Source: Bacteroidota bacterium (lineage in GTDB: Bacteria; Bacteroidota; Ignavibacteria; Kryptoniales; JAKASW01). Taken from it: a DNA stretch of 64,000 bases. Shown here piece by piece: positions 1 to 64,000 of this stretch (positions are counted from its first letter, which is position 1; every line of letters starts with the position of its first letter). Where the stretch lies: the NCBI GenBank assembly GCA_021789975.1, contig JAJYIT010000002.1, forward strand, positions 186,001 through 250,000. Reading direction: 5' to 3'. The notes under the pieces are model-generated. The model made no database searches. It was not told where the DNA came from and saw nothing but the letters and a program-made list of their open reading frames with translations. Made by a program: the position numbers and the translations under genes.

Positions 1-236
1 AACACAAGGTCACTTACTTTGCCAATCTTATCTCTAACCTGACCGATACAAATGTTTCGTTTGAACAGCTCGGAAAAGAAGAACAGATGGTATTCCGTCG
101 CACCGGCAGGTCCGTTTGGCATTCTCAATGTTGGTGTCGTCGCTGTATTCACGATATTAACCTTAACTGTCTAGTCCATTGCAATTGCTCTTGCACAGGG
201 GCGTTACCAGGTAAACGCCAAAGAGAACCCTCGTAG
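1..236 (+). other. Possible frameshifted 3' end of a gene cut by the window edge
   Basis: The third frame is open from the window edge to a TAG at 234-236. Its first part reads like natural protein (for example YFANLISNL and EQLGKEEQ), but from about base 105 it turns into an improbable Cys/Arg-rich tail. Frame 1 becomes plausible over about 91-174, reading FGILNV then a hydrophobic segment and a TAG at 172-174. The combination suggests a C-terminus ending in a membrane segment with a one-base frame error or true frameshift around 85-110. I do not recognise the family. It would run convergently towards the transporter gene that ends at 269. A short hairpin (GGCGTT/AACGCC, 200-219) follows with no T-run. 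Confidence 0.25.
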
Positions 237-268
237 ACAAAATGCTATACAAACTCATCCTCATGTGC

Positions 269-1582
269 CTAAGCCAATATATTGGGGAACAGGATTGTAA
301 GACCAAACACGGTTGACATTATTATGACGAACGCAGTTATGCTCCAGTTCGCAATGTTCTGCCATCTGGTATTTACATAATCCCCCATCAGGCTCTTGTC
401 ATTGAGCAGAAGTATAAGGAAAACCAAAGATGACGGGAGAAGCGTCACGGCAACAACCTGAACGAACATGGTTATCTGAATCAACGGCGCTCCAGGGAGG
501 AGGACAACCAGACCTGCGCTTGCAATCGTTATGAGGTAAACGACATAGAACCAGGGTGCGTCTTTGATACTCTTGTTCAACGAGTGTGCCCAACCGAAGA
601 CCTCGCCCACGGCCCAGGATGTGGAGAGCGATATACACAGCGCACCGAGAAAGCCGGCATCAAAAAGCCCGATTGCAAATAGCCTTCTGGCCCACTCTCC
701 GTCTCCGTGCGGAAGCAGAGGTACAATCGCTTCCGCCGTTTGTTTCGCGTCCTGTACTAAGATCGGCGGATTATGATAGTACATGGCAGCACCCGTGGCA
801 ATTATGATAAAGATAGCCACTAGACCCGTCAGCAACGAGCCCGTAAAAGTGTCTATCTTTCCGAATTTTATGTCGTGCACATCCATCCCTTTATCGACCA
901 CAGAACTTTGCTGGAAAAATATTTGCCACGGGGTTATCGTCGTTCCGATATTCGCCATTATAATGAAAAGTAAAGCAGGAGTGAATCCGCCTGCAAATTC
1001 AGGCATGTAGAAACCCTGCCATACTTTGCTCCAGCCTCCTGCAACATTGCCCGTCTTCATCGCCCATAGAGCAGCGGGCACGTAAACAAAGTTAAAGATA
1101 CAAAAGAACAGAGTAAGCTTCTCAAATGTCCAGTACTTACCGGTCATGACTACACCCAGGAGAACTGCAGTCACGAACACATAAGTCACAATGGGGGGTA
1201 TACCGAAAAGGCTCATGGCGGCAGTCATCCCGATATACTCGGTCACAAGAGTCAACCAGTTTACGATAGCCAGATCAAAGATAGAGAACCATCCCCAGAA
1301 TGGGCCGAAAGCATCGAAGATCGCCTCGGCATGGCCCCGTTTCGTAACCGCCCCGAGTCGGACAGTCATTTCCTGAACAAAGTATGCCATCGGCACGAGG
1401 ATGAGAAACACCCACAGGAGATTGAATCCGTACTGTGACCCGGTAACTGCGTAAGTCGAGATACCCCCCGCATCGTTGTCCGCAACCATCGTAATGATCC
1501 CCGGTCCGACGACTGCCAGGAGTATGAGAGTTCTTCGCCTAACTCGGGTAAGCCTGTGTATGAGTTTGCTTATCCAATACAT
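269..1582 (-). CDS. Divergent NRAMP (SLC11) family divalent metal transporter
   Basis: A polytopic inner-membrane protein of 437 aa with about eleven hydrophobic segments, organised like the NRAMP/MntH family of proton-coupled Mn/Fe transporters. Helix 1 starts GPGIITMVADNDAGG (residues 26-40); aligned to the family, the usual Asp-Pro-Gly-Asn metal motif reads D37-A-G-G40. Helix 6 reads ITPWQIFFQQ, so the usual Met-Pro-His becomes T217-P-W219. The Asp is kept, but the Asn, Met and His positions are changed, so the substrate may not be Mn or Fe; divergent NRAMP-related Mg transporters are known. The ATG at 1582 has a GGAGAG site about 6 nt upstream. It is monocistronic, with waaA 113 nt upstream on the same strand. 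Family assignment is firm; the ion is not. Confidence 0.85.
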   Translation of the reverse strand: MYWISKLIHRLTRVRRRTLILLAVVGPGIITMVADNDAGGISTYAVTGSQYGFNLLWVFLILVPMAYFVQEMTVRLGAVTKRGHAEAIFDAFGPFWGWFSIFDLAIVNWLTLVTEYIGMTAAMSLFGIPPIVTYVFVTAVLLGVVMTGKYWTFEKLTLFFCIFNFVYVPAALWAMKTGNVAGGWSKVWQGFYMPEFAGGFTPALLFIIMANIGTTITPWQIFFQQSSVVDKGMDVHDIKFGKIDTFTGSLLTGLVAIFIIIATGAAMYYHNPPILVQDAKQTAEAIVPLLPHGDGEWARRLFAIGLFDAGFLGALCISLSTSWAVGEVFGWAHSLNKSIKDAPWFYVVYLITIASAGLVVLLPGAPLIQITMFVQVVAVTLLPSSLVFLILLLNDKSLMGDYVNTRWQNIANWSITAFVIIMSTVFGLTILFPNILA

Positions 1583-1695
1583 GACTCTCCAGATTGTTAC
1601 ATTATGAGATTAACGAGATCACTCCGACATCAAAATCATCTCTTACCAAGAGCAACCCTCTTGAAGCAACAATTTAACTCTTGTCAAGAAAAATT

Positions 1696-2979
1696 CTATG
1701 AATTCTTGCCGTCAAATGCAAGTTCCACTCTTCTTGCAACGGTCGACGAAGCCCCGAGATTTCCACCAACATAATCTCCGGCGACTCTCCCTGCTTTCCT
1801 TCGCACATCTGTAAACTCCATCATCTTCAGGAGAATCCGATATGCCTCGGCCTGATTCCTGACAAAGAATAGCGCTCCGTTCTTGTGCAACTGCAGAGCT
1901 TCATCGGATTTCTCAATGCGCGGTCCTGTTATGATTGGAACACCGTAAACTGCAGGTTCAAGGACGCTATGCACTCCTGACCCGAATCCGCCACCAACAT
2001 AAGCGACATCCGCAAGCACATACAGTTGTGTTAGAAGCCCAATCCGATCCACAATCACGATTTTATGATCATCACGGTTCTTCTGTTCGATCTCCGATAA
2101 GACAGCCGCTGCAGGAAAAGCTGACCTTAGTTCCGAGACTTCTTCCTTCTCGGGCTCATGAGGAACGATAAGAACGGTCAACTGGGAAAACCGTGTAAGG
2201 AGTCTCTTTATCCCTGGGGTCACAATGTCGATATCTTGTCGCCAGGTACTGCCGAGAACCAGTACGGTTCTTTTCGCTTTGTCTATTTCGACGGGAAATT
2301 TCTGAGACACTTCGTTCGAGAGGCTCTTTTGATAAACGCGGTCGAACCTGGTATCTCCAACAACCATGGATTTTTCCCGACCAAGGAAGAAGTCGAACAT
2401 TTTCTTGTGCTCAGGCCCGGTAACTAAGATCTCATCTGCAAGGCCATATAACTCTCTGAAGAAATCTTTGAGAAACTTGGCGCGATGAATCAACTTGACC
2501 GGGAAAGTTGCGTCCGCAAGTATAATCCTTGCACCGGCCTCTTTTGCCGCTATCAAGTGGTTCATCCAGAGGTCGTATCTCATCACAACCACCGCGCGCG
2601 GCTTCACCAGGTCAATGAACCGAACGGCATTCGTTCTAGTGTCAAATGGGATGTAAGTTATAACGTCTGCTAAAGGATAGTTCTTTGAATATTCATAACC
2701 GGAGGGTGAGAAGAAAGATGCGACTATACTGTATCCGGAGGCCTTAAGCTTTTCGATTATCGGCTTCGCCTGTTCAAATTCACCCAATGAAGAAGCATGG
2801 AACCAGATTCGTCTTTCATCAGGCACCGTTGACAGGTCTTTGGCAAGCTTTGCAAAAAGGTCTTTGCGACCACGAAGTCCTCTCCTCGCCTTTTCATCGA
2901 AGAACGAGACCACGAAAAACGCCACTCGCATAAAGCTGACAAAAAGAGCAGAATAGAGCCTCCTGGTTTTTTCTCGCAC
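1696..2979 (-). CDS. waaA: 3-deoxy-D-manno-octulosonic acid (Kdo) transferase
   Basis: A GT30 glycosyltransferase that adds Kdo from CMP-Kdo to the lipid A precursor on the cytoplasmic face of the inner membrane. An N-terminal hydrophobic anchor (LFVSFMRVAFFVVSFF) is followed by a GT-B fold: WFHASSLGEFEQA with the family's acceptor-side Glu, an FSPSGYEY segment matching the usual T-P-T-G, VVVMRYDLWMN (usually MExELWPN), LGSTWRQD, and the nucleotide-binding stretch GGGFGSGVHSVLEPAVYG. The Arg in MRYDLW replaces the commoner Glu of METELW. I chose the GTG at 2979 (427 aa), which has AGGAAA upstream and starts 5 nt after the preceding stop. A start 19 codons earlier (3036) has no ribosome site and would overlap the upstream gene by 52 nt. 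Last gene of the envelope operon. Confidence 0.9.
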   Translation of the reverse strand: MREKTRRLYSALFVSFMRVAFFVVSFFDEKARRGLRGRKDLFAKLAKDLSTVPDERRIWFHASSLGEFEQAKPIIEKLKASGYSIVASFFSPSGYEYSKNYPLADVITYIPFDTRTNAVRFIDLVKPRAVVVMRYDLWMNHLIAAKEAGARIILADATFPVKLIHRAKFLKDFFRELYGLADEILVTGPEHKKMFDFFLGREKSMVVGDTRFDRVYQKSLSNEVSQKFPVEIDKAKRTVLVLGSTWRQDIDIVTPGIKRLLTRFSQLTVLIVPHEPEKEEVSELRSAFPAAAVLSEIEQKNRDDHKIVIVDRIGLLTQLYVLADVAYVGGGFGSGVHSVLEPAVYGVPIITGPRIEKSDEALQLHKNGALFFVRNQAEAYRILLKMMEFTDVRRKAGRVAGDYVGGNLGASSTVARRVELAFDGKNS

Positions 2980-2984
2980 CGATA

Positions 2985-4226
2985 TTATTTCCTGCTCAGC
3001 CACGCTTCCGGATCCTGCTTGTCCTTGTTTAGCCACACTTCAAAATGTAATATAGACCCCTGTAGAGATTGCCCGACGGTGCCGATCATCTGACCTTCTT
3101 TTACCGTCTCTCCCTCCTTAACAAAAATATCGGAAAGGTGCGAGTAAACGGTTCTTAGTCCATGGTAATTGTCGATAATGATCAGATTGCCGTAAGATGG
3201 AAGCCAGAAAATTCGGGAGACAACCCCGTCCGCGACGCTCTTCACCTGAGCATTATCGGGTACCGCAATATCAATCCCGTAGCTCATGGTAACGGTTCGA
3301 AGGATGGGATTTTCCTGTTCGCCGAATCTCTCCACGACCCTTCCGCTGGTAACTGGCCATGGGAGATGCCCCTTTAGTTCACTGAGGCTTCCCGATATTT
3401 CAGCCCTGGCGTTTTCATTCCTCGCAGTGGCTCCGGCTTCCGGCAGTGGGGTTTTCTTATTCGCCTCTTCGGCCACAAGACTCTCAATCAGTTTCTCGAG
3501 TTCAACCGCAGCTACCCGCGACCTCTTTAGTTGATCCGCATAGACCTTTTTATTTCTGCGAAGCACCGAGATCGCATACCGGTGCTCTCTTATCTGGGAA
3601 GAAAGTTTGTTCTCCTCGCCGCTCTTTCGATGAAGGTACTCCCTCTGTTCGCCGAGCTGTCGCTGCAGCTTCAGTCTCAAAGAGACCAATTGAGCTTCTT
3701 GCTGGTCAATCGAAATCAGGTCAGTCCTGATTTGATCAGAGAACTTCTTGAGGTATTCATACCTTACTATCATTTCGTTCAAGGACTGTGCGGTGAGGAT
3801 GAGCTCCAGGTCGTGTTCTCTCCCATTCTCGTAGAAGCTTCTGGCAAACCTGGCATACTGACTCTTCAGGAAATCAAGCCTGCTGCTTGCAGCATTGATT
3901 TTGCCTTCGATACCGGAAATCTCCCTGGAATTAGCGTCAACCCGGTCGGAAATTCTCTTTATCATTTGCCTCGTCTGCAGATTCTGGCGCTCAAGTCTGT
4001 CCACGAGTCCGAGAGAAACAGACTCTTTGCGGTTGCTCTCGGCAATTTTCTTCTCGTACAGTCTAATACTCCCTCGCAACCGATTAAGCTGCTCTTTCTT
4101 TACTGACAGCTTTTGCTTGGTCTGCGAAAGGGCCAGACCTGGCAACAAGGACACAAGCGCCAGACTAGTTAAGAATAATTTCCTTTGCATCAGCCGGGAC
4201 AGTAACTTCAAGCACCTCTTTCTCAT
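2985..4226 (-). CDS. EnvC-like murein hydrolase activator (degenerate LytM/M23 domain)
   Basis: A predicted periplasmic protein of 413 aa. A basic N-terminus and a hydrophobic run (LFLTSLALVSLLPGLALSQ) form a signal peptide. Residues of about 40-260 are highly charged coiled coil, and the last about 130 residues are a LytM/M23 domain. In active M23 peptidases the zinc is held by H-x3-D and H-x-H. Here the first motif is MSYGIDIAV, where His is lost and Asp kept. YSHLSD keeps its His, and the last motif is SILHFEV with only one His. This matches EnvC/NlpD-type proteins that activate amidases rather than cut peptidoglycan. An ATG at 4190 would start nearer the signal peptide and reduce the 62-nt overlap with the upstream lipoprotein gene, but has no clear ribosome site. 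Confidence 0.85.
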   Translation of the reverse strand: MRKRCLKLLSRLMQRKLFLTSLALVSLLPGLALSQTKQKLSVKKEQLNRLRGSIRLYEKKIAESNRKESVSLGLVDRLERQNLQTRQMIKRISDRVDANSREISGIEGKINAASSRLDFLKSQYARFARSFYENGREHDLELILTAQSLNEMIVRYEYLKKFSDQIRTDLISIDQQEAQLVSLRLKLQRQLGEQREYLHRKSGEENKLSSQIREHRYAISVLRRNKKVYADQLKRSRVAAVELEKLIESLVAEEANKKTPLPEAGATARNENARAEISGSLSELKGHLPWPVTSGRVVERFGEQENPILRTVTMSYGIDIAVPDNAQVKSVADGVVSRIFWLPSYGNLIIIDNYHGLRTVYSHLSDIFVKEGETVKEGQMIGTVGQSLQGSILHFEVWLNKDKQDPEAWLSRK

Positions 4227-4926
4227 TCACAGCAATATCCTGATAGTACAGCCTTGCGGAGATACCGTGAGACAAATCCTCGAACCAAACGCTCCTCGGC
4301 ACAGAAATGCTATTGACCGTCGTGAAGTCGGCATATTTAATTTGCAGTACCGGCTTCCCGCCTACGCTCTTCTCATATTCTGTTGTACGCATGTATTTCC
4401 CGTCGACGGTGTATCTTTCGGTAGTGTCACCGCTGGAATAAAGAAAGCCGATGTCTGTTCCGTCGAGACGGGTTCTCATCTGTGGATCCGTTAGATGCGA
4501 GATCGGCGGCATCAAATCAAGAAGGATGTCGGTAATGGAGGCACCATCAGCACCTATCATCAAAAATTCTCTTAGGTTCGATATTGTTGGTCTGCCGATG
4601 AACACTTCATTCTGCAGGCTATTGTATACGAGCAAGGTGTCCGGTGTAAGCCTGACTTGTCCCACTTTCATACCAAAAGGGCCGTAAAGGTAGACGCTTG
4701 TAAAAGATGGCCTGCTTATTGCGAGCTTGAAGCCGGCGCTGTAAGCGCCGTTCTTAGTTTCAAAATTTCCGTAGCCGCTGGAGGAGAAATACTTGAAGCC
4801 GTCGGATTGACTGCTGATTCGACTGGTCACATCCTCGGCAGTTATGCCGCTCAGGTCAATATACGGCGTCGCCGCGCAGCCGAACAGGACGGCGGAGAGG
4901 AAAATGACGCTCAGGTATCTGATCAA
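4165..4926 (-). CDS. DUF4292 (LolB-like) outer-membrane lipoprotein
   Basis: A lipoprotein of 253 aa. The N-terminus MIRYLSVIFLSAVLFGCAA is a type II signal peptide with lipobox LFGC, giving a mature N-terminal Cys at residue 17. The rest is beta-rich (YGNFETKNG, RPSFTSVYLYGPFGMKVGQV, LLVYNSLQNEVFIG) and fits the Bacteroidota/Chlorobiota DUF4292 family, whose fold resembles LolB/LolA carriers of lipoproteins. A role in lipoprotein or lipid handling is inference. The start overlaps the TPR gene stop by 4 nt (ATGA), so translation is probably coupled. Conserved placement between a TPR lipoprotein and an EnvC-like protein points to an envelope-assembly unit. Confidence 0.8.
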   Translation of the reverse strand: MIRYLSVIFLSAVLFGCAATPYIDLSGITAEDVTSRISSQSDGFKYFSSSGYGNFETKNGAYSAGFKLAISRPSFTSVYLYGPFGMKVGQVRLTPDTLLVYNSLQNEVFIGRPTISNLREFLMIGADGASITDILLDLMPPISHLTDPQMRTRLDGTDIGFLYSSGDTTERYTVDGKYMRTTEYEKSVGGKPVLQIKYADFTTVNSISVPRSVWFEDLSHGISARLYYQDIAVNEKEVLEVTVPADAKEIILN

Positions 4927-6656
4927 GTCTTTGCTTTCTCAATCTTTTCCTGAACTGAAGTGTTGGTGGGGTCGGATTTGAGCGCCTTCTCCCAGTGTTC
5001 AATGGCCTTCCTCTTTTGCCCGAGCTTTTCGTATATATCTCCCATGTGCTCTTCAAGGGTAGCGGGAGAGCCGTCTGCAGGGGTTCGAAATGTTATCGAT
5101 TCCCTTTCGTACGTTTCAGCTTTCTTATAATCCATCATCTTGAAATATACCCACGCAATGGTGTCGAGATAAGAACTGTTCTTGGAATCGAGTCCGACCG
5201 CCATTTTCGCCATCTCAAGCGCCTTCTTCAGATGAATGCCCCGCTCAGACAGACTGTAAGCGTAGTTGTTCAGCATGAGAGCATTCCTCGGATCAACATG
5301 GAGCGCCGTTTCGTATATCCGATCGGAGTCGTCGTACCGTTTCAATGATTCGTAGACGAGAGCGAGCGTGCTCAATGCATCCATGTTAGTCGGCTCAATG
5401 GCAACTGCTTTCTCAAGCGGCTTGACCGCTGCCGCGTTGTTCCCTGCTCGATTGAGTGCCAGGCCCAGGTAAAGATTAACGCGGAAATTATCCGGAAAAA
5501 TATTCACTGCCCTCGACATGACGTCGGCCATGCGGTTGAAATTATTGTTCTGGAAATAGAAAATCGCCAGAGCTTGCCACGCATTGACATTTGAAGTATC
5601 GAGAGAAACCGCCCTGGTAAGATATCTCTCCGCGAGAGAATCATTTTTCGTATACGATTCCCCCAACCCCGCCATCAAATAAGACCGTGCATCATTCGGA
5701 TAGAGCTTGAGGAGCTTCCCGAAGATTTCTCGGGCAAATGGGATCACCGACGAATCCCGCTGCATCTCGTCGAGATAAAACTGTCCTATGGCAAACTTCG
5801 CATCTGCTTTGCTGGAGTCAGAACTAAAGATCGAATCCAGGAGACTATCTGCGTCGGCAAAGTCTTTCATTCTAAGATAAGCCGTTGCCGCACGCGCCTT
5901 AAGGCTGTAGTCGTTCTGGTTCGTCTTTAACAGATCATTCAAGAGATCAAGCGCCTGGCTGTTTTTCCCCGTTTGGAGATAGAGATCCGAAAGCATCTCC
6001 TTAAGAGGAACATTGGACGGATCCATCGTCAGCATTTCCTTGATCAAGTCGATCGACTTGTCATACTTGCCGGTTGCATTGTAGATTTGAACGAGCTGCA
6101 TCATCGTGGGGAGGTCGGGCCCGTGGATCTCAAGGACCTTGTTATATAGCTCGGCGGCTCTATCAGGCTTGTCCCTTTGGTAGAGCTGCGCAAGCACTAT
6201 CATATCCTCAAGGTCGGTCGTATCCATGGATATGATGGTAGAATACTCAGCCCTGGCGCTGTCGATCTGGAAACCAGCCAAGTATGCCTGCGCGAGAGTT
6301 CGTCTATAGTCAATATTCGCGGGTTCGATTGCAATTGCACTTCGAGCCTCTTCGACGGCATTATCCGGTTTGTTGAGTCTCAGGTAGTCCTGTGCCATGG
6401 CGTCCATTATTGAAGGATCGGGGTACAGCTTCAATGCATCCTGGTAATCAAGGATTGCTTGTGCGAATTGCCCCTTCAGGTCGTTCAAGTTTCCGCTAAT
6501 GAAGCGATCCATTGCCATACGGTAACCTGGATTCGTCGCGATAAGGTCCGGCGCGGGTGGCTGACTCGGATTCGATTTGGCGACCTGGTTTCCTCCTGAA
6601 CAGCCCGTTATAGCTAGCGCACCACCTATCAATGCGATGATCACAAATTTAAACAC
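4923..6656 (-). CDS. TPR-repeat lipoprotein
   Basis: A lipoprotein of 577 aa with GTG start at 6656. That start has a strong GAGGAGA site 5-6 nt upstream and gives a clean type II signal peptide (VFKFVIIALIGG then lipobox ITGC). An ATG 16 codons upstream (6704) adds a charged leader that spoils the signal and lacks a ribosome site. The remainder is a continuous array of tetratricopeptide repeats, roughly a dozen or more, recognisable from A-x-L-x-Y-x2-D/A-L-K-L-x-P and W-x-A-L-A-x-x-Y/F patterns. Such repeats scaffold protein complexes. In this operon it probably sits at the outer membrane or periplasm; its partner is unknown. First gene of the operon TPR > DUF4292 > envC-like > waaA. Confidence 0.85.
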   Translation of the reverse strand: MFKFVIIALIGGALAITGCSGGNQVAKSNPSQPPAPDLIATNPGYRMAMDRFISGNLNDLKGQFAQAILDYQDALKLYPDPSIMDAMAQDYLRLNKPDNAVEEARSAIAIEPANIDYRRTLAQAYLAGFQIDSARAEYSTIISMDTTDLEDMIVLAQLYQRDKPDRAAELYNKVLEIHGPDLPTMMQLVQIYNATGKYDKSIDLIKEMLTMDPSNVPLKEMLSDLYLQTGKNSQALDLLNDLLKTNQNDYSLKARAATAYLRMKDFADADSLLDSIFSSDSSKADAKFAIGQFYLDEMQRDSSVIPFAREIFGKLLKLYPNDARSYLMAGLGESYTKNDSLAERYLTRAVSLDTSNVNAWQALAIFYFQNNNFNRMADVMSRAVNIFPDNFRVNLYLGLALNRAGNNAAAVKPLEKAVAIEPTNMDALSTLALVYESLKRYDDSDRIYETALHVDPRNALMLNNYAYSLSERGIHLKKALEMAKMAVGLDSKNSSYLDTIAWVYFKMMDYKKAETYERESITFRTPADGSPATLEEHMGDIYEKLGQKRKAIEHWEKALKSDPTNTSVQEKIEKAKT

Positions 6657-6871
6657 TGGTTCTCCTCTTCGGCTCAATTTAACTTTGGATGCTATGTGAA
6701 ACAAGAAGGGAAAAAGGCTACATCGGTGCTCATGGCACAGAATCGGGTGTGCTCGCCGGGGAGCGATGATTCAATTCGGAGTAGCTAAGATGACCACTCG
6801 GACCGGAGATGCGTGGTACCTTTTGGAATCCAACTTACCGTCTGAACGGGGCCACTGGTTCTAAAACTTAC

Positions 6872-7302
6872 TTAAGCTCTATGCGCAACACTGAGGCGGT
6901 TGAGTGCACGCGCCAAAGCCGCACGAGCTCTGGCGAGATCAATCCCCTCTTCCCTCTCAGTTAATCTGTCTGAGGCGCGGGACTTTGCAGCCTCTGCGCG
7001 GTCGATGTCGATCTCGTCCTTCCTCTCAGCCGAATCCGCCAGGTAGACAACTCGGTTTTGACTGACTTCTACAAACCCGCCACTCGTCGCGTAAATAGCA
7101 TCGCTGTCATCGGCGGTAACCAATTTCATCGCGCCCACGCCTATTGTAGCGAGCAATGGTGCGTGGTTGTAAAGTACTTCGAAGCCACCCATTGTACCGG
7201 GAACGGTGAAGGATCTTACCACTCCTGTAAACACACTTCTCTGTGGTGTCACTATCTCAAGCGTAAAGAGATTGCCGCCGTTTTCCTGATGAGTATCTTC
7301 CA

Positions 7303-7303
<1 letters not shown>
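6872..7303 (-). CDS. atpC: F1Fo ATP synthase epsilon subunit
   Basis: The epsilon subunit (143 aa) of the F1 rotor stalk, which couples proton flow to the catalytic head and can inhibit ATP hydrolysis. It has the N-terminal beta-sandwich (FTLEIVTPQRSVFTGVV, VPGTMGGFEVLYNHAPLLA, ATSGGFVEVSQNRVVYLAD) and the C-terminal helical hairpin rich in Ala, Arg and Glu (AEAAKSRASDRL, ARARAALARALNRL). The start codon overlaps the atpD stop by one base (TGATG), which indicates coupled translation. As in many Bacteroidota/Chlorobiota genomes, atpD and atpC form a unit separate from the other ATP synthase genes, none of which is in this window. Confidence 0.95.
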
Positions 7304-8793
<1,490 letters not shown>

Positions 8794-8978
8794 TTATGTT
8801 TTGCTCAAACCGGTGAGATCGCTAAGGAGCTTTCAGCGATAAAAAACGTCGCAATCATCGCGGCCCATTTACTTTTCTCCTTTGAAGTGAGATTCAACTT
8901 AGAACACTACCGCCCTCGATTGGGTTGCTCTTGTCGACAGCACTCCTGATTGGAACAAACCATCGAGCACCGGACTCA

Positions 8979-9026
8979 TTGTAAGAAATGTAAGCTTACA
9001 TTTGCATACGAAAGTATTCCTTACAT
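8979..9026. repeat. Cluster of GTAAG/CTTAC half-sites with an 18-bp perfect palindrome
   Basis: AAATGTAAGCTTACATTT (8986-9003) is a perfect 18-bp palindrome. It is flanked by two further half-sites of the same word: TTGTAAG at 8979-8985 and CTTACAT at 9020-9026. Four half-sites of one sequence within 48 bp look like a multi-operator binding region for a dimeric regulator. It lies inside the divergent spacer, about 270 nt from atpD and 280 nt from the protease gene. I cannot assign it to a known regulator. Confidence 0.5.
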
Positions 9027-9225
9027 TCACTTCACTCCCCGGCGTGCCGAAGAAGCGTTTGGAGCGGTACGAGTGGAGACAGAAATGAATTCTTTGGAGC
9101 CCATTTGAGCTGTGGTCATCAGTTGTTTCCTTCTGCTAATCCGATGAAGACCGCCTTTCTAACCGGCTCTCCACTAAATGTTTTGAAAACATATCTCGTG
9201 CGCTGTCCAAGATAATTGAAGGATG

Positions 9226-9239
9226 TGAAAATCTTTTCA
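9226..9239. repeat. Short inverted repeat upstream of the HtrA gene
   Basis: TGAAAA (9226-9231) and TTTTCA (9234-9239) are perfect inverted arms separated by two bases. The site lies just upstream of the candidate promoter of the protease gene and could be an operator. AT-rich arms of this size arise easily by chance. Confidence 0.25.
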
Positions 9240-9250
9240 TTTCTATTTAA

Positions 9251-9279
9251 TTGCCGCTTCACGAAAGGCCAGCCATATT
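9251..9279 (+). promoter_or_regulatory. Weak candidate promoter for the HtrA gene
   Basis: TTGCCG (9251-9256) and CATATT (9274-9279) have a 17-nt spacer, with each hexamer matching the sigma-70 consensus at 4/6. Transcription from about 9287 would give a leader of about 20 nt containing the AAGGAG ribosome site. An extracytoplasmic sigma factor could be used instead for a protease of this kind. Confidence 0.3.
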
Positions 9280-9305
9280 AGTGTCAGAAACAAGGAGATT
9301 AAGAA

Positions 9306-10835
9306 ATGTCAAAGATCATTGGAAAGAAATTGGCATACGGCGCCGGGGCACTCAGCGTCGTTGCCGCAGTATTCATACTTTCGATGGGGCTCACTTTTGG
9401 CGGTACCACTCGGACTCATAAGCCAGTGAAATTAGGATCCGCTACACCACCCATCGCTCAACTTTCGCCTGCGATCGAGCAATTGAGCGACGCTTTCATG
9501 AATGTTGCAAAAGCGGTGACTCCTGCGGTCGTACAAATCAAAGTGACCTCGACCCCGAAGGCAGTTAATGTGCCTGGCGGGCAGAACAACAATATGTTCA
9601 AATTCTTTTTTGGGCCAGATTTTCCATTCCACAACTTCAATATGCCTCAGGGCTCCCCCCAGCCGGAGGTTGCGCTGGGTTCCGGAATTATCGTCAGTCC
9701 TGACGGATACATCATGACCAATAATCACGTCGTTCAAGGCGCCGATCCCAACGGCATCAAAGTCACGCTACTCGACAAACGTCAGTTCCATGCAAAGTTG
9801 ATCGGGCGTGATCCTACTACGGATATTGCCGTGATCAAGATCGACGGAACCAGCCTGCCTTACGTCTCACTTGGTAATTCCGACAGCGCCCGTGTGGGAC
9901 AGTGGGTGGAGGCGATAGGTAATCCGTTCGGGCTAGACTACACCGTCACTCAGGGAATTGTAAGCGCCCTGGGCCGGAGCATCAGCATCATACGGAACAA
10001 ATACGGCATTGAAGACTTCATTCAAACCGACGCAGTGATAAACCCCGGTAACAGTGGGGGACCTCTTGTCAATCTTCACGGACAGGTTATAGGAATCAAC
10101 ACCGCGATAGCAACCAACACCGGCTCGTACGAAGGTTACGGTTTTGCGATTCCCATAAATCTTGCAAAGAGCGTGGCTGAGGATTTGATCGAGCATGGAA
10201 GAGTAATTCGACCATACATCGGTGTTCAGATTTCTGCGGTCGATCAGACTATGGCGAAGGCCATAGGTATGGATAACCCCTCCGGCGTCCTTGTACAAAG
10301 CGTTGAAAGCAATTCACCTGCCGAAGAGGCTGGAATCAAATCTGGAGATGTGATACTGAAATTCGACGGAGTTGGCATTAAGGACATGAGTGAACTGCAG
10401 GAACAGGTCGCGACGAAACAGCCTGGAGAAAAAGTGCCCGTCGAGATCTTTCGCAACGGTAAGCGTCTGACGCTCACGGTGACCCTGAGAGCGCGTAACG
10501 GTTCCGAGTTCGCTGAAGCGTCGACAGGGACTGCGGCTGCATCGAATCTTGCATCACTCGGTCTGTCGGTGCAAAACGCAGACAAGGAAACCCTAAAGAA
10601 GTACGACGAAAAGAACGGTGTGCTTGTAACCGGCGTGACGGCGGGCAGCGAAGCTCAAGACCGAGGCTTGCAGCAGGGTGATCTCATCACCAAAGTTGAC
10701 AACAAAGCAATCAACAGTGTTGACGATCTGAATAATATTGTGAAGGCTCACAAGCCAGGCGACGCCTTACTCTTCAGAGTTACTACTCAATCGAAGACCA
10801 ACGAGTTTCTAGCTCTGGCGATCCCTTCAAAATAA
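9306..10835 (+). CDS. HtrA/DegQ-type periplasmic serine protease (Do family)
   Basis: An envelope quality-control protease and chaperone of 509 aa. It has an N-terminal hydrophobic signal/anchor (GALSVVAAVFILSMGLTFGG), a trypsin-like domain with the triad His141 (TNNHVV), Asp173 (PTTDIAV) and Ser250 (NPGNSGGPL), then two PDZ domains (about residues 295-385 and 420-500). The length and double PDZ match DegP/DegQ. The ATG has AAGGAG 9 nt upstream. It is monocistronic, with a strong terminator right after it and a long divergent spacer before it that carries palindromic sites, so it is probably regulated. It could be named degP or degQ; the sequence alone does not decide. Confidence 0.93.
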   Translation: MSKIIGKKLAYGAGALSVVAAVFILSMGLTFGGTTRTHKPVKLGSATPPIAQLSPAIEQLSDAFMNVAKAVTPAVVQIKVTSTPKAVNVPGGQNNNMFKFFFGPDFPFHNFNMPQGSPQPEVALGSGIIVSPDGYIMTNNHVVQGADPNGIKVTLLDKRQFHAKLIGRDPTTDIAVIKIDGTSLPYVSLGNSDSARVGQWVEAIGNPFGLDYTVTQGIVSALGRSISIIRNKYGIEDFIQTDAVINPGNSGGPLVNLHGQVIGINTAIATNTGSYEGYGFAIPINLAKSVAEDLIEHGRVIRPYIGVQISAVDQTMAKAIGMDNPSGVLVQSVESNSPAEEAGIKSGDVILKFDGVGIKDMSELQEQVATKQPGEKVPVEIFRNGKRLTLTVTLRARNGSEFAEASTGTAAASNLASLGLSVQNADKETLKKYDEKNGVLVTGVTAGSEAQDRGLQQGDLITKVDNKAINSVDDLNNIVKAHKPGDALLFRVTTQSKTNEFLALAIPSK

Positions 10836-10859
10836 GTTTGCTCCACTCCCCCACAAGGT

Positions 10860-10901
10860 GAAGGCGATTGGCATTATGCCAGTCGCCTTCCCTCCCTTTT
10901 T
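10860..10901 (+). terminator. Rho-independent terminator after the HtrA gene
   Basis: GAAGGCGATTGGCA and TGCCAGTCGCCTTC form a 14-bp stem with one G-T pair around a TTA loop (10860-10890). CCTCCC and a TTTTT run follow, and it sits 24 nt after the stop codon. Confidence 0.85.
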
Positions 10902-11166
10902 AGTAAAGCTTCATGATCAATTCCCTCCAAGAAACACAGTTGGGACAATCTCCAGGCAAGAGCCGAATCTTAGATTCCAACTCTAAATATTTCGTGGGGA
11001 GTTTCCAAGGGTAACCGGTCTTGACTGCAATTCGCCCTTTGTGCTTCCGCCAAACCGCACCGATTGCAAGCGGTTCAAAATTGAAAACAACTGACTCCGA
11101 TAGATGCTTTTGTGCAAGTGCGTTGAAGCTGCATTGCGGCATCAGTCGGCGTGTAAACCTTGCCAA
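10900..11166 (-). CDS. Small hypothetical ORF, doubtful
   Basis: An 88-codon frame with TTG at 11166; an in-frame ATG lies 8 codons in, and a stop at 11173-11175 prevents any longer version. The product ends with CPNCVSWREL preceded by a Trp- and Lys-rich stretch (AVWRKHKGR, TGYPWKLPTK). The composition is protein-like, but there is no ribosome site and no family I recognise. It may be a real small protein or a decayed fragment of a larger gene. It fills most of an otherwise empty 452-nt gap between the HtrA terminator and the DUF971 gene; nothing else was seen there. Confidence 0.3.
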   Translation of the reverse strand: MARFTRRLMPQCSFNALAQKHLSESVVFNFEPLAIGAVWRKHKGRIAVKTGYPWKLPTKYLELESKIRLLPGDCPNCVSWRELIMKLY

Positions 11167-11287
11167 ACTCTCTCAAGCGTAAATGTAGATAATGCCCCCC
11201 GCGTAGGAAAATCAAAACGTCCAAGAATTTCCTCTGTTCGTACCGTAGCAGGTTATTGGCTGGCAGGTTCCAAGACTTATTGACTAC

Positions 11288-11632
11288 TTATCCGCGGTTC
11301 TTCGCGGCGTCTGGCGCCAAGCGTGGTGCAAACTCTCCACAAATTCTTCTCAAGTAATCGAACGCGTAGATTCCCGTATTGTGGCCGTCGAGCCAGGTTA
11401 GTGCCAAAGCATAGTTCCCCACAATCTCCGCCCCTTTCAAATTGTACTTACCTGGCGTCAGGATTTCCAGCGGTACCGGCTTGTACTCTCTCCACAAAAC
11501 AGTCTCACCTGCACATGATGCACAAGGACACCTATCGCGCAGATACTTCATCGACAAAGTATATTCCTTGTTGTCGTCCCACTTCACAAAAACATTCTGA
11601 TCATCAATTTTTTTGAATTCGATTGGATGCAC
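11288..11632 (-). CDS. DUF971 domain protein
   Basis: A small cytosolic protein of 114 aa matching the DUF971 domain (also the N-terminal domain of gamma-butyrobetaine hydroxylase). Characteristic features are the LSMKYLRDRCPCASC block with a C-x-C-x2-C cluster, VGNYALALTWLDGHNTGIY, and a final FDYLR. In bacteria stand-alone DUF971 proteins often accompany Fe-S or Mrp-type genes, but no such neighbour is here. The start is GTG at 11632 with GGAGGG just upstream. A hairpin separates it from the peroxiredoxin gene upstream. The function is not known. Confidence 0.8.
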   Translation of the reverse strand: MHPIEFKKIDDQNVFVKWDDNKEYTLSMKYLRDRCPCASCAGETVLWREYKPVPLEILTPGKYNLKGAEIVGNYALALTWLDGHNTGIYAFDYLRRICGEFAPRLAPDAAKNRG

Positions 11633-11656
11633 TAGCCCTCCCGGTTTGATCTTAGC

Positions 11657-11689
11657 CGGGGTTATCGGAAATGGTCACCGACAACCCCG
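11657..11689 (-). other. Strong intercistronic hairpin between peroxiredoxin and DUF971 genes
   Basis: CGGGGTTATCGG (11657-11668) and CCGACAACCCCG (11678-11689) form a 12-bp stem with one mismatch or G-T pair and a 9-nt loop. It lies 10 nt beyond the peroxiredoxin stop on the minus strand. There is no T-run after it, so it could be a weak terminator, an attenuator or an mRNA-stability element. Confidence 0.5.
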
Positions 11690-11699
11690 ATAAGGATGT

Positions 11700-12230
11700 T
11701 CAACCTTTCTTACTCGCAAGCTTCTTCAGTTCAGCAATAACCTGTCCGGCATTGATTTTCGGATCTACTTTCGGATAGATTCTGACAATTTTTCCTTTGG
11801 GGTTCAAAAGAAATGTCACACGGTTATCAAGCTTCCACTTCGCATTATAAACCCCGTATTGATTTGCCACCCTGTGTAGAGGATCGGCCAGTAGAAGGAA
11901 GTTGAGGTGGTACTTTTTTATAAACGCCAGATGAGATTTCACGGTTTGGACACTCACGCCAATCACCTTTGCGCCTTCTCTTGTTATCGATGAGAGATCA
12001 TTGCGGAATGTACAAGCTTCGGTTGTACAACCAGGAGTCTCATCCTCGGGATAGAAATATAGAACTACGAATTGTCCTCTGAAGCTACTCAGCTTGTGCC
12101 AATGACCGTCACTCCCTTTCAGAGTGAAATTGGGCGCAAGCTGCCCAGGTTTAAGTGTGATTTTGGCATTCGCCGCCGCAACGATGCAAAACATAATCGC
12201 CATAAGCGGCACAAGAGATTTCTTAAGCAT
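11700..12230 (-). CDS. Periplasmic Bcp/PrxQ-type peroxiredoxin
   Basis: A thiol peroxidase that reduces peroxides. The first about 22 residues (SLVPLMAIMFCIVAAANA) are a cleavable signal peptide, so the mature 150-aa enzyme should work in the periplasm. The thioredoxin-fold domain begins LKPGQLAPNFTLKGSDG. The active site YPEDETPGCTTEAC holds the peroxidatic Cys and a second Cys five residues later, as in atypical two-Cys PrxQ proteins. FLLLADP and VTFLLNPKG are further family blocks. The ATG at 12230 has a strong AGGAGG site. The gene ends a minus-strand string from ribD/ribE through the 251-aa hypothetical; its reductant is not in the window. Confidence 0.92.
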   Translation of the reverse strand: MLKKSLVPLMAIMFCIVAAANAKITLKPGQLAPNFTLKGSDGHWHKLSSFRGQFVVLYFYPEDETPGCTTEACTFRNDLSSITREGAKVIGVSVQTVKSHLAFIKKYHLNFLLLADPLHRVANQYGVYNAKWKLDNRVTFLLNPKGKIVRIYPKVDPKINAGQVIAELKKLASKKG

Positions 12231-12248
12231 TGTTTCCTCCTCTTAGAT

Positions 12249-13004
12249 TTATATGAAATAGAGATTCGATAGTTTTTGGTTCAAATCAAATCCGTAAAAG
12301 TCGTCGCCGTTGAAGTCGAAACTTGATTTGCTTTCATATCCCAGCCAGTTCCAATTTGCAAGAACTTTCGCCCGTTCATCGGGCATCAACTCGCAGAACT
12401 CTGAGACGAGATTCGAGAATTGGGGATGACCATCATACTTGTCTGGATTCACAACCGCGAAGATCCGGCGGTTGGCACGGACTTCATCTATGATCCTGGC
12501 ATCGACTTCCGTCGCTTTCAATATCGCACTTCCTCCGGCCAGGCGGACGGAGTGTGTCTTAACGAAGTCCCCTTCATCCAGCACATCAATCGACGCGGTA
12601 CGAGCAATGCGTGACACTTTGAGAAGAAAATCCAATACGAGATAAGCATTGAACTCGTTGTCGGCAACGCGTGCGAAGCCGCTTGCAAAAGCTCCCTCTT
12701 CGTACCCGCCCCTCTTCACTAGAATCAACTCTCTCGCTTCAAGTTCGTCAACAATTTCTTCTTCGGTGTAGCCCCTTTTTTCAAGCTCCTCGAACCGAGT
12801 TCTAACGATAGCTGAATCGCTTCCTACCCGATCATAATTCGGGAAAATTAAGAACCTGCGAAAATCAAGCTTACCCCCAGTCCAAAAAAACTCGGAATTG
12901 TACCACCGCTGTAACGACCGAATGGACTCCCATTCCTCCGTCGAGACAAAGTTTTCCCTGTTGTTGGTAACCTTAAACTGGATTCTTCGTGGCATGTGCT
13001 GCAC
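12249..13004 (-). CDS. Conserved-looking hypothetical protein in the riboflavin operon
   Basis: I do not recognise this 251-aa protein. It is soluble, without signal peptide or membrane segment, acidic, and rich in Phe, Asp and Asn. Notable stretches are RRFLIFPNYDRVGSD, a helical charged part (FEELEKRGYTEEEIVDELEAREL), a middle mixed alpha/beta region (ASIDVLDEGDFVKTHSV), RIFAVVNPDKYDGHP and a C-terminus rich in F-x-G-D-D-F. Two starts are possible: ATG 13004 and ATG 12995 (residue 4), with an AGG element upstream. It overlaps the end of ribE by 23-32 nt, so it is translated from the same transcript, and peroxiredoxin follows 18 nt later. No function is claimed. Confidence 0.75.
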   Translation of the reverse strand: MQHMPRRIQFKVTNNRENFVSTEEWESIRSLQRWYNSEFFWTGGKLDFRRFLIFPNYDRVGSDSAIVRTRFEELEKRGYTEEEIVDELEARELILVKRGGYEEGAFASGFARVADNEFNAYLVLDFLLKVSRIARTASIDVLDEGDFVKTHSVRLAGGSAILKATEVDARIIDEVRANRRIFAVVNPDKYDGHPQFSNLVSEFCELMPDERAKVLANWNWLGYESKSSFDFNGDDFYGFDLNQKLSNLYFI

Positions 13005-13611
13005 CTACTAAACTCTCAATGTATGGTTCGACCGCGCCCACAACTAACTTCGCTATCATATCGATTTCTACGTTTACCCCGTTCCCGACCCGGAGGTGCT
13101 TGAAGATCGTATTTTCAAAAGTGTGAGGAATAATTGCCACTCTGACTGAGTCCGATAGCCTCTCCGCAACCGTGAGGCTGACGCCGTCAATGGCTATACT
13201 TCCTACCGGGATAATGTATTTCATAAAGGCTCTGGACAAGCCTATCGTGAAAACATGGCTCAACGGAAGTTTTGCAATTACACGGACTCTCCCGACTGTA
13301 TCCACATGCCCTTGGACAATGTGGCCACCAAGCCTATCGTTGAGCGCTACGGCACGTTCCAGATTTACGCTATCACCTGTCCGGAGGAACCCGAGTGAAG
13401 TCTTTTTGATCGTCTCTTCCACAGCTTCTACACTTATTCGACCTACCTTTCTTCCAACAATAGTAAGGCACACTCCGTTCACGGACAAACTGTCTCCAAG
13501 GTTTATGTCATCCATGACTTTCTTACAGGCAATCTGGAAAAGTCTGCCGCCTTTACCTTTCCCTCCTGAGCGCATAACCGTGCCGACTTCTTCGACTATT
13601 CCTGTAAACAT
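12973..13611 (-). CDS. ribE: Riboflavin synthase alpha chain
   Basis: Converts two 6,7-dimethyl-8-ribityllumazine molecules to riboflavin plus a pyrimidinedione. It consists of two similar lumazine-binding barrels (about residues 1-90 and 95-190). The first starts MFTGIVEEVG and includes the SVNGVCLTI stretch; the second includes GGHIVQGHVDTVG and IDGVSLTV. The ATG at 13611 is chosen (212 aa, the normal size) because AGGAGG sits 8 nt upstream and the family always starts MFTGI. The longer frame to 13668 would overlap ribD. It follows ribD by 29 nt. No FMN-riboswitch-like structure was noticed upstream. Confidence 0.95.
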   Translation of the reverse strand: MFTGIVEEVGTVMRSGGKGKGGRLFQIACKKVMDDINLGDSLSVNGVCLTIVGRKVGRISVEAVEETIKKTSLGFLRTGDSVNLERAVALNDRLGGHIVQGHVDTVGRVRVIAKLPLSHVFTIGLSRAFMKYIIPVGSIAIDGVSLTVAERLSDSVRVAIIPHTFENTIFKHLRVGNGVNVEIDMIAKLVVGAVEPYIESLVGAAHATKNPV

Positions 13612-13640
13612 TTGACCGACCTCCTGATTCTCAAAAAAAA

Positions 13641-14777
13641 TCAATCCTCCGGCGAATCCTTTCGGCACTTTTGAGCGTCGAAATAGCCCGTGACCATCAG
13701 GTCTTCTCCCAATTTCTCTATCTCGAAATTTTCCAACTTGATCGCACTCGAGAGACTTCTGATTCTCACGCCGTCAGCTAATGTCTTCCCCGCGCCAAGA
13801 ATTCTCGGGGCTATGAAGAGCTGCAATTTGTCGGCAGCATCTGACTCGACAAACTGAGAGAAGACATCTCCTCCGCCTTCCACGAGTATAGAAGAGAAAC
13901 CCAACTGTCCGATCACCTTAAGGATTTGTACTACTGCGATTCTTCCTTTTCGCCGGGCATCCACCGGTACAAGCTGTACCCCTTTCTTAGCCAGAAGAGA
14001 GAGCTTTCTTTTCGCCGCCAGATTCTTTCTTTCGATGCCGGACTTGTATATCACAACAGTCTTCGCACTCTTGGTGTCGAAAACTTTTGCGTTTATCGAA
14101 CCCGTCAGATTTCCATCAAGAACAATCCTGACAGGAGATCGCCCTTTGACATGGCGCACTGTCAATTCCGGATCATCAATCCGCACAGTTCCTGCACCAA
14201 CAAGGACCGCGTCGTATTCGGACCTTAGGGAATGAACGAGATTCAAAGAAGAGCCGGATGTTATATATTTCGATTTTCCATTCTCAAGCGCAATCTTCCC
14301 ATCAAGTGACTGGGCAATTTTTAGAGTGACAAAAGGGATCCTGCTCGAAATATATTTCACGAATTTTTCGTTCAGTTTCATAGACTCATTCCCAAGCAGA
14401 CCGACATCCACTTCGATGCCTGCATCCCGAAGTCGCTGAACACCTTTGCCGCTAACAAGTGGATTCGGATCCAGCATCGCCGCGTAGACTTTCTTCACGC
14501 GCTTCTCGATGAGAAGATCGACGCAAGGGGGTGTCTTTCCGAAATAGCTGCACGGCTCAAGGTTGACGTACACCTCGGCACCTTCAACTGTCGAGATAGC
14601 CGAGCGTATAGCGTTTACCTCCGCGTGAGGGCCACCGAATTCCTGGTGATAACCTTCCCCGATTATTTTTCCTTCTTTCACAATTACGCATCCTACCATA
14701 GGGTTCGGACTCACGTAGAGCCTACCTCTATCTGCCAGTTGAAGGCACTTCCGCATCAAAACTTTTTTGTCTTCCAT
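13641..14777 (-). CDS. ribD: Bifunctional diaminohydroxyphosphoribosylaminopyrimidine deaminase/reductase
   Basis: Catalyses the deamination and side-chain reduction steps of riboflavin synthesis (378 aa). The N-terminal deaminase (about 1-145) has the zinc site GPHAEVNAI and PCSYFGKTPPC. The C-terminal reductase (about 150-370) has IAQSLDGKIA, TSGSSLNLVHSLRSEYDAVLVGAGTV across its NADPH-binding core, and the ILVEGGGDVFSQF block. It stands at the head of a riboflavin-centred stretch (ribD > ribE > hypothetical > peroxiredoxin), 7 nt after the SAM hydrolase gene stop, so it is probably co-transcribed with the upstream dxs group. Confidence 0.95.
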   Translation of the reverse strand: MEDKKVLMRKCLQLADRGRLYVSPNPMVGCVIVKEGKIIGEGYHQEFGGPHAEVNAIRSAISTVEGAEVYVNLEPCSYFGKTPPCVDLLIEKRVKKVYAAMLDPNPLVSGKGVQRLRDAGIEVDVGLLGNESMKLNEKFVKYISSRIPFVTLKIAQSLDGKIALENGKSKYITSGSSLNLVHSLRSEYDAVLVGAGTVRIDDPELTVRHVKGRSPVRIVLDGNLTGSINAKVFDTKSAKTVVIYKSGIERKNLAAKRKLSLLAKKGVQLVPVDARRKGRIAVVQILKVIGQLGFSSILVEGGGDVFSQFVESDAADKLQLFIAPRILGAGKTLADGVRIRSLSSAIKLENFEIEKLGEDLMVTGYFDAQKCRKDSPED

Positions 14778-14784
14778 GACCGGG

Positions 14785-15558
14785 CTAAGGGTGTCTCAGC
14801 GTCAGTTTGTTCCCCACTTTGGATCTGAGAATTCTAGCCGCGCTCCCCCGATTCACAGATATCTCCAGGAGGCCGGAACTTCCGTTTACACCGATAAGAC
14901 CTTTCCCGGGGGCGGCTGAATATGAACAATAGTACTTTGAAATCCTTCGCTTGCCTGCTGAAAGTGTAGACCTGCCATTGAGAAGCTCGTCATTCCAAAG
15001 GAAACTCGTCAGGATATTTCCAAAATGGTCGATGTAGACAACCCTGCCGAAATTCATTCCTTTCGATATGCCCGAATAAAACTTCTCAACACGTGGATAT
15101 CTGAATCTCTCTCCGAGCTCGTGAATTGCTGCGCCTCTTGAAAGATGTGCCGCAACCGGCGCGAAAATATCACGGCCGTGAAAAGTATTACTAACCCCAC
15201 GAGCGAAAAATTTCCGGTTGCTTACTTCGTGGAATTCAACCTCTCTCGCCTCTGCCACCACATAATCCAACAAAGCGTTGTCCGGCGCGATAAACAGGCG
15301 ACCGTCCAATCGGCCGCAGATTATCTTCCTGTCACTTCCGACTCCGGGATCGATTACCGAAACGAAAATGCTGTCGTCCGGGAAAAATGAGTAGGAAGCC
15401 CAGAGAATAAAAGACGCCTCTCGAACATTTTGGGGCTCTACAAGATGAGTCAGGTCCACTACGCGGGCGAGAGGGTTAATCGCCGCTATCACTCCCTTCA
15501 TGACCCCGACGTAATAGTCCGAGACCCCGAAATCGGTGAGCAGAACTACGACAGGCAT
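14785..15558 (-). CDS. S-adenosyl-L-methionine hydrolase (SAM hydroxide adenosyltransferase)
   Basis: A DUF62 family protein of 257 aa. Members split SAM to adenosine and methionine using an activated water; the related fluorinase and chlorinase use halide. Family blocks are VVLLTDFGVSDYYVGVMKGV, VVDLTHLVEPQNV, SVIDPGVGS, FIAPDNALLDYV, FHGRDIFAPVAAHLS, and the C-terminal VYIDHFGNILTSF. The Asp, Arg and His positions used by the hydroxide enzymes appear present, and I see no halogenase-specific loop, so hydrolysis is the better call. Its start and the upstream oxidoreductase stop overlap by one base (TGATG). The physiological role of this family is poorly understood. Confidence 0.88.
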   Translation of the reverse strand: MPVVVLLTDFGVSDYYVGVMKGVIAAINPLARVVDLTHLVEPQNVREASFILWASYSFFPDDSIFVSVIDPGVGSDRKIICGRLDGRLFIAPDNALLDYVVAEAREVEFHEVSNRKFFARGVSNTFHGRDIFAPVAAHLSRGAAIHELGERFRYPRVEKFYSGISKGMNFGRVVYIDHFGNILTSFLWNDELLNGRSTLSAGKRRISKYYCSYSAAPGKGLIGVNGSSGLLEISVNRGSAARILRSKVGNKLTLRHP

Positions 15559-16559
15559 CAGAGCTTCACGGCATTTTCGCGCTTAGCCGAGAGGTACGAA
15601 GCATCGACAATCTTCATCACATTGCACATTTGTGCAATTGTCGGGACATCGAGCTTGACGCCGGCAAGATAACGCGCGAAGTTCGTCAGTTCTGTCTCAT
15701 AACTTCTCTTGAAGACATTTTCAAATTTCGAATTCTGGACCGGGGTGAGACTAACCAGCCGGTCCTGGACTCTATTGTGAAGTAAAAGCGGGCTCGTCGT
15801 TGCAGTGCCTTCAGTTCCATAGACTTCGAACCTGAAGCTTTCGTCAGGCTGCTGAAGCCCCCAGCTCGCGTCGAGTCGGATCATCGCACCGCCAACTGTT
15901 CGCATTGTCACGAGGGCAGTATCTTCCATGTTCTCATAGTGATGTCTGAAAAAAGCCGCGTTCACCCCTTTTATCCTTGGAAAATCGAGCAACCAAAGCG
16001 CAAGATCGATCAGCACTATTCCTAAATCCAGCATGACACCTTTTCTTGTCTGCGGGCTTGAGTCGATTTTCATCCTCGTGCTGGGTTCTTGTTTGTGCCA
16101 GGCTGCACTGATGTAGAAAATTTCACCCAGCTGCCTCTCGCTTATGTAGCTCTTGAGCATCATGAAGTCAGCCCGAAATCTGTTGTTCATCGCCGCCAAA
16201 ATTGTCTTCCCGTTTGCAGCCGCAGCCTTGGCAAGGATCTGTCCCTGTTCTTCGTTTATGGTCGGAGGTTTTTCAACAAGCACATCTTTGCCTGCGTTCA
16301 CTGCTGCAAGGGCAATATCGAAATGGCTTTCGGTAGTGGTGCAAATATCAACAACGTCAACTTCCGGATCTTTGATGAGGTCGGAATAACTATCGTAGAG
16401 TGCCGTAATTCCATGTTGCTTGCCGAGCGCCCTCAATTTTCTCTCATCCTGGTCGGCAAGGGCAACCAATTTTACGCCGTTAATTTTCCTTAGTATTGGA
16501 AGATGGATCACCTGGGCAACAGCGCCTCCACCGATAACACCGAGCCTCAAATCACTCAT
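15558..16559 (-). CDS. Gfo/Idh/MocA family NAD(P)-dependent oxidoreductase
   Basis: A two-domain sugar-type dehydrogenase of 333 aa. Residues 1-120 are a Rossmann fold (LGVIGGGAVAQVIHLP, LVALADQDERK, VDVVDICTTTESHFDIALAA, GKDVLVEKPPT). The EKP motif contributes the conserved catalytic-site lysine. The rest is the alpha/beta substrate domain with DLGIVLIDLALWL and the DASWGLQQ strand. The substrate cannot be read from the sequence. It is 3 nt downstream of dxs and overlaps the SAM hydrolase gene by one base, so it belongs to the same transcription unit. Confidence 0.88.
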   Translation of the reverse strand: MSDLRLGVIGGGAVAQVIHLPILRKINGVKLVALADQDERKLRALGKQHGITALYDSYSDLIKDPEVDVVDICTTTESHFDIALAAVNAGKDVLVEKPPTINEEQGQILAKAAAANGKTILAAMNNRFRADFMMLKSYISERQLGEIFYISAAWHKQEPSTRMKIDSSPQTRKGVMLDLGIVLIDLALWLLDFPRIKGVNAAFFRHHYENMEDTALVTMRTVGGAMIRLDASWGLQQPDESFRFEVYGTEGTATTSPLLLHNRVQDRLVSLTPVQNSKFENVFKRSYETELTNFARYLAGVKLDVPTIAQMCNVMKIVDASYLSAKRENAVKL

Positions 16560-16562
16560 CGA

Positions 16563-18476
16563 TTATCTACTCACAAGTACGGTTTGTTTTGATGAAGTAC
16601 CTTCCACATTCAGGAACGATAGAATCTTTTCGGCTATTCCTTCAGGATGAAGTCCGACAAGCTCGTAGAGCTGCTCAGGCGTTGCGTGTTCCACAAACGA
16701 GTCAGGAAGCCCGATACTAAGTGTGCGCCGAGGCTTTTCTATTTCCTGAAGCGTCTCCAGAACTGCGCTCCCGAATCCCCCACGAACCGTATTGTCCTCA
16801 ACTGTAACTATGTGGTCGAACCTTTCCGCTAATTCCGCCAGGAGATCGGCATCTATTGGCTTAACGAACCGCATATTCACAACTTCTGCATGGACTTCAT
16901 CCTTACTAAGAATCTCCGCGGCTTTCAGTGAATGCTGCACCATGTTACCAACGGCAAGAATCACCACATCCGATCCTCGCCTTAGAATCTCACCTTTTCC
17001 AATTGGTATCTCTCGCATTTCCCTGAGTGGAAGACCCAGCGCGTTCCCGCGCGGGTATCTGAGTGCGATCGGACCTCCGGTATGATTAACGGCAGTCAAG
17101 AGCATATCCCTAAGTTCGTTTTCATCTTTTGGTGCCATCACCACCATGCCAGGGACCAGTCGCAGATACGTCAGATCGAATGCCCCATGATGTGTCGGGC
17201 CATCGGCTCCGACGAGTCCGCCGCGATCAAGCACGAAGACAACGTGTAGATGCTGAATACCGACGTCGTGGATCACCTGGTCAAATGCCCTCTGAAGGAA
17301 AGTCGAGTAGATTGCCGCGACCGGTATGTACCCCTGCGTAGCCATTCCGGCGCAGAACGTGACAGCATGCTGCTCGGCAATGCCGACGTCGAAAAATTTA
17401 TCCGGTAGCTCTTTCTGAAGAATGTTCAGACCGGTCCCCTCCGGCATCGCGGCGGTAACACCGACAACCTTTTGATTGGCCCTTGCGACTTCAACTAATG
17501 CTTCACCGAACACCTTCGTTAGTGCCGGCGGCCCATTCTTCTTGAGTTGATTGCCGGTCACCTTGTCAAACGCGACGACTCCGTGAAGCTTCTGGCGGTC
17601 TTCCTCCGCCGGCAAATAACCTTTACCCTTCTCCGTCGTGACATGCACCAACAGCGGTCCACCCAGGTCTTTGACCTCCCTGAATGTCTTGACAAGCTGT
17701 GAAATATTGTGCCCGTTGAAAGGGCCGAAGTATCGGAATCCCAATGCCTCGAAAAGCATCCCTGGAGTAACGACAGCTTTCATGCCTGATTCCAAACGTC
17801 CTGCCACCCTTCTGAGACGGTCACCGACGGAATCGAGTCTCCCGGTGAGATCCCAAACGTTCGTCTTCAGCTTGTTGTAAGCACCCGTCACGGTCAAACT
17901 GCTGAAATAGTTGGAGATCGCCCAGACATTTGGTGCAATTGACATGCGGTTATCGTTCAACACCACGATCAAATTCTTCTTAAGCAGTCCGGCGTTATTC
18001 ATGGCCTCATAAGCCATTCCTCCGGTCATGGCACCGTCGCCTATGACCGCAACGACCTTGAAATTCTCTCCCATGAAATCACGCGCAGTAGCGATCCCAA
18101 GCGCTGCAGAAATGGATGTACTTGCATGGCCAGCACCAAAGACGTCGTAGGCACTCTCCGACCTCTTCAAGAAACCACTGATTCCGTGAAACTGGCGGAT
18201 AGTATCGAATACATCCCGCCGTCCGGTAATAATCTTGTGAATATAGCCCTGGTGGCCTACATCCCAGATAAGCTTGTCCTCAGGTGCACTGAAGACATAG
18301 TGCAACGCCAAAGTCAACTCAACCGAACCGAGACTTGCCCCCAGGTGACCGCCAATCTTAGAAATCGTGTCGATCAGAAAGTCCCGTAACTCCTGTGCAA
18401 GTAGCTTCAACTCGTTGACGTTCAGCTTCCGAAGATCGTCAGGAGAGTTAATCCCGCTAAGGTACCTATACTCCAT
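16563..18476 (-). CDS. dxs: 1-deoxy-D-xylulose-5-phosphate synthase
   Basis: A thiamine-diphosphate enzyme that condenses pyruvate and glyceraldehyde 3-phosphate in the first step of the MEP isoprenoid pathway (637 aa, typical). Visible features are GHLGASLGSVELTLALHYVF, the DVGHQGYIHKI block, the TPP/Mg motif GDGAMTGGMAYEAMNN, GPFNGHNI, the transketolase pyrimidine domain beginning FGEALVE, HHGAFDLTYLR, and the C-terminal domain. It starts with ATG at 18476 behind a purine-rich GAGAGAAAG. xseB lies 97 nt upstream; dxs-xseB-xseA proximity is common in bacteria (ispA is not present here). Confidence 0.97.
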   Translation of the reverse strand: MEYRYLSGINSPDDLRKLNVNELKLLAQELRDFLIDTISKIGGHLGASLGSVELTLALHYVFSAPEDKLIWDVGHQGYIHKIITGRRDVFDTIRQFHGISGFLKRSESAYDVFGAGHASTSISAALGIATARDFMGENFKVVAVIGDGAMTGGMAYEAMNNAGLLKKNLIVVLNDNRMSIAPNVWAISNYFSSLTVTGAYNKLKTNVWDLTGRLDSVGDRLRRVAGRLESGMKAVVTPGMLFEALGFRYFGPFNGHNISQLVKTFREVKDLGGPLLVHVTTEKGKGYLPAEEDRQKLHGVVAFDKVTGNQLKKNGPPALTKVFGEALVEVARANQKVVGVTAAMPEGTGLNILQKELPDKFFDVGIAEQHAVTFCAGMATQGYIPVAAIYSTFLQRAFDQVIHDVGIQHLHVVFVLDRGGLVGADGPTHHGAFDLTYLRLVPGMVVMAPKDENELRDMLLTAVNHTGGPIALRYPRGNALGLPLREMREIPIGKGEILRRGSDVVILAVGNMVQHSLKAAEILSKDEVHAEVVNMRFVKPIDADLLAELAERFDHIVTVEDNTVRGGFGSAVLETLQEIEKPRRTLSIGLPDSFVEHATPEQLYELVGLHPEGIAEKILSFLNVEGTSSKQTVLVSR

Positions 18477-18573
18477 CTTTCTCTCGCCTCTCGTTCGACA
18501 TTCTTATTGTCTCACCGTTACTTGATCTCGCATTGTAAATACCGGATTTTCTTGTCAGAAAAGTACATTACAT

Positions 18574-18834
18574 CTATTCTTCTATATCCGTTTCTTCAAG
18601 ATCTCCGCCCGAACTTTTTTGGATCTTTTTCAGTTTTAGTTTTGCGTCGCTGAGTCTAATCGAGCAAGATTTTGCCAGCGCCATGCCTTCCTCGTATAGT
18701 CTGATTGAATCGTCCAGCGAGCTATTTCCTCCTTCCAACGTTTCGACAATATCCTCAAGTCTCTTCAGTGATTTTTCGAAATCCGGTTCCGATGCGGTCT
18801 TTTCCATTACTGCCTTGGAGTTACTCTTTCCCAT
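18574..18834 (-). CDS. xseB: Exodeoxyribonuclease VII small subunit
   Basis: The small subunit of exonuclease VII, which binds XseA to degrade single-stranded DNA. It is a short charged helical protein with the family core FEKSLKRLEDIVETLEGGN, SLDDSIRLYEEGM and a downstream KLKLKKIQ. The ATG at 18834 (86 aa) has AAGG five bases upstream and overlaps the xseA end by 14 nt. An ATG at 18807 (77 aa) is equally possible, also with AAGG five bases upstream, and would align better with the E. coli N-terminus. The frame extends to 18849. Translation is coupled to xseA. Confidence 0.9.
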   Translation of the reverse strand: MGKSNSKAVMEKTASEPDFEKSLKRLEDIVETLEGGNSSLDDSIRLYEEGMALAKSCSIRLSDAKLKLKKIQKSSGGDLEETDIEE

Positions 18835-20098
18835 GCTTCCCTTTGACAATTGTATTGAGAATTCCGTCCGTAAGATGGATCATTGCCATCTCTTCCAGGT
18901 TGATGTTATCGATGGAGCTGACAATTCCGTGAGGGCCCTGAACGAATGCGTAACCTCGCTTCAGAACCTGCTGAGGGCCTAAGGCGTTGAGGTGAGCCTT
19001 CACGGCTGAGAGTTGCTGGGATGAGCTTTCGAGATAATGCACTAGATGGGTATCGAGCCTTCTTGTCAGTTCATCGACAAGCTGCAACTTTTGATCTATC
19101 ATTGAAGCAGGCTGTTGAAGCGCATAATGGCTCGTGAGCCTGTCGATCCGCAGCTGCAACTGTCCCAACAATTGTTCGATCGCCTTGGTGATATCTCTTG
19201 AAAGAGTCCTCAGAGTATCCTGGATCTCGAATCTATCAGGCACAACGAGTTCTGCGGCCGCGCTCGGAGTGGCAGCCCTGACGTCAGCCACAAAATCAGA
19301 AATTGTAAAATCCACCTGGTGGCCCACAGCGCTGATGACTGGAATAGTGCAGTCATAAATTGCACGTGCCACCACTTCTTCATTGAATGCCCAAAGATCC
19401 TCGAGACTGCCGCCGCCTCTTCCGACAATCAATACATCCACGTTTCCGAGTGTATCGAAATCCCGAATAGCTCCTGCGATTTCTTCTGCTGCACCATCGC
19501 CCTGTACCTTCACAGGATAAATCGTCAGTTCGACGACAGGAAACCTGCGTGCGATGATGCTGATTATGTCCCTTACAGCGGCGCCTTCAAGCGAAGTGAC
19601 CACACCTATCCTCTTTGGCAGGTATGGAAGGGGTTTCTTATGCTCTTCAGCAAAGAGACCTTCTGACTCCAACTTCTTCTTGAGCTGTTCGAATGCAAGC
19701 TGGAGTGCACCTTGCCCTGCAGGTTGGATAGAAGCGGCATAAAGCTGTAAGTCCCCCCGCGGTTCGTAGACCGATATCCTCCCCTTTACAAGCACCTTCA
19801 TACCATCGGAAATATCAAACCGTACTCGTGCCGCATCGGATCTCCACATCACCGCTCTAACCTGTGCCTGCTCATCTTTGAGGGTGAAGTACAAATGTCC
19901 TGATGGCATATGTCGCTTGAAGTTGGAGATCTCCCCTTCCACGATGACAGAGGCAAAACTCCCCTCCAGAACTTCCTTGATTAGCCTGGTTAGATCGCCG
20001 ACCTTGAGAACTTGTTCATCATAGGCATTTCGTCTATCAAAGAGACCAAGATCGCGATCGCGTTGCGCTTCGGCTATTTCTCGCTGAGGTCGAGACAT
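18821..20098 (-). CDS. xseA: Exodeoxyribonuclease VII large subunit
   Basis: The catalytic large subunit of exonuclease VII (425 aa). The N-terminal OB fold reads VIVEGEISNFKRH, SGHLYFTLKDEQAQVRAVMW and GMKVLVKGRISVYEPRGDLQL. The central nuclease domain has YLPKRIGVVTSLEGAA, the conserved IVGRGGGSLEDLWAFNEE, and GHQVDFTISDFVADVRAATPSAAAEL. A long coiled-coil C-terminus binds XseB. A 30-residue charged N-terminal extension precedes the OB fold. Only 9 nt separate its ATG from the stop of a possible 36-codon upstream ORF that has a much better ribosome site, so re-initiation or coupling is conceivable. Confidence 0.95.
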   Translation of the reverse strand: MSRPQREIAEAQRDRDLGLFDRRNAYDEQVLKVGDLTRLIKEVLEGSFASVIVEGEISNFKRHMPSGHLYFTLKDEQAQVRAVMWRSDAARVRFDISDGMKVLVKGRISVYEPRGDLQLYAASIQPAGQGALQLAFEQLKKKLESEGLFAEEHKKPLPYLPKRIGVVTSLEGAAVRDIISIIARRFPVVELTIYPVKVQGDGAAEEIAGAIRDFDTLGNVDVLIVGRGGGSLEDLWAFNEEVVARAIYDCTIPVISAVGHQVDFTISDFVADVRAATPSAAAELVVPDRFEIQDTLRTLSRDITKAIEQLLGQLQLRIDRLTSHYALQQPASMIDQKLQLVDELTRRLDTHLVHYLESSSQQLSAVKAHLNALGPQQVLKRGYAFVQGPHGIVSSIDNINLEEMAMIHLTDGILNTIVKGKHGKE

Positions 20099-20107
20099 AC
20101 TAAACTT

Positions 20108-20218
20108 TCATCTGAACGAATTGACATTTGACCAAATCCGTTCGACATTCTGTGATTTTCCACGGTCACTACGAGAACCACTGGTCCCGCTCATATATTC
20201 CTGAGATTCCATATACAT
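20108..20218 (-). CDS. Possible 36-aa small ORF directly upstream of xseA
   Basis: ATG at 20216-20218 follows a strong GGAGGA site with about 8 nt spacing and runs 36 codons to a TGA only 9 nt before the xseA ATG. The peptide begins MYMESQEYMSGTSGS and is polar and basic towards its end (RSDRGKSQNVERIW). The frame extends upstream to 20299 with a GTG, but that start lacks a ribosome site. It may be a leader peptide coupling xseA translation, a small protein, or chance. Its first half lies within a duplicated segment. I do not recognise the sequence. Confidence 0.4.
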   Translation of the reverse strand: MYMESQEYMSGTSGSRSDRGKSQNVERIWSNVNSFR

Positions 20219-20291
20219 TTTCTTGTCCTCCACTGCTCCATTAAGAACCGTTGGTCCCACTAATATATTCACAGAATTTCTTTTCCTCCTC
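20174..20291 (-). repeat. Tandem imperfect duplication upstream of xseA
   Basis: Two copies, at 20244-20291 and 20174-20231, each carry on the minus strand a GGAGGA-type ribosome site, AAGAAA, then GAATATAT, and GGGACCA-x2-GGTTCT. In the frame of the small ORF the downstream copy encodes EYMSGTSGS; in a matching frame the upstream copy encodes EYISGTNGS followed by a stop. The upstream copy lacks a usual start codon. The motif GGGACCAGTGGTTCT is nearly palindromic, and a similar 15-mer occurs at 6848-6862. Confidence 0.5.
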
Positions 20292-20632
20292 AACGGCACG
20301 AAATTATAACGAATTTGACGGTTAAGTGAAAGGCAGAAAACATGAGAGGTAAGGATACCAGAGTCCTGTTTGTACTGCTCAGTTGAGAGTCAGGTGGTAT
20401 CTGACCACTAGGAGGGATAGGGTCATCGAAAAATAGTGACCATTGAGAAGTGGGGTGCTTTGAGGAGGAGATTGCGCACAGGTGTTTCATCGCGACGAGC
20501 CCGATTTAAGGAGTTGCAGTCTGACTTACCGACTTGCAGGGGAGATTCAGCAGATTGCAACGTGCTCAATGTTTTTTTCCCATCGAGAGATCTTGTTTGC
20601 AAAAGTGACGGACAATCCGCTGTTGAAGCAAA
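20292..20632. other. Gene-free divergent spacer
   Basis: About 340 nt between the xseA leader and the glycosyltransferase promoter. Short frames on the plus strand (66 and 91 codons) have no ribosome site and no protein-like composition. A small hairpin GTGGT/ACCAC is present at 20394-20408. Nothing else was recognised. Confidence 0.5.
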
Positions 20633-20662
20633 TTGAATTTAAACTCCATGTAACGTTATATT
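20633..20662 (+). promoter_or_regulatory. Candidate promoter giving a leaderless mRNA for the family 9 glycosyltransferase
   Basis: TTGAAT (20633-20638) and TATATT (20657-20662) have an 18-nt spacer. The gene's ATG begins at 20670, 8 nt after the -10 box, so transcription would start at or next to the start codon. No Shine-Dalgarno sequence precedes that ATG, which is consistent with leaderless translation. Confidence 0.45.
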
Positions 20663-20669
20663 GCTTGAG

Positions 20670-21650
20670 ATGGAGAGAGATTTCAAGAAAATCATCGTGG
20701 CACGGACAGACAGGATTGGAGATGTTGTCCTTTCCCTCCCCGTTTTCGCTTCGTTGAAGAAATGTCTTCCCGGAGTAGAACTGGTCGCCATGGTGAGAAA
20801 AGAGACATCTGATATTGTCCGTTTATTTCACGCGGTAGACCGAATTCTTCTTTATCAACCTGATGACAGGATTTCCTCGATTGCCGGGAAGTTCCGTGAC
20901 GAAGCCGCCGACGTGATATTGGCACTCTATCCCCGGTTTCGCTTCGTCGCCGCAGCCGCACTGGCAGGGATACCGATCCGGGTAGGCACCGCTTTCAGAT
21001 GGTATTCCTTTCTCTTCAACAAGAAGGTCCGTGAACATCGCAAGGATTCAATTAAGCACGAAGCTGAGTACAATATTTCTCTTGCCGCTACCATAGGCTG
21101 CGGTCAGAAGATCATGGATATAGACATAACGCCTGAGGCCGGCTCGCTGGAAAAAGTGACCGATTTTCTGTCAAAGAGAGAGATTAAGAAATTCATCATG
21201 GTACACCCTGGAAGCGGCGGATCAGCAAGAGCCTGGCCGGAGTCAAAGTTCCGCGACCTTGTCAAAGAGATTTCTGGAGACCTTGATATCGATGTGCTGG
21301 TCACCGGGACCGAGCCAGAACGCGGGATGTGTAATAGAATTGCAAGCGGGAACCCGAGAGCAATTGACGTCGCTGGCCAGTTTTCTCTCACTGAGTTTAT
21401 TGCGTTGCTCAGCCGCGCTGATATCTTCATTTCGAACTCTACCGGCCCTATCCATCTTTCCGCCGCCGTCGGCACACCCGTGGTGGGCATCTATCCGAAC
21501 AACAAGCCTATGTCGCCTGGACGCTGGGCGCCGCTGACAGAGAGGAAGATAATTCTGACACCCAAAGACGGGTCGGATGATGTCGCAAGTATACCGGCGA
21601 CAGATGTGGTACGTTCGATCCTTGAACTCACTTCCGTAAGGGCAAAATGA
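20670..21650 (+). CDS. Glycosyltransferase family 9 (heptosyltransferase-like)
   Basis: A GT-B enzyme of 326 aa related to the LPS heptosyltransferases WaaC/WaaF. The N-terminal half starts KKIIVARTDRIGDVVLSLPV (typical RxDRxGD) and continues ALYPRFRFVAAAALAGIPIRVGT. The C-terminal half has MVHPGSGGSARAWP, the TGTEPE loop, and the nucleotide-sugar site SRADIFISNSTGPIHLSAAVGTPVVGIY. It probably adds a sugar to the lipid A core or a related envelope glycan; the donor is not determined. The ATG at 20670 is preferred to a TTG at 20661. First of a plus-strand operon, with a 4-nt overlap to the DUF3108 gene. Confidence 0.92.
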   Translation: MERDFKKIIVARTDRIGDVVLSLPVFASLKKCLPGVELVAMVRKETSDIVRLFHAVDRILLYQPDDRISSIAGKFRDEAADVILALYPRFRFVAAAALAGIPIRVGTAFRWYSFLFNKKVREHRKDSIKHEAEYNISLAATIGCGQKIMDIDITPEAGSLEKVTDFLSKREIKKFIMVHPGSGGSARAWPESKFRDLVKEISGDLDIDVLVTGTEPERGMCNRIASGNPRAIDVAGQFSLTEFIALLSRADIFISNSTGPIHLSAAVGTPVVGIYPNNKPMSPGRWAPLTERKIILTPKDGSDDVASIPATDVVRSILELTSVRAK

Positions 21651-22543
21651 AATTGCATTCGATCGCCCCGATGTTGGCAATGCTCATTGCTGCAGTTTCC
21701 GTGATACTCAATCACGGTTCTAGTGTATCGCGCCACGGCAAACCGGTTTCTCGGACGCCGATCGAAATCACCGATACAACTAAGGGCATTCGGACTTTGA
21801 CGGAAGAGAAGCCGGATGTTGACGATTATGACTTCAGAACAATTCGGAATTTCGCATTCACTGCAGGTGAGCGGCTCGACTATGCAATAGACTACGGACC
21901 GATTGCAGCCGGGAGCGCCACTATATCCATACCGTCTTACCAGTGTTACGATTCCCGAAAATGTTTCAAGATAGAATTCTCAATGCGGTCGGCACCTTTC
22001 TTCGATATATTCTTCAAGGTCCGCGACTTTTACTCTTCTCTAATGGACGTCCATGGATTGTTTCCCTGGAAATTCGAACAGCATATAAGGGAAGGCGGTT
22101 ACAAGAAGGACTATGTTGCCCGTTTTAATCAGGTGAATCACACTGCCTTCACAAGCAGCGGCGGCCCCTACGAGATCAAGCCATACACCCAGGATGCAGT
22201 CAGTACTTTCTTCTACGCGCGTGCCCTTGACTATGACACACTTAAGGTGGGAGAAGAGCTTCACTTCTCCAATTTCTATGAGAACAAAGTATACCCACTG
22301 AATGTAAAGTACCTCGGAAAGCAAAACATCGCGACAAAGGCAGGAAGGTTCCATTGCCAGGTAATTGAACCGGTCATAGTGAAAGGCGGATTATTTCGTA
22401 ATACTGGAAAGATAGTCATCTGGATCAGCGATGATTCGCTCAAAGTACCCATCAAGGTATCGACTCAGGTTGTGATCGGATCGGTAGACGCGGAACTTGT
22501 CCATTATAGCGGCCTTGCAGGTCCGCTTGCATCAAAATATTAG
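21647..22543 (+). CDS. DUF3108 domain envelope protein
   Basis: A predicted exported protein of 298 aa. A short N-terminal hydrophobic segment (IAPMLAMLIAAVSVILNHGS) acts as signal or anchor. The DUF3108 domain begins FTAGERLDYAIDYGPIAAGS and continues with RDFYSSLMD and REGGYKKDYVARF, KPYTQDAVSTFFYAR and a C-terminal GKIVIWISDDSLKVPIKV. Members are beta-rich periplasmic proteins of unknown function. The 4-nt overlap with the glycosyltransferase gene (ATGA) suggests coupled expression and an envelope role. The stop codon TAG is part of the ribosome site for the next gene. Confidence 0.85.
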   Translation: MKLHSIAPMLAMLIAAVSVILNHGSSVSRHGKPVSRTPIEITDTTKGIRTLTEEKPDVDDYDFRTIRNFAFTAGERLDYAIDYGPIAAGSATISIPSYQCYDSRKCFKIEFSMRSAPFFDIFFKVRDFYSSLMDVHGLFPWKFEQHIREGGYKKDYVARFNQVNHTAFTSSGGPYEIKPYTQDAVSTFFYARALDYDTLKVGEELHFSNFYENKVYPLNVKYLGKQNIATKAGRFHCQVIEPVIVKGGLFRNTGKIVIWISDDSLKVPIKVSTQVVIGSVDAELVHYSGLAGPLASKY

Positions 22544-22551
22544 GAGCAAAC

Positions 22552-23457
22552 TTGTCGGAACAGGAAATCCAGGGAGGAATTAACGATACAGGTTTGAAAT
22601 TCAAACCGGTCTTTTTCGCGGTCGTTTCGCTCGGCATAATATTTTTTCTCTACCAAATCGTCGGCGGTGGCATCACCTTGTATATGTTCGGCGCAATACC
22701 GGGAGCCGATCGAACACTGGCATTCAGGCTGATCACTATGGCTGCCGAGATCCTTTTCATACTAGTGCCAACGGTACTTTTAACAAGGGTACAGACCAGC
22801 AGTTGGAAATCGTTCCTCCGCTACAGGAAAACCGACTGGTACTATATTGCGCTGGCAGTGATCGGCGTTGTCGCCCTTCAGCAGCTATTGGAGATTTATC
22901 TTTACCTTCAGAGCCTCATTCCTCTTCCATCATCCTGGCAAGAGATTATCAAGCCGTTCCAGCAGGCAATCGACCACACTTATAAGGTACTTATCTCCGC
23001 TCACAATCCTCTCGATTTCCTCTTCGTGCTGGCAGTCGTGGCACTGACGCCGGCCATATGCGAAGAGTCCCTTTTCCGCGGACTGGTTCAAGGCAACTTC
23101 GAAAATGCTATGACAAAGAAGAAAGCGATAGTTTGGACCGGGCTGGTTTTCGGAGCGTACCATCTTGATCCTTTTTCCTTCGTTGCCTTAGGTGCTCTCG
23201 GTATATATCTGAGTTATCTTGCATCTTCTAGCGGCAGCATTCTTGTCCCCATGGCTGCCCATTTCACAAACAATTTTCTTTCTGCTCTTGTTTATTACCT
23301 CTGGCAGAAAGACAGCATCGTTGCACCCTCGGGAGAGAAAGGGGTCAACGTGGCGTACATCATTGTCTGGTCCGTTGCACTCGGGTTAATTTTTGCCATG
23401 ACCGTTTATCTGACATCTAACCACAACAAAGTGACTCCGGAGGCAAACGAGACGTGA
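22552..23457 (+). CDS. CPBP family intramembrane metalloprotease
   Basis: A polytopic membrane protein of 301 aa with about eight hydrophobic segments, related to CAAX-prenyl proteases and bacteriocin-immunity proteins. The three active-site motifs are intact: EESLFRGL (E-E-x3-R), FGAYHL (F-x3-H) and HFTNNFLSAL (H-x3-N). The substrate is unknown. It starts with TTG at 22552 behind TAGGAG, whose TAG is the stop of the upstream gene. It ends with a 4-nt overlap (GTGA) to the zinc-ribbon gene. No bacteriocin genes are nearby, so a housekeeping or lipid-linked role is as likely as immunity. Confidence 0.9.
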   Translation: MSEQEIQGGINDTGLKFKPVFFAVVSLGIIFFLYQIVGGGITLYMFGAIPGADRTLAFRLITMAAEILFILVPTVLLTRVQTSSWKSFLRYRKTDWYYIALAVIGVVALQQLLEIYLYLQSLIPLPSSWQEIIKPFQQAIDHTYKVLISAHNPLDFLFVLAVVALTPAICEESLFRGLVQGNFENAMTKKKAIVWTGLVFGAYHLDPFSFVALGALGIYLSYLASSSGSILVPMAAHFTNNFLSALVYYLWQKDSIVAPSGEKGVNVAYIIVWSVALGLIFAMTVYLTSNHNKVTPEANET

Positions 23458-24008
23458 TCTGCCCAAAATGCGGTATGACTAGCCTAGAGAACCTGACCCG
23501 ATGTCCACGTTGCGGCAATGACTTCACTTCCATAGCGAGGTGCACTAATTGCGGCGAGGCCTTTCCGTCAGAAGATTATCTATATTGCTCTTCGTGCGGT
23601 GCGATAAATGCCCAAAGAATGAGTGAGCAAGCAGCAATCTGCGAGTCTCATATGGATAACCGGGCAATAGGATACTGTACAATATGCGGGAGAGCAGTGT
23701 GTGAAGAGTGTGCCCAAATCTACGATAATAAATTCTTATGTGAGGATCCCGATCATAAGAGGTATTTGCAAACCTGGCAGGTGGTTCATTCATTTGACTT
23801 TGAGTATGAAGCTGCGATGCTGTACGTCAACCTGGACCAGCAAGGAATTGAGACCCAGGTATTCACAAAATTGAATCCCAATTTGGAGGAAGCGATGTAC
23901 CGCCCGAATGTCGTAGAAGTCCGCGTTCCCGCAAACCGGCTTGAGGCAGCAAAAAAGGTGCTTGAGATGCTTGGCCTCGGGGGAGAAGACCCGGAGGATG
24001 ACGAGTAA
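23454..24008 (+). CDS. Zinc-ribbon, B-box-like and DUF2007 domain protein
   Basis: A 184-aa cytosolic protein in three parts. Residues 1-52 hold double zinc ribbons (CPKCG, CPRCG, CTNCG, CSSCG). Residues about 60-105 hold a B-box-like finger (CESHMDNRAIGYCTICGRAVC then CEECA and CEDPDH). Residues about 110-175 form a DUF2007-like ferredoxin-fold domain (WQVVHSFDFEYEAAMLYVNL, GIETQVFT, VEVRVPANRLEAAKKVLEML). DUF2007 domains are thought to sense signals or bind regulators. The start is GTG at 23454, inside the previous stop (GTGA), and it is followed by cdsA with a one-base overlap (TAATG). The function is unknown; regulation of the adjacent membrane enzymes is a guess. Confidence 0.8.
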   Translation: MICPKCGMTSLENLTRCPRCGNDFTSIARCTNCGEAFPSEDYLYCSSCGAINAQRMSEQAAICESHMDNRAIGYCTICGRAVCEECAQIYDNKFLCEDPDHKRYLQTWQVVHSFDFEYEAAMLYVNLDQQGIETQVFTKLNPNLEEAMYRPNVVEVRVPANRLEAAKKVLEMLGLGGEDPEDDE

Positions 24009-24844
24009 TGTCAAATCTTGGTGCGCGTGTTCTTGTTGCTGTTATCGCGATCCCCCTAATCATAGCCGCGTGCTATCTCGGCGGACCATTTTTTTTCATC
24101 TTCACTACAGCCCTCATAATTCTCTCATTGAATGAATTCTACGGGCTGGCAAGAAAAAAAGGACTCGAACCGGCAGCTTCGGTCGGGCTAGCGGCAGCGG
24201 CTCTGCTCAACGCCGTAGTGTACGCCTACGGATTTAAAGGCGTCACCGATTTCTTGATCCTGGCGATAGGGTTCATACTCTTGTTTGAGTTAGGGAAAAA
24301 GAGGGACGAGAAGGTCAGCGGTACTTTTGAGAACGCCGGTACCACCATTGCCGGTTTGGTTTACGTCGGGCTTTTCGGATCGCTGCTGACTGCACTGAGA
24401 GAAAGGTACGGGATAGAAACTGTTTTCCTTACCGACAGAGAAGCCGGGCTTTTCATAATCTCGGTGCTCGCCACCATTTGGATCTGTGATTCCGCGGCCT
24501 ACTTTTTCGGAAGAGCCATCGGCAGACATAAGATGAGCAGACTCGTTAGTCCCAACAAAACGTGGGAAGGTGCGATTTTCGGGTTCGCCTTTGCAGTCGG
24601 GACTTCCGTCCTAACAAAGTATCTGCTGCTTCCGAACCTTGAAATAAAAATGGCTTTAGGTATGGGAACTATAGTAGGTACGCTCGGCCAGGCAGGCGAC
24701 TTCATCGAGTCCCTCTTTAAGAGAGACGTCGGAGCTAAAGACTCATCCGCTCTCATACCGGGCCATGGAGGAGTCTTCGATCGTTTCGATAGCCTCCTCT
24801 TTTCCGCGCCGTTCATATATCTCATGCTTAAACACTTGAGATAG
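24008..24844 (+). CDS. cdsA: Phosphatidate cytidylyltransferase
   Basis: Makes CDP-diacylglycerol from phosphatidic acid and CTP, the branch point for bacterial phospholipids (278 aa, about eight membrane helices). The family signature appears as SRLVSPNKTWEGAIFGF, followed by GQAGDFIESLFKR, VGAKDSSALIPGHGG and VFDRFDSLLFSAP, with the conserved acidic and Lys/Asp residues. The start overlaps the previous stop by one base. Last gene of the plus-strand operon; plsY and gpsA, which supply earlier steps of the same pathway, lie 6 kb downstream on the other strand. Confidence 0.96.
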   Translation: MSNLGARVLVAVIAIPLIIAACYLGGPFFFIFTTALIILSLNEFYGLARKKGLEPAASVGLAAAALLNAVVYAYGFKGVTDFLILAIGFILLFELGKKRDEKVSGTFENAGTTIAGLVYVGLFGSLLTALRERYGIETVFLTDREAGLFIISVLATIWICDSAAYFFGRAIGRHKMSRLVSPNKTWEGAIFGFAFAVGTSVLTKYLLLPNLEIKMALGMGTIVGTLGQAGDFIESLFKRDVGAKDSSALIPGHGGVFDRFDSLLFSAPFIYLMLKHLR

Positions 24845-25164
24845 AGAATCTCAGTGACCCACACGTGCAACATTTTGATGGGAGCGTATCGAACCGAACC
24901 GGATGACTCCGGATTGATGAGGCCAATCGCGATAGGCACAACTGCCACGAGCCCCAAGGGCTGCGTGTAAATTGACATTTTACTGGATGGGGTCACGAGA
25001 GATTGGTTTTCGCGGACCAGAAAACTTGACGTGAGAGCGGTCGAGCCAGAAGATTTCTCGCTTCACTCGAAATGACACTGCAGGTTTTCACACAACTTTT
25101 TCAACTCGTGACAATTGGTCAGGCATGTTACCGGGTCCCAGTTCGAATACGGTTACGGAAGGTG
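24845..25164. other. Convergent intergenic region between cdsA and priA
   Basis: A 320-nt region with no supportable gene. It holds several small inverted repeats without T-runs: TGAGAT/ATCTCA across the cdsA stop, CCGGA/TCCGG near 24900, and AGCCC/GGGCT near 24957. ATTTCTCGCTTCACTCGAAATGAC (25053-25076; key ends ATTTC and GAAAT) resembles a dispersed REP-type intergenic element, but only this copy is seen in the window. Confidence 0.4.
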
Positions 25165-27693
25165 TCAAAGTATTGTCAGCGGATCCACATCCGCGAAGAA
25201 CCGGACAGAATTACCAAAGGTGCGTTTGATGTCGACATCGATTTCGTCAAGGGTATTCTCCAGCCTCCTGGTCATATTGTCAAGCTGCTTACTTAGCTTG
25301 AGAACAATCTGAAACCTGAACTTTCCTCTGAGCTTTCCTATTACTGCAGGCGCTGGCCCAAGCACGGCGATAACGGGAATGGACTTTCTGATTCTCCTTA
25401 CGGCGTTCTCTGCCGATGCTTCCGCCTCTCTCACGTCCCTTCCGTCAAATTCAACAACGACCATTCTTGAAAAGGGAGGATAGTTGAGTAGACGCCTTTC
25501 CTCGATCTCCTTTGAATAGAAGCCTTTGTAATCATGGTTTGCAATCAGCCTTAAAATGTCATCATCGCTGTTCGAAACCTGAATAATCACCTCGCCGGCA
25601 ATCTCGCTTCTTCCCGCCCGTCCGGCCACCTGGGTAAGAAGTTGGAACGTTCTTTCGTTCGATCGAAAATCCGGCAGGAGCATCGTCGAATCTGCGGAAA
25701 TAACCCCGACAAGTGTGACCCTTGGAAAATCCAAGCCTTTTGCGACCAATTGCGTCCCAACCAACATGTCTGCTTCCCCATTGCCAAATTCCGACAATAT
25801 CCTATCATGGGCGCCGCGCGCCGAAGTCGTGTCCAGATCCATCCGCAGAATCTTAGCTTCGGGAAATCGCGATTCGAGTTCCTCCTCCACTTTTTGTGTC
25901 CCTGTGCCTCCGAAATGAAGCTTGTCACTTGAACAAACTGAACATCTCACAGGTATCTCTTTCACAAATCCGCAGTAGTGACACCGTAAGTGTTTTTTTC
26001 TTTTGTGAAATGTCAATGCCACGTCACAATTAGGACACATTTCTGAATGACCGCATTCGCTGCATTGCATGTATGTGGAAAAGCCCCGCCTGTTTCGAAG
26101 TATAATAATTCCTTCCTTCCGCCTGAGTCTGTCATCTATCTTGTTTTTCAGCTCGTCGCTCAAACTCCCGAACACCAATTTGGCATTCCGCTTCTTCTTC
26201 ATGTCGACAATATCAATCTTCGGCATCCTGGCGCCATCAATCCGTTCGGGTAAATTGAGCAATGCGTACTTACCGGATACTGAGTTGTAATATGACTCCA
26301 CGGATGGAGTAGCGCTTCCGAGCAGAGCCGAGGCACCTGTGATGTGACATCTCATGACTGCAACATCACGGGCATTATATCGCGGAGAGGCATCGGCCTG
26401 TTTGTAACTCGACTCGTGTTCTTCATCGACAACTATCAAACCGAGATTCCTCACAGGAGCAAAGACCGCACTCCTGGCACCGATTACGACTCTTGCTTCG
26501 CCCCGGTGGATTCGTCTCCATGAATCATACCTCTCACCGAGGGACATCCTGCTATGCATAACCGTGACGTCATGCCCAAACCTGCGTTTGAACCTGTCTA
26601 CTATTTGAGGTGTTAGCGATATTTCAGGAACCAGCACGATTGCACCGAAACCTGACTTCACGCACGAGTCGATCACTTCAATGTAGACCTGGGTTTTTCC
26701 GCTCCCCGTTACTCCATGCAGAAGAAACGTCGAATACTTTCGTTCCTTGATTGAACTCTGGACTGCCGATATGGCAATTCCTTGTGATGGAGTAAGCTCG
26801 AAGCTCTTATCAGGTTCGTGGTAGCCGAATTCACTTTCGCGATAGGATTCCTGTCCATATAATTCTACAATTCCCTTTTCAGCTAACGAAAGAAGCGAGC
26901 TCATGCTGGCTTTCGATTGGGCCAGAAGTTGAGGCACACTCACTCCGCCTTCGGATACTTTCAGCAGTTGACTCAGCTTGAGAATGATCCCCGCTTGTTT
27001 AGACGCCCGTTTGTCGAGCTCATTAAGCGCATCCGATATACGTTCCGGCTGCGAATACTCGGACGAAAACTGTACGTAGTTTTCATATCTTATCGACACA
27101 CGGGGATCGTCGAGCCTCTGACGAACTTCTACAATGCCACCTTCCTTCAACTTCTCCAGGTGGTATCTCAGCGCACCCACACTGAGGCGTTTTGAAATTT
27201 GCTGAACGGACATTTCGCCGTGTGTTCGTAGTGCCTCTATAATTCCTCGTCTGGTTTCATTTCGATCCAGGTCATCCGATTGAAGGAGCCGCACTACTTG
27301 CGAACTTTCCACCATGGTACCTGTCGGTCCCGCAGCCTTGAGCGCCTCTCCCCACGAACTCAAGTAATAGTCCGAGATCCACCGTGTCAATCTAAGCATC
27401 TCATCAGAAAATACAGGCGATTCATCCAGCACGTCTTTCACCGACTTGAGTTCAGGTACATCTGAAGCTGACGAAGTAGTTACAACTGTCCCCGTAAGGA
27501 ATCGCTTCCTGAACGGCGCTACGACACGGACACCGGGTCTCACGGCTTCAGCGAGGTCAGGCGGAATTTGATAGGTAAATTCTCTGTGAACCGGCACAGG
27601 GAAAGCGATATCGCAAAAAAGCTTACCTTCCCCGGCATCACGACCCAAATAACGCCCACCGGGTGTCCGGTCGAACGGATCGTGTGAGTTCAA
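25165..27693 (-). CDS. priA: Primosomal replication restart helicase PriA
   Basis: A superfamily 2 3'-5' helicase that reloads the replisome at stalled forks (842 aa). The N-terminal DNA-binding domain begins with FPVPVHREFTYQIPP. A winged-helix region (about 170-290) is followed by the helicase core: LLHGVTGSGKTQVYIEV (Walker A), LVPEISLTPQ, GARSAVFAP, VDEEHESSYKQ (DEEH), GSATPSVESY. The zinc-binding Cys cluster CSECGHSEMCPNCD, CHYCG and CSVC is complete. Further motifs are GTQLVAKGLDFPRV and QVAGRAGR. The start overlaps the larC stop by 4 nt (ATGA), an unusual pairing that suggests co-transcription. Confidence 0.96.
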   Translation of the reverse strand: MNSHDPFDRTPGGRYLGRDAGEGKLFCDIAFPVPVHREFTYQIPPDLAEAVRPGVRVVAPFRKRFLTGTVVTTSSASDVPELKSVKDVLDESPVFSDEMLRLTRWISDYYLSSWGEALKAAGPTGTMVESSQVVRLLQSDDLDRNETRRGIIEALRTHGEMSVQQISKRLSVGALRYHLEKLKEGGIVEVRQRLDDPRVSIRYENYVQFSSEYSQPERISDALNELDKRASKQAGIILKLSQLLKVSEGGVSVPQLLAQSKASMSSLLSLAEKGIVELYGQESYRESEFGYHEPDKSFELTPSQGIAISAVQSSIKERKYSTFLLHGVTGSGKTQVYIEVIDSCVKSGFGAIVLVPEISLTPQIVDRFKRRFGHDVTVMHSRMSLGERYDSWRRIHRGEARVVIGARSAVFAPVRNLGLIVVDEEHESSYKQADASPRYNARDVAVMRCHITGASALLGSATPSVESYYNSVSGKYALLNLPERIDGARMPKIDIVDMKKKRNAKLVFGSLSDELKNKIDDRLRRKEGIIILRNRRGFSTYMQCSECGHSEMCPNCDVALTFHKRKKHLRCHYCGFVKEIPVRCSVCSSDKLHFGGTGTQKVEEELESRFPEAKILRMDLDTTSARGAHDRILSEFGNGEADMLVGTQLVAKGLDFPRVTLVGVISADSTMLLPDFRSNERTFQLLTQVAGRAGRSEIAGEVIIQVSNSDDDILRLIANHDYKGFYSKEIEERRLLNYPPFSRMVVVEFDGRDVREAEASAENAVRRIRKSIPVIAVLGPAPAVIGKLRGKFRFQIVLKLSKQLDNMTRRLENTLDEIDVDIKRTFGNSVRFFADVDPLTIL

Positions 27694-28934
27694 TCCTTGT
27701 TCAGCTCCGCGTTAAGCTTCTGCATGACCTCAATAACTGGTAGAGAGAGCGCGTCGCCAATCCTTTTGCACTCGTCATATTCTGCAGCAACCCTGAGCTT
27801 TCCGTCGATGTTGCTCTCCTTCACTTTAACATCGCCAAAGGTTGTCTTCACCGTCTTAAGTTCTCGCTTGACTTTGATCCTTCTGTTATACGAGACTCGC
27901 ATTCCGAGTGTAGTGGTTTGAGACAAAATCTCAGTGGAGATCTTGTCCAGAAGCGTCTCAGGAGTCAGAACAGAGAGTACGAAACCAGGCCTACCCTTTT
28001 TCATTATTACTGGTGCAACAAATGCGTCGGTGGCGCCGATTGCCAGCAGCCGCTCTATGACATTAGGAATAAGTTGCGGGTTTATGTCATCCATGTTGGT
28101 TTCAACTTGTACCACACGATCTTCCTCAGTTTGGGAATCTATGTTCCCGATTACAACACGAAGAAGGTTGGGCAGCCGTTCCAGTTCACGAGTACCTGCG
28201 CCATAACCGACGCTCTCGATTTCGATCTGTTTGTCTCTCAGGACACCCTTGGAAAGTCCGGCTACAATGGCGGCGCCGGTAGGCGTCGTAAGCTCATAGG
28301 GAATGTCGTTGAATACTACGGGATAGCCTTTAAGGATTTCAAGTGCCGCCGGTCCGGGCACAGGCAGAACTCCGTGTTGAGCTTCGAAGTATCCTCCGGA
28401 CCCCAGGCGAATCGGTGATGTGAAAACTCCTTCCACTTTCGCCAGCTCAAGACATATGGCTGACCCTACAATATCTACGATCGAATCGATTGCACCGACT
28501 TCATGAAAATGTATCTTATCCACTGTAGTGTTGTGTATCTTTGCTTCAGCCTCGGCGATCCTTCTGAAAATTTCAGTCGACCGAGATTTCACCGATTCGG
28601 AAAGCTCAGAAGTCTCAAGAAGCTGTCTAATTTCAACATAGCTCTTGCCGTGGTGATGAGGGTGGTGCTCTTTTTCGTGGTGTCCACCTCCACTTCTCCC
28701 GATGTCAGCGCCGAGGTCATCCACTGTTTCGATCTGATCACCGACGACCACATCAACTTTAGAAGCGTTGATCCCATTGCGAGAAACCCGGCTGATTTTT
28801 AGATGAAAATTAGTTTGCCCCAACCTGGACAGCTCTGCTTCGAGCTTAACCGGATCTACACCGCTAGATACAAAAGCGCCGAGCACCATGTCGCCGGCGA
28901 TGCCGGCAAAAGTATCAAAGTAAGCTATTCTCAT
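27690..28934 (-). CDS. larC: LarC, nickel-pincer cofactor biosynthesis protein
   Basis: LarC inserts nickel into the pincer cofactor of lactate racemase and related LarA enzymes (CTP-dependent). This 414-aa copy is one uninterrupted frame, unlike Lactobacillus where it is split and joined by frameshifting. It begins RIAYFDTFAGIAGDMVLGAF, carries a His-rich nickel-binding insert (HHEKEHHPHHHG, about residues 95-108), KIHFHEVGAIDSIVDIVG, LPVPGPAALEIL and LTTPTGAAI, and ends with the C-terminal nucleotide-binding domain (ETNMDDINPQ). The ATG at 28934 is used with AAGGA upstream; a TTG precedes it. larA, larB and larE are not in this window. Confidence 0.93.
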   Translation of the reverse strand: MRIAYFDTFAGIAGDMVLGAFVSSGVDPVKLEAELSRLGQTNFHLKISRVSRNGINASKVDVVVGDQIETVDDLGADIGRSGGGHHEKEHHPHHHGKSYVEIRQLLETSELSESVKSRSTEIFRRIAEAEAKIHNTTVDKIHFHEVGAIDSIVDIVGSAICLELAKVEGVFTSPIRLGSGGYFEAQHGVLPVPGPAALEILKGYPVVFNDIPYELTTPTGAAIVAGLSKGVLRDKQIEIESVGYGAGTRELERLPNLLRVVIGNIDSQTEEDRVVQVETNMDDINPQLIPNVIERLLAIGATDAFVAPVIMKKGRPGFVLSVLTPETLLDKISTEILSQTTTLGMRVSYNRRIKVKRELKTVKTTFGDVKVKESNIDGKLRVAAEYDECKRIGDALSLPVIEVMQKLNAELNKD

Positions 28935-29081
28935 CAAACATCCTTGGTTGTTCTAATTTAACCCCGGAAGGAGAAATTTACATCATGGTACAATCGGTTA
29001 TCGGGATACAGCCAACGAACTGCAGTGTCGCAGTCCGGAATGCAAAGGGATCTCAGATCTGACCGGGAACGGCTAGCGAAA

Positions 29082-30041
29082 TCAGGGCACCGGAGTTCCG
29101 CTTTTCCCATAGAGAGATGAGCGGCAAGACAAACCTCCAAGCGAAGCTGCCGACATCACCGCATCCTCAATCGCATTCTCAATGGCTTCAACCGCCAAAG
29201 ACGAAACAACATCTAATGAAGCATCGACCTCATCCGTGCAAACGGTAAAGACAGTATCGCCATCAAGACTTGTGTGGACAGGGACTACTTTTCTTGCCAA
29301 TGCATCATGGCCGCGCTGTGCGACCCGATTCAATTCGACCTTTGATAGTCTCGCATTTGTCGCGACAAGTACGAGAGTCGTATTCGTACCGAGGAGTCTG
29401 GGAGACAAGATGCGCTCCACCACTCTTTTTCCCTCCCCCAGGAATCTTCCATCTGCAATAGCGCCCGCCAGCACGCTGCCGCATGAATCCATCACATCAC
29501 CGACGGCATTTACTGCCGCTATGGCTATTACCTTAACTTCACCGATTTCCACTGATGCCAAACCCTGACCGGATTTCATCGCGTGTTCCAATCCTGCCCA
29601 TTTGCCGACACTGGCGCCTGTGCCGGCGCCGTGTGAACCTCTCTGGAAGTCACCCTTCATCGCGGCAACACACGCCGAATATCCCATCGCTTCATCGGGA
29701 AAACGATCCGCGCTGCCCAAGTCCAAATCGAATAGAACGGCGGCAGGGACAATCGGCACAGGTCTCCACGGGGTCTTATACCCGATACCTTTCTCAGAGA
29801 GAAATTTCACGACCCCCGTCGCCGCTGCAAGCCCGAATGCACTCCCGCCCGTCAAAAGAATTGCGTCTACGCTTTCCATCTGCTTGTCAGGCGACAGCAG
29901 AGCAATTTCGCGCGTGCTAGGTGAAGCTCCCCGGACTTCGGCACTTGCCCTTGCACCACCGTCGAACATAACAACAGTGCAGCCTGTGATCGCACTGATG
30001 TCCTCGGAAGTTCCTGCATGCACTCTGTCAAGCCCAAACAT
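29082..30041 (-). CDS. P1 (S58/DmpA) family peptidase
   Basis: An L-aminopeptidase/D-esterase-like N-terminal nucleophile hydrolase (319 aa). Family blocks are AGTSEDISAITGCTVVMFDG near the start, LTGGSAFGLAAATGVVKFLSE, GAGTGASVGKW, and GTNTTLVLVATNA, which contains the self-cleavage and nucleophile site. The precursor should split into alpha and beta chains before this Thr/Ser-like position. The ATG at 30041 has AAGGTG 8 nt upstream; a TTG six codons earlier is less likely. It sits alone, with 144-164 nt gaps on both sides. The natural substrate is unknown. Confidence 0.88.
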   Translation of the reverse strand: MFGLDRVHAGTSEDISAITGCTVVMFDGGARASAEVRGASPSTREIALLSPDKQMESVDAILLTGGSAFGLAAATGVVKFLSEKGIGYKTPWRPVPIVPAAVLFDLDLGSADRFPDEAMGYSACVAAMKGDFQRGSHGAGTGASVGKWAGLEHAMKSGQGLASVEIGEVKVIAIAAVNAVGDVMDSCGSVLAGAIADGRFLGEGKRVVERILSPRLLGTNTTLVLVATNARLSKVELNRVAQRGHDALARKVVPVHTSLDGDTVFTVCTDEVDASLDVVSSLAVEAIENAIEDAVMSAASLGGLSCRSSLYGKSGTPVP

Positions 30042-30205
30042 TTTGGCTACACCTTCCAATTATGATTTCGGATTGCGAAACAAACGTAGAGCGCAAGTGG
30101 TAGTTGCCTCCCTTTACGACAAACGCCCTCTTCTCCTGAATACTCACGTCCTGTCTGTTTCTTCTTGGGAATCTACTGCCGAGCATCCACGCACCAAGAA
30201 ATCTC

Positions 30206-31204
30206 TCAGTACTCCTCTTTGCCCGGTCTCGTCATCAGTTCATCAACCGCACGCTGAGGGTCCTTGCCGTTGAACAGGACTTCAAACACCTGATCCATGA
30301 TCGGCATCTCCACCTTTAGCTCTCGCGCGAGTCGGTGCGCAGCATCAGTCGTGGGCACGCCTTCTGCAACCATCTTGATCTCGTTTAACACTTCGTCGAC
30401 TTTTCTTCCTGCGGCAACTTGTTCCCCCACAAACCTGTTTCTGCTATACCGGCTCATGCAGGTAACGATCAGATCACCCATGCCTGCAAGTCCGGAGAAC
30501 GTGCGGTGATGTGCGCCGAGCGCTTCTCCAAGCCTTGTTATTTCCACCATCCCGCGTGTCATCAACGCTGCCTTCGTATTGTCACCAAAGCCTGCACCGT
30601 CACTCATTCCGGCTGCGAGTGCTATCACATTTTTCAGAGCTCCGCAAAGCTCGACGCCTTTTACATCCCTGTTTAAATATACCCTGAAGTACTTGTTCAT
30701 GAATACATTTTGTACAGTTTCAGCGCTTTTCCGGTGGCTCGATGCTGCCACGATGGCCGTGGGCATCAACCTGCTGACTTCTTCAGCATGGCTTGGTCCC
30801 GAAAGGACCACATAGTTCTCCATGTGAAAATTGCTAAGAGTGGACTGAACCACCTCTGACATTGTCAAGAGACTGGTGGATTCAATTCCCTTGGCGGTGT
30901 TCACAAAGAGTTTGGTTCGGAAATCCATATCGGCAATCGTGGACAATTGTTCGCGGAGGAATTGGGAAGGCACCGAACCGACAACCAGTTCAGCAGAAGC
31001 AACCGCGGTCCTGATATCGTTGGTTATGCGGATTCCTGCAGGAATATTTACGCCGTGAAGATAAGTCCGGTTTTCCCGGAGACGATAGATCTCTTCGGCA
31101 ATCTCAGGCTTGTATGCCCACAGCGTAACGTCCGAGCCGTTACCGTGTAGCAGAATAGAAAGTGCAGTACCCCACCCCCCAGCGCCGAGCACCGCGACTT
31201 TCAT
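30206..31204 (-). CDS. gpsA: NAD(P)-dependent glycerol-3-phosphate dehydrogenase
   Basis: Reduces dihydroxyacetone phosphate to sn-glycerol 3-phosphate, the backbone for phospholipids (332 aa). The N-terminal Rossmann motif reads AVLGAGGWGTALSILL. Other marks are SVPSQFLREQL, TAKGIES, VLSGPSHAEEV, the active-site lysine region ELCGALKNVIALAAGMSDG, and TFSGLAGMGDLIVTCMS with RNRFVGEQ. It lies 50 nt downstream of plsY, whose product uses glycerol 3-phosphate, so the two form a lipid-precursor pair. Confidence 0.96.
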   Translation of the reverse strand: MKVAVLGAGGWGTALSILLHGNGSDVTLWAYKPEIAEEIYRLRENRTYLHGVNIPAGIRITNDIRTAVASAELVVGSVPSQFLREQLSTIADMDFRTKLFVNTAKGIESTSLLTMSEVVQSTLSNFHMENYVVLSGPSHAEEVSRLMPTAIVAASSHRKSAETVQNVFMNKYFRVYLNRDVKGVELCGALKNVIALAAGMSDGAGFGDNTKAALMTRGMVEITRLGEALGAHHRTFSGLAGMGDLIVTCMSRYSRNRFVGEQVAAGRKVDEVLNEIKMVAEGVPTTDAAHRLARELKVEMPIMDQVFEVLFNGKDPQRAVDELMTRPGKEEY

Positions 31205-31254
31205 TCAACTACGCCAACGTACTTCTTTGATTTCTTCAGAAGTCGGACTAAAAA

Positions 31255-31938
31255 TCACCTTGAAGGGATCCTGCGTGAAAAGAATTTCAGCTTCTCCATC
31301 CGGTGTTCTTTTCCCTGCAAAAGTCGGCCTATGTTGGCTCTGTGATTGTAGATGAGAAAACCGGATATAAAAATGCTGAAAAAGATCATCGTGTGGTAGT
31401 ACCTCGTAGTCACATCGAACACGTTAGCTCTAACGAACATTGCGAGGGGAAACGCTACTGCCGCACTGACAGAACCCAGCGAAACGTAGCGCGAGCTAAC
31501 AACCACAATGGCAAAGACACCGAATGCTATGCCTACTTCAACAGGCGCTATCCCTACCAGCATACCTGCCGCTGTCGCAATCCCCTTTCCACCTTTGAAT
31601 CCTGCAAATACGGTCCACGTATGTCCGAGGATTGCACTGATGCCGGCTATTATCTGAATTACGGTGAAGTCTGAAAATGGGGTCGCGTTTTCAAGAGGGA
31701 ACGGGCCAAAAAACAAGCGCGACAAAATGACTGCCGCGACAAAACCCTTGAGAGCATCCAGGATTATAACAAATACACCCGGCCCCCATCCAAGTACGCG
31801 TATTACATTAGTTCCGCCGGCATTACCGCTACCGTAGTTGCGAATATCAACGCCCCTCAACAGCCTGGTAACGATGATACTCGTCGGAATCGATCCAACC
31901 AGATAACTAACCAGCACAACAACTATAAGTGAAACCAT
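31255..31938 (-). CDS. plsY: Acyl-phosphate glycerol-3-phosphate acyltransferase
   Basis: An inner-membrane acyltransferase making lysophosphatidic acid from acyl phosphate and glycerol 3-phosphate (227 aa). Conserved features are YLVGSIPTSII, RNYGSGNAGGTNVIRVLG, ILDALKGF, GHTWTVFAGFKGGKGIATAAG and a late YNHRANIGRLLQGKE. The tail is slightly longer than usual and basic. The ATG at 31938 has a perfect AAGGAG site 6 nt upstream. plsX is not in the window. Confidence 0.95.
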   Translation of the reverse strand: MVSLIVVVLVSYLVGSIPTSIIVTRLLRGVDIRNYGSGNAGGTNVIRVLGWGPGVFVIILDALKGFVAAVILSRLFFGPFPLENATPFSDFTVIQIIAGISAILGHTWTVFAGFKGGKGIATAAGMLVGIAPVEVGIAFGVFAIVVVSSRYVSLGSVSAAVAFPLAMFVRANVFDVTTRYYHTMIFFSIFISGFLIYNHRANIGRLLQGKEHRMEKLKFFSRRIPSR

Positions 31939-32122
31939 TATATCTCCTTAAAACCGGATTAAGTTAGATTGCACTGACCTTAGATGCAATCCAGTTAACC
32001 TTAGATCATGAGCGGCGACATACCTAGATTTTGTATTGAAACCTGCAATGTGAGAAAGGCGGTATTTCGAAACGAAGGTGCGGATGCTAACACCGCTTAT
32101 GATATTCGTCTTTAACTGAATC

Positions 32123-33430
32123 TCAGGCCGTCGCCCCCCTGTCCTTTCTGGTGATGTAGCTGTTGTAAACGAGCATCAAGAGGGTAGCGACTATTCCAAT
32201 GCCGGTCAATGAAAGCCAAATGCCAGTCGGTTGTCCGAGTACTTTTACCATGTCACCAGTCCTGACGAGTATTGATTTAGTCATCACTGAGTACAGCCAC
32301 CCACCGAACGTACCACCCACGAACCAGGCGATGGCTATAGGAAGAAAAGCATATCCCTGGAAGAGTGCCTCCTGCCCTTTAGGAGCATGGTCAGCTATAT
32401 ACTCATAGTACCGTGGCGCTTGAGTCATCTCGCCGAACGACCATACGACCATCGCTGCTATTATGGTCCAGATATTAGGTTCGATGGCGATCACGAGCCA
32501 GCTCAAAGTTGAAACAGCAAACCCTGCAACAACCGCCGTTACGGGAGGCATCTTTCTCGTCACTCGATTGACGAAGACTTGTAGAAAAATGATAACCCAC
32601 GCGTCGACGGATTCAATTATCTCAAAAGGCGCGGTCTTTGATATAAAATCAGTGAGGTAAAAAGGAATGATGACGAAGATCTGCCAGAACATCATCCAAT
32701 AAAGCGAGAAGATAAGCAAAAAGACCATGAATCTTCCATTGCGCAAAACCGACAGCATATCCTTCATCTTCTGACCTAAGGATGGTTGCTCAATCAATAG
32801 AGCGGATTCAGGAACGCGGTAGAAGATTAGTGTCCCGAAGAACATCAGGGCACACGTGACTGCAGAGACGGCGTAAACTGAATCAATGCCAATCTTGTCG
32901 CGGAAAAAGAACGCTATGGCCGGTCCTACCGCCCCTCCCACATTCACCAGGGTATAGTAAATTGCGTAGCCTAAAGACTTCGTCTGCGGTGTCGAAGATA
33001 CAGCAATTGTCCCCAGTACAGAAGGTTTGATAAAGGACTCTCCAATCGCCGTGAAGATCAACACTATGACCAATACCCAGAAAAGCGGAAGTGCAACCGA
33101 AATAGAAGAGTAAAAAGGCGACCCAACGAGATAAACCGCGAAGTAGCCGATCGACATCAGGAGAAACGCGAACGAGAATGCTTTTCGGAATCCATACTTG
33201 TCGGCAAATGTCCCGGCGAAAATCGGCAAGAGGTACACGAACCCGCCGAATAGCGACGAAAGGGTGCCGGCGTCAACTTCACTGAACTTCAGATGGTTTC
33301 TCAGGAAAATGCTCATGACAGCAGCTTGCGCGTAATATGCCAGACGTTCGAACAGTTCCAATGAGTTGGCAACCCAGAATGAGCGGTGAAAGCCCGAAAG
33401 TAATTTCTTCAATCGCGATTCAGTACCCAT
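32123..33430 (-). CDS. POT/PTR family proton-dependent oligopeptide transporter
   Basis: A major-facilitator membrane protein of 435 aa with about twelve helices. Helix 1 carries the POT signature E-x2-E-R as E25-L-F-E28-R29 followed by LAYY. Other POT marks are GESFIKPSVLGTIAV (usual GTGxxKP...) and AIYYTLVNVGGAVGP. These point to proton-driven uptake of di- or tripeptides, although several residues differ from well-studied members and the protein is shorter than many. It is transcribed divergently from the metallophosphoesterase gene across 263 nt. A peptide or related substrate is inference. Confidence 0.8.
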   Translation of the reverse strand: MGTESRLKKLLSGFHRSFWVANSLELFERLAYYAQAAVMSIFLRNHLKFSEVDAGTLSSLFGGFVYLLPIFAGTFADKYGFRKAFSFAFLLMSIGYFAVYLVGSPFYSSISVALPLFWVLVIVLIFTAIGESFIKPSVLGTIAVSSTPQTKSLGYAIYYTLVNVGGAVGPAIAFFFRDKIGIDSVYAVSAVTCALMFFGTLIFYRVPESALLIEQPSLGQKMKDMLSVLRNGRFMVFLLIFSLYWMMFWQIFVIIPFYLTDFISKTAPFEIIESVDAWVIIFLQVFVNRVTRKMPPVTAVVAGFAVSTLSWLVIAIEPNIWTIIAAMVVWSFGEMTQAPRYYEYIADHAPKGQEALFQGYAFLPIAIAWFVGGTFGGWLYSVMTKSILVRTGDMVKVLGQPTGIWLSLTGIGIVATLLMLVYNSYITRKDRGATA

Positions 33431-33693
33431 AAACTTCTCTCTGTTTTGATTTGTTGGGGATAGGGTGATTTCGGTCTGAGAGTAAAATCCTTGAGTTGCT
33501 GGTCAATCATAAGAATCCGCTCTTCATCCTGGCAACGACACGCCCGAAAGGCCGCACTACACTTGCATTCGGACTTCTCACATCTTCCTGGAGATGGCAG
33601 CAATAGGTTCTCTTTTCTGATTGTGAATATAATGAAAAGAGAGAAAAGAGTTAAATTAAAAGCAATTACTGAAAGGAGACTTTTTTCAGATAG

Positions 33694-34914
33694 ATGCCGT
33701 ACGCTCCGTTCCACCTTTACGGAATTATCCTTATTGTTATTCCGCTGATTTCACAGTCTGCATTGTACCTTCTTGTTATCAAGCATCTTTCCCAAGGTGG
33801 TACTGGTAGGAGGACAACCAAAAAAGTCATTCCGGTGGTCATGATAATCGTAAACATTCCTATCATTCTCTTGAGGGTAGCACCGGAAATGTTTTACGCC
33901 GGCTTTGCGCGGCACTTCATCATGATACCGTTCTACGCCTACCAGACAATGAGTGTCGCTATACTTCTCACGGTTCTGATTTGGTTTTTGGTTATCAGAT
34001 TTCCGGCGAGCCTGGTACGAAAGATCAGGACGAGTGCGCCGCTGAAGACGAATCCCGTACCTGAATCCGCAGGGCGGAGAGAATTCATGAAGAAAGCCGC
34101 CATTGGCCTTGGTGCTTACACATTTGCGGGTTCGATGTACAGCATTTACAATCGTGACGACTTCCAGGTCAAGAAGGTTACCCTGCATCTCAGGAAGCTC
34201 CCCGAAGTGCTCAGCGGCCTGAGGATAGTCATGATCAGTGATATCCACTCCGGTCTTTATATGACCGCCGATGACATGAGCCGCTACAAAGAAGAGTTAG
34301 ACAAACTCAACGCCGACCTGATATTCATGCCGGGTGATTTCGTGACCAGCAAAACTCGGGAGATACTCCCGTTGGTGAAATCTTTTTCGGGCGTTAAGTC
34401 CAGGTTCGGAACGTATGCGTGCTTGGGCAATCACGACTTCTTTGCTGACCCCAACGCAATTGCAGAGAAACTCAGAGAGAATGGCGTCAACGTCCTTCGG
34501 AACGAAACCACCGAAGTTGAAATCAACGGAGCAAAGTTGGTGCTTTCAGGAGTAGATGACGGGGCACATGCAAACTTTCCCAAAGTAGCGTTTGAGGCAA
34601 ACTCGCTGGATGCGCCTCGAATACTGCTTTGCCATCAGCCGTATTATTTTGAAAAAGCAGTCGCAGGCGGATTCGATGCCATGCTAAGCGGTCATACGCA
34701 CGGTGGACAGATTGTCCTTCTGGATTTCTTGGGCATCAAATTAACTCCTGCTGCACTCGTTTCACCATTCGTTTCTGGAAAGTATTTCCGCGGAACCTCC
34801 GTAATGTATGTCACTCGTGGAATTGGAACGGTTGGGATTCCGGTGCGAGTGAATTGCCCCCCAGAGGTAACCATGCTCACTCTCGCGAAGTCGACTTCAA
34901 ATAAATCTACATGA
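33694..34914 (+). CDS. Membrane-anchored calcineurin-like metallophosphoesterase
   Basis: A protein of 406 aa with about four N-terminal membrane helices (1-118) and a YkuE/LpxG-like metallophosphoesterase domain (about 165-400). The dimetal motifs are all present: SDIHSG, MPGDFV, LGNHDFF, LLCHQPYYF and SGHTHGGQ. Between the two parts is RREFMKKAAIGLGAYTFAG, which looks like a relic twin-arginine signal. Enzymes of this group hydrolyse phospholipid-type or UDP-diacylglucosamine pyrophosphate bonds; the real substrate is unknown. The GGAG is 15 nt from the ATG, unusually far. A consensus TATAAT at 33628-33633 lies upstream without a clear -35. Confidence 0.85.
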   Translation: MPYAPFHLYGIILIVIPLISQSALYLLVIKHLSQGGTGRRTTKKVIPVVMIIVNIPIILLRVAPEMFYAGFARHFIMIPFYAYQTMSVAILLTVLIWFLVIRFPASLVRKIRTSAPLKTNPVPESAGRREFMKKAAIGLGAYTFAGSMYSIYNRDDFQVKKVTLHLRKLPEVLSGLRIVMISDIHSGLYMTADDMSRYKEELDKLNADLIFMPGDFVTSKTREILPLVKSFSGVKSRFGTYACLGNHDFFADPNAIAEKLRENGVNVLRNETTEVEINGAKLVLSGVDDGAHANFPKVAFEANSLDAPRILLCHQPYYFEKAVAGGFDAMLSGHTHGGQIVLLDFLGIKLTPAALVSPFVSGKYFRGTSVMYVTRGIGTVGIPVRVNCPPEVTMLTLAKSTSNKST

Positions 34915-34936
34915 TGCTACCAGTAGGCTGCAGAGT

Positions 34937-35032
34937 ATGTCCGATCTCAGGCACGTTGAGTTTACTCACCTGGAAGATATGAGTCTTCTGGAGAGAAGAA
35001 AGTTCGCACTCCTTAACCTGGAGATGAAGTAG
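34937..35032 (+). CDS. Possible 31-aa ORF ending in TAG directly before the membrane protein gene
   Basis: ATG at 34937 opens a 31-codon frame (MSDLRHVEFTHLEDMSLLER and 11 more) whose TAG at 35030-35032 abuts the TTG start of the next gene in the same frame. The product is charged and helix-prone. No ribosome site precedes the ATG. It could be a leader peptide, the N-terminus of a read-through form of the next protein, or chance. Confidence 0.3.
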   Translation: MSDLRHVEFTHLEDMSLLERRKFALLNLEMK

Positions 35033-37132
35033 TTGCGTCTTGTTTCAAGGGTATTTGTATTTGCATCGTCGCTGTTCATAATCATTTACGGCGTTCTGCC
35101 GGGGATATTTCTCCTGCGAGGCGGCTTCATCGAGGCGTATGTCGCCGGAAAGGACCTTCTCGCCGGGACGAACCCGATACTATTCTACAGGTTTCCTGAG
35201 TTTCAGCGCTTGATAGATATAAGCGGGTTGAGCACGAAGATCCTTCCAACAATAGTATCCACACCTCCCGCGCTGCTGGTCGAGTCGGTCATGGCAGTCT
35301 TCCCTGTGTTCATTTCACGCTTACTCGCAACCGCCGCAAGCTTCGCCGCAATGGTTATCCTGGCACATGCAGCCTCCGCCATTGCAAAATCCTCAAACAG
35401 GATGTCGTACGCAGTCCTTTTGAGCTCCTCGTTCGCGTTAGCAACGAATTTCAATTCCAGCCAGCCGCTCATAATCATGACTCTGATGTTCGCGCTCTCT
35501 TTCTACGCCGGTACATTGAAGGCCGAGCGTATCTCGGGTATCACCCTCGGTCTGCTCTTCCCGTTCGGCGCGTTCGCGGCTATACCGGCGGTGCTGTTCC
35601 TCCTGTCGAAAAAATGGAAGACCTTTGTTTATTTTCTCGCCGCTTCATCTGCGGTTATTATCGTCGCTTATCTTATCGAAGGAAGAACAGTCTTTTTCTT
35701 TTATCTTCAAAAAGTCTTTCCCTATTACTTAAACGGGAGGGTTGGAAATCCATTTTCTATAGACTACCAAACGCCGTGGTCTCTGTTCCGACGCGTCTTC
35801 ATTTTCGACGCTGCCTTGAATCCATCCCCGATCATAGCGTCGAAAGAAGCATTCCTAATTGCCGTGTCGCTCTTCAAGGCAGTCGTGGTTATTCCGTGCG
35901 CCTATTTCTTTTACCGTGGGATCACACAAGAAGATTACCGGGAAGCTCTGATTGCTGCAAGTTTTCCGGTAGTGCTATTGTCCCCCACAGGGTATGTGTT
36001 CCAGTTTGTCCTTTTGGCGCCGGCAATCGTTGCGCTGGCACAAACTGCCATTGAGGAGAAACGCATAAAGAGTGCCCGATTCTTCCTCGTCGTCTTTGCC
36101 CTTGCCTGCCTCCCGGTCTACAAACTCTTCCCAAATTACCTTCCACTGCACAACTTATTTCTCCTCTATGAAGAGCTTATGCTGTTGCTCATACTATTTT
36201 TCTCCTACCTGGCTTTTCAGTCGAGAAAACTTCCCCGTCGCTTGCTTCCGGTTCGGGCACTGATTACTGCGGCAATTATCTCAGCCGCAACCTTCACACT
36301 GTTTCTCGGAGATCGTTCCCTCGCTCGATCATTTTCGTCTCCGGTTAAGTCGGTGCTGCAACCGGGACCTGCCTCCGAAGTGGCTTTCAGCCCGGCTCTT
36401 GAAAACGATCATCTGACTTATGTCACGATTGATTCAGCAACAGGCCAATTGATACCGGAATCGTCGGCACTAAGACTTAACTCAGGTGCTAATTGTTATG
36501 GCATTTCATCGGATGAAGCCGGTCGAAATTTCGCGATTGATCGGAGCGACTCAGGCCGAGGAGCGGTCTATTTTAAGACAAAGATGGCACATCTAACATT
36601 TATCGGATCAAGGGGCCGCATAAGTCAGGCAGGAGATTTGGGTTCCTTTGAACAGGACGGGAAACTCTACGTCGTCGATCTTGATCCCGGACAGATTTCA
36701 TTGCTCGATACGCTGAATTATCTTCCATTCCGTGTCGTCGCAAGCTGCTTTAATTCAGGCATCGACGATGAGATCGATTATATACTGGACTCATTGAATT
36801 CCTCATACTCTATTATCAGATACAGCCTCACGTCGGGAATCCTGTCTTCAAGACTTATAAAGTTCTGGCCACAATCCTTCTGTTCTGAGAACGACGAGGT
36901 ATTTCTTGCGCGAGCAAGAGGAGACTCCACCGAAGTGGTGACTTTCAATCGCAACGAGTTTGACGAATTGCTTTTCGCTCTCCCCGGCAACATCATGGAC
37001 ATGAGGATTCTGCAGGGCAAGCTCTACTTCTCCGCCGATTTTGAAAGAGGACTCAACCTGCCAACCATATATGAGTATCCTTTGGATTCTGACCGATCAC
37101 CTTTGCAAATCGACAAAGGTGCCCAACCTTGA
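35033..37132 (+). CDS. GT-C-like (GT87/DUF2029 type) membrane protein with C-terminal soluble domain
   Basis: A 699-aa protein. Residues 1-430 contain about ten to twelve membrane helices. The first external loop reads GGFIEAYVAGKDLLAGTNPI, like the acidic loop of polyprenyl-phosphate-dependent GT-C glycosyltransferases (family 87). The last about 260 residues are soluble, beta-rich and probably external (LTYVTIDSATGQLI, AIDRSDSGRG, KLYVVDLDPGQISLLDTLN, GKLYFSADFERGL), suggesting a beta-propeller-like or sensor domain. I do not know this combination. The TTG at 35033 has GGAG 9 nt upstream. Glycan transfer to an envelope polymer or protein is inference. cdd follows, with its promoter overlapping this stop. 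Confidence 0.7.
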   Translation: MRLVSRVFVFASSLFIIIYGVLPGIFLLRGGFIEAYVAGKDLLAGTNPILFYRFPEFQRLIDISGLSTKILPTIVSTPPALLVESVMAVFPVFISRLLATAASFAAMVILAHAASAIAKSSNRMSYAVLLSSSFALATNFNSSQPLIIMTLMFALSFYAGTLKAERISGITLGLLFPFGAFAAIPAVLFLLSKKWKTFVYFLAASSAVIIVAYLIEGRTVFFFYLQKVFPYYLNGRVGNPFSIDYQTPWSLFRRVFIFDAALNPSPIIASKEAFLIAVSLFKAVVVIPCAYFFYRGITQEDYREALIAASFPVVLLSPTGYVFQFVLLAPAIVALAQTAIEEKRIKSARFFLVVFALACLPVYKLFPNYLPLHNLFLLYEELMLLLILFFSYLAFQSRKLPRRLLPVRALITAAIISAATFTLFLGDRSLARSFSSPVKSVLQPGPASEVAFSPALENDHLTYVTIDSATGQLIPESSALRLNSGANCYGISSDEAGRNFAIDRSDSGRGAVYFKTKMAHLTFIGSRGRISQAGDLGSFEQDGKLYVVDLDPGQISLLDTLNYLPFRVVASCFNSGIDDEIDYILDSLNSSYSIIRYSLTSGILSSRLIKFWPQSFCSENDEVFLARARGDSTEVVTFNRNEFDELLFALPGNIMDMRILQGKLYFSADFERGLNLPTIYEYPLDSDRSPLQIDKGAQP

Positions 37133-37157
37133 TTTTCAGCGCACCCGCTGGTATATT
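37129..37157 (+). promoter_or_regulatory. Candidate promoter for the nucleoside operon (near-leaderless cdd mRNA)
   Basis: TTGATT (37129-37134, overlapping the preceding TGA stop) and TATATT (37152-37157) are separated by 17 nt. The cdd ATG begins at 37166, 8 nt after the -10 box. The same geometry occurs before the family 9 glycosyltransferase gene. There is no Shine-Dalgarno sequence before cdd. Confidence 0.5.
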
Positions 37158-37165
37158 TTCGACAG

Positions 37166-37630
37166 ATGGCAAATGAGAACGTTGCAACTCTCTCAGACCT
37201 GATCGCAACTGCTGAGGAAGCAAGAGAAAAATCAGAAGCAAAGTTTTCACACTTCCGCGTCGGGGCGGCTATTGAGACCGAAAACGGGAAAGTCTATTCA
37301 GCATTCAATATCGAATCGAGCAGTTACGGCCTTTCAATGTGTGCCGAGAGAATTGCCTTATGGAAAGCGATCACTGCGGGAGAGTCAAAATTCAAATCCA
37401 TCGTAATCGCCTCCGATGCTGAAGACTTCTGTTCCCCCTGTGGTGCATGCAGGCAGGTAATGTTCGAACTCGCAGGCGACATCGACATCTATATGACGAA
37501 TCGTCGCCGCGAGATGAGGAAGGAGAAACTTAGCTCACTCTTGCCGATCGCCTTCACAGCGAATACACTTTTATCGAAACTTTCATCGGTCGACGACAAA
37601 CGGCTGAAGAAAAACCTTCAGGAGGACTGA
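37166..37630 (+). CDS. cdd: Cytidine deaminase
   Basis: Deaminates cytidine and deoxycytidine to uridine and deoxyuridine (154 aa, the small homotetrameric type with a slightly long tail). The zinc site is SMCAERIAL with catalytic Glu and [13 protein letters not shown]. Substrate-binding [12 protein letters not shown] and [11 protein letters not shown] are present. The first gene of a seven-gene plus-strand run: cdd, tdk, BMP lipoprotein, ATPase, two permeases, pnp. It ends one base before the tdk start. Confidence 0.95.
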
Positions 37631-37631
37631 C

Positions 37632-38210
37632 TTGGCAGAAGAGATCAGCATACACTACGCGCCACGCGACACCGGTTGGATCGAAGTGATTTGCGGGTGT
37701 ATGTTCAGCGGAAAGACTGAAGAACTGATTCGAAGACTAAAGAGGGCGGAGATCGCCAGGCAACAAACTGCGATTTTCAAGCCGCGAATAGACAAACGCT
37801 TCAGCGACGACCACATAGTCTCTCACAGCGATGACAGATTAAAATCCGTCGTTGTTGATTCCGCACTCGAGATTCCGCCGTTTGTGAAGGATGCCAAAGT
37901 CGTAGGAATAGATGAGGCACAGTTCTTTGGAATGGACCTGGTGGACGTCTGTGAATCACTCGCGACCGCCGGCAAACGGGTAATCGTGGCAGGGCTCGAT
38001 CAGGACTACCGGGGAATTCCGTTCGAACCTATACCTCAACTCCTTGCGGTTGCTGAATACATAACTAAGACGCTTGCCATTTGCGTAGTCTGCGGAAATC
38101 CGGCGGACAGAACGCAGCGGAAGACGCACCAGTCGGAACGAGTCATCGTCGGGGCGACGGACATTTACGAAGCAAGATGCAGGAAGTGTTTTGTACCTCC
38201 GGAATATTAG
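37632..38210 (+). CDS. tdk: Thymidine kinase (type II)
   Basis: Phosphorylates thymidine and deoxyuridine with ATP (192 aa, TK1-like). It has P-loop [14 protein letters not shown], Walker B-like [18 protein letters not shown], and the lasso with zinc-binding pairs CVVCG and CRKC, plus thymidine contact [14 protein letters not shown]. It starts with TTG at 37632 behind GGAGG, immediately after cdd, so the two are certainly co-translated. Feeds imported pyrimidine nucleosides into nucleotide pools. Confidence 0.95.
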
Positions 38211-38258
38211 ATCTCGGCAGCGAGAAATGCATGCCTGGCTGAATCGCCCGGGAGCATT

Positions 38259-39407
38259 ATGGAGAAGCCGAAAAGTCCAAAGACAAATTGTCAGAATTGT
38301 TCAGGAGTCCCGCTGATGCGACCAGAATTTGAAAATTGTAGGAATACGTCTTCAAAGGAGAAACTTAGCTGGCGAGGAGCCCCTCCATTTATCCGCTACT
38401 ACCTTGTCCTTCTTGTTGCCCTTTTGCCGGTTTCACTGGGATTGCAATCCTGCGGCAAGCAGCAACCCAGTGCACCGCCCAACAGCGAGGTCGGGCTGGT
38501 CTTTGACGTGGGCGGACGAGGTGATAAATCTTTCAACGATGCAGCCTATCTCGGGCTCCAGATGGCGAAGGACAGCCTGGGAATCAAGTACCAGTATATT
38601 GAACCGGGCGGCGGATCGGATCGAGAGTCGGCTCTGCGGCAGCTTGCCAACAAGAAAAGCATCGGATTGATTTTCGGAGTGGGCTTCATATTCACAGACG
38701 ACATCACGAACGTTGCTAAAGATTTTCCTGACAAGAAGTTTGCATGCATCGATTATACGTATGACTCCACGAAAGCTGTTCCATCTAATCTAATTCCGAT
38801 AGAGTTCCGTGAAGAGGAAGGTTCATTTTTGGTCGGAGCAATTGCGGGACTGATGACAAAAACCGGCAAGGTGGGATTCATAGGCGGAATGGAGTCGCCT
38901 CTGATCAGGAAATTTCAAGTTGGCTATCAAGCGGGCGTAAAATATGTAAACCCAAAAGCAAAAGTACTCGTTGCATACGCCGGAGTTACTGGTGAGGCTT
39001 TCAAGAACCCTGCAAAGGGAAAGGAGCTGGCACTGAGCCAGTACTCACAGGGCGCGGACATAATCTACCACGCTTCTGGAGTGACCGGGCTCGGCGTGTT
39101 TGAGGCGGCACGAGAGATGAACAAATATGCGATCGGCGTAGATATGGATCAGTGGAACGAAGCTCCGGGCCATGTCCTTACAAGCATGGTAAAAAAGGGA
39201 AACATGGCTGTCTATGATATTATCAAAGAGTGGAAGCAAGGTAAGTTCAAGGGGGGCAAGCCTGAGATTTTCGGACTCCGCGATGACGGTGTAGACTTCG
39301 TTTACGACAAAAACAACATGCCGCTGATTCCCAAGCCTGTTTACGATCGAGTCGAGCAACTTAAGAATGAGATCATCGCAGGCAAGATAAAGGTACCTGC
39401 CTCTTGA
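38259..39407 (+). CDS. BMP family nucleoside-binding lipoprotein (ABC transporter receptor)
   Basis: A substrate-binding lipoprotein of the BmpA/PnrA/Med family, which binds purine or other nucleosides for an ABC importer. The lipobox is GLQSC after a hydrophobic run (YYLVLLVALLPVSL). The mature part starts EVGLVFDVGGRGDKSFNDAAY, then SIGLIFGVGF, KFACIDYTYD, and a two-lobed fold with GKVGFIGGMESP, DIIYHASGVTGLGVFEAA and TSMVKKGNMAVYD. The N-terminus before the signal core is unusually long. ATG 38259 (GGGAG) and ATG 38319 (AGGAG) are both possible. The complete transporter follows. Confidence 0.9.
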   Translation: MEKPKSPKTNCQNCSGVPLMRPEFENCRNTSSKEKLSWRGAPPFIRYYLVLLVALLPVSLGLQSCGKQQPSAPPNSEVGLVFDVGGRGDKSFNDAAYLGLQMAKDSLGIKYQYIEPGGGSDRESALRQLANKKSIGLIFGVGFIFTDDITNVAKDFPDKKFACIDYTYDSTKAVPSNLIPIEFREEEGSFLVGAIAGLMTKTGKVGFIGGMESPLIRKFQVGYQAGVKYVNPKAKVLVAYAGVTGEAFKNPAKGKELALSQYSQGADIIYHASGVTGLGVFEAAREMNKYAIGVDMDQWNEAPGHVLTSMVKKGNMAVYDIIKEWKQGKFKGGKPEIFGLRDDGVDFVYDKNNMPLIPKPVYDRVEQLKNEIIAGKIKVPAS

Positions 39408-39430
39408 TATCCGAACCGTGATCTCCTGAA

Positions 39431-40963
39431 GTGAAGTACGCGATAGAACTCGTCGGTATCACGAAGCGATTTGCGAGGACCGTTGCCAATGATAATGTGA
39501 CCCTTTCGGTAAGCGCGGGCAGCATACACGCGCTTGTCGGAGAGAACGGCGCCGGAAAGACGACGCTGATGGAAACCCTATACGGCATTTACCAGCCCGA
39601 CTCGGGGAAAATCAGAATACACGATACGGAAGTGGCAATAAAGTCGCCGCAAGATTCGATCAGGCAAGGGATCGGCATGGTACATCAACACTTCATGCTC
39701 GTTCCTACGCTATCGGTCCTCGAAAACATTATTCTCGGAGCCGAAGACACGCGGAATGCTTTTCTTGACTTGGCAAAGACATCTGAGAGAATAACCGCAC
39801 TTGCCGACAAGTTTTCATTAAGTGTACCACTTAACGAGAAGGTCCAGGACCTCGGCGTGGGCATCCAGCAAAGAGTAGAGATACTAAAAGCGCTTTACCG
39901 AAAAGCCGATATCCTAATTCTCGACGAGCCAACCGCAGTCTTGACCCCGCAGGAATCAACTCGACTTTTCGGCATACTCTCGGAACTAAAACAGCAAGGC
40001 AAAACTATCGTCCTGATCACCCACAAGCTTAACGAGGTAATGGAAATAAGCGACCGCGTATCGGTCATGAGAAAAGGAAAGATTGTGGGCGAGATGGATA
40101 CTCCAACAACCAGCCCTCAAGAGATTGCGGAACTCATGGTTGGACGGCCAGTTTTGCTCCGGGTCGAAAAATCGAAAGCTAATACCGGGAAACCGGTCCT
40201 CTCCATCTCTAATCTCTCATACGTAGACCGTCGCGGCGTCGAGATCCTGAAAAATGTCAATTTCTCCGTTGCATCGGGAGAGATTCTCGGAATTGCCGGT
40301 GTGGAAGGAAACGGTCAGACCCAACTTGTCGAATGCATAACGGGACTGGTCAAGCCGACTTCCGGAACTATCAGCCTGAACGGGGTGAATCTGGTTGGAT
40401 TTCCAGTTAAAAGAGTATTCGACAGCGGTTTAGCACACGTACCGGAAGACAGGTTGAAACGGGGCTTGGTCGTCGACTTTACTGTGAAAGAAAACCTCAT
40501 CCTGGGATTGCATACCCGTCAGGAATTCAACTCTCGACTCTCAATGCGACGATCCGCAATCGAACAGAATGCCAGAATGCTGATTAAGAAGTACGACGTT
40601 CGCCCGGACGACCCCGATGCAATTGCGAGGGGTTTGTCGGGCGGTAACCAGCAAAAAGTGATCATCGCGAGAGAGCTTTCAAGGAACGCTCAGCTCATAG
40701 TGGCTAGTCAGCCTACCCGCGGAGTCGACATCGGAGGCACTGAGTTCATCCATCGATCCATTATTTCGGAAAGAGACAAGGGAAAGGCGGTTCTGCTAAT
40801 TTCGGCTGACCTGACCGAGGTGCTGAGTCTCTCGGACCGAATTGCAGTAATTTATGACGGAATGATTGTGAAGATATTCCCTGACAATAAAGTCGAAGAA
40901 AGTGAGCTTGGTCTATTTATGACAGGCACAAAAGGAAATGGCAGAGAAGCGTCATTGGCTTGA
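39431..40963 (+). CDS. Nucleoside ABC transporter ATP-binding protein (two domains)
   Basis: A 510-aa double ATPase of the sugar/nucleoside importer class (RbsA/NupA type). Domain 1 (about 1-240) has [26 protein letters not shown] with its Q-loop, a signature-region [15 protein letters not shown] and [14 protein letters not shown]. Domain 2 (about 255-500) has [14 protein letters not shown], where the Walker lysine is replaced by Gln, [17 protein letters not shown] and [12 protein letters not shown] weakened second Walker A is usual in this class. The start is GTG at 39431 without a strong ribosome site. It overlaps the first permease gene by 26 nt. Confidence 0.93.
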
Positions 40964-42023
40964 GCATAGCATAACCCAGAACTTTTTCGTTCCGGTTCTT
41001 GCGGTTGTACTATCGTTTGCAGTCGGTGCAATCTTCATCGCGATTGTCGGACAGAATCCAATTGAGGTCTACTACGTTCTCTTTTCCCAAACGCTGGGAA
41101 ACGAGTATGGGATCGGACAATTGTTATTTAAGACAACTCCGTTGATATTTGCCGGTCTTTCCGTGGCGATATGTTTTAAGGCGGGCCTTTTCAACATTGG
41201 TGCAGAGGGACAACTTCAGATCGGCGCTTTCGCGACTGCCCTTGTGGGCATGTATACTTTTGGCGTACCTGCTTTTATTGAGATACCGCTTCTGGTCCTC
41301 GCCGGTATTGTCGGAGGAGGCATTTGGGGATTCATTCCGGGTTACCTGAAAGCCAAAACCGGAGCCCACGAAGTCATCAACACAATAATGCTCAACTTTG
41401 TGGCCCTGGCGCTGGTCAGTTACTTTGCCACTAATATTTATAATGTACCGGCGACGGTGCACACTCCTTCAATAGCTCCGACAGGCAGAATCCCGCGCTT
41501 CGATGTATTCTTCTCCGGATTCGAAGGGTCACCAGTTAACTTCTCAATACTGATCGCAATCGTCGCTGCAATTTTCGTGTGGTATTACATAGACCGCACC
41601 AGGCCAGGATATGAGTTGAGAGTTGTAGGATTAAACGCAAAGGCGGCAGAATTCGGCGGCATAAACGTAGCCAGGAATCTTATTCTGAGCATGACAATCG
41701 GGGGAGCTTTAGCCGGACTCGTTGGAACAAATTATGTGATGGGCTATAAGTACTATTTTGAAGAAGGGTTCTCCACAGGGACCGGATTCATGGGTATCGC
41801 AGTTGCACTCCTCGGGAACAACAACCCTTTCGGAGTCATCTTAGCAGCGCTTCTCTTTGGGATGCTGGAGTACGGCGGGCTTGTTATAAATACGATGGTG
41901 CCAAAGGAGTTGGTGAGCATTCTTCAGGCTATCGTGATAATATTTGTGATATCGTCTAACAAGATATTTAGAAAGACGCTCGTCAATTACATGAAGACCA
42001 GGACTTTAAGTGTAAACCAATGA
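40938..42023 (+). CDS. Nucleoside ABC transporter permease (first)
   Basis: A membrane permease of the BPD-transp-2 / YufP type, 361 aa with about ten hydrophobic segments. Family marks are PLIFAGLSVAICFKAGLFNIG, EGQLQIGAFATALVG, KAKTGAHEVINTIMLNF, and the late RVVGLNAKAAEFGGINVARN coupling segment. AAAAGGAA precedes the ATG at 40938, inside the end of the ATPase gene. It pairs with the next permease to form the channel. Confidence 0.93.
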   Translation: MAEKRHWLEHSITQNFFVPVLAVVLSFAVGAIFIAIVGQNPIEVYYVLFSQTLGNEYGIGQLLFKTTPLIFAGLSVAICFKAGLFNIGAEGQLQIGAFATALVGMYTFGVPAFIEIPLLVLAGIVGGGIWGFIPGYLKAKTGAHEVINTIMLNFVALALVSYFATNIYNVPATVHTPSIAPTGRIPRFDVFFSGFEGSPVNFSILIAIVAAIFVWYYIDRTRPGYELRVVGLNAKAAEFGGINVARNLILSMTIGGALAGLVGTNYVMGYKYYFEEGFSTGTGFMGIAVALLGNNNPFGVILAALLFGMLEYGGLVINTMVPKELVSILQAIVIIFVISSNKIFRKTLVNYMKTRTLSVNQ

Positions 42024-42934
42024 TTAGCCAAATTCTTTCACTGGCATTTCTCGCACAAACGATCCGCATCACGGTGCCCTACGCGCTTGCATCCATCGGC
42101 GGCGTTTACAGCGAGCGAGGTGGTGTCACTAACATCGCGCTCGAGGGGATAATACTCACCGGCGCTTTCTGTACCGTCGTAGGCACGTACTACACTGGCA
42201 GCCCGCTTGTCGGGATTCTATGCGGAGTTTCAGGAGGCTTGCTTACTGCGCTCATTCACGCAGTGGTCTCGATCAATATCAAAGCGGATCAGATTATTTC
42301 CGGAATTGCGATCAATCTGTTCGCTGTCGGCATCACGAAGTTCGTGTTGGAAATACTCTTCCACAGCTCCAGTAACTCAAGCAGAATAGTTGGATTACCC
42401 CATATACCCATGGGCTTTATCGAGCACCAGCCGGACGTTGCACACTTGCTCGGTAACCCTATGGTGTTAGCTACAATTGCCATTATTATCGCGAGTCAGT
42501 TCATAATTTTCCGAACCAGGTTCGGGCTGCGACTTCGCGCCGTCGGCGAAAACCCTGAAGCTGCCGACACTGTAGGAATAAAGGTAAACCTCTACAGATA
42601 CTACGGGGTCATGATCAGCGGAGTCCTCGCAGGGCTGTCAGGTGCATGGCTCGCATTCGATCAGCATTCATTCACTGACGGGATGTCTGCCGGTAGAGGA
42701 TATATTGCTCTTGCGGCAATGATAGTCGGGAAGTGGAATCCGCTCGGAGCGGCCGCCGCCTGCCTCCTCTTCGGATTTGCGGAAAGCCTGCAAATTCAAC
42801 TTCAGGGAGGAGGGCTCCCCACCCAGTTTATCCAGATGATTCCCTATATCGCAACCATCATAGTCCTGGCCGGCTTCATCGGAAAAGCTGTTGCGCCAGC
42901 CGCTGACGGTGTACCTTATGAGAAAGAGAAATGA
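42020..42934 (+). CDS. Nucleoside ABC transporter permease (second)
   Basis: The second channel subunit, 304 aa, of the YufQ type. It has SIGGVYSERGGVTNIALEGI, INIKADQIISGIAINLFAVG, LRAVGENPEAADTVGIKVN as coupling helix region, and AGRGYIALAAMIVGKWNPLG. The start overlaps the previous stop by 4 nt (ATGA). pnp begins 28 nt after its end. Confidence 0.93.
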   Translation: MISQILSLAFLAQTIRITVPYALASIGGVYSERGGVTNIALEGIILTGAFCTVVGTYYTGSPLVGILCGVSGGLLTALIHAVVSINIKADQIISGIAINLFAVGITKFVLEILFHSSSNSSRIVGLPHIPMGFIEHQPDVAHLLGNPMVLATIAIIIASQFIIFRTRFGLRLRAVGENPEAADTVGIKVNLYRYYGVMISGVLAGLSGAWLAFDQHSFTDGMSAGRGYIALAAMIVGKWNPLGAAAACLLFGFAESLQIQLQGGGLPTQFIQMIPYIATIIVLAGFIGKAVAPAADGVPYEKEK

Positions 42935-42961
42935 GACGGGCAACTTCACGCGGTCAAGATC

Positions 42962-43765
42962 GTGAGTGCTGAGCCATTCGAGACATCCTCCCGCATCATT
43001 GCCGAGCGATTTGCAGGTACGAATTTTGACCTGGCGGTTGTACTAGGAAGTGGTCTTGGCGGGTTCGCCAAACATGTCAAGGTTGACTCGGTCATTAGTA
43101 CTTCTGACATCCCGGGTTACCCAATGTCAACCGTTGTGGGACACGGTGGTGAGCTAATAAGCGCAAAGGTTGAAGGAAAGAGGGTCTTGGTCTTCAGTGG
43201 AAGAGTCCATTATTATGAAAACAAATCCACAGCGGCAGCCGCGACAGCTGCGATCGTGTCCTCCGGGCTCGGAATAAAACGAATTGTCCTGACAAATGCA
43301 GCAGGTATACTAAACCAGTCTTTTCAGCCGGGCGACCTGATGGTCATCAATGACCAGATCAACTTAACCTTCCGCGACGTCCTCAAAGGAAACAATCGAG
43401 GTATTCTCGACCTAAGTCCCATCTATAGCCCTGATCTTGCTCGCACCGCTCATGCTGCAGGCGAAGCGTCGGGAGTCAACTTAAAGTCAGGGATTTACAT
43501 CGGGCTTACCGGGCCGTCTTATGAGACCGCAGCAGAAGTCAGAATGTACCGCCTGCTGGGAGGAGACGCCATCGGGATGTCGACCATCCACGAGGCCATC
43601 TATGCCCGTTCGGCAGGGATGCAGGTACTCGGTATAAGCTGTCTCACAAACTACAGCACTGGCCTTTCAAAGGAGAAGCTGTCACATTCCGAAGTAACGG
43701 AGATTGGTGCTCGCGTCGACACAAAATTCTCGAAGCTACTACTCAAGCTAGTCGCCCTGCTTTGA
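42962..43765 (+). CDS. pnp: Purine-nucleoside phosphorylase
   Basis: Phosphorolyses purine (deoxy)nucleosides to base and (deoxy)ribose 1-phosphate (267 aa, trimeric class II size). Marks are VVLGSGLGGFAK with the phosphate-binding Ser, GRVHYYE, LTNAAGILNQSFQPGDLMVI, GPSYETAAEVRM and GMSTIHEAI, and CLTNYSTGLS with the base-binding Asn. Pro/Val of the usual GMSTVPE is changed to Ile-His here. The start is GTG at 42962. It follows the transporter genes directly, so imported purine nucleosides are probably its substrates. Its 3' end overlaps the convergent def gene by 23 nt. Confidence 0.95.
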   Translation: MSAEPFETSSRIIAERFAGTNFDLAVVLGSGLGGFAKHVKVDSVISTSDIPGYPMSTVVGHGGELISAKVEGKRVLVFSGRVHYYENKSTAAAATAAIVSSGLGIKRIVLTNAAGILNQSFQPGDLMVINDQINLTFRDVLKGNNRGILDLSPIYSPDLARTAHAAGEASGVNLKSGIYIGLTGPSYETAAEVRMYRLLGGDAIGMSTIHEAIYARSAGMQVLGISCLTNYSTGLSKEKLSHSEVTEIGARVDTKFSKLLLKLVALL

Positions 43766-44291
43766 GAATGTTGGAATGTCTTGGTGGCGTCAGCTCCAGC
43801 AATTCTTTTATCGAGAGCTTGGACTTACCGGTCTTCTTATAGACAAAATCTTCTGCCATCCTGTCGATGTATAGTATGCCGTCCAGATGATCAATTTCGT
43901 GCTGGATGCCTCTCGCCACGAAGCCGCCTTCGTTGACGGTCTGCTCTTCTCCGAAACGATTGAAGTATTTCACCGACACCTCTTCTGCACGTTTTACCTG
44001 ACCATGGTAGCCGGGAAGTGAAAGACATCCTTCGGGTCCGATAATCTCACCTCTAGCTTCCGTAATTCTTGGATTGATGAGTTCCAGGTACTCTTCTTCC
44101 AGGCTTAGTACTACAACCCTTTTGAGAACAGAGATTTGTGGCGCGGCGAGAGCGGCACCCTCTTCGTCTGCAGCGAGCGTGGCACGCATTCTGTCTAATA
44201 GGTCGTGGAGCCGTTTGCCGAAACCCGCAACCGGGAGTGATACCTGCCTAAGTACAGGGTTACCAAACAGAACGATTTTATCCGGCTTCAT
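43743..44291 (-). CDS. def: Peptide deformylase
   Basis: Removes the formyl group from nascent protein N-termini (182 aa). The three motifs are EGAALAAPQISV (usual GxGLAAPQ, with Gly to Ala), EGCLSLPGYHGQV with the metal-binding Cys, and IQHEIDHLDGILYIDRM with the HExxH metal and catalytic residues. The C-terminus is somewhat long and basic. The last 23 nt overlap the convergent pnp gene. ggt lies 5 nt upstream of the ATG on the same strand. Confidence 0.95.
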   Translation of the reverse strand: MKPDKIVLFGNPVLRQVSLPVAGFGKRLHDLLDRMRATLAADEEGAALAAPQISVLKRVVVLSLEEEYLELINPRITEARGEIIGPEGCLSLPGYHGQVKRAEEVSVKYFNRFGEEQTVNEGGFVARGIQHEIDHLDGILYIDRMAEDFVYKKTGKSKLSIKELLELTPPRHSNILKAGRLA

Positions 44292-44296
44292 CGACT

Positions 44297-45982
44297 TCAG
44301 TATCCTTCCGCAGTTCCAACGCCCCTCGGGTCCGCCACACCCTCGTAGCCGGCTCCGGTAACCATGATGGTCTGCACCTCGCCTATACTAGGTATTTCCT
44401 CGAGTTTGTATCCGCGCGATATCAGATTGTTCTTCACGTCATATACTATTGCCCCCGGTTCATAACGCACAATGTCCGGGACCCATTGCATATGTATTCT
44501 CCCTGCAATTACTGCATCTGCGAGGGGCATATGATAATCAATCACATTCAATATGACTTCAAGAACGGCGTTGATGATCGTTGTCCCTCCCGGTGAGCCC
44601 AGTATCAGATATGGTTTTCCATTCTTGAGCACGATCGTCGGTGTCATGGAACTGAGCATTCTCTTGTTTGGTCCGATAGAATTTGCCTCGGCTCCGATAG
44701 CCCCGAACTGATTTGGCGTTCCCGGCTTTGCGCTAAAATCATCCATTTCATTATTGAGAAAGAAACCCGCGCCATTTACAACGACCATCGAGCCGAAATA
44801 GCTGTTGAGCGTCGTCGTAACGCTGACAGCATTGCCTTCTCTGTCGATCACGGAGTAATGTGTTGTGTGAGTTCCCTCCTTAGGGGGATGGATAAGACCA
44901 GGATAAATGTCTGCGCTTGGAGTGGCACTGAACGGGTCTATCTTTGCCGCAATAGAATCGGCGTAAGTTTTCGACAGGAGCCTTTTCAGCGGCACCGAGA
45001 CGAAATCAACATCTCCCAGGTATTTGTCTCTATCGGCAAATGCACGACGCATCGCCTCCGCCTCATAGTGCAGACTTTGCGAGGCACCGTATCCATATTT
45101 ATTCAGGTCGAAGTAGGACAGAATATTCAGCATTTCCGCAAGGCAAACACCGCCCGAGCTTGATGGCGGCATACTCATAACTTCATAGCCACGATAATTT
45201 ACTTTTATTGGTTCTCTTATTACCGCGTGATAGTTTTCAATGTCCTTAGCTGTGATAATTCCGCCCGATGCGTCGTCCTGCTTCGCAATCAACTCGGAAA
45301 CTTCCCCGCGATAAAATCCGTCTCTCCCATCCACTGCAATTTTCTGAAGGACTCTTGCAAGGTCTTTTTGGACCAGCAACTCGCCTCTCCCGAGGGGAAC
45401 ACCATCGCGCGAAAAGTATTTCAACGTAGACGGGAATCTCTTGAACAAATGAAAGTCATGTTTGAAGGCGAGATCCAAGTGCGGGTCGACTCTGAAACCG
45501 TGCAATGCCAACTCAATTGCCGGTGCCATCACCTGCTTAAGAGCGAGCTTCCCAAATTTCTTCTCCGCAAGCACAAGCCCGTCAACATTTCCAGGTACCC
45601 CAACCGATAATCCTCCGATGAGGCTTTCGCCGGGGATTACATTTCCTTCCTTATCAAGATACATGTTCCTGCTCGCTCCGGACGGCGCCTTCTCGCGAGC
45701 ATCAATCGCATAGTTGCGGCCGTCAGCAAGGTGGATCAGGTAGTATCCGCCCCCACCTAAGTTGCCTGCCTGAGGATATGTGACTGCCAGTACGAAACCA
45801 ATCGCAACCGCGGCATCCACCGCATTTCCTCCTTCTTTCAGAATGTTGACACCAACCGCGGTAGCAATTGAGTCCGAAGTAGATACCATTCCATTCGTGC
45901 CAAACGCAGGCTTAAGGACTGAAACCTGGGCGATAGCAACGGACGCAAAAAGTGAAACACAGGCTGTAATTTTCCGGAACAT
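44297..45982 (-). CDS. ggt: Gamma-glutamyltransferase
   Basis: A secreted N-terminal nucleophile hydrolase that transfers or hydrolyses gamma-glutamyl groups of glutathione-like compounds (561 aa). Signal peptide MFRKITACVSLFASVAIAQ. The large chain has GGNAVDAAVAIGFVLAV, NLGGGGYYLI and DAREKAPSGAS with the substrate Arg. The autoprocessing site is GTHTTHYSVID, whose Thr becomes the nucleophile; SMTPTIVLKNGKP and LGSPGG close the small chain. The ATG at 45982 is preferred: TTGGAGG is 5 nt upstream and the signal peptide starts there; the frame extends to 46006. The product acts in the periplasm. A 300-nt largely empty spacer (45983-46282) separates it from fbp. Confidence 0.95.
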   Translation of the reverse strand: MFRKITACVSLFASVAIAQVSVLKPAFGTNGMVSTSDSIATAVGVNILKEGGNAVDAAVAIGFVLAVTYPQAGNLGGGGYYLIHLADGRNYAIDAREKAPSGASRNMYLDKEGNVIPGESLIGGLSVGVPGNVDGLVLAEKKFGKLALKQVMAPAIELALHGFRVDPHLDLAFKHDFHLFKRFPSTLKYFSRDGVPLGRGELLVQKDLARVLQKIAVDGRDGFYRGEVSELIAKQDDASGGIITAKDIENYHAVIREPIKVNYRGYEVMSMPPSSSGGVCLAEMLNILSYFDLNKYGYGASQSLHYEAEAMRRAFADRDKYLGDVDFVSVPLKRLLSKTYADSIAAKIDPFSATPSADIYPGLIHPPKEGTHTTHYSVIDREGNAVSVTTTLNSYFGSMVVVNGAGFFLNNEMDDFSAKPGTPNQFGAIGAEANSIGPNKRMLSSMTPTIVLKNGKPYLILGSPGGTTIINAVLEVILNVIDYHMPLADAVIAGRIHMQWVPDIVRYEPGAIVYDVKNNLISRGYKLEEIPSIGEVQTIMVTGAGYEGVADPRGVGTAEGY

Positions 45983-46282
45983 CGTGCCTCCAATTAGAAA
46001 TATCATTAAACGAGATTAGACACAAGTTAATGCCGGTCCGCCCAAAAAATCGAGACCACTTGACGAAGCGAGACACGAAGAAGTCGGACCTTTACTACAA
46101 TCCTTCTTTGCCGGATTGTATCCAGATCAACCCTATGACAGCGGTCGATTCAGCAATATGGTTGTTCGCAGACAGCTTATTTGGCGTGCGCTCTTCTTGA
46201 TCACTCTGATATCCATGGTAAATCCCATTCCGTCCAGTAGAACAGTCCCTTCTTTTACTATATCTCGACCGGGATCGAAGGG

Positions 46283-47308
46283 TCAGGTAGATTCAAATGC
46301 CGCAACGCCTGAGAGAAATCTTTCTGCTTCCATCACATCCTCCTCGGATCCCATGAACACCGGGGTCCTCTGATGTAGCGATTCGGGTTTCGTCGCTAAT
46401 ATTCTCTTCACTCCATCGCTAGCGCGACCGCCGGCATGTTCCACTATGAACGCAAGCGGCGCAACTTCATACAGCAGCCTGAGTTTTCCGTTTGGATGTA
46501 GCTTATCGCAGGGGTACATGAATATGCCGCCGTACAACAAGTTCCTGTGGAAGTCAGCCACCAAGGACCCGATGTAACGGGAACTATACGGACGGCCCGT
46601 TGACGGGTCATCCTCTTTGATATATCTCAGATACTCCTTTATCCCATCTTCCCATCTGCTGTAATAACCTTCGTTTATACTGTAGGTCCTACCACGCTTC
46701 GGAATGCGCATACTCTTGTGCGAAAGAAGGAACTCACCGACGGAGGGATCGAGCGTGAACCCATGCACTCCTTCTCCTGTGCAATAGACGAAGATTGTGC
46801 TCGAGCCATAGATGACGTATGCAGCCGCGACCATCTTATAGCCGGGCTGCAAGCAATCCTCGACGGCGCCCGGTCCTGAAGGGGTTACCCGCCTGAAGAT
46901 CCCGAATATGCTTCCTATTGAAACGTTCGCATCTATGTTCGAAGACCCGTCGAGAGGATCGAAGACAAGGACATACTTCCCCTTTTGGTATCGATCCGGA
47001 ATTTTGATCAAGCCGTTGCTCTCTTCTGAAGCCATGACGCAGAGGTGGCCCTGGTGGTCCATTGCTTTGCGGATGGTTTCGTTGGCAAACTGGTCGAGTT
47101 TCTTAACCTCATCGCCGCTCTCGTTCGTCCGGTTGGCGCTACCCAGGATATTAATGAGGCCCGCTTTGTTGACTTCGCGCCAGATCAGTTTAACCGCTAT
47201 AGAAATGTCACTTAGAAGGCCGCTGAAGTCTCCTGTCGCTCCCGGGTGTTCCCTTTCCCCTTCCTCGATGTGACGCCCGAGTGTCATAAACCGCCTCTTC
47301 TCTGCCAT
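46283..47308 (-). CDS. fbp: Fructose-1,6-bisphosphatase class I
   Basis: Hydrolyses fructose 1,6-bisphosphate to fructose 6-phosphate in gluconeogenesis (341 aa). Metal-binding VFDPLDGSSNIDANVSIGSIFGIF is clear (Asp-Pro-Leu-Asp-Gly-Ser-Ser). Also MASEESN, YVIYGSSTIFVY, IGSLVADFHRNLLYGGIFMYP, LRLLYEVAPLAFIVEHAGG. The start ATG at 47308 has GGAGG immediately upstream. It stands as a single gene with 134 nt between it and the ABC gene upstream. Confidence 0.96.
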   Translation of the reverse strand: MAEKRRFMTLGRHIEEGEREHPGATGDFSGLLSDISIAVKLIWREVNKAGLINILGSANRTNESGDEVKKLDQFANETIRKAMDHQGHLCVMASEESNGLIKIPDRYQKGKYVLVFDPLDGSSNIDANVSIGSIFGIFRRVTPSGPGAVEDCLQPGYKMVAAAYVIYGSSTIFVYCTGEGVHGFTLDPSVGEFLLSHKSMRIPKRGRTYSINEGYYSRWEDGIKEYLRYIKEDDPSTGRPYSSRYIGSLVADFHRNLLYGGIFMYPCDKLHPNGKLRLLYEVAPLAFIVEHAGGRASDGVKRILATKPESLHQRTPVFMGSEEDVMEAERFLSGVAAFEST

Positions 47309-47442
47309 ATTTCCTCCGTTTATTTGATTCCCGTTGTGAGGAGTTCAACGTCGTGTGTGAGTTGATCTGCCACACAACCGTTATTCTGATGTTTTCAGAA
47401 ATCCCGGTTCCGGCCTGCGGGAGTTACCACCCGGAGAACTAG

Positions 47443-49290
47443 TCAAATCTTTTCCCGCAAGGCCTCACTCTTGAGCTTCACCTTCTGTGCCAAGCGTTCC
47501 TGGTCTTTATACTGAAGTTGGTATAGCCTGTAATATATTCCACCAAGAGCAACAAGCTCCCGGTGTGTTCCTTGTTCCCTTATCTCACCCTTGTGAAGTA
47601 CTATGATCTTCGAGGCATGTTGAATTGTAGACAACCTGTGTGCGATCACTATGCTCGTCCTCCCTTTTAACAATTTCTCCGTCGCCTGCTGAATTACCTG
47701 TTCCGTTTCGGTGTCGATATTTGCAGTGGCTTCGTCAAGCACAAGAATCCTGGGATCGAACGCAAGTGCGCGCGCAAACGAAATCAACTGCTTCTGGCCG
47801 ACAGATATCGCCGCGCCACGCTCCTTTACATCTTCGCTATACCCGGCAGGCAAACGATCAATGAAGTTGTCGGCACCTATGAGCTTCGCGGCTTGCTTTA
47901 TCTTGTCTCCGTCAATTGTCTCGCTCCCGAGCGAAATATTGTATCCGACACTTCCTGAGAATAGAAATACATCTTGCATGACCACCGCTATGCTCTTCCT
48001 CAGATCTGCAGTAGACATATCCTTTAGGTTGTGACTGTCGATATAGACACCGCCCTTACTTACGTCGTAGAATCTCAAAAGGAGATTCACGATGGAAGTC
48101 TTCCCTGCTCCTGTGGCGCCAACTATCGCCACCGTCTCGCCGGGATTCGCAGTGAATGAAACATTCTTTAGTACATAGTTCTGGTCATCGTAGGCGAAGG
48201 TCACATCTTTGAACTCGATCTTTCCCTTGATATTCCCGACTTGCACAGGATTGACAGGCTCAGGCACAACAGTCTTGTCGTCGACAACTTTAAATATCCT
48301 CTCCGATGAAGCCATAGCAGTCTGCAGGATATTGTATTTCTCGGAGAGGTCTCTAATCGGCGTAAAAAATTGTTCGGTGTATTGAAGGAAGGCAATCAGG
48401 ATTCCGACAGATATGCCGCCGTGCAGTTTAGCAAAAGCTTCGGGGACCAGGTGACTCCCCCCGTACCATATTATCAAACCCACCGCGAGCCCGCTCGTCA
48501 ACTCAACTCCCGGATAGAATAGGGCATAATAAAAAACCGATTTAATGTTAGCGTCCTTTAGTTTGCCATTTACTTCGTCAAAATTTCCAAAAGATTTATG
48601 TTCGCGATTATATATCTGATCGACAATAGCTCCGGAGATATGCTCCTGCAGAAAGGCATTTATCCGTGCAATCAAGATCCTAATCTCTCGATATGAGGAG
48701 CGTACCTTTTTCCGGAACAACATCGTTATATAGTCAAGCACGGGTATCACTGTCAACGTAACGAGCGCAAGCGTCAGATTGAGGCTGAACATGAATCCCA
48801 GTATCCAGATTATCGTGAAGACATCCCCGAATGCCATAACGATGCCGGAAGAAAAAAGGTCGTTCAATGCTTCGACATCGTTCGTTACTCGTGTCACCAG
48901 CCTCCCGACAGGGTTCCGGTCGAAGTATTTGACTCCGAGGGTCTGGAGATGTCCGAAGATCTCCATCCGGATGTCGAAGATAGTTTTTTGACCTATCCAC
49001 TGGGTGAGGTAAGCAGATCCGTATCGGAGCAGTGCCTGCGCGATGATCACTCCGAAAAGTATCAAGATGATATGGAAGAGGCCCGATGCATTACTCGTTT
49101 CGATGTAGCTATCGACCGCAATCTTCGTGAGGTACGGGCGCAACGGCCCCAAACCCGAATACGCGATCGTGACGAGAACTGCGACGACGACCTGCATCCA
49201 ATACGGCTTCAGGTACCGCAGCAATCTGCGCATCAACCTTGCGTCGTATGCCTTACCAAGTATTTCTTCTTCGTGTAGATCTTGTGGCAT
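47443..49290 (-). CDS. ABC exporter half-transporter (MdlB/MsbA-like)
   Basis: A 615-aa fusion of a six-helix membrane domain (about 1-330) and an ATPase domain (about 360-600). The ATPase has GATGAGKTSIVNLLLRFYD, VMQDVFLFSGSVGYNI with the Q-loop, SVGQKQLISFARALAFDPR (signature SVGQKQ, slightly altered from LSGGQ), LVLDEATANIDTE and IAHRLSTIQ. The altered signature and pairing with a second half-transporter 3 kb upstream suggest a heterodimeric exporter with one weaker ATP site. The substrate is unknown; a lipid, peptide or drug is possible. Confidence 0.9.
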   Translation of the reverse strand: MPQDLHEEEILGKAYDARLMRRLLRYLKPYWMQVVVAVLVTIAYSGLGPLRPYLTKIAVDSYIETSNASGLFHIILILFGVIIAQALLRYGSAYLTQWIGQKTIFDIRMEIFGHLQTLGVKYFDRNPVGRLVTRVTNDVEALNDLFSSGIVMAFGDVFTIIWILGFMFSLNLTLALVTLTVIPVLDYITMLFRKKVRSSYREIRILIARINAFLQEHISGAIVDQIYNREHKSFGNFDEVNGKLKDANIKSVFYYALFYPGVELTSGLAVGLIIWYGGSHLVPEAFAKLHGGISVGILIAFLQYTEQFFTPIRDLSEKYNILQTAMASSERIFKVVDDKTVVPEPVNPVQVGNIKGKIEFKDVTFAYDDQNYVLKNVSFTANPGETVAIVGATGAGKTSIVNLLLRFYDVSKGGVYIDSHNLKDMSTADLRKSIAVVMQDVFLFSGSVGYNISLGSETIDGDKIKQAAKLIGADNFIDRLPAGYSEDVKERGAAISVGQKQLISFARALAFDPRILVLDEATANIDTETEQVIQQATEKLLKGRTSIVIAHRLSTIQHASKIIVLHKGEIREQGTHRELVALGGIYYRLYQLQYKDQERLAQKVKLKSEALREKI

Positions 49291-49300
49291 AGATTAATCA

Positions 49301-50311
49301 CTAATCGAAATTGATGACGTTGGTCGGATTCTTTGCAACAAAGGCATCGATGTTGTCCACCGTTGTTTGAAGGATTCTTTCCACTGCCTCAACGCTGTCG
49401 AATGCGATATGCGGCGTGATGATTACGTTCTCCCGATTGAGAAGTATGTTTTTCTCCAGCACAGCTCTCAGATGCTCGACAGAGACGTTCCTGGTTAGCA
49501 TCTGGTTCTCCTCCTTAACGAGGTCCTCACCTTCAAACACATCCAACCCAGCCCCGCCGAAGATCCCCTTCTCCAGCGCGTAATGCAGTGCTGCCGGCTC
49601 TATCACCTGCGCTCTGGCGGTGTTTATGAACAGTGCTCCGCGTTTCACTCGGCCGATGTTTCCCATGTTGATCAAATGATGCGTGGCCCGGTTGTAGGGA
49701 CAGTGCAGAGAGACTATGTCTGACTGGCCCAGCAGATGATCAAGCGATGTATAACTAAACCCGAGGACCTCTTCCATGAAATGGTTGCGGTGAGAATCGA
49801 AGGCAAGTACATTCATGCCGAAACCTTTTGCAATCTTGATCACGTGTGAACCAATGCTGCCCGCGCCTATTACACCCAAAGTCTTCCCCTTTATATCCCA
49901 ACCTTCGAGTCCTTCAGGTGAGAAATTATTCCTTGCGGTTCGCAAATACGCCTTGTGAATATTCCGCGAGAGCGCGAGGATAAGTCCAAAAGTATGTTCT
50001 GCAACAGTATTTTCACCGTAGTAGGGGACGTTGCACACTAATAGCTTCCTGCTCTCGGCGTACTTCAGATCAATATGATTAAAGCCGGTACTTCGTGTTG
50101 ATATGCATTTCAGCCGGGGCAGTTTAGAGAGAACACCCTTATCAAGGACGGAATAAATAAACACAGATACGATGTCCGTGTTCTTCGCGGTTTTGACATT
50201 CTTTTCAGTCAGTGGCTCGATGTGAAATTCAAGATTGTATTTTCCCTTGAGCGCCTTCCTTAGAAAGCGCTTGTCCGCATTTGTTACTTCGTAAAAGGAA
50301 ATGGTCAGCAT
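49301..50311 (-). CDS. D-2-hydroxyacid dehydrogenase (D-lactate dehydrogenase-like)
   Basis: An NAD-dependent dehydrogenase of 336 aa. The Rossmann motif is LGVIGAGSIGSHVIKIAKGFG. Active-site residues are visible: Arg in INTARAQVIEP, Glu in GLDVFEGED, and His in VIITPHIAFDSVEAVERI. FISTRSTGFNHIDL and VPYYGENTVAEHTFGLILALSRN are family blocks. The FDSHRN after strand B favours NAD. It sits between two ABC half-transporter genes (8-10 nt gaps), so all three are one transcript. The link between its metabolite and the exporter is unproven. Confidence 0.9.
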   Translation of the reverse strand: MLTISFYEVTNADKRFLRKALKGKYNLEFHIEPLTEKNVKTAKNTDIVSVFIYSVLDKGVLSKLPRLKCISTRSTGFNHIDLKYAESRKLLVCNVPYYGENTVAEHTFGLILALSRNIHKAYLRTARNNFSPEGLEGWDIKGKTLGVIGAGSIGSHVIKIAKGFGMNVLAFDSHRNHFMEEVLGFSYTSLDHLLGQSDIVSLHCPYNRATHHLINMGNIGRVKRGALFINTARAQVIEPAALHYALEKGIFGGAGLDVFEGEDLVKEENQMLTRNVSVEHLRAVLEKNILLNRENVIITPHIAFDSVEAVERILQTTVDNIDAFVAKNPTNVINFD

Positions 50312-50319
50312 CTTCCTGC

Positions 50320-52065
50320 TTACATCCTTCCCAATTCTTCTTCCAGGAGCTGCCTATTATACAGGTCCGCGTAAATGCCGCTGCCCAGCACTAGCTCATC
50401 ATGGGTCCCCGACTCCACAATAGCGCCATCATCCAGAACAACGATAAGATCGGCATCTTTCACCGTGGATATCCTGTGACTGATAATTATGCTCGTCCTG
50501 TCTTTCATGACTTCCTTAAGGCCGTGTAGGATCTCCTCTTCAGTGTAAGTGTCTACGGCTGAGAGCGCTTCATCCAGAATAAGCACCTTCGGCTTCCTGA
50601 TTATGGCGCGCGCGATTCCTACCCGCTGCTTCTGCCCTCCCGACAATGTGATCCCCCTTTCACCCACAAAGGTCTCAAACCTGCGAGGAAATGAATCCAC
50701 ATCTTTGTATATCTGCGAAACTTTTGCCGCCCACTCGATTTCCTCCCTAGTCGTATGTTCGATTCCGTACGCGATGTTGTTGGCGATGGTATCCGAGAAG
50801 AGAAAGGTCTCTTGTTGCACATAACCGATATTCCGCCGCAGGACTTCAACCGGGATTTCTTCAATCGGATGACCGTCGATCAGCAGTCTACCCGAGGAAC
50901 AATCGAATAACCTCGGCAATAAGTTTACGAGTGTCGACTTGCCAGTACCTGTCCGCCCCACAACGGCAACGGTCAGCCCTTTTTCTATCTCCAGATCGAT
51001 ATTTCGTAACGCGTAGTCTTCCTTTGAAGGGAACCTGAATGAGACGTTGTCAAACCTGATCGCTCCTTCGACATCGACAATGCTATGATTCGTAGTTTCG
51101 TTATCCTTTATCTCAGGATGGGTATCGAATATCTTATTCAGCCTTCCCATTGACGCGGCGCCGCGCTGGAAGATACTGACTACCCAACCGAATGCAAGCA
51201 TCGGCCAAGTCAACAGTCCGAGATAGATCATGAACGACACCATCGTACCGAGCGAGAGGGTATTCCTGATGACATCGAAGCCGCCTCTCCAGAGGACAAT
51301 AACCGTAGCTGCTCCCGTCAGTATGCCCATTAAGGGCCAGAGGATAGATTGGATCTGTGCCAGAACAAGGTTCTTCTTGAGATAGTCGCTGCTCATTTCC
51401 TTGAACTGATTCATCTCGTGATCTTCTCTTACATAAGATCTTACGACCCTGATGCCCGCAATGCTCTCCTGGGCACGCGCGGTGAGAACACTATACTGTG
51501 CCTGCACTCCCTCGAAGTGACGGTTCACCATCCTGCCGATGAAATATACACCGATCGAAATGAACGGAAGTGGAATGAGCGAATATAGCGTCAGCCTCAC
51601 GTTGATCCACAGCATGATGGCTATTATCATGATAAACCCCGTGATCGTGTCGGAGCTGTACATTATTCCCGGTCCGAGTACATTCCTAACTGCGGAGAGA
51701 TCGTTGGTTGCAAGCGCCATCAGATCTCCCGTTGGAGTGTTGATGAAGAACGAATGCCACAATTTTTGAATGTGCGAATAGAAATCATTCCTCAGGTCAT
51801 ATTCTATCCTTCGGGATGTGACTATGATCGTTTCGCGTGTCATGAAGGTGAAGAACCCGCTCAGGAGAATCGCACTAACTATTAGTGCTGCGAACTGGAG
51901 AAGCTTTGCTGAAGCCGGCTCGACTTTCAGGTAATCGATCGCCTTTCCGACGATCAATGGAACAGCGTTGCCGAACAAGTTCGCAAGCAGCACGGTCGCA
52001 AGCCCGATGAGGAGCGTGCGCTTATATTTCTTCAAATACGGAAAGAGTCTCTTAAGGTGCTTCAT
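50320..52065 (-). CDS. ABC exporter half-transporter (MdlA-like)
   Basis: A 581-aa half-transporter: membrane domain about 1-310 and ATPase about 335-575. The ATPase has VGRTGTGKSTLVNLLPRLFD, YVQQETFLFSDTIANNIAYGI, GITLSGGQKQRVGIARAIIRKP with a full LSGGQ, LILDEALSAVDTYTEEEIL and ISHRISTVKDADLI. This canonical site complements the altered signature of the partner downstream. Encoded 3 nt after serS, with the dehydrogenase gene and partner following; a MdlAB-like heterodimer is the likely complex. Confidence 0.9.
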   Translation of the reverse strand: MKHLKRLFPYLKKYKRTLLIGLATVLLANLFGNAVPLIVGKAIDYLKVEPASAKLLQFAALIVSAILLSGFFTFMTRETIIVTSRRIEYDLRNDFYSHIQKLWHSFFINTPTGDLMALATNDLSAVRNVLGPGIMYSSDTITGFIMIIAIMLWINVRLTLYSLIPLPFISIGVYFIGRMVNRHFEGVQAQYSVLTARAQESIAGIRVVRSYVREDHEMNQFKEMSSDYLKKNLVLAQIQSILWPLMGILTGAATVIVLWRGGFDVIRNTLSLGTMVSFMIYLGLLTWPMLAFGWVVSIFQRGAASMGRLNKIFDTHPEIKDNETTNHSIVDVEGAIRFDNVSFRFPSKEDYALRNIDLEIEKGLTVAVVGRTGTGKSTLVNLLPRLFDCSSGRLLIDGHPIEEIPVEVLRRNIGYVQQETFLFSDTIANNIAYGIEHTTREEIEWAAKVSQIYKDVDSFPRRFETFVGERGITLSGGQKQRVGIARAIIRKPKVLILDEALSAVDTYTEEEILHGLKEVMKDRTSIIISHRISTVKDADLIVVLDDGAIVESGTHDELVLGSGIYADLYNRQLLEEELGRM

Positions 52066-52068
52066 GAA

Positions 52069-53355
52069 TCAGTCGATAACGGTAAACCCGGTATATCTGT
52101 GCAACACTTTTGGGACTATCACTTTTCCCTCCGGAGTCTGATAGTTTTCAAGCAGAGCGACCATCAACCTTGACGTAGCGAGCCCGGATCCATTGAGCGT
52201 GTGTACGAACTCTGGTTTCGATTTGGCGTCTCTCTTGAATCTTATGTTCGCGCGTCTTGCCTGAAAGCTCTCGAAATTCGAGCAGCTCGAAGCTTCCAGC
52301 CACCCTTCGCGTGCCTCCGTTGCAGGAGCAAAGACCTCAATGTCGTAACACTTTGCCGCTGAAAAACTCAAGTCCCCCGTACAGAGGAGCATGACTCTAT
52401 ATGGTATGTTCAGTAGCTGCAGAACTTCCTCGACATCTCCCACAAGCTTTTCCAGGTGGTCGTATGACTCTTCCGGCTTGACAAGTTTGACAAGCTCTAC
52501 TTTGTTAAACTGGTGCACCCTCAAAAATCCGCGGGATTCCTTGCCCCAGCTCCCTGCTTCTCTCCTGAAACATGCAGTGTAGGCGGTGTACTTTGTCGGC
52601 AGCTCTTCCACAGACAAAACTTCGTCACGCCGGAGATTGGTTACAGGGACTTCAGCCGTCGGCACAAGATAAAGGTCATCTATCTCACAGTGATACATGT
52701 CCTCAGCCATCTTAGGGAGCTGGCCTGTACCCCGCATAGACGCCTTATTAACAACAAACGGCGGGAAGACCTCAGTATAACCATGTTTAGTAACATGCAA
52801 ATCGAGCATAAAGTTTATTAGCGCGCGCTCAAGTGCTGCACCTTTTCCCAGATAGACCGGAAATCCCGCCCCGGCCACCTTGCTTCCACGCGCAAAATCG
52901 AGTATTCCGAGCTTTTCGCCGAGCGTCAGATGATCGAGAAGTTTGAAATCGAAGTCGCTCTCTTTTCGCACTTCCCCCCACCGCCTCGTCTCTACATTGT
53001 CCTCCGATCCGTTTCCGACGGGGACTGAAGAATGAGGAAGGTTTGGGACATACATGGCAAGCTCGTTTAGATCGTCTTCAACCTTTCGGAGATCTTCTTC
53101 AATCCCTTTTTGATCGTCACCTTTAGATTTTCCTTCCGCGATCAGCGCGGAAGCGTCCTGTCCCTGCCGTTTCAGTTTGGCGACTTCATCCGCTATGCGA
53201 TTACGGTCGCTCTTAATCAATTCGGACTTCCGCAATAGTTCTCTGCGATTACCGTCTAGTTGGAGTATCTCTCCGATGCGGTCTGTTTCCTTCTTCCTTC
53301 TGATTGCATCCCTTACCAGGTCCGGGTTCTCGCGGATAAATTTCAAATCAAGCAT
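52069..53355 (-). CDS. serS: Seryl-tRNA synthetase
   Basis: Class II aminoacyl-tRNA synthetase that charges tRNA-Ser and tRNA-Sec (428 aa). The N-terminal antiparallel coiled coil (about 30-105) is followed by the catalytic core: [24 protein letters not shown] region, [33 protein letters not shown] (motif 2), the [18 protein letters not shown] block, and [20 protein letters not shown] (motif 3). It lies between rfbD (6 nt) and the ABC exporter gene (3 nt). Confidence 0.97.
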
Positions 53356-53361
53356 AGTTTC

Positions 53362-54285
53362 TCACGATATGGTTTTTGTTGCCGGCTGAAATACGCCGGC
53401 AACTTTCATCTGTTGTCTCATGAAGTAAAGCGAGTCTCTTACAGAAGGCACGGTAAGGCCAAGTTCAGTCTGCGCCTTCAGGCAGATAAAGCTCGAATTC
53501 GTGGGCCGACGTGCCCGTTGATTCAATCTGTCCGTAGTGGTCGGTGACATCCCCGACGGGTCGATGCCGAAAACTTCTGCGACAGCCTTGGCAAAGTCGA
53601 AACGGGATAGAGATTGAACGCCGCTGACATTGTAGAGACCCTTCGCGTCCCGCTGTACCACTTTCAGTACAGCTATGGCGAGTTCATCCGCCAGCGTCGG
53701 ATTGCCTATCTGATCCGTGACAACGGAAAACTTCTCCTTGTTCGAAAGCTTTTCCAACACCCACAGGACAAAATTCTTCTTTATGCTCTTGCCGAAACCG
53801 TACAGAACCTGCGTCCTCAGGATGGCATGATTTTCTAGTCTTGCTCTGAGAAGATTTTCGCCCGCAAGCTTCGACTTCCCATAGTACGATATCGGATCAG
53901 GCACGGAATTCTCATCGTAGTTCCCCTTCAGTCCGTTGAATACATAATCCGTCGAGATGTGAACCATTTTAGCGCCAAAGAGAAACGCCGCCTCGGCCAG
54001 ATAATCTACCGCCGTTGCATTAACCTTGTAAGCAAGCTCTCTGTCGACCTCTGCCCTATCAACGTCTGTAAATGCTGCGGCGTTTATGATAACCGATGGA
54101 GAGATCGCCCTGACTACATCCAAAACTCGTTGCCGATCTGTGATATCGAGAGAAAAGTATCCGTCAATCCCGCCCGACAGGTCGCACGCATGAAGTTCAT
54201 ATTCCGATTCTCTTTTGAACACATCGATGATTTTCTGTCCGAGTAGGCCAGCAGCCCCAGTAACCATCACTCTACCGGCAGGCAT
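53362..54285 (-). CDS. rfbD: dTDP-4-dehydrorhamnose reductase-like protein
   Basis: A short-chain dehydrogenase of 307 aa of the RmlD family, which makes dTDP-L-rhamnose for LPS O-chains. It has VMVTGAAGLLGQKIIDV, DITDRQRVLDVV, NAAAFTDVDRAE, HISTDYVFNGLKGNY and the catalytic YYGKSKLAGENLLRA (Tyr-x3-Lys). TDQIGNPTLADELA is a strong RmlD mark. rfbA, rfbB and rfbC are not in the window, so it could serve another dTDP-sugar. A 173-nt gap with no gene precedes it. Confidence 0.85.
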   Translation of the reverse strand: MPAGRVMVTGAAGLLGQKIIDVFKRESEYELHACDLSGGIDGYFSLDITDRQRVLDVVRAISPSVIINAAAFTDVDRAEVDRELAYKVNATAVDYLAEAAFLFGAKMVHISTDYVFNGLKGNYDENSVPDPISYYGKSKLAGENLLRARLENHAILRTQVLYGFGKSIKKNFVLWVLEKLSNKEKFSVVTDQIGNPTLADELAIAVLKVVQRDAKGLYNVSGVQSLSRFDFAKAVAEVFGIDPSGMSPTTTDRLNQRARRPTNSSFICLKAQTELGLTVPSVRDSLYFMRQQMKVAGVFQPATKTIS

Positions 54286-54458
54286 TGTAACCCCCGATCT
54301 TCAGACTCGATAGCTTCTGAGGGCACCCGACATCTCTTTCATCATAAGAATTCAGACTCAACCTGTGTGGATCTCTAAACGTCACAATATTACCTCCACG
54401 AAGCGCAACGCAACTTAGATAAATTGTTATCCGACCTATCAGTTCAGCCATGTGATTC

Positions 54459-55373
54459 TCAGTCTGCCATCCTCTCAACATCGGCAGATAGGAGATCGAT
54501 GAGCCCTGAGGGACCGGCAGCCGCAACTTTCTTCGAAGCTATTTCTACTCCAGCTTCCGCGGCATCTTTGAAACTCTTGCCGTTCAAAACGGCACGCAGG
54601 AAGACGGCACCGAAAACGTCTCCGCTTCCTGTCGGATCGACAACATCTACTTTCCTTGCCGGCAAAATGCGCTCGATAACTCTCCTGCCTTCTTTCTCAT
54701 AAAGTGAAAGGCCTCTCTCAGCGAGGGAAACTACAACCGCCTTAACTCCGGTACCCAGTATTTTCTCTGCTAGTGTTACCAGATCTTTGGTCTCAATATC
54801 AATGGCGACAGCTTCCTCTTCATTCATCTGGACCGTGTCAGCAAGTTTGCTCCATTCCAGATAGTCCGGTCGAGGTCCACGAACCCGTTTGCCGTCTGCC
54901 AGGCGTCGCATCACGATATTATGAAGATCGAGATGTATGTGGGACCGGGGAGAAGTCTGTCGGATTAGCTTCAGCGTATCGAGGTCGATATCGTTTCCGC
55001 CGATAAGATTCAAGTGAATTCCATCAGCGGGTAAGAATAGAGCTACTTTCTCGAAAGGAGTCGGACTTATCGGCTGGGTGCTGCACTCCCACCTGTTGTT
55101 CTCATCCTCGTAGAACAGGTCCACCCTCCTAACGGGGGTCCCGGATTCGTAGATACCGGAGGAGTTCAAACGACCAAGCCTGTCGAATAGGCTTTGGAAA
55201 TACTGCGAGTCTTCTTTTGCAATGCCTATGATAGGCAGGGTCTCAATGCCGTCATCGACGATGGAGCCGGCGACTATCGAATATGAAATTCCTCCATGTT
55301 CGTGGTAGACCTTTCCGTTCGCCTTGTGAATGACATCGATACATGGCTCGCCGATAACCAGCACTCTCTTCAA
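54459..55373 (-). CDS. PfkB family carbohydrate/nucleoside kinase
   Basis: A ribokinase-fold kinase of 304 aa. It begins RVLVIGEPCIDVIHKANG, has the HGGISYSIV stretch where sugar kinases usually carry GG-x-x-N, and the C-terminal catalytic motif VDPTGSGDVFGAVFL with the anion-hole Gly and base Asp. The substrate is not indicated by sequence. The start is TTG at 55373 overlapping the purE stop, with AGAGG upstream; it is the last gene of the his-purE transcript. Confidence 0.85.
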   Translation of the reverse strand: MKRVLVIGEPCIDVIHKANGKVYHEHGGISYSIVAGSIVDDGIETLPIIGIAKEDSQYFQSLFDRLGRLNSSGIYESGTPVRRVDLFYEDENNRWECSTQPISPTPFEKVALFLPADGIHLNLIGGNDIDLDTLKLIRQTSPRSHIHLDLHNIVMRRLADGKRVRGPRPDYLEWSKLADTVQMNEEEAVAIDIETKDLVTLAEKILGTGVKAVVVSLAERGLSLYEKEGRRVIERILPARKVDVVDPTGSGDVFGAVFLRAVLNGKSFKDAAEAGVEIASKKVAAAGPSGLIDLLSADVERMAD

Positions 55374-55849
55374 TGATGTACCTCTGGCAATTTCGAGCCA
55401 TTGGCTCTGAACTCCACAAGTTTCTTTTTAACTTCCGGTTCACCGAGAGCGATAATCTCCGCGGCGAGCACGCCAGCATTCTTCGCACCGGCCTTACCGA
55501 TCGCCACCGTTGCTACCGGAATTCCGGGAGGCATCTGTACAATAGAATAGAGCGCATCCACTCCCGATAACTCAGAACCGCTAAGCGGCACACCGATAAC
55601 AGGAAGAGTGGTCAGACTAGCAACAACACCCGGGAGATGCGCGGCCATACCTGCGCCTGCGATTATCAATTTGAAACCATTTCTTTCAGCAGTGGATGCA
55701 AATTCCGCCGTCTCCTTCGGATTGCGGTGCGCGCTCAACACGTGAATTTCATGGTCAACTCCAAAATAGTTCAAATACGGAATCGCTTCGGAGATTGCTG
55801 CTTCGTCCGACTTGCTGCCGATAAGAATTGCTATTCTTGGTCTGTTCAA
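55370..55849 (-). CDS. purE: N5-carboxyaminoimidazole ribonucleotide mutase
   Basis: Moves the carboxyl group in the purine pathway (N5-CAIR to CAIR), 159 aa, class I type. Marks are [45 protein letters not shown] with the active-site His, and [25 protein letters not shown]. It starts with TTG at 55849 behind GGAGGA and overlaps the hisI stop by 4 nt. purK is not present in the window. Confidence 0.95.
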
Positions 55850-56253
55850 TGTCCTCCTCCTTTTTTGTAGACGATTTCGGGATCGAATATTCTCGGAGAG
55901 ATTTCGGTTAATCCATCATTATCGATTTTCCTGTAGAAGCAAGATCGGTGACCGGTGTGACAGGCAGCTCCTCCCTCCTGTTCCACTTTCAACACGATCG
56001 CATCACCGTCGCAATCTACCAGGATTTCCTTAACATTCTGCACGTTGCCCGATTCTTCGCCTTTGTGCCAGAGTCTTTTCCTCGACCTTGACCAATATAC
56101 TGCCTGCCCGGCGTCAATCGTCCGGCGAATGCTCTCTGCATTCATAAACGCCAGCATGAGTATTTCACCGGTCGCAAAATCCTGTGCGACCGCCGTTACC
56201 AGATCTTTATCATCGAACTTGAGCTGTCTGATCAATTCATCTGCTTGCATCAT
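55846..56253 (-). CDS. hisI: Phosphoribosyl-AMP cyclohydrolase
   Basis: Opens the purine ring of phosphoribosyl-AMP (third step of histidine synthesis), 135 aa. Seen are [41 protein letters not shown], and the zinc/metal site [29 protein letters not shown]. The phosphoribosyl-ATP pyrophosphatase (hisE) domain often fused here is absent, so this is the monofunctional form. It overlaps hisF by 4 nt. Confidence 0.96.
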
Positions 56254-57056
56254 ACTCTGACGGAGACTCCCTTTTCTTTGAGATAATCTTTAACCTGCTT
56301 AATCTTGAACTTTCCGAAATGGAACACCGAGGCAGCCAATACGGCATCCGCACTTCCTTTTTCAATAGCCTGATAGAAATGGTCAAGTGTGCCGGCCCCC
56401 CCGCTTGCAATGACGGGAACATTAACTGCACGTGTTACTTGGTCGAGCAGTTCAATATCATAGCCGCTGTTCGTGCCGTCTCGGTCAATACTTGTCAGAA
56501 GTATTTCTCCCGCACCTCTTTCGACCACGGTCTTCGCCCACTCGATTGCGTCGAGGCCCGTCGATTTTCTACCTCCATTTACGTAGACTTCAAAGCAGGT
56601 TGATTTCCCGCCCGATGCCTTTCCTGGAAGGTTGTTGCCCTGTATGGGACTCTCGCATCTCTTCGCATCGATTGCTACAACAATGCACTGGACACCAAAC
56701 TCTTCTGCGCCCTGTGATATGAGTTCCGGGCTGTACACCGCAGCGGTGTTAAGGCTGACTTTGTCCGCCCCATTTGAAAGAATGTTGCGCATATCGTCAA
56801 CCGTTCGTATCCCTCCGCCGACTGTGAAAGGCAAGAATACTGTCTCGGCAGTCCTCCTCACCACGTTCAACATGGTGGTCCTGTTGTCGACGCTCGCTGT
56901 TATGTCGAGGAAGACTATTTCATCCGCGCCCTCACTTTCATAAAAAGCCGCGGACTCCACCGGGTCGCCTGCATCGGTTAGATTTACGAAATTGACACCT
57001 TTGACTACCCTGCCCCCGTTTACATCAAGACAAGGAATAATTCGTTTTGCTAGCAT
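56250..57056 (-). CDS. hisF: Imidazole glycerol phosphate synthase, cyclase subunit
   Basis: Together with HisH forms the heterodimer that makes imidazole glycerol phosphate and AICAR (268 aa TIM barrel). It has [19 protein letters not shown] with the catalytic Asp, [58 protein letters not shown] with the second Asp, and [16 protein letters not shown]. It follows hisA without a gap. Confidence 0.97.
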
Positions 57057-57839
57057 CTAATTTCTTCGCGTCGGACCGAGATCTTTTGCCTGCGTCTCTT
57101 CAACAATGGTCTTCTCGTTCAAACGCCAAAGGCCCTGGCAAGCAAACCTGTTTTCATAAAGGGCTTTGCCGACAATTACCGAATCGACGCCGCATGTTTC
57201 GAGCTTCTGCAGCTTGAGCAAATCCTCATAAGAAGATACACCTCCGGATGCTGTCACGCGCAGTCCTGTACCAAGGGCAAACTCTTTCATAGCGTCGTCG
57301 TTGACGCCTCTGAGCGTACCGTCTCGCGAGATGTCGGTGTAGATCACCCTCACAACCCCGTCCGCCTTGAGTTTTTTTCCAAGTTCGATGGCAGAAATTC
57401 CGCTGGAATCTTTCCATCCTTTGATCTGAACCACTCCGTCTCGCATATCGATGCCGACGGCAATTCTTCTCGGCCCGAAATCTCTAAGGCACTTGAGAAG
57501 CAACTCGGGGTCCGTAACCGCGGCCGTCCCCAGGATAACCCTGTAGACACCAGCTTCCACAATTTCCTTAACGTTTTCATAATTACGGAGCCCGCCTCCG
57601 AACTCGACCGGAATGTCTACTGCGGCCACAATTTCTTTGAGCTTGCCTACGTTTACCGGCTTGCCTTCGAACGCCCCGTCAAGATCAACAACGTGCAGAG
57701 CTTTGAAATTTTCGCCACGCCAAATGATCGCCATCTTAACGGGATCGTTATCGTATATCTTTTCGGTTCCGGCCTCTCCCCGTATCAGCCGGACACATTT
57801 ACCGTGCCTGAGATCTATTGCCGGAATCACTAAAATCAT
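57057..57839 (-). CDS. hisA: ProFAR isomerase
   Basis: Isomerises ProFAR to PRFAR, the Amadori rearrangement of histidine synthesis (260 aa TIM barrel). It has VIPAIDLRHGKCVRLIRGE with the catalytic Asp, VVDLDGAFEGK, VEFGGGLRNYENVKEIVEAG, VIYTDISRDGTLRGVN with the second Asp, TASGGVSSYEDLLKL and SVIVGKALYENRF. It is placed between hisH and hisF with no intergenic bases. Confidence 0.96.
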   Translation of the reverse strand: MILVIPAIDLRHGKCVRLIRGEAGTEKIYDNDPVKMAIIWRGENFKALHVVDLDGAFEGKPVNVGKLKEIVAAVDIPVEFGGGLRNYENVKEIVEAGVYRVILGTAAVTDPELLLKCLRDFGPRRIAVGIDMRDGVVQIKGWKDSSGISAIELGKKLKADGVVRVIYTDISRDGTLRGVNDDAMKEFALGTGLRVTASGGVSSYEDLLKLQKLETCGVDSVIVGKALYENRFACQGLWRLNEKTIVEETQAKDLGPTRRN

Positions 57840-58466
57840 CTAAGCCTTCAAAAAGTTTTCAAGTATCTTCAATCCGAAGCTCTGACTCTTTTCAGGATGA
57901 AATTGGATCCCGAAAATGTTGTCCCGCTCTACAACCGCCGGAAATGTAACACCGTAAGTAGTGGATCCAACTACGTCGTCTTCAGTGGCTCTGGCGTAAT
58001 ATGAGTGAACAAAATAGGCATAATGGTGATCGGGCAAACCTAAGAGCAATCTGGACTCGCCGCGAAAATCCACCTGGTTCCAACCCATGTGAGGTATCTT
58101 CAGTGAAGCTTCGACCGCACCATCTCCGGGGAAAGGCACTATCTCACCCGATAATAAGGAGAGACCTGCATTGACCCCCAGCTCGTAGCTGACATTGAAA
58201 AGTAACTGCATGCCGAGACATATACCCACGATGGGTTTACCTGTTTTGCCGAAGCTCAAGAGAGACTCTCTAATTCCGAGCAGCTCGATATTTCTCATAG
58301 CGGCGCCAAACGCGCCAACACCGGGCAACACAAGCCTGTCTGCTTTCTCGATTTCTTCGGGGGTACGAACCAGCTCGACTTCCCCACCTGCTCTTTGAAG
58401 CGCCTTGGTGATCGATAGGAGGTTGCTCGTCCGGTAGTCAACGACTTTTACTTCACAGTGACTCAT
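57840..58466 (-). CDS. hisH: Imidazole glycerol phosphate synthase, glutaminase subunit
   Basis: The class I glutamine amidotransferase partner of HisF, supplying ammonia (208 aa). Catalytic Cys lies in VGICLGMQLLFN, the His-Glu pair in FGIQFHPEKSQSFGLKILENF. VDYRTSNLLSITKAL and VLPGVGAFGAAM are family blocks. The start overlaps the proC 3' end by 14 nt; the stop abuts the hisA start. Confidence 0.96.
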   Translation of the reverse strand: MSHCEVKVVDYRTSNLLSITKALQRAGGEVELVRTPEEIEKADRLVLPGVGAFGAAMRNIELLGIRESLLSFGKTGKPIVGICLGMQLLFNVSYELGVNAGLSLLSGEIVPFPGDGAVEASLKIPHMGWNQVDFRGESRLLLGLPDHHYAYFVHSYYARATEDDVVGSTTYGVTFPAVVERDNIFGIQFHPEKSQSFGLKILENFLKA

Positions 58467-59289
58467 TGTTCTCTATAATCTTGCTGAGCTCTTTACTCCT
58501 GATCGTCGCGGTTGAGACGGCATTGATAAGCATTGTCCTAAGGCCATGAGTTTCAAGCTCGTGGACTGCTGCTATTGCCGTACCGCCCGGCGTAGTCACT
58601 TCGTCCTTCAAAATGGCAGGATGTTTCCCCGTCTCAATTACAAGCTTTGCTGAGCCGAACACAGTTTGCGCCGCAAGCCTGAAAGCGATCTGTCGTGGGA
58701 TACCCATTTTTACCCCCCCATCCGTCATCGCTTCGATGACCATGTAGATGTACGCGGGACCACTTCCACTCAGACCAGTAACTGCATCCAAAAGGTTCTC
58801 CGGCACAACTTCTACCGATCCAACAGACTTGAAAATAGTGTGCGCAATCTTGAGATGTTCATCGGTAGCGTACTGGCCTTTGCTGATTGCAGTTGCGCCA
58901 GCGTCGACGAGCACGGGTGTATTCGGCATCGACCTTATGACCGGGCATTGTACTCCCAGAAAGGAATTTATGAAAGACGTCTTTATCCCGGCCATCACGC
59001 TTATAATCAACTGTGAAGGCTGAATAAGATCCTTAACTTCACTGAGGACATCTCTCGCGTTCATCGGTTTGACCGCAAGTATGAGAATATCGGAAACCTT
59101 TGCCACTTTCCTGTTTTCTGTGGTCGTGTGTATCGTCAGTGACTTCGCGAGCTCGTCAAGATTACTCGAAGTCCTTCTAGAAGCCATAATATTTTTCGGC
59201 GAAGTAAGCTTCGCTTTCAGGAGGCCGCCGATTACAGCGGTTCCAATGTGACCGGCACCGATAACGCCGATTTTCCTTGTATCCAGCAT
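58453..59289 (-). CDS. proC: Pyrroline-5-carboxylate reductase
   Basis: Catalyses the last step of proline synthesis (278 aa). The NADP-binding start is KIGVIGAGHIGTAVIGGLL, then LAVKPMNARDVL, VMAGIKTSF, RSMPNTPVLVDAGATAI and the C-terminal dimer domain DAVTGLSGSGPAYIYMVIEA and EVTTPGGTAIAAVHELE. The ATG at 59289 is chosen because GGGAG lies 9 nt upstream and normal ProC length results. The frame extends to 59424 but that would lie inside hisB. Its insertion within a his operon is uncommon. Confidence 0.95.
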   Translation of the reverse strand: MLDTRKIGVIGAGHIGTAVIGGLLKAKLTSPKNIMASRRTSSNLDELAKSLTIHTTTENRKVAKVSDILILAVKPMNARDVLSEVKDLIQPSQLIISVMAGIKTSFINSFLGVQCPVIRSMPNTPVLVDAGATAISKGQYATDEHLKIAHTIFKSVGSVEVVPENLLDAVTGLSGSGPAYIYMVIEAMTDGGVKMGIPRQIAFRLAAQTVFGSAKLVIETGKHPAILKDEVTTPGGTAIAAVHELETHGLRTMLINAVSTATIRSKELSKIIENNESL

Positions 59290-59290
59290 T

Positions 59291-59878
59291 TTACAGGCTC
59301 CCTTTCGTCGATTGTACACCAGTGACTCGAGGATTTTTCGAGACTGCGTCGCGGAGCGCCAGTGCAAAAGATTTGAAGATGGCTTCTGCCCTGTGGTGAT
59401 TGTTCTTGCCGTAAAGCAGCTCAATGTGTACGTTTGCTTTTAGATTTTCTGCAAGAGATCTGAAAAAATGCTCAATCATCTCGCTTGAGAGATCGTTTAT
59501 CTTAGCGCGTGAGAACTCCGCATTGAAGACACAGTAACCCCTACCTGATAGATCCACGACACAACGTGCCAGCGAATCATCCATTGGAACGTGGGCAGAA
59601 CCGTACCTGTTGATTCCTGCTTTGTCTCCCAACGCTTTGTCAACGCATTTGCCAATCACTACGCCGACATCCTCGACAGTGTGGTGATCATCGACATCGA
59701 CATCTCCCTTAGCATCGAGACTCAAGTCGACGAGACTGTGTTTTGAAAAGAGTTCGAGCATGTGATCAAGAAACCTAATTCGAGTCGAGACTTCGTAAGC
59801 TCCGGTCCCGTCAAGATTCAATGTGCATGAGACTTGTGTTTCTCTAGTCTTTCGCTCTATCGATGCCTTACGTATCAC
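59291..59878 (-). CDS. hisB: Imidazoleglycerol-phosphate dehydratase
   Basis: Monofunctional HisB (195 aa), a manganese enzyme; the histidinol-phosphatase domain seen in enterobacteria is absent. It has VSTRIRFLDHMLELFSKH, DVDVDDHHTVEDVGVVIG with metal-binding His residues, SAHVPMDDSLARCVVDLSGRG, and NNHHRAEAIFKSFALALRDA. It starts with GTG at 59878, with AAGG about 13 nt upstream. First gene of hisB-proC-hisH-hisA-hisF-hisI-purE-pfkB; an inverted-repeat region precedes it. Confidence 0.95.
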   Translation of the reverse strand: MIRKASIERKTRETQVSCTLNLDGTGAYEVSTRIRFLDHMLELFSKHSLVDLSLDAKGDVDVDDHHTVEDVGVVIGKCVDKALGDKAGINRYGSAHVPMDDSLARCVVDLSGRGYCVFNAEFSRAKINDLSSEMIEHFFRSLAENLKANVHIELLYGKNNHHRAEAIFKSFALALRDAVSKNPRVTGVQSTKGSL

Positions 59879-59912
59879 GCTGTAGTTCTACCTTCTTGTT
59901 CTCTTGTGCAGA

Positions 59913-59953
59913 ATTTTGATTTTATCATAATCAAAATGCCGATTTTTCGGCAT
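59913..59953. repeat. Two overlapping inverted repeats upstream of hisB
   Basis: ATTTTGATT (59913-59921) and AATCAAAAT (59929-59937) are perfect 9-nt arms around a 7-nt loop. They share two bases with ATGCCGA (59936-59942) and TCGGCAT (59947-59953), perfect 7-nt arms around TTTT. On the minus strand the second stem is followed by TTTTG and a TATGAT box, so it could be a terminator of incoming transcription, an operator, or a hisB control site. Confidence 0.45.
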
Positions 59954-60105
59954 AAATCCAAGGAAACGTGAATGCCGCAGTGGAGAAGCTCCTTAATCGC
60001 ACCCGCGAAACAGCTGTTGACTCAAAAATAGAATTCGAGGCAAGACCTTCATTCGCCGGAAAACTCATGTGTAATTGATACACTGCCTCACGATATCAAT
60101 AAGAA

Positions 60106-60132
60106 TGCCCGCCTGATGGATTTTGGCGGGCA
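60106..60132 (-). terminator. Hairpin terminator after clpB
   Basis: TGCCCGCC (60106-60113) and GGCGGGCA (60125-60132) form a perfect 8-bp GC-rich stem with an 11-nt loop, 40 nt past the clpB stop. On the minus strand it is followed by TTCTTATT, a weak U-rich tract. The region 59879-60171 otherwise holds only the hisB-proximal inverted repeats. Confidence 0.6.
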
Positions 60133-60171
60133 CTCGGAGAGATAGAGCATAATCCTTCTATTTTCTTTTGA

Positions 60172-62814
60172 TCAGGTTTCAACCTCAGCCTCTTGCAGAA
60201 CTTTCTTGAATTCTATCTTGCCGGAAGCGGGTATATCTATTTCAATCGTGTCTCCGGGCTCGAACTCGGCTGCAAGGATTTTTTCCGCGAGTGGATTTGA
60301 TATGTATTTTTGTATCGTCCGTTTCAACGGTCGGGCGCCGTAAGTGGGATCGTATCCTGCATCAGCCAGAAACATCTTCGCACGGTCCGTAACCACAAGC
60401 TTGATATTGTTGTTGGACAGCACGCGGGAAATAAGACGGCTTAGCTGAAGTTCTACAATACTCCTGATCTCTTTTCTTGTCAGAGGTTTGAAAACGATTA
60501 TCTCATCGATGCGGTTTAGAAATTCTGGCCTGATAGTCTGTTTCAAGAGATTGAAAAGGTCAGTCCGCAGCTCTTCCATCATCTCCTCCCGGTTCCGTTC
60601 ACTGGTCGATTCCACCTTCTGCTTGACCAGTTGGGAGCCGAGATTCGAGGTCATAATAATAATTGTGTTTTTGAAATTGACTGTTCTTCCTTTGCTGTCA
60701 GTAAGCCTTCCCTCGTCGAGGACCTGCAGAAGCACATTGAAGACTTCGGGATGTGCCTTCTCAATTTCGTCGAGCAAGACGACCGAGTACGGTTTTCGAC
60801 GCACGGCTTCGGTGAGTTGACCGCCTTCCTCATAACCTACATATCCGGGAGGTGCACCGATAAGCCGCGAAACGGCGAACTTCTCCATGTACTCCGACAT
60901 GTCTATTCTGACCACGGCCTCTTCGTCATCGAAGAGCGCCTCCGCCAGCGCACGCGCAAGCTCGGTTTTGCCGACGCCTGTGGAGCCGATAAAGATGAAC
61001 GAACCGATCGGACGCTTTTCATCCTGCAGTCCTGATCGCGCGCGTCGGACAGCGTTCCCCACGGCAGATACGGCTTCCTCCTGATCAACCATTCGCTCGT
61101 GTATCTTCTCTTCGATGTGCAGCAGCTTGCTCCTCTCACTCTCAAGCATCCTGGATACCGGAATGCCGGTCCACCTTGAAACGATCTCCGCAATGTCCTC
61201 TGAGTCGACTTCTTCCTTCAGCATCTTTCTTTTCTTCTGTGCTTCTGAAAGATTCTCAGTCGACTCTTTTATCTTCTTCTCAAGTGAGGCGATTTGTCCG
61301 TACCTGATTTCCGCGACTTTTCCGAGGTTACCTTCCCGCTCTGCTCTATCGGCTTCGATCTTCAAGCGTTCAATGTCTTCCTTCGCCTTCTGGATCGTTT
61401 GAATTAATTCCTTTTCTATTTGCCAGTGAGCCTTAAGTTCTGACCCTTGCTCACGCAAATCCGCAAGTTCCTGCTCAATTACCGAAAGTCTCTTCAATGA
61501 CTCTTCGTCCTTCTCCCTTCTAATCGCTTCCTTTTCGATCTCAAGCTGTTTGGTCTTTCGCTCAACTTCGTCAAGCTCTTCGGGGAGTGAGTCCATTTCT
61601 ATCCTGAGTTTGGAGGCAGCTTCATCAATAAGATCGATAGCTTTGTCGGGAAGAAATCTATCGGTGATATATCTGTTGCTCAGCTGGGCAGCCGCCACGA
61701 TAGCACCGTCGGTTATTCTAACACCGTGGTGAACTTCATATCTTTCCTTCAGTCCGCGCAAGATAGATATCGTATCTTCGATGTCTGGTTCATCAACCAT
61801 GATCGGCTGGAACCTTCTTTCAAGCGCGGCATCTTTCTCAATGTACTTTCTGTATTCACTAATCGTTGTTGCACCGATAGCTCTCAACTCGCCCCGGGCA
61901 AGTGCCGGTTTGAGCATGTTGGAAGCATCTACCGATCCCTGCGCCGAACCGGCACCGACCAAAGTGTGGAGCTCATCCATAAATAGAATTACTTGGCCGT
62001 CAGATTCAACAACTTCTTTGATGATGGATTTAAGTCTGTCTTCAAACTGTCCTCTGTATGATGTCCCCGCAACGAGCCCACCCATGTCCAGCTCGACAAT
62101 TCGTTTCGACTTCAAGTTGTCCGGCACATCGCCGCTGGCAATTCTTCTCGCTATTCCTTCTACGACCGCAGTCTTTCCAACTCCGGGATCGCCTATCAAA
62201 ACGGGATTGTTTTTGGTTCTCCTCGCAAGGACTTGCAGTACCCTGCGTATCTCATCGTCACGTCCGATGACGGGGTCGAGCTTTCCTTTTCTGGCAAGCT
62301 CTGTCAGGTCGCGTCCGAATTTCTGAAGCGACTGGTACTTCTCCTCCGGATTTTGATCTGCAACTCTCTGCGTTCCCCTGATTTCCCTCAGAGCCTTCAG
62401 GACCACCTCGCGACTGATCCCTTGCGAAGTTAGGATCTTATACGCGTCCGTATTCTTGTCACTAAGGAAGGACAGGAGGATATGTTCAGTGCTCACGAAC
62501 TCATCCCGCATTTGGGAAGCCTCTTTCTCTGCCAGGTCCATCAACCTGGCAAGAGACTGCGAAAGATATTGATTAGCAGTCCCTCCTCCCGAAATTTGAG
62601 GAAATTTCGATATCGATTCTTCAACCTTCGATTTTATATATTCCAGATTGCCGCCGGATTTTTTCAGAACAGACCCGGGCACTCCCTCTTCGTCTTGAAT
62701 TAAAGCCATCAGGAGGTGCTCCGGTTCGATGGCTTGCTGTGAATGCTCCGAGGCAATTCGCTGGGCCCTCTCCAGAGCTTCTTGAGATTTTACTGTCAGT
62801 TTATTTAGATTCAT
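60172..62814 (-). CDS. clpB: ClpB disaggregase chaperone
   Basis: An AAA+ hexameric disaggregase that works with DnaK to rescue aggregated proteins (880 aa, normal). The N-domain (about 1-150) begins [23 protein letters not shown]-1 has [18 protein letters not shown], a coiled-coil M-domain (about 410-540), and AAA-2 has [40 protein letters not shown] and TSNLGSQ. R-finger regions are intact ([20 protein letters not shown]). The ATG at 62814 has AAAGGA upstream. It follows dnaK at 107 nt with a hairpin in between, so the two form a heat-shock unit. Confidence 0.97.
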
Positions 62815-62876
62815 CGTTCTTTATTCCTTTGAGGGGCGGCCGCGGTCGTAGCGTCCACCTCCTCCCTCCTTTCAGT

Positions 62877-62910
62877 GCAGTTGCCCGGCGCTTTAAGGCC
62901 GAGCAACCGC
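62877..62910 (-). other. Intercistronic hairpin between dnaK and clpB
   Basis: GCAGTTGCCCGGC and GCCGAGCAACCGC (62877-62889 and 62898-62910) form a 13-bp stem with two G-T pairs and an 8-nt loop. It lies 12 nt after the dnaK stop. No T-run follows on the minus strand; a purine-rich AAAGGAGGGAGGAGG does. It may reduce read-through or set the dnaK/clpB ratio by processing. Confidence 0.5.
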
Positions 62911-62921
62911 CATTCTTCCTC

Positions 62922-64000
62922 TTACTTCTTATCCTTATCGTCGATTATCTCGTAATCGGCATTCTCTGCTGTTTGACTCTTCTGTTCCTGCTGACCTTCG
63001 GCATGGGCGCCTCCGCCATCAGGAGGGGTCGGCGCAGAGGACTGTGCTTGCTGGTACATGAAGCTTGCAGCTTCTCCCCACACCTTATTGAGAGATTCAA
63101 TTTCGGACTTCAACTCCGTAACAGAAGCTGTCTTGGCAGACGCTTCAAGTTTCGCAATCGCGTCCTCGAGTGCCTTCTTCTTGTCGGGAGGTATTTTGTC
63201 ACCGAATTCCTGCAACTGTTTCTTGCTCTGGAATACAAGATTGTCCGCCTGATTCCTTGTCTCGACTTCCTCACGGCGCGTCTTGTCGTCTGCTGCATGT
63301 TCTTCAGCAACCTTCTTCATCCGCTCGATTTCCTCGCGCGTCAAACCGCTGGAAGAGGTGATTCTGATGCTCTGTTCCTTAGACGTAGCCTTATCCTTTG
63401 CTGCGACGTGCAAGATCCCGTTCGCATCTATATCAAAGGTCACCTCTATCTGAGGGATTCCACGAGGAGCCGGCGGAAGTCCATCCAGAATAAATCTACC
63501 GAGGGTCCGGTTGTCAAGTGCCATTGGCCGTTCTCCCTGAAGTACGTGAATTTCAACAGAGGTCTGATTGTCCGCAGCCGTTGAAAATATCTCGCTCTTC
63601 CTTGTCGGTATCGTAGTATTCGCAGGTATCAATGGAGTCATTACACCTCCGAGTGTCTCGATGCCGAGCGAAAGCGGGGTCACATCAAGGAGCAAGACAT
63701 CTTTTATATCGCCGGTAAGAACGGCGCCTTGTATGCTGGCTCCGACGGCAACCACTTCATCGGGGTTCACACCCTTGTGGGGCTCTTTGCTAAAATAGCT
63801 TTTCACGGTCTCCTGAACCTTGGGCATTCTGGTCATGCCGCCGACGAGAATAACTTCATCAATCTCGGCAGGAGTCAGCTTCGCATCTTCGAGTGCTTTT
63901 CTAACCGGACCGATCGTTCGCTGAACAAGGTCGTCAACTAGCTGCTCAAGCTTGGCCCTGGTCATGGTCAAGTTCAAATGCTTCGGGCCGTCGGCAGTCG
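62922..64000 (-). CDS. dnaK: DnaK chaperone, C-terminal part (cut by window edge)
   Basis: The 3' portion of Hsp70, about 359 codons visible; the frame runs through the window end ([18 protein letters not shown]) with no start there, so the N-terminal ATPase half lies outside. Seen are [57 protein letters not shown], the substrate domain [34 protein letters not shown] and [17 protein letters not shown]. It ends with the lid and a DKDKK tail. Typical Hsp70 acidic end. It lies upstream of clpB on the same transcript; no CIRCE-like repeat is visible in the part present. Confidence 0.96.

Follow-up and report, generated by a model that had tools for sequence, protein, structure and literature searches.

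The leader of xseA contains two related segments

The window, by which we mean the whole stretch of 64,000 nucleotides that was analysed, carries on its minus strand the DNA-repair gene xseA, preceded by a leader in which a promoter-like block, ribosome sites, a pair of related segments and several small open reading frames follow each other closely (Table 1). The xseA ATG at 20098 is the sole in-frame ATG, GTG or TTG after the last in-frame stop codon, and a strong ribosome site directly before it was looked for and not found.

The two segments, 68-nt units at 20282-20215 and 20212-20145 of the minus strand, can be aligned without gaps and are identical at 43 of 68 positions. The repeat sequence spans 20282-20145, with an offset of 70 nt between the copies. 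The best 30-nt self-match of the region 20100-20300 was found at this same offset with 23 identical bases, a value that none of 1000 dinucleotide shuffles reached (maximum 21). The duplication in front of xseA, first described in a sequence-only reading of this DNA, is therefore real.

That reading had further described the duplicated segment as containing a strong ribosome site, and as coding for the peptide EY(I/M)SGT(N/S)GS in both copies. Two ribosome sites are indeed present, but they are not homologous, and no single duplicated segment contributes both: GAGGAGGA (20291-20284) is a part of the xseA leader and lies ahead of unit 1, while GGAGGA (20231-20226) is the 3' end of unit 1. The peptide is spelled out in copy 1 (EYISGTNGS) in a frame where no start codon (ATG, GTG or TTG) lies between the peptide and the stop codon before it, and that ends in TAA. 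The open frame of copy 1 is another one, starting at GTG 20272, 54 codons long and in frame with both the 36-codon ORF and xseA. The 36-codon ORF had been described correctly: it extends from ATG 20218 to TGA 20110-20108, leaving a gap of 9 nt to the xseA ATG, and has GGAGGA at a distance of 7 nt. It starts inside the repeat, in a frame different from that of the 24-codon ORF, which overlaps xseA by 25 nt.

Table 1. Elements of the xseA leader and the gene behind it, within positions 18821-20308 of the window.
Feature	Position	Strand	Evidence
-10-like TATAAT, putative xseA promoter	20303..20308	-	consensus match
CTTTCACTTAA block upstream of the -10-like TATAAT		-	counterpart in 10/12 relatives
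GAGGAGGA, leader ribosome site, outside the repeat	20284..20291	-	GGAG-type site behind -10-like hexamer in 9/12 relatives
Repeat unit 1, diverged, with ATT in place of the ATG of most units	20215..20282	-	38.8 bits with R1 (row in training set)
GGAGGA, 3' end of unit 1, counterpart of consensus GTGGAAGACAA; ribosome site of the 36-codon ORF	20226..20231	-	
Repeat unit 2, well conserved	20145..20212	-	52.0 bits with R1 (row in training set)
36-codon ORF, ATG 20218 to TGA, in frame with xseA, from the end of unit 1 across unit 2	20108..20218	-	
54-codon version of the 36-codon frame, GTG 20272 behind the leader ribosome site	20108..20272	-	
24-codon ORF, ATG 20148 (terminal ATG of unit 2) to TAG	20074..20148	-	
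xseA, exonuclease VII large subunit, 425 aa	18821..20098	-	Pfam PF02601, E 1.1e-94

The segments are members of a repeat family dispersed in two genomes

The 221-bp xseA leader was compared with its own genome (G000) and with those of its relatives. In G000 it matched one further place below E 0.001 (contig C68, 77% identity over 63 nt, E 4.7e-4), which turned out to be a tandem pair between genes for an HlyD-type and an MFS transporter. In 60 relatives it had no DNA match, and no homologous ORF was found in any of them. Further places were obtained by searching with this C68 locus and with a core pattern, GGAATCN{4,6}TACATGAG. The pattern was present five times in G000, five times in G005, which is the closest relative in the genus by XseA identity (74%), and in none of the 11 remaining genus members; the reversed control gave one match, in G000. 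A sequence-only model, R1, was then based on 16 aligned units, 11 from G000 (both window copies included) and five from G005. At E<=0.001, and with the training rows included, it detected at least 25 units in G000 and at least 40 in G005, both being lower bounds obtained by scoring 150 candidates per genome. The genome search for further copies, which the sequence-only reading had suggested as a check, thus revealed a dispersed family.

The distribution of this family is narrow. Among the matches listed for the other 11 species of the genus none had E<=0.001 (the best had E 0.0254), and on this basis the family is found in 2 of 13 genus genomes. With stricter filters, R1 matched 2 of 197 genomes of the class at E<=1e-4. 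The exact 18-base core was found in seven stretches of GTDB 220, a search in which the records of the source genome itself were possibly left out: two of these stretches belong to JAKASW01, one of them with three matches, and five are singletons in unrelated taxa, about as many as we estimate to be expected by chance. The exact core pattern had no match in viral_contigs, and a viral source of the repeat was rejected on that ground.

For an assessment of the two window copies independent of their own contribution to the model, both of their rows were removed and the resulting HMM was searched over 48 fetched loci and the whole 64-kb window. It recovered 20210-20146, corresponding to unit 2, with 38.4 bits (E 3.2e-10), and 20275-20217, corresponding to unit 1, with 16.9 bits (E 1.7e-3). 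Nothing besides these two copies was detected in the window at any E up to 10. By these scores, unit 2 clearly belongs to the family, and unit 1 does so as a diverged member. The duplication in front of xseA consists of two tandem members of a dispersed repeat family with units of about 68 nt, and is not a one-off event.

Anatomy of the repeat unit

A majority sequence was taken over the 74 matches with E<=0.01; in it, TAAGGAATCTTAGAATACATGA is followed by approximately 28 variable bases and then by GTGGAAGACAAcAGAATG. The units are 65-70 nt long and occur singly or in tandem. GGGACCNNNGGTTCT was considered as a hallmark of the unit and discarded; it is exact only in the two window copies and does not belong to the family core. 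The inner ATG column and GGAAGA stand at a distance of 33 nt in 60 of the 71 units that have both anchors (three of the 74 lack one), and in 42 of 49 once middles more than 80% alike are removed. The middle of the unit exhibits a three-base rhythm, with purine fractions of 0.66, 0.74 and 0.31 at positions 1, 2 and 3, and in the ATG frame it codes mostly for Gly, Ser, Asp and Arg. Of the 42 distinct 33-nt middles, 33 are open in this frame, compared to 25.4 in the null (P 0.0115). The frame one base later is open in 38 of the 42, and the third frame in 15. Since the frame one base later is open more often than the ATG frame, openness alone is no proof of coding; the fixed spacing and the rhythm suggest that the unit may harbour an internal ORF. 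Conservation of a peptide was rejected as the cause of the similarity between units, since GGAATC is separated from ATGAG by 20 bases in some units and by 21 in others, leaving no common frame. The unit terminates in a GGAAG block, which presumably pairs poorly with the usual anti-Shine-Dalgarno sequence, a point against translation going on through the units.

Many arrays are placed at gene boundaries, and empty sites exist in relatives

At nhmmer E<=0.05 we obtained 84 matches, which form 51 arrays of one to six units in the 48 fetched loci of the two genomes and the window. About half of the arrays (24 of 51) are oriented as the preceding gene and start at its stop codon, the requirement being a same-strand frame of at least 90 codons that ends -18 to +25 nt from the first unit. 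An antisense stop codon at the array start was seen in none of the 51, and 325 of 5000 random positions in the same loci gave a stop codon by the same measure. No long same-strand frame ends at the start of the remaining 27 arrays, which counts against junction placement, and some arrays adjoin opposite-strand genes according to a crude ORF finder; this finder is wrong in places (at L112 and L113 it missed the true upstream frame) and was not used for the stop-codon count. At least five pairs of arrays are located at homologous loci of G000 and G005, and the 51 arrays are therefore not all independent.

Two of the shared loci differ in copy number. The array at the Ppx/GppA gene (ppx) has five units in G000 and one in G005 (L102/L131), and that at a second shared locus (L101/L120) has six and four, these being differences between species, not strains. 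The six nearly identical units of L101 (G000:C24:1865-2274) have a 69-nt period and enclose a run of N, which may be a gap or a masked stretch. Two G005 arrays (L125 and L126, on C183 and C210) consist of identical tandem units located where contigs end. Arrays are therefore a probable cause of breaks in the assembly, and the copy numbers may be too low. At the transporter locus found with the xseA leader, the two species share 96% identity over 4.4 kb (L113/L119, G000:C68 and G005:C77), and at another shared locus (L112/L121) 92.5% over 3.2 kb, the long matches of three other shared loci being at 72-81%. On one reading, the high identity at these two loci could reflect recent exchange between the lineages.

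In G005, the terminal ATG of the unit is a possible start codon of five genes: argJ, fabD, nuoN, ppx and a response-regulator gene. The family assignments are broader for fabD (acyl transferase) and nuoN (proton antiporter), and fabD, nuoN and the response regulator have an alternative in-frame GTG 15 nt earlier, also within the unit. Three junctions, those of ppx, argJ and fabD, were examined in the relatives. In 10 of 11 relatives without a unit at ppx (the exception being G001), the gene starts in an ATGA overlap that combines its start codon with the stop codon of an upstream frame, 288-330 codons long. The units of G000 and G005 are found between AAATGA, containing the upstream stop, and AATGAGATACG, containing the ppx start. 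At argJ, 11 of the 12 genomes that lack the unit have an ATGA overlap closing a frame of 370-372 codons (the exception being G000). In G005 the upstream frame still has 370 codons and its stop codon is kept; the unit follows, and its end supplies the ATG. The relatives without units thus display empty sites at ppx and argJ. At fabD, for which the neighbouring genes of five out of 11 loci were read (G005 among them), no ATGA overlap was found in the four relatives without a unit (G008, G002, G006 and G004). ATGA was present at only 8 of the 24 upstream stops, compared to a baseline of 35 of 229 for frames of at least 200 codons in the same loci. We infer that start/stop junctions are where the repeat inserts when it moves.

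The xseA leader in related species

A CTTT..YTTRA block is found in the xseA leaders of 10 of 12 relatives. It is followed by a -10-like hexamer and a GGAG-type site in 9 of 12, and likewise in G000, as scored with a regular expression of our own (the G006 locus begins at a contig end); the leaders of G004 and G008 have GGAGC only. Eight of the 12 relatives combine a strong ribosome site in the leader with a start codon 3-14 nt further on, and G005, G004, G008 and G002 are without such a leader start. In five of these eight (G009, G011, G010, G012 and G001), the leader ORF has 23-28 codons, is in a frame other than that of xseA and ends within 4 nt of the xseA start. The shuffle null has a mean of 0.57 (P 0.0002), a value to be read with the species not being independent (G010 and G012 are alike in sequence). 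In the remaining three (G007, G003 and G006) the leader ORF ends 15-52 nt earlier. These distances refer to xseA starts that we chose at -69 in ten relatives, at -78 in G006 and at -75 in G005. The stop codon of the 24-codon ORF of G000 ends at -71, and those of the five relatives at -71, -70, -70, -70 and -65. The two repeat units of G000 are located between the leader ribosome site and the place of the relatives' leader ORF.

The leader peptides differ in sequence between species, and hence at most the position of the ORF is kept. The proposal that this region is a translational coupling leader fits the position of the leader-ORF end in five of eight relatives and gains nothing from the peptides, which are not kept; coupling of the leader to xseA may be regarded as plausible, not as proven. 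In G007 and G002, xseA is immediately preceded by a ribosome site of its own. G000 has ATA at -75, where G005 has the xseA ATG, and the start of xseA in G000 seems to have moved upstream to ATG 20098. In the G005 leader (L004, 330 nt examined) the shared promoter block is absent and palindromic-looking stretches of the GGTGGT/ACCACC type are present; judging by these features, this leader looks as if it had been rebuilt in another way.

Origin of the array and its possible role

We consider it likely that the array is a lineage-specific intergenic repeat, similar in kind to the MIRUs of mycobacteria, that was inserted in the xseA leader, with translation carried on through its units. Its position in the 5' leader would be between the conserved promoter-like block with its ribosome site and the place of an older leader ORF of about 24 codons. 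The units end in a block resembling a ribosome site, followed by ATG, and translation begun in the leader could thereby go on. Ribosomes starting from the leader site or from the end of unit 1 would read the 54- or 36-codon frame and stop 9 nt before xseA, and those starting from the ATG of unit 2 would read the 24-codon ORF and stop where the leader ORFs of the relatives stop. The small ORFs would thus be translated and would deliver ribosomes to xseA, and the array would have been inserted into a functional leader without cutting off the supply of ribosomes to the gene. Such a repeat family explains the odd xseA leader of G000. For the family as a whole, a translation relay through entire intergenic gaps was not supported: in 16 of the 51 arrays, those with an upstream stop and a hand-set downstream start, a strict relay with re-initiation -6 to +8 nt from a stop linked the flanking genes in three cases (null mean 1.14, P 0.085).

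This result agrees with a different view. The repeat would be selfish and nearly neutral, no more than tolerated in the leader; xseA would be translated from its own start in any case, and the small ORFs would be by-products of the conserved repeat sequence. The variation of the leader peptides among species, the expansion in two species only, and the ribosome sites directly before xseA in G007 and G002 would all be in agreement with it. We nevertheless hold it to be rather unlikely, in light of the failure to find a strong ribosome site directly before the G000 xseA ATG, the end position of the leader ORF common to five of eight relatives, and the three-base rhythm and fixed 33-nt spacing within the units.

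The sequence-only reading had also offered a nascent small gene that a duplication had produced. Such a gene, or a sequence-dependent leader peptide, derived from a ribosome site and a peptide duplicated locally, would be consistent with the good site of the 36-codon ORF (GGAGGA, 7 nt) and with its sharing the frame of the 54-codon version that runs through copy 1. This origin is largely refuted by the units at dozens of other places in two genomes, the copies being members of a dispersed intergenic family. In addition, copy 1 lacks a start for the shared peptide and has ATT where most units have ATG, and the leader has no DNA match in the 60 relatives; we regard a new gene arising in this way as very improbable. 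A structured RNA (a riboswitch, a protein-binding leader or a processing site) was rejected as even harder to credit, for although a hairpin-like GGGACC(N3)GGTTCT occurs in both window copies and has no other exact match in the genome (the reversed control had three matches) and the best of eight folded units reached a z of -1.79 (range -1.79 to 1.06), RNAalifold returned 0 pairs on 16 units, neither window unit showed better folding than its shuffles (z 0.92 and 0.33), and no Rfam match was found at E<=5 in 20000-20700 or at gathering scores in six array loci.

Returning to the insertion of a MIRU-like repeat, it is possible to go one step further. The family might constitute an independent mobile element of the MIRU type in Bacteroidota: a selfish unit of 68 nt that would target ATGA junctions, bring its own start codon and a small frame keeping the operon translated, and have reached dozens of gene boundaries in two species with the help of a putative separate mover enzyme. 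We propose this broader view tentatively, and with less confidence than we would need to call it probable.

Comparison with known systems

REP/BIME, ERIC, RPE and other small dispersed repeats of bacteria are located mostly outside genes, and those named are either palindromic or inserted in frame. The family described here resembles REP/BIME, ERIC and RPE in being small, dispersed and mostly outside genes, and differs from them in having no conserved fold and in the single orientation behind stop codons observed in 24 of 51 arrays.

The closest parallel is offered by the MIRUs. The portions of a 2009 paper that deal with them describe units of 40-100 bp at 41 places in M. tuberculosis H37Rv, which are used for strain typing and whose function is poorly understood (PMC2734929). 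According to the same account, the rnc-fpg1 gap measures 1-6 bp in several species without the repeats and 279-358 bp with them. A 2025 review portrays MIRUs as apparently mobile elements whose insertion takes place at start codons and whose ORF is coupled to the gene at -4 nt (PMC12548453). By description, not by sequence, our family is like the MIRUs as these sources present them: short dispersed units, variable tandem arrays, junction placement and empty sites. The units are situated between genes, in the orientation of the flanking genes for about half of the arrays, and the insertions at ppx and argJ fall at stop-start overlaps, with fabD lacking such an overlap. Unlike the MIRUs, this family has its host in Bacteroidota, not in mycobacteria, and its internal ORF usually does not close directly at the next gene. 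In the open-access literature we found no report of a MIRU-like family in Bacteroidota, and literature on repeats said to insert at translational junctions was found there for mycobacteria only.

A second likeness is to short upstream ORFs that couple translation to the following gene, an idea present in the 2025 review cited above (PMC12548453): the xseA leader ORFs end at the xseA start in five of eight relatives. The difference lies in G000, where the leader has been rebuilt by repeat units, and in the leader ORFs being predicted from sequence. A second family in another phylum, whose empty sites can be read in sister species, would open the insertion site, the mover and the coupling effect to comparative study.
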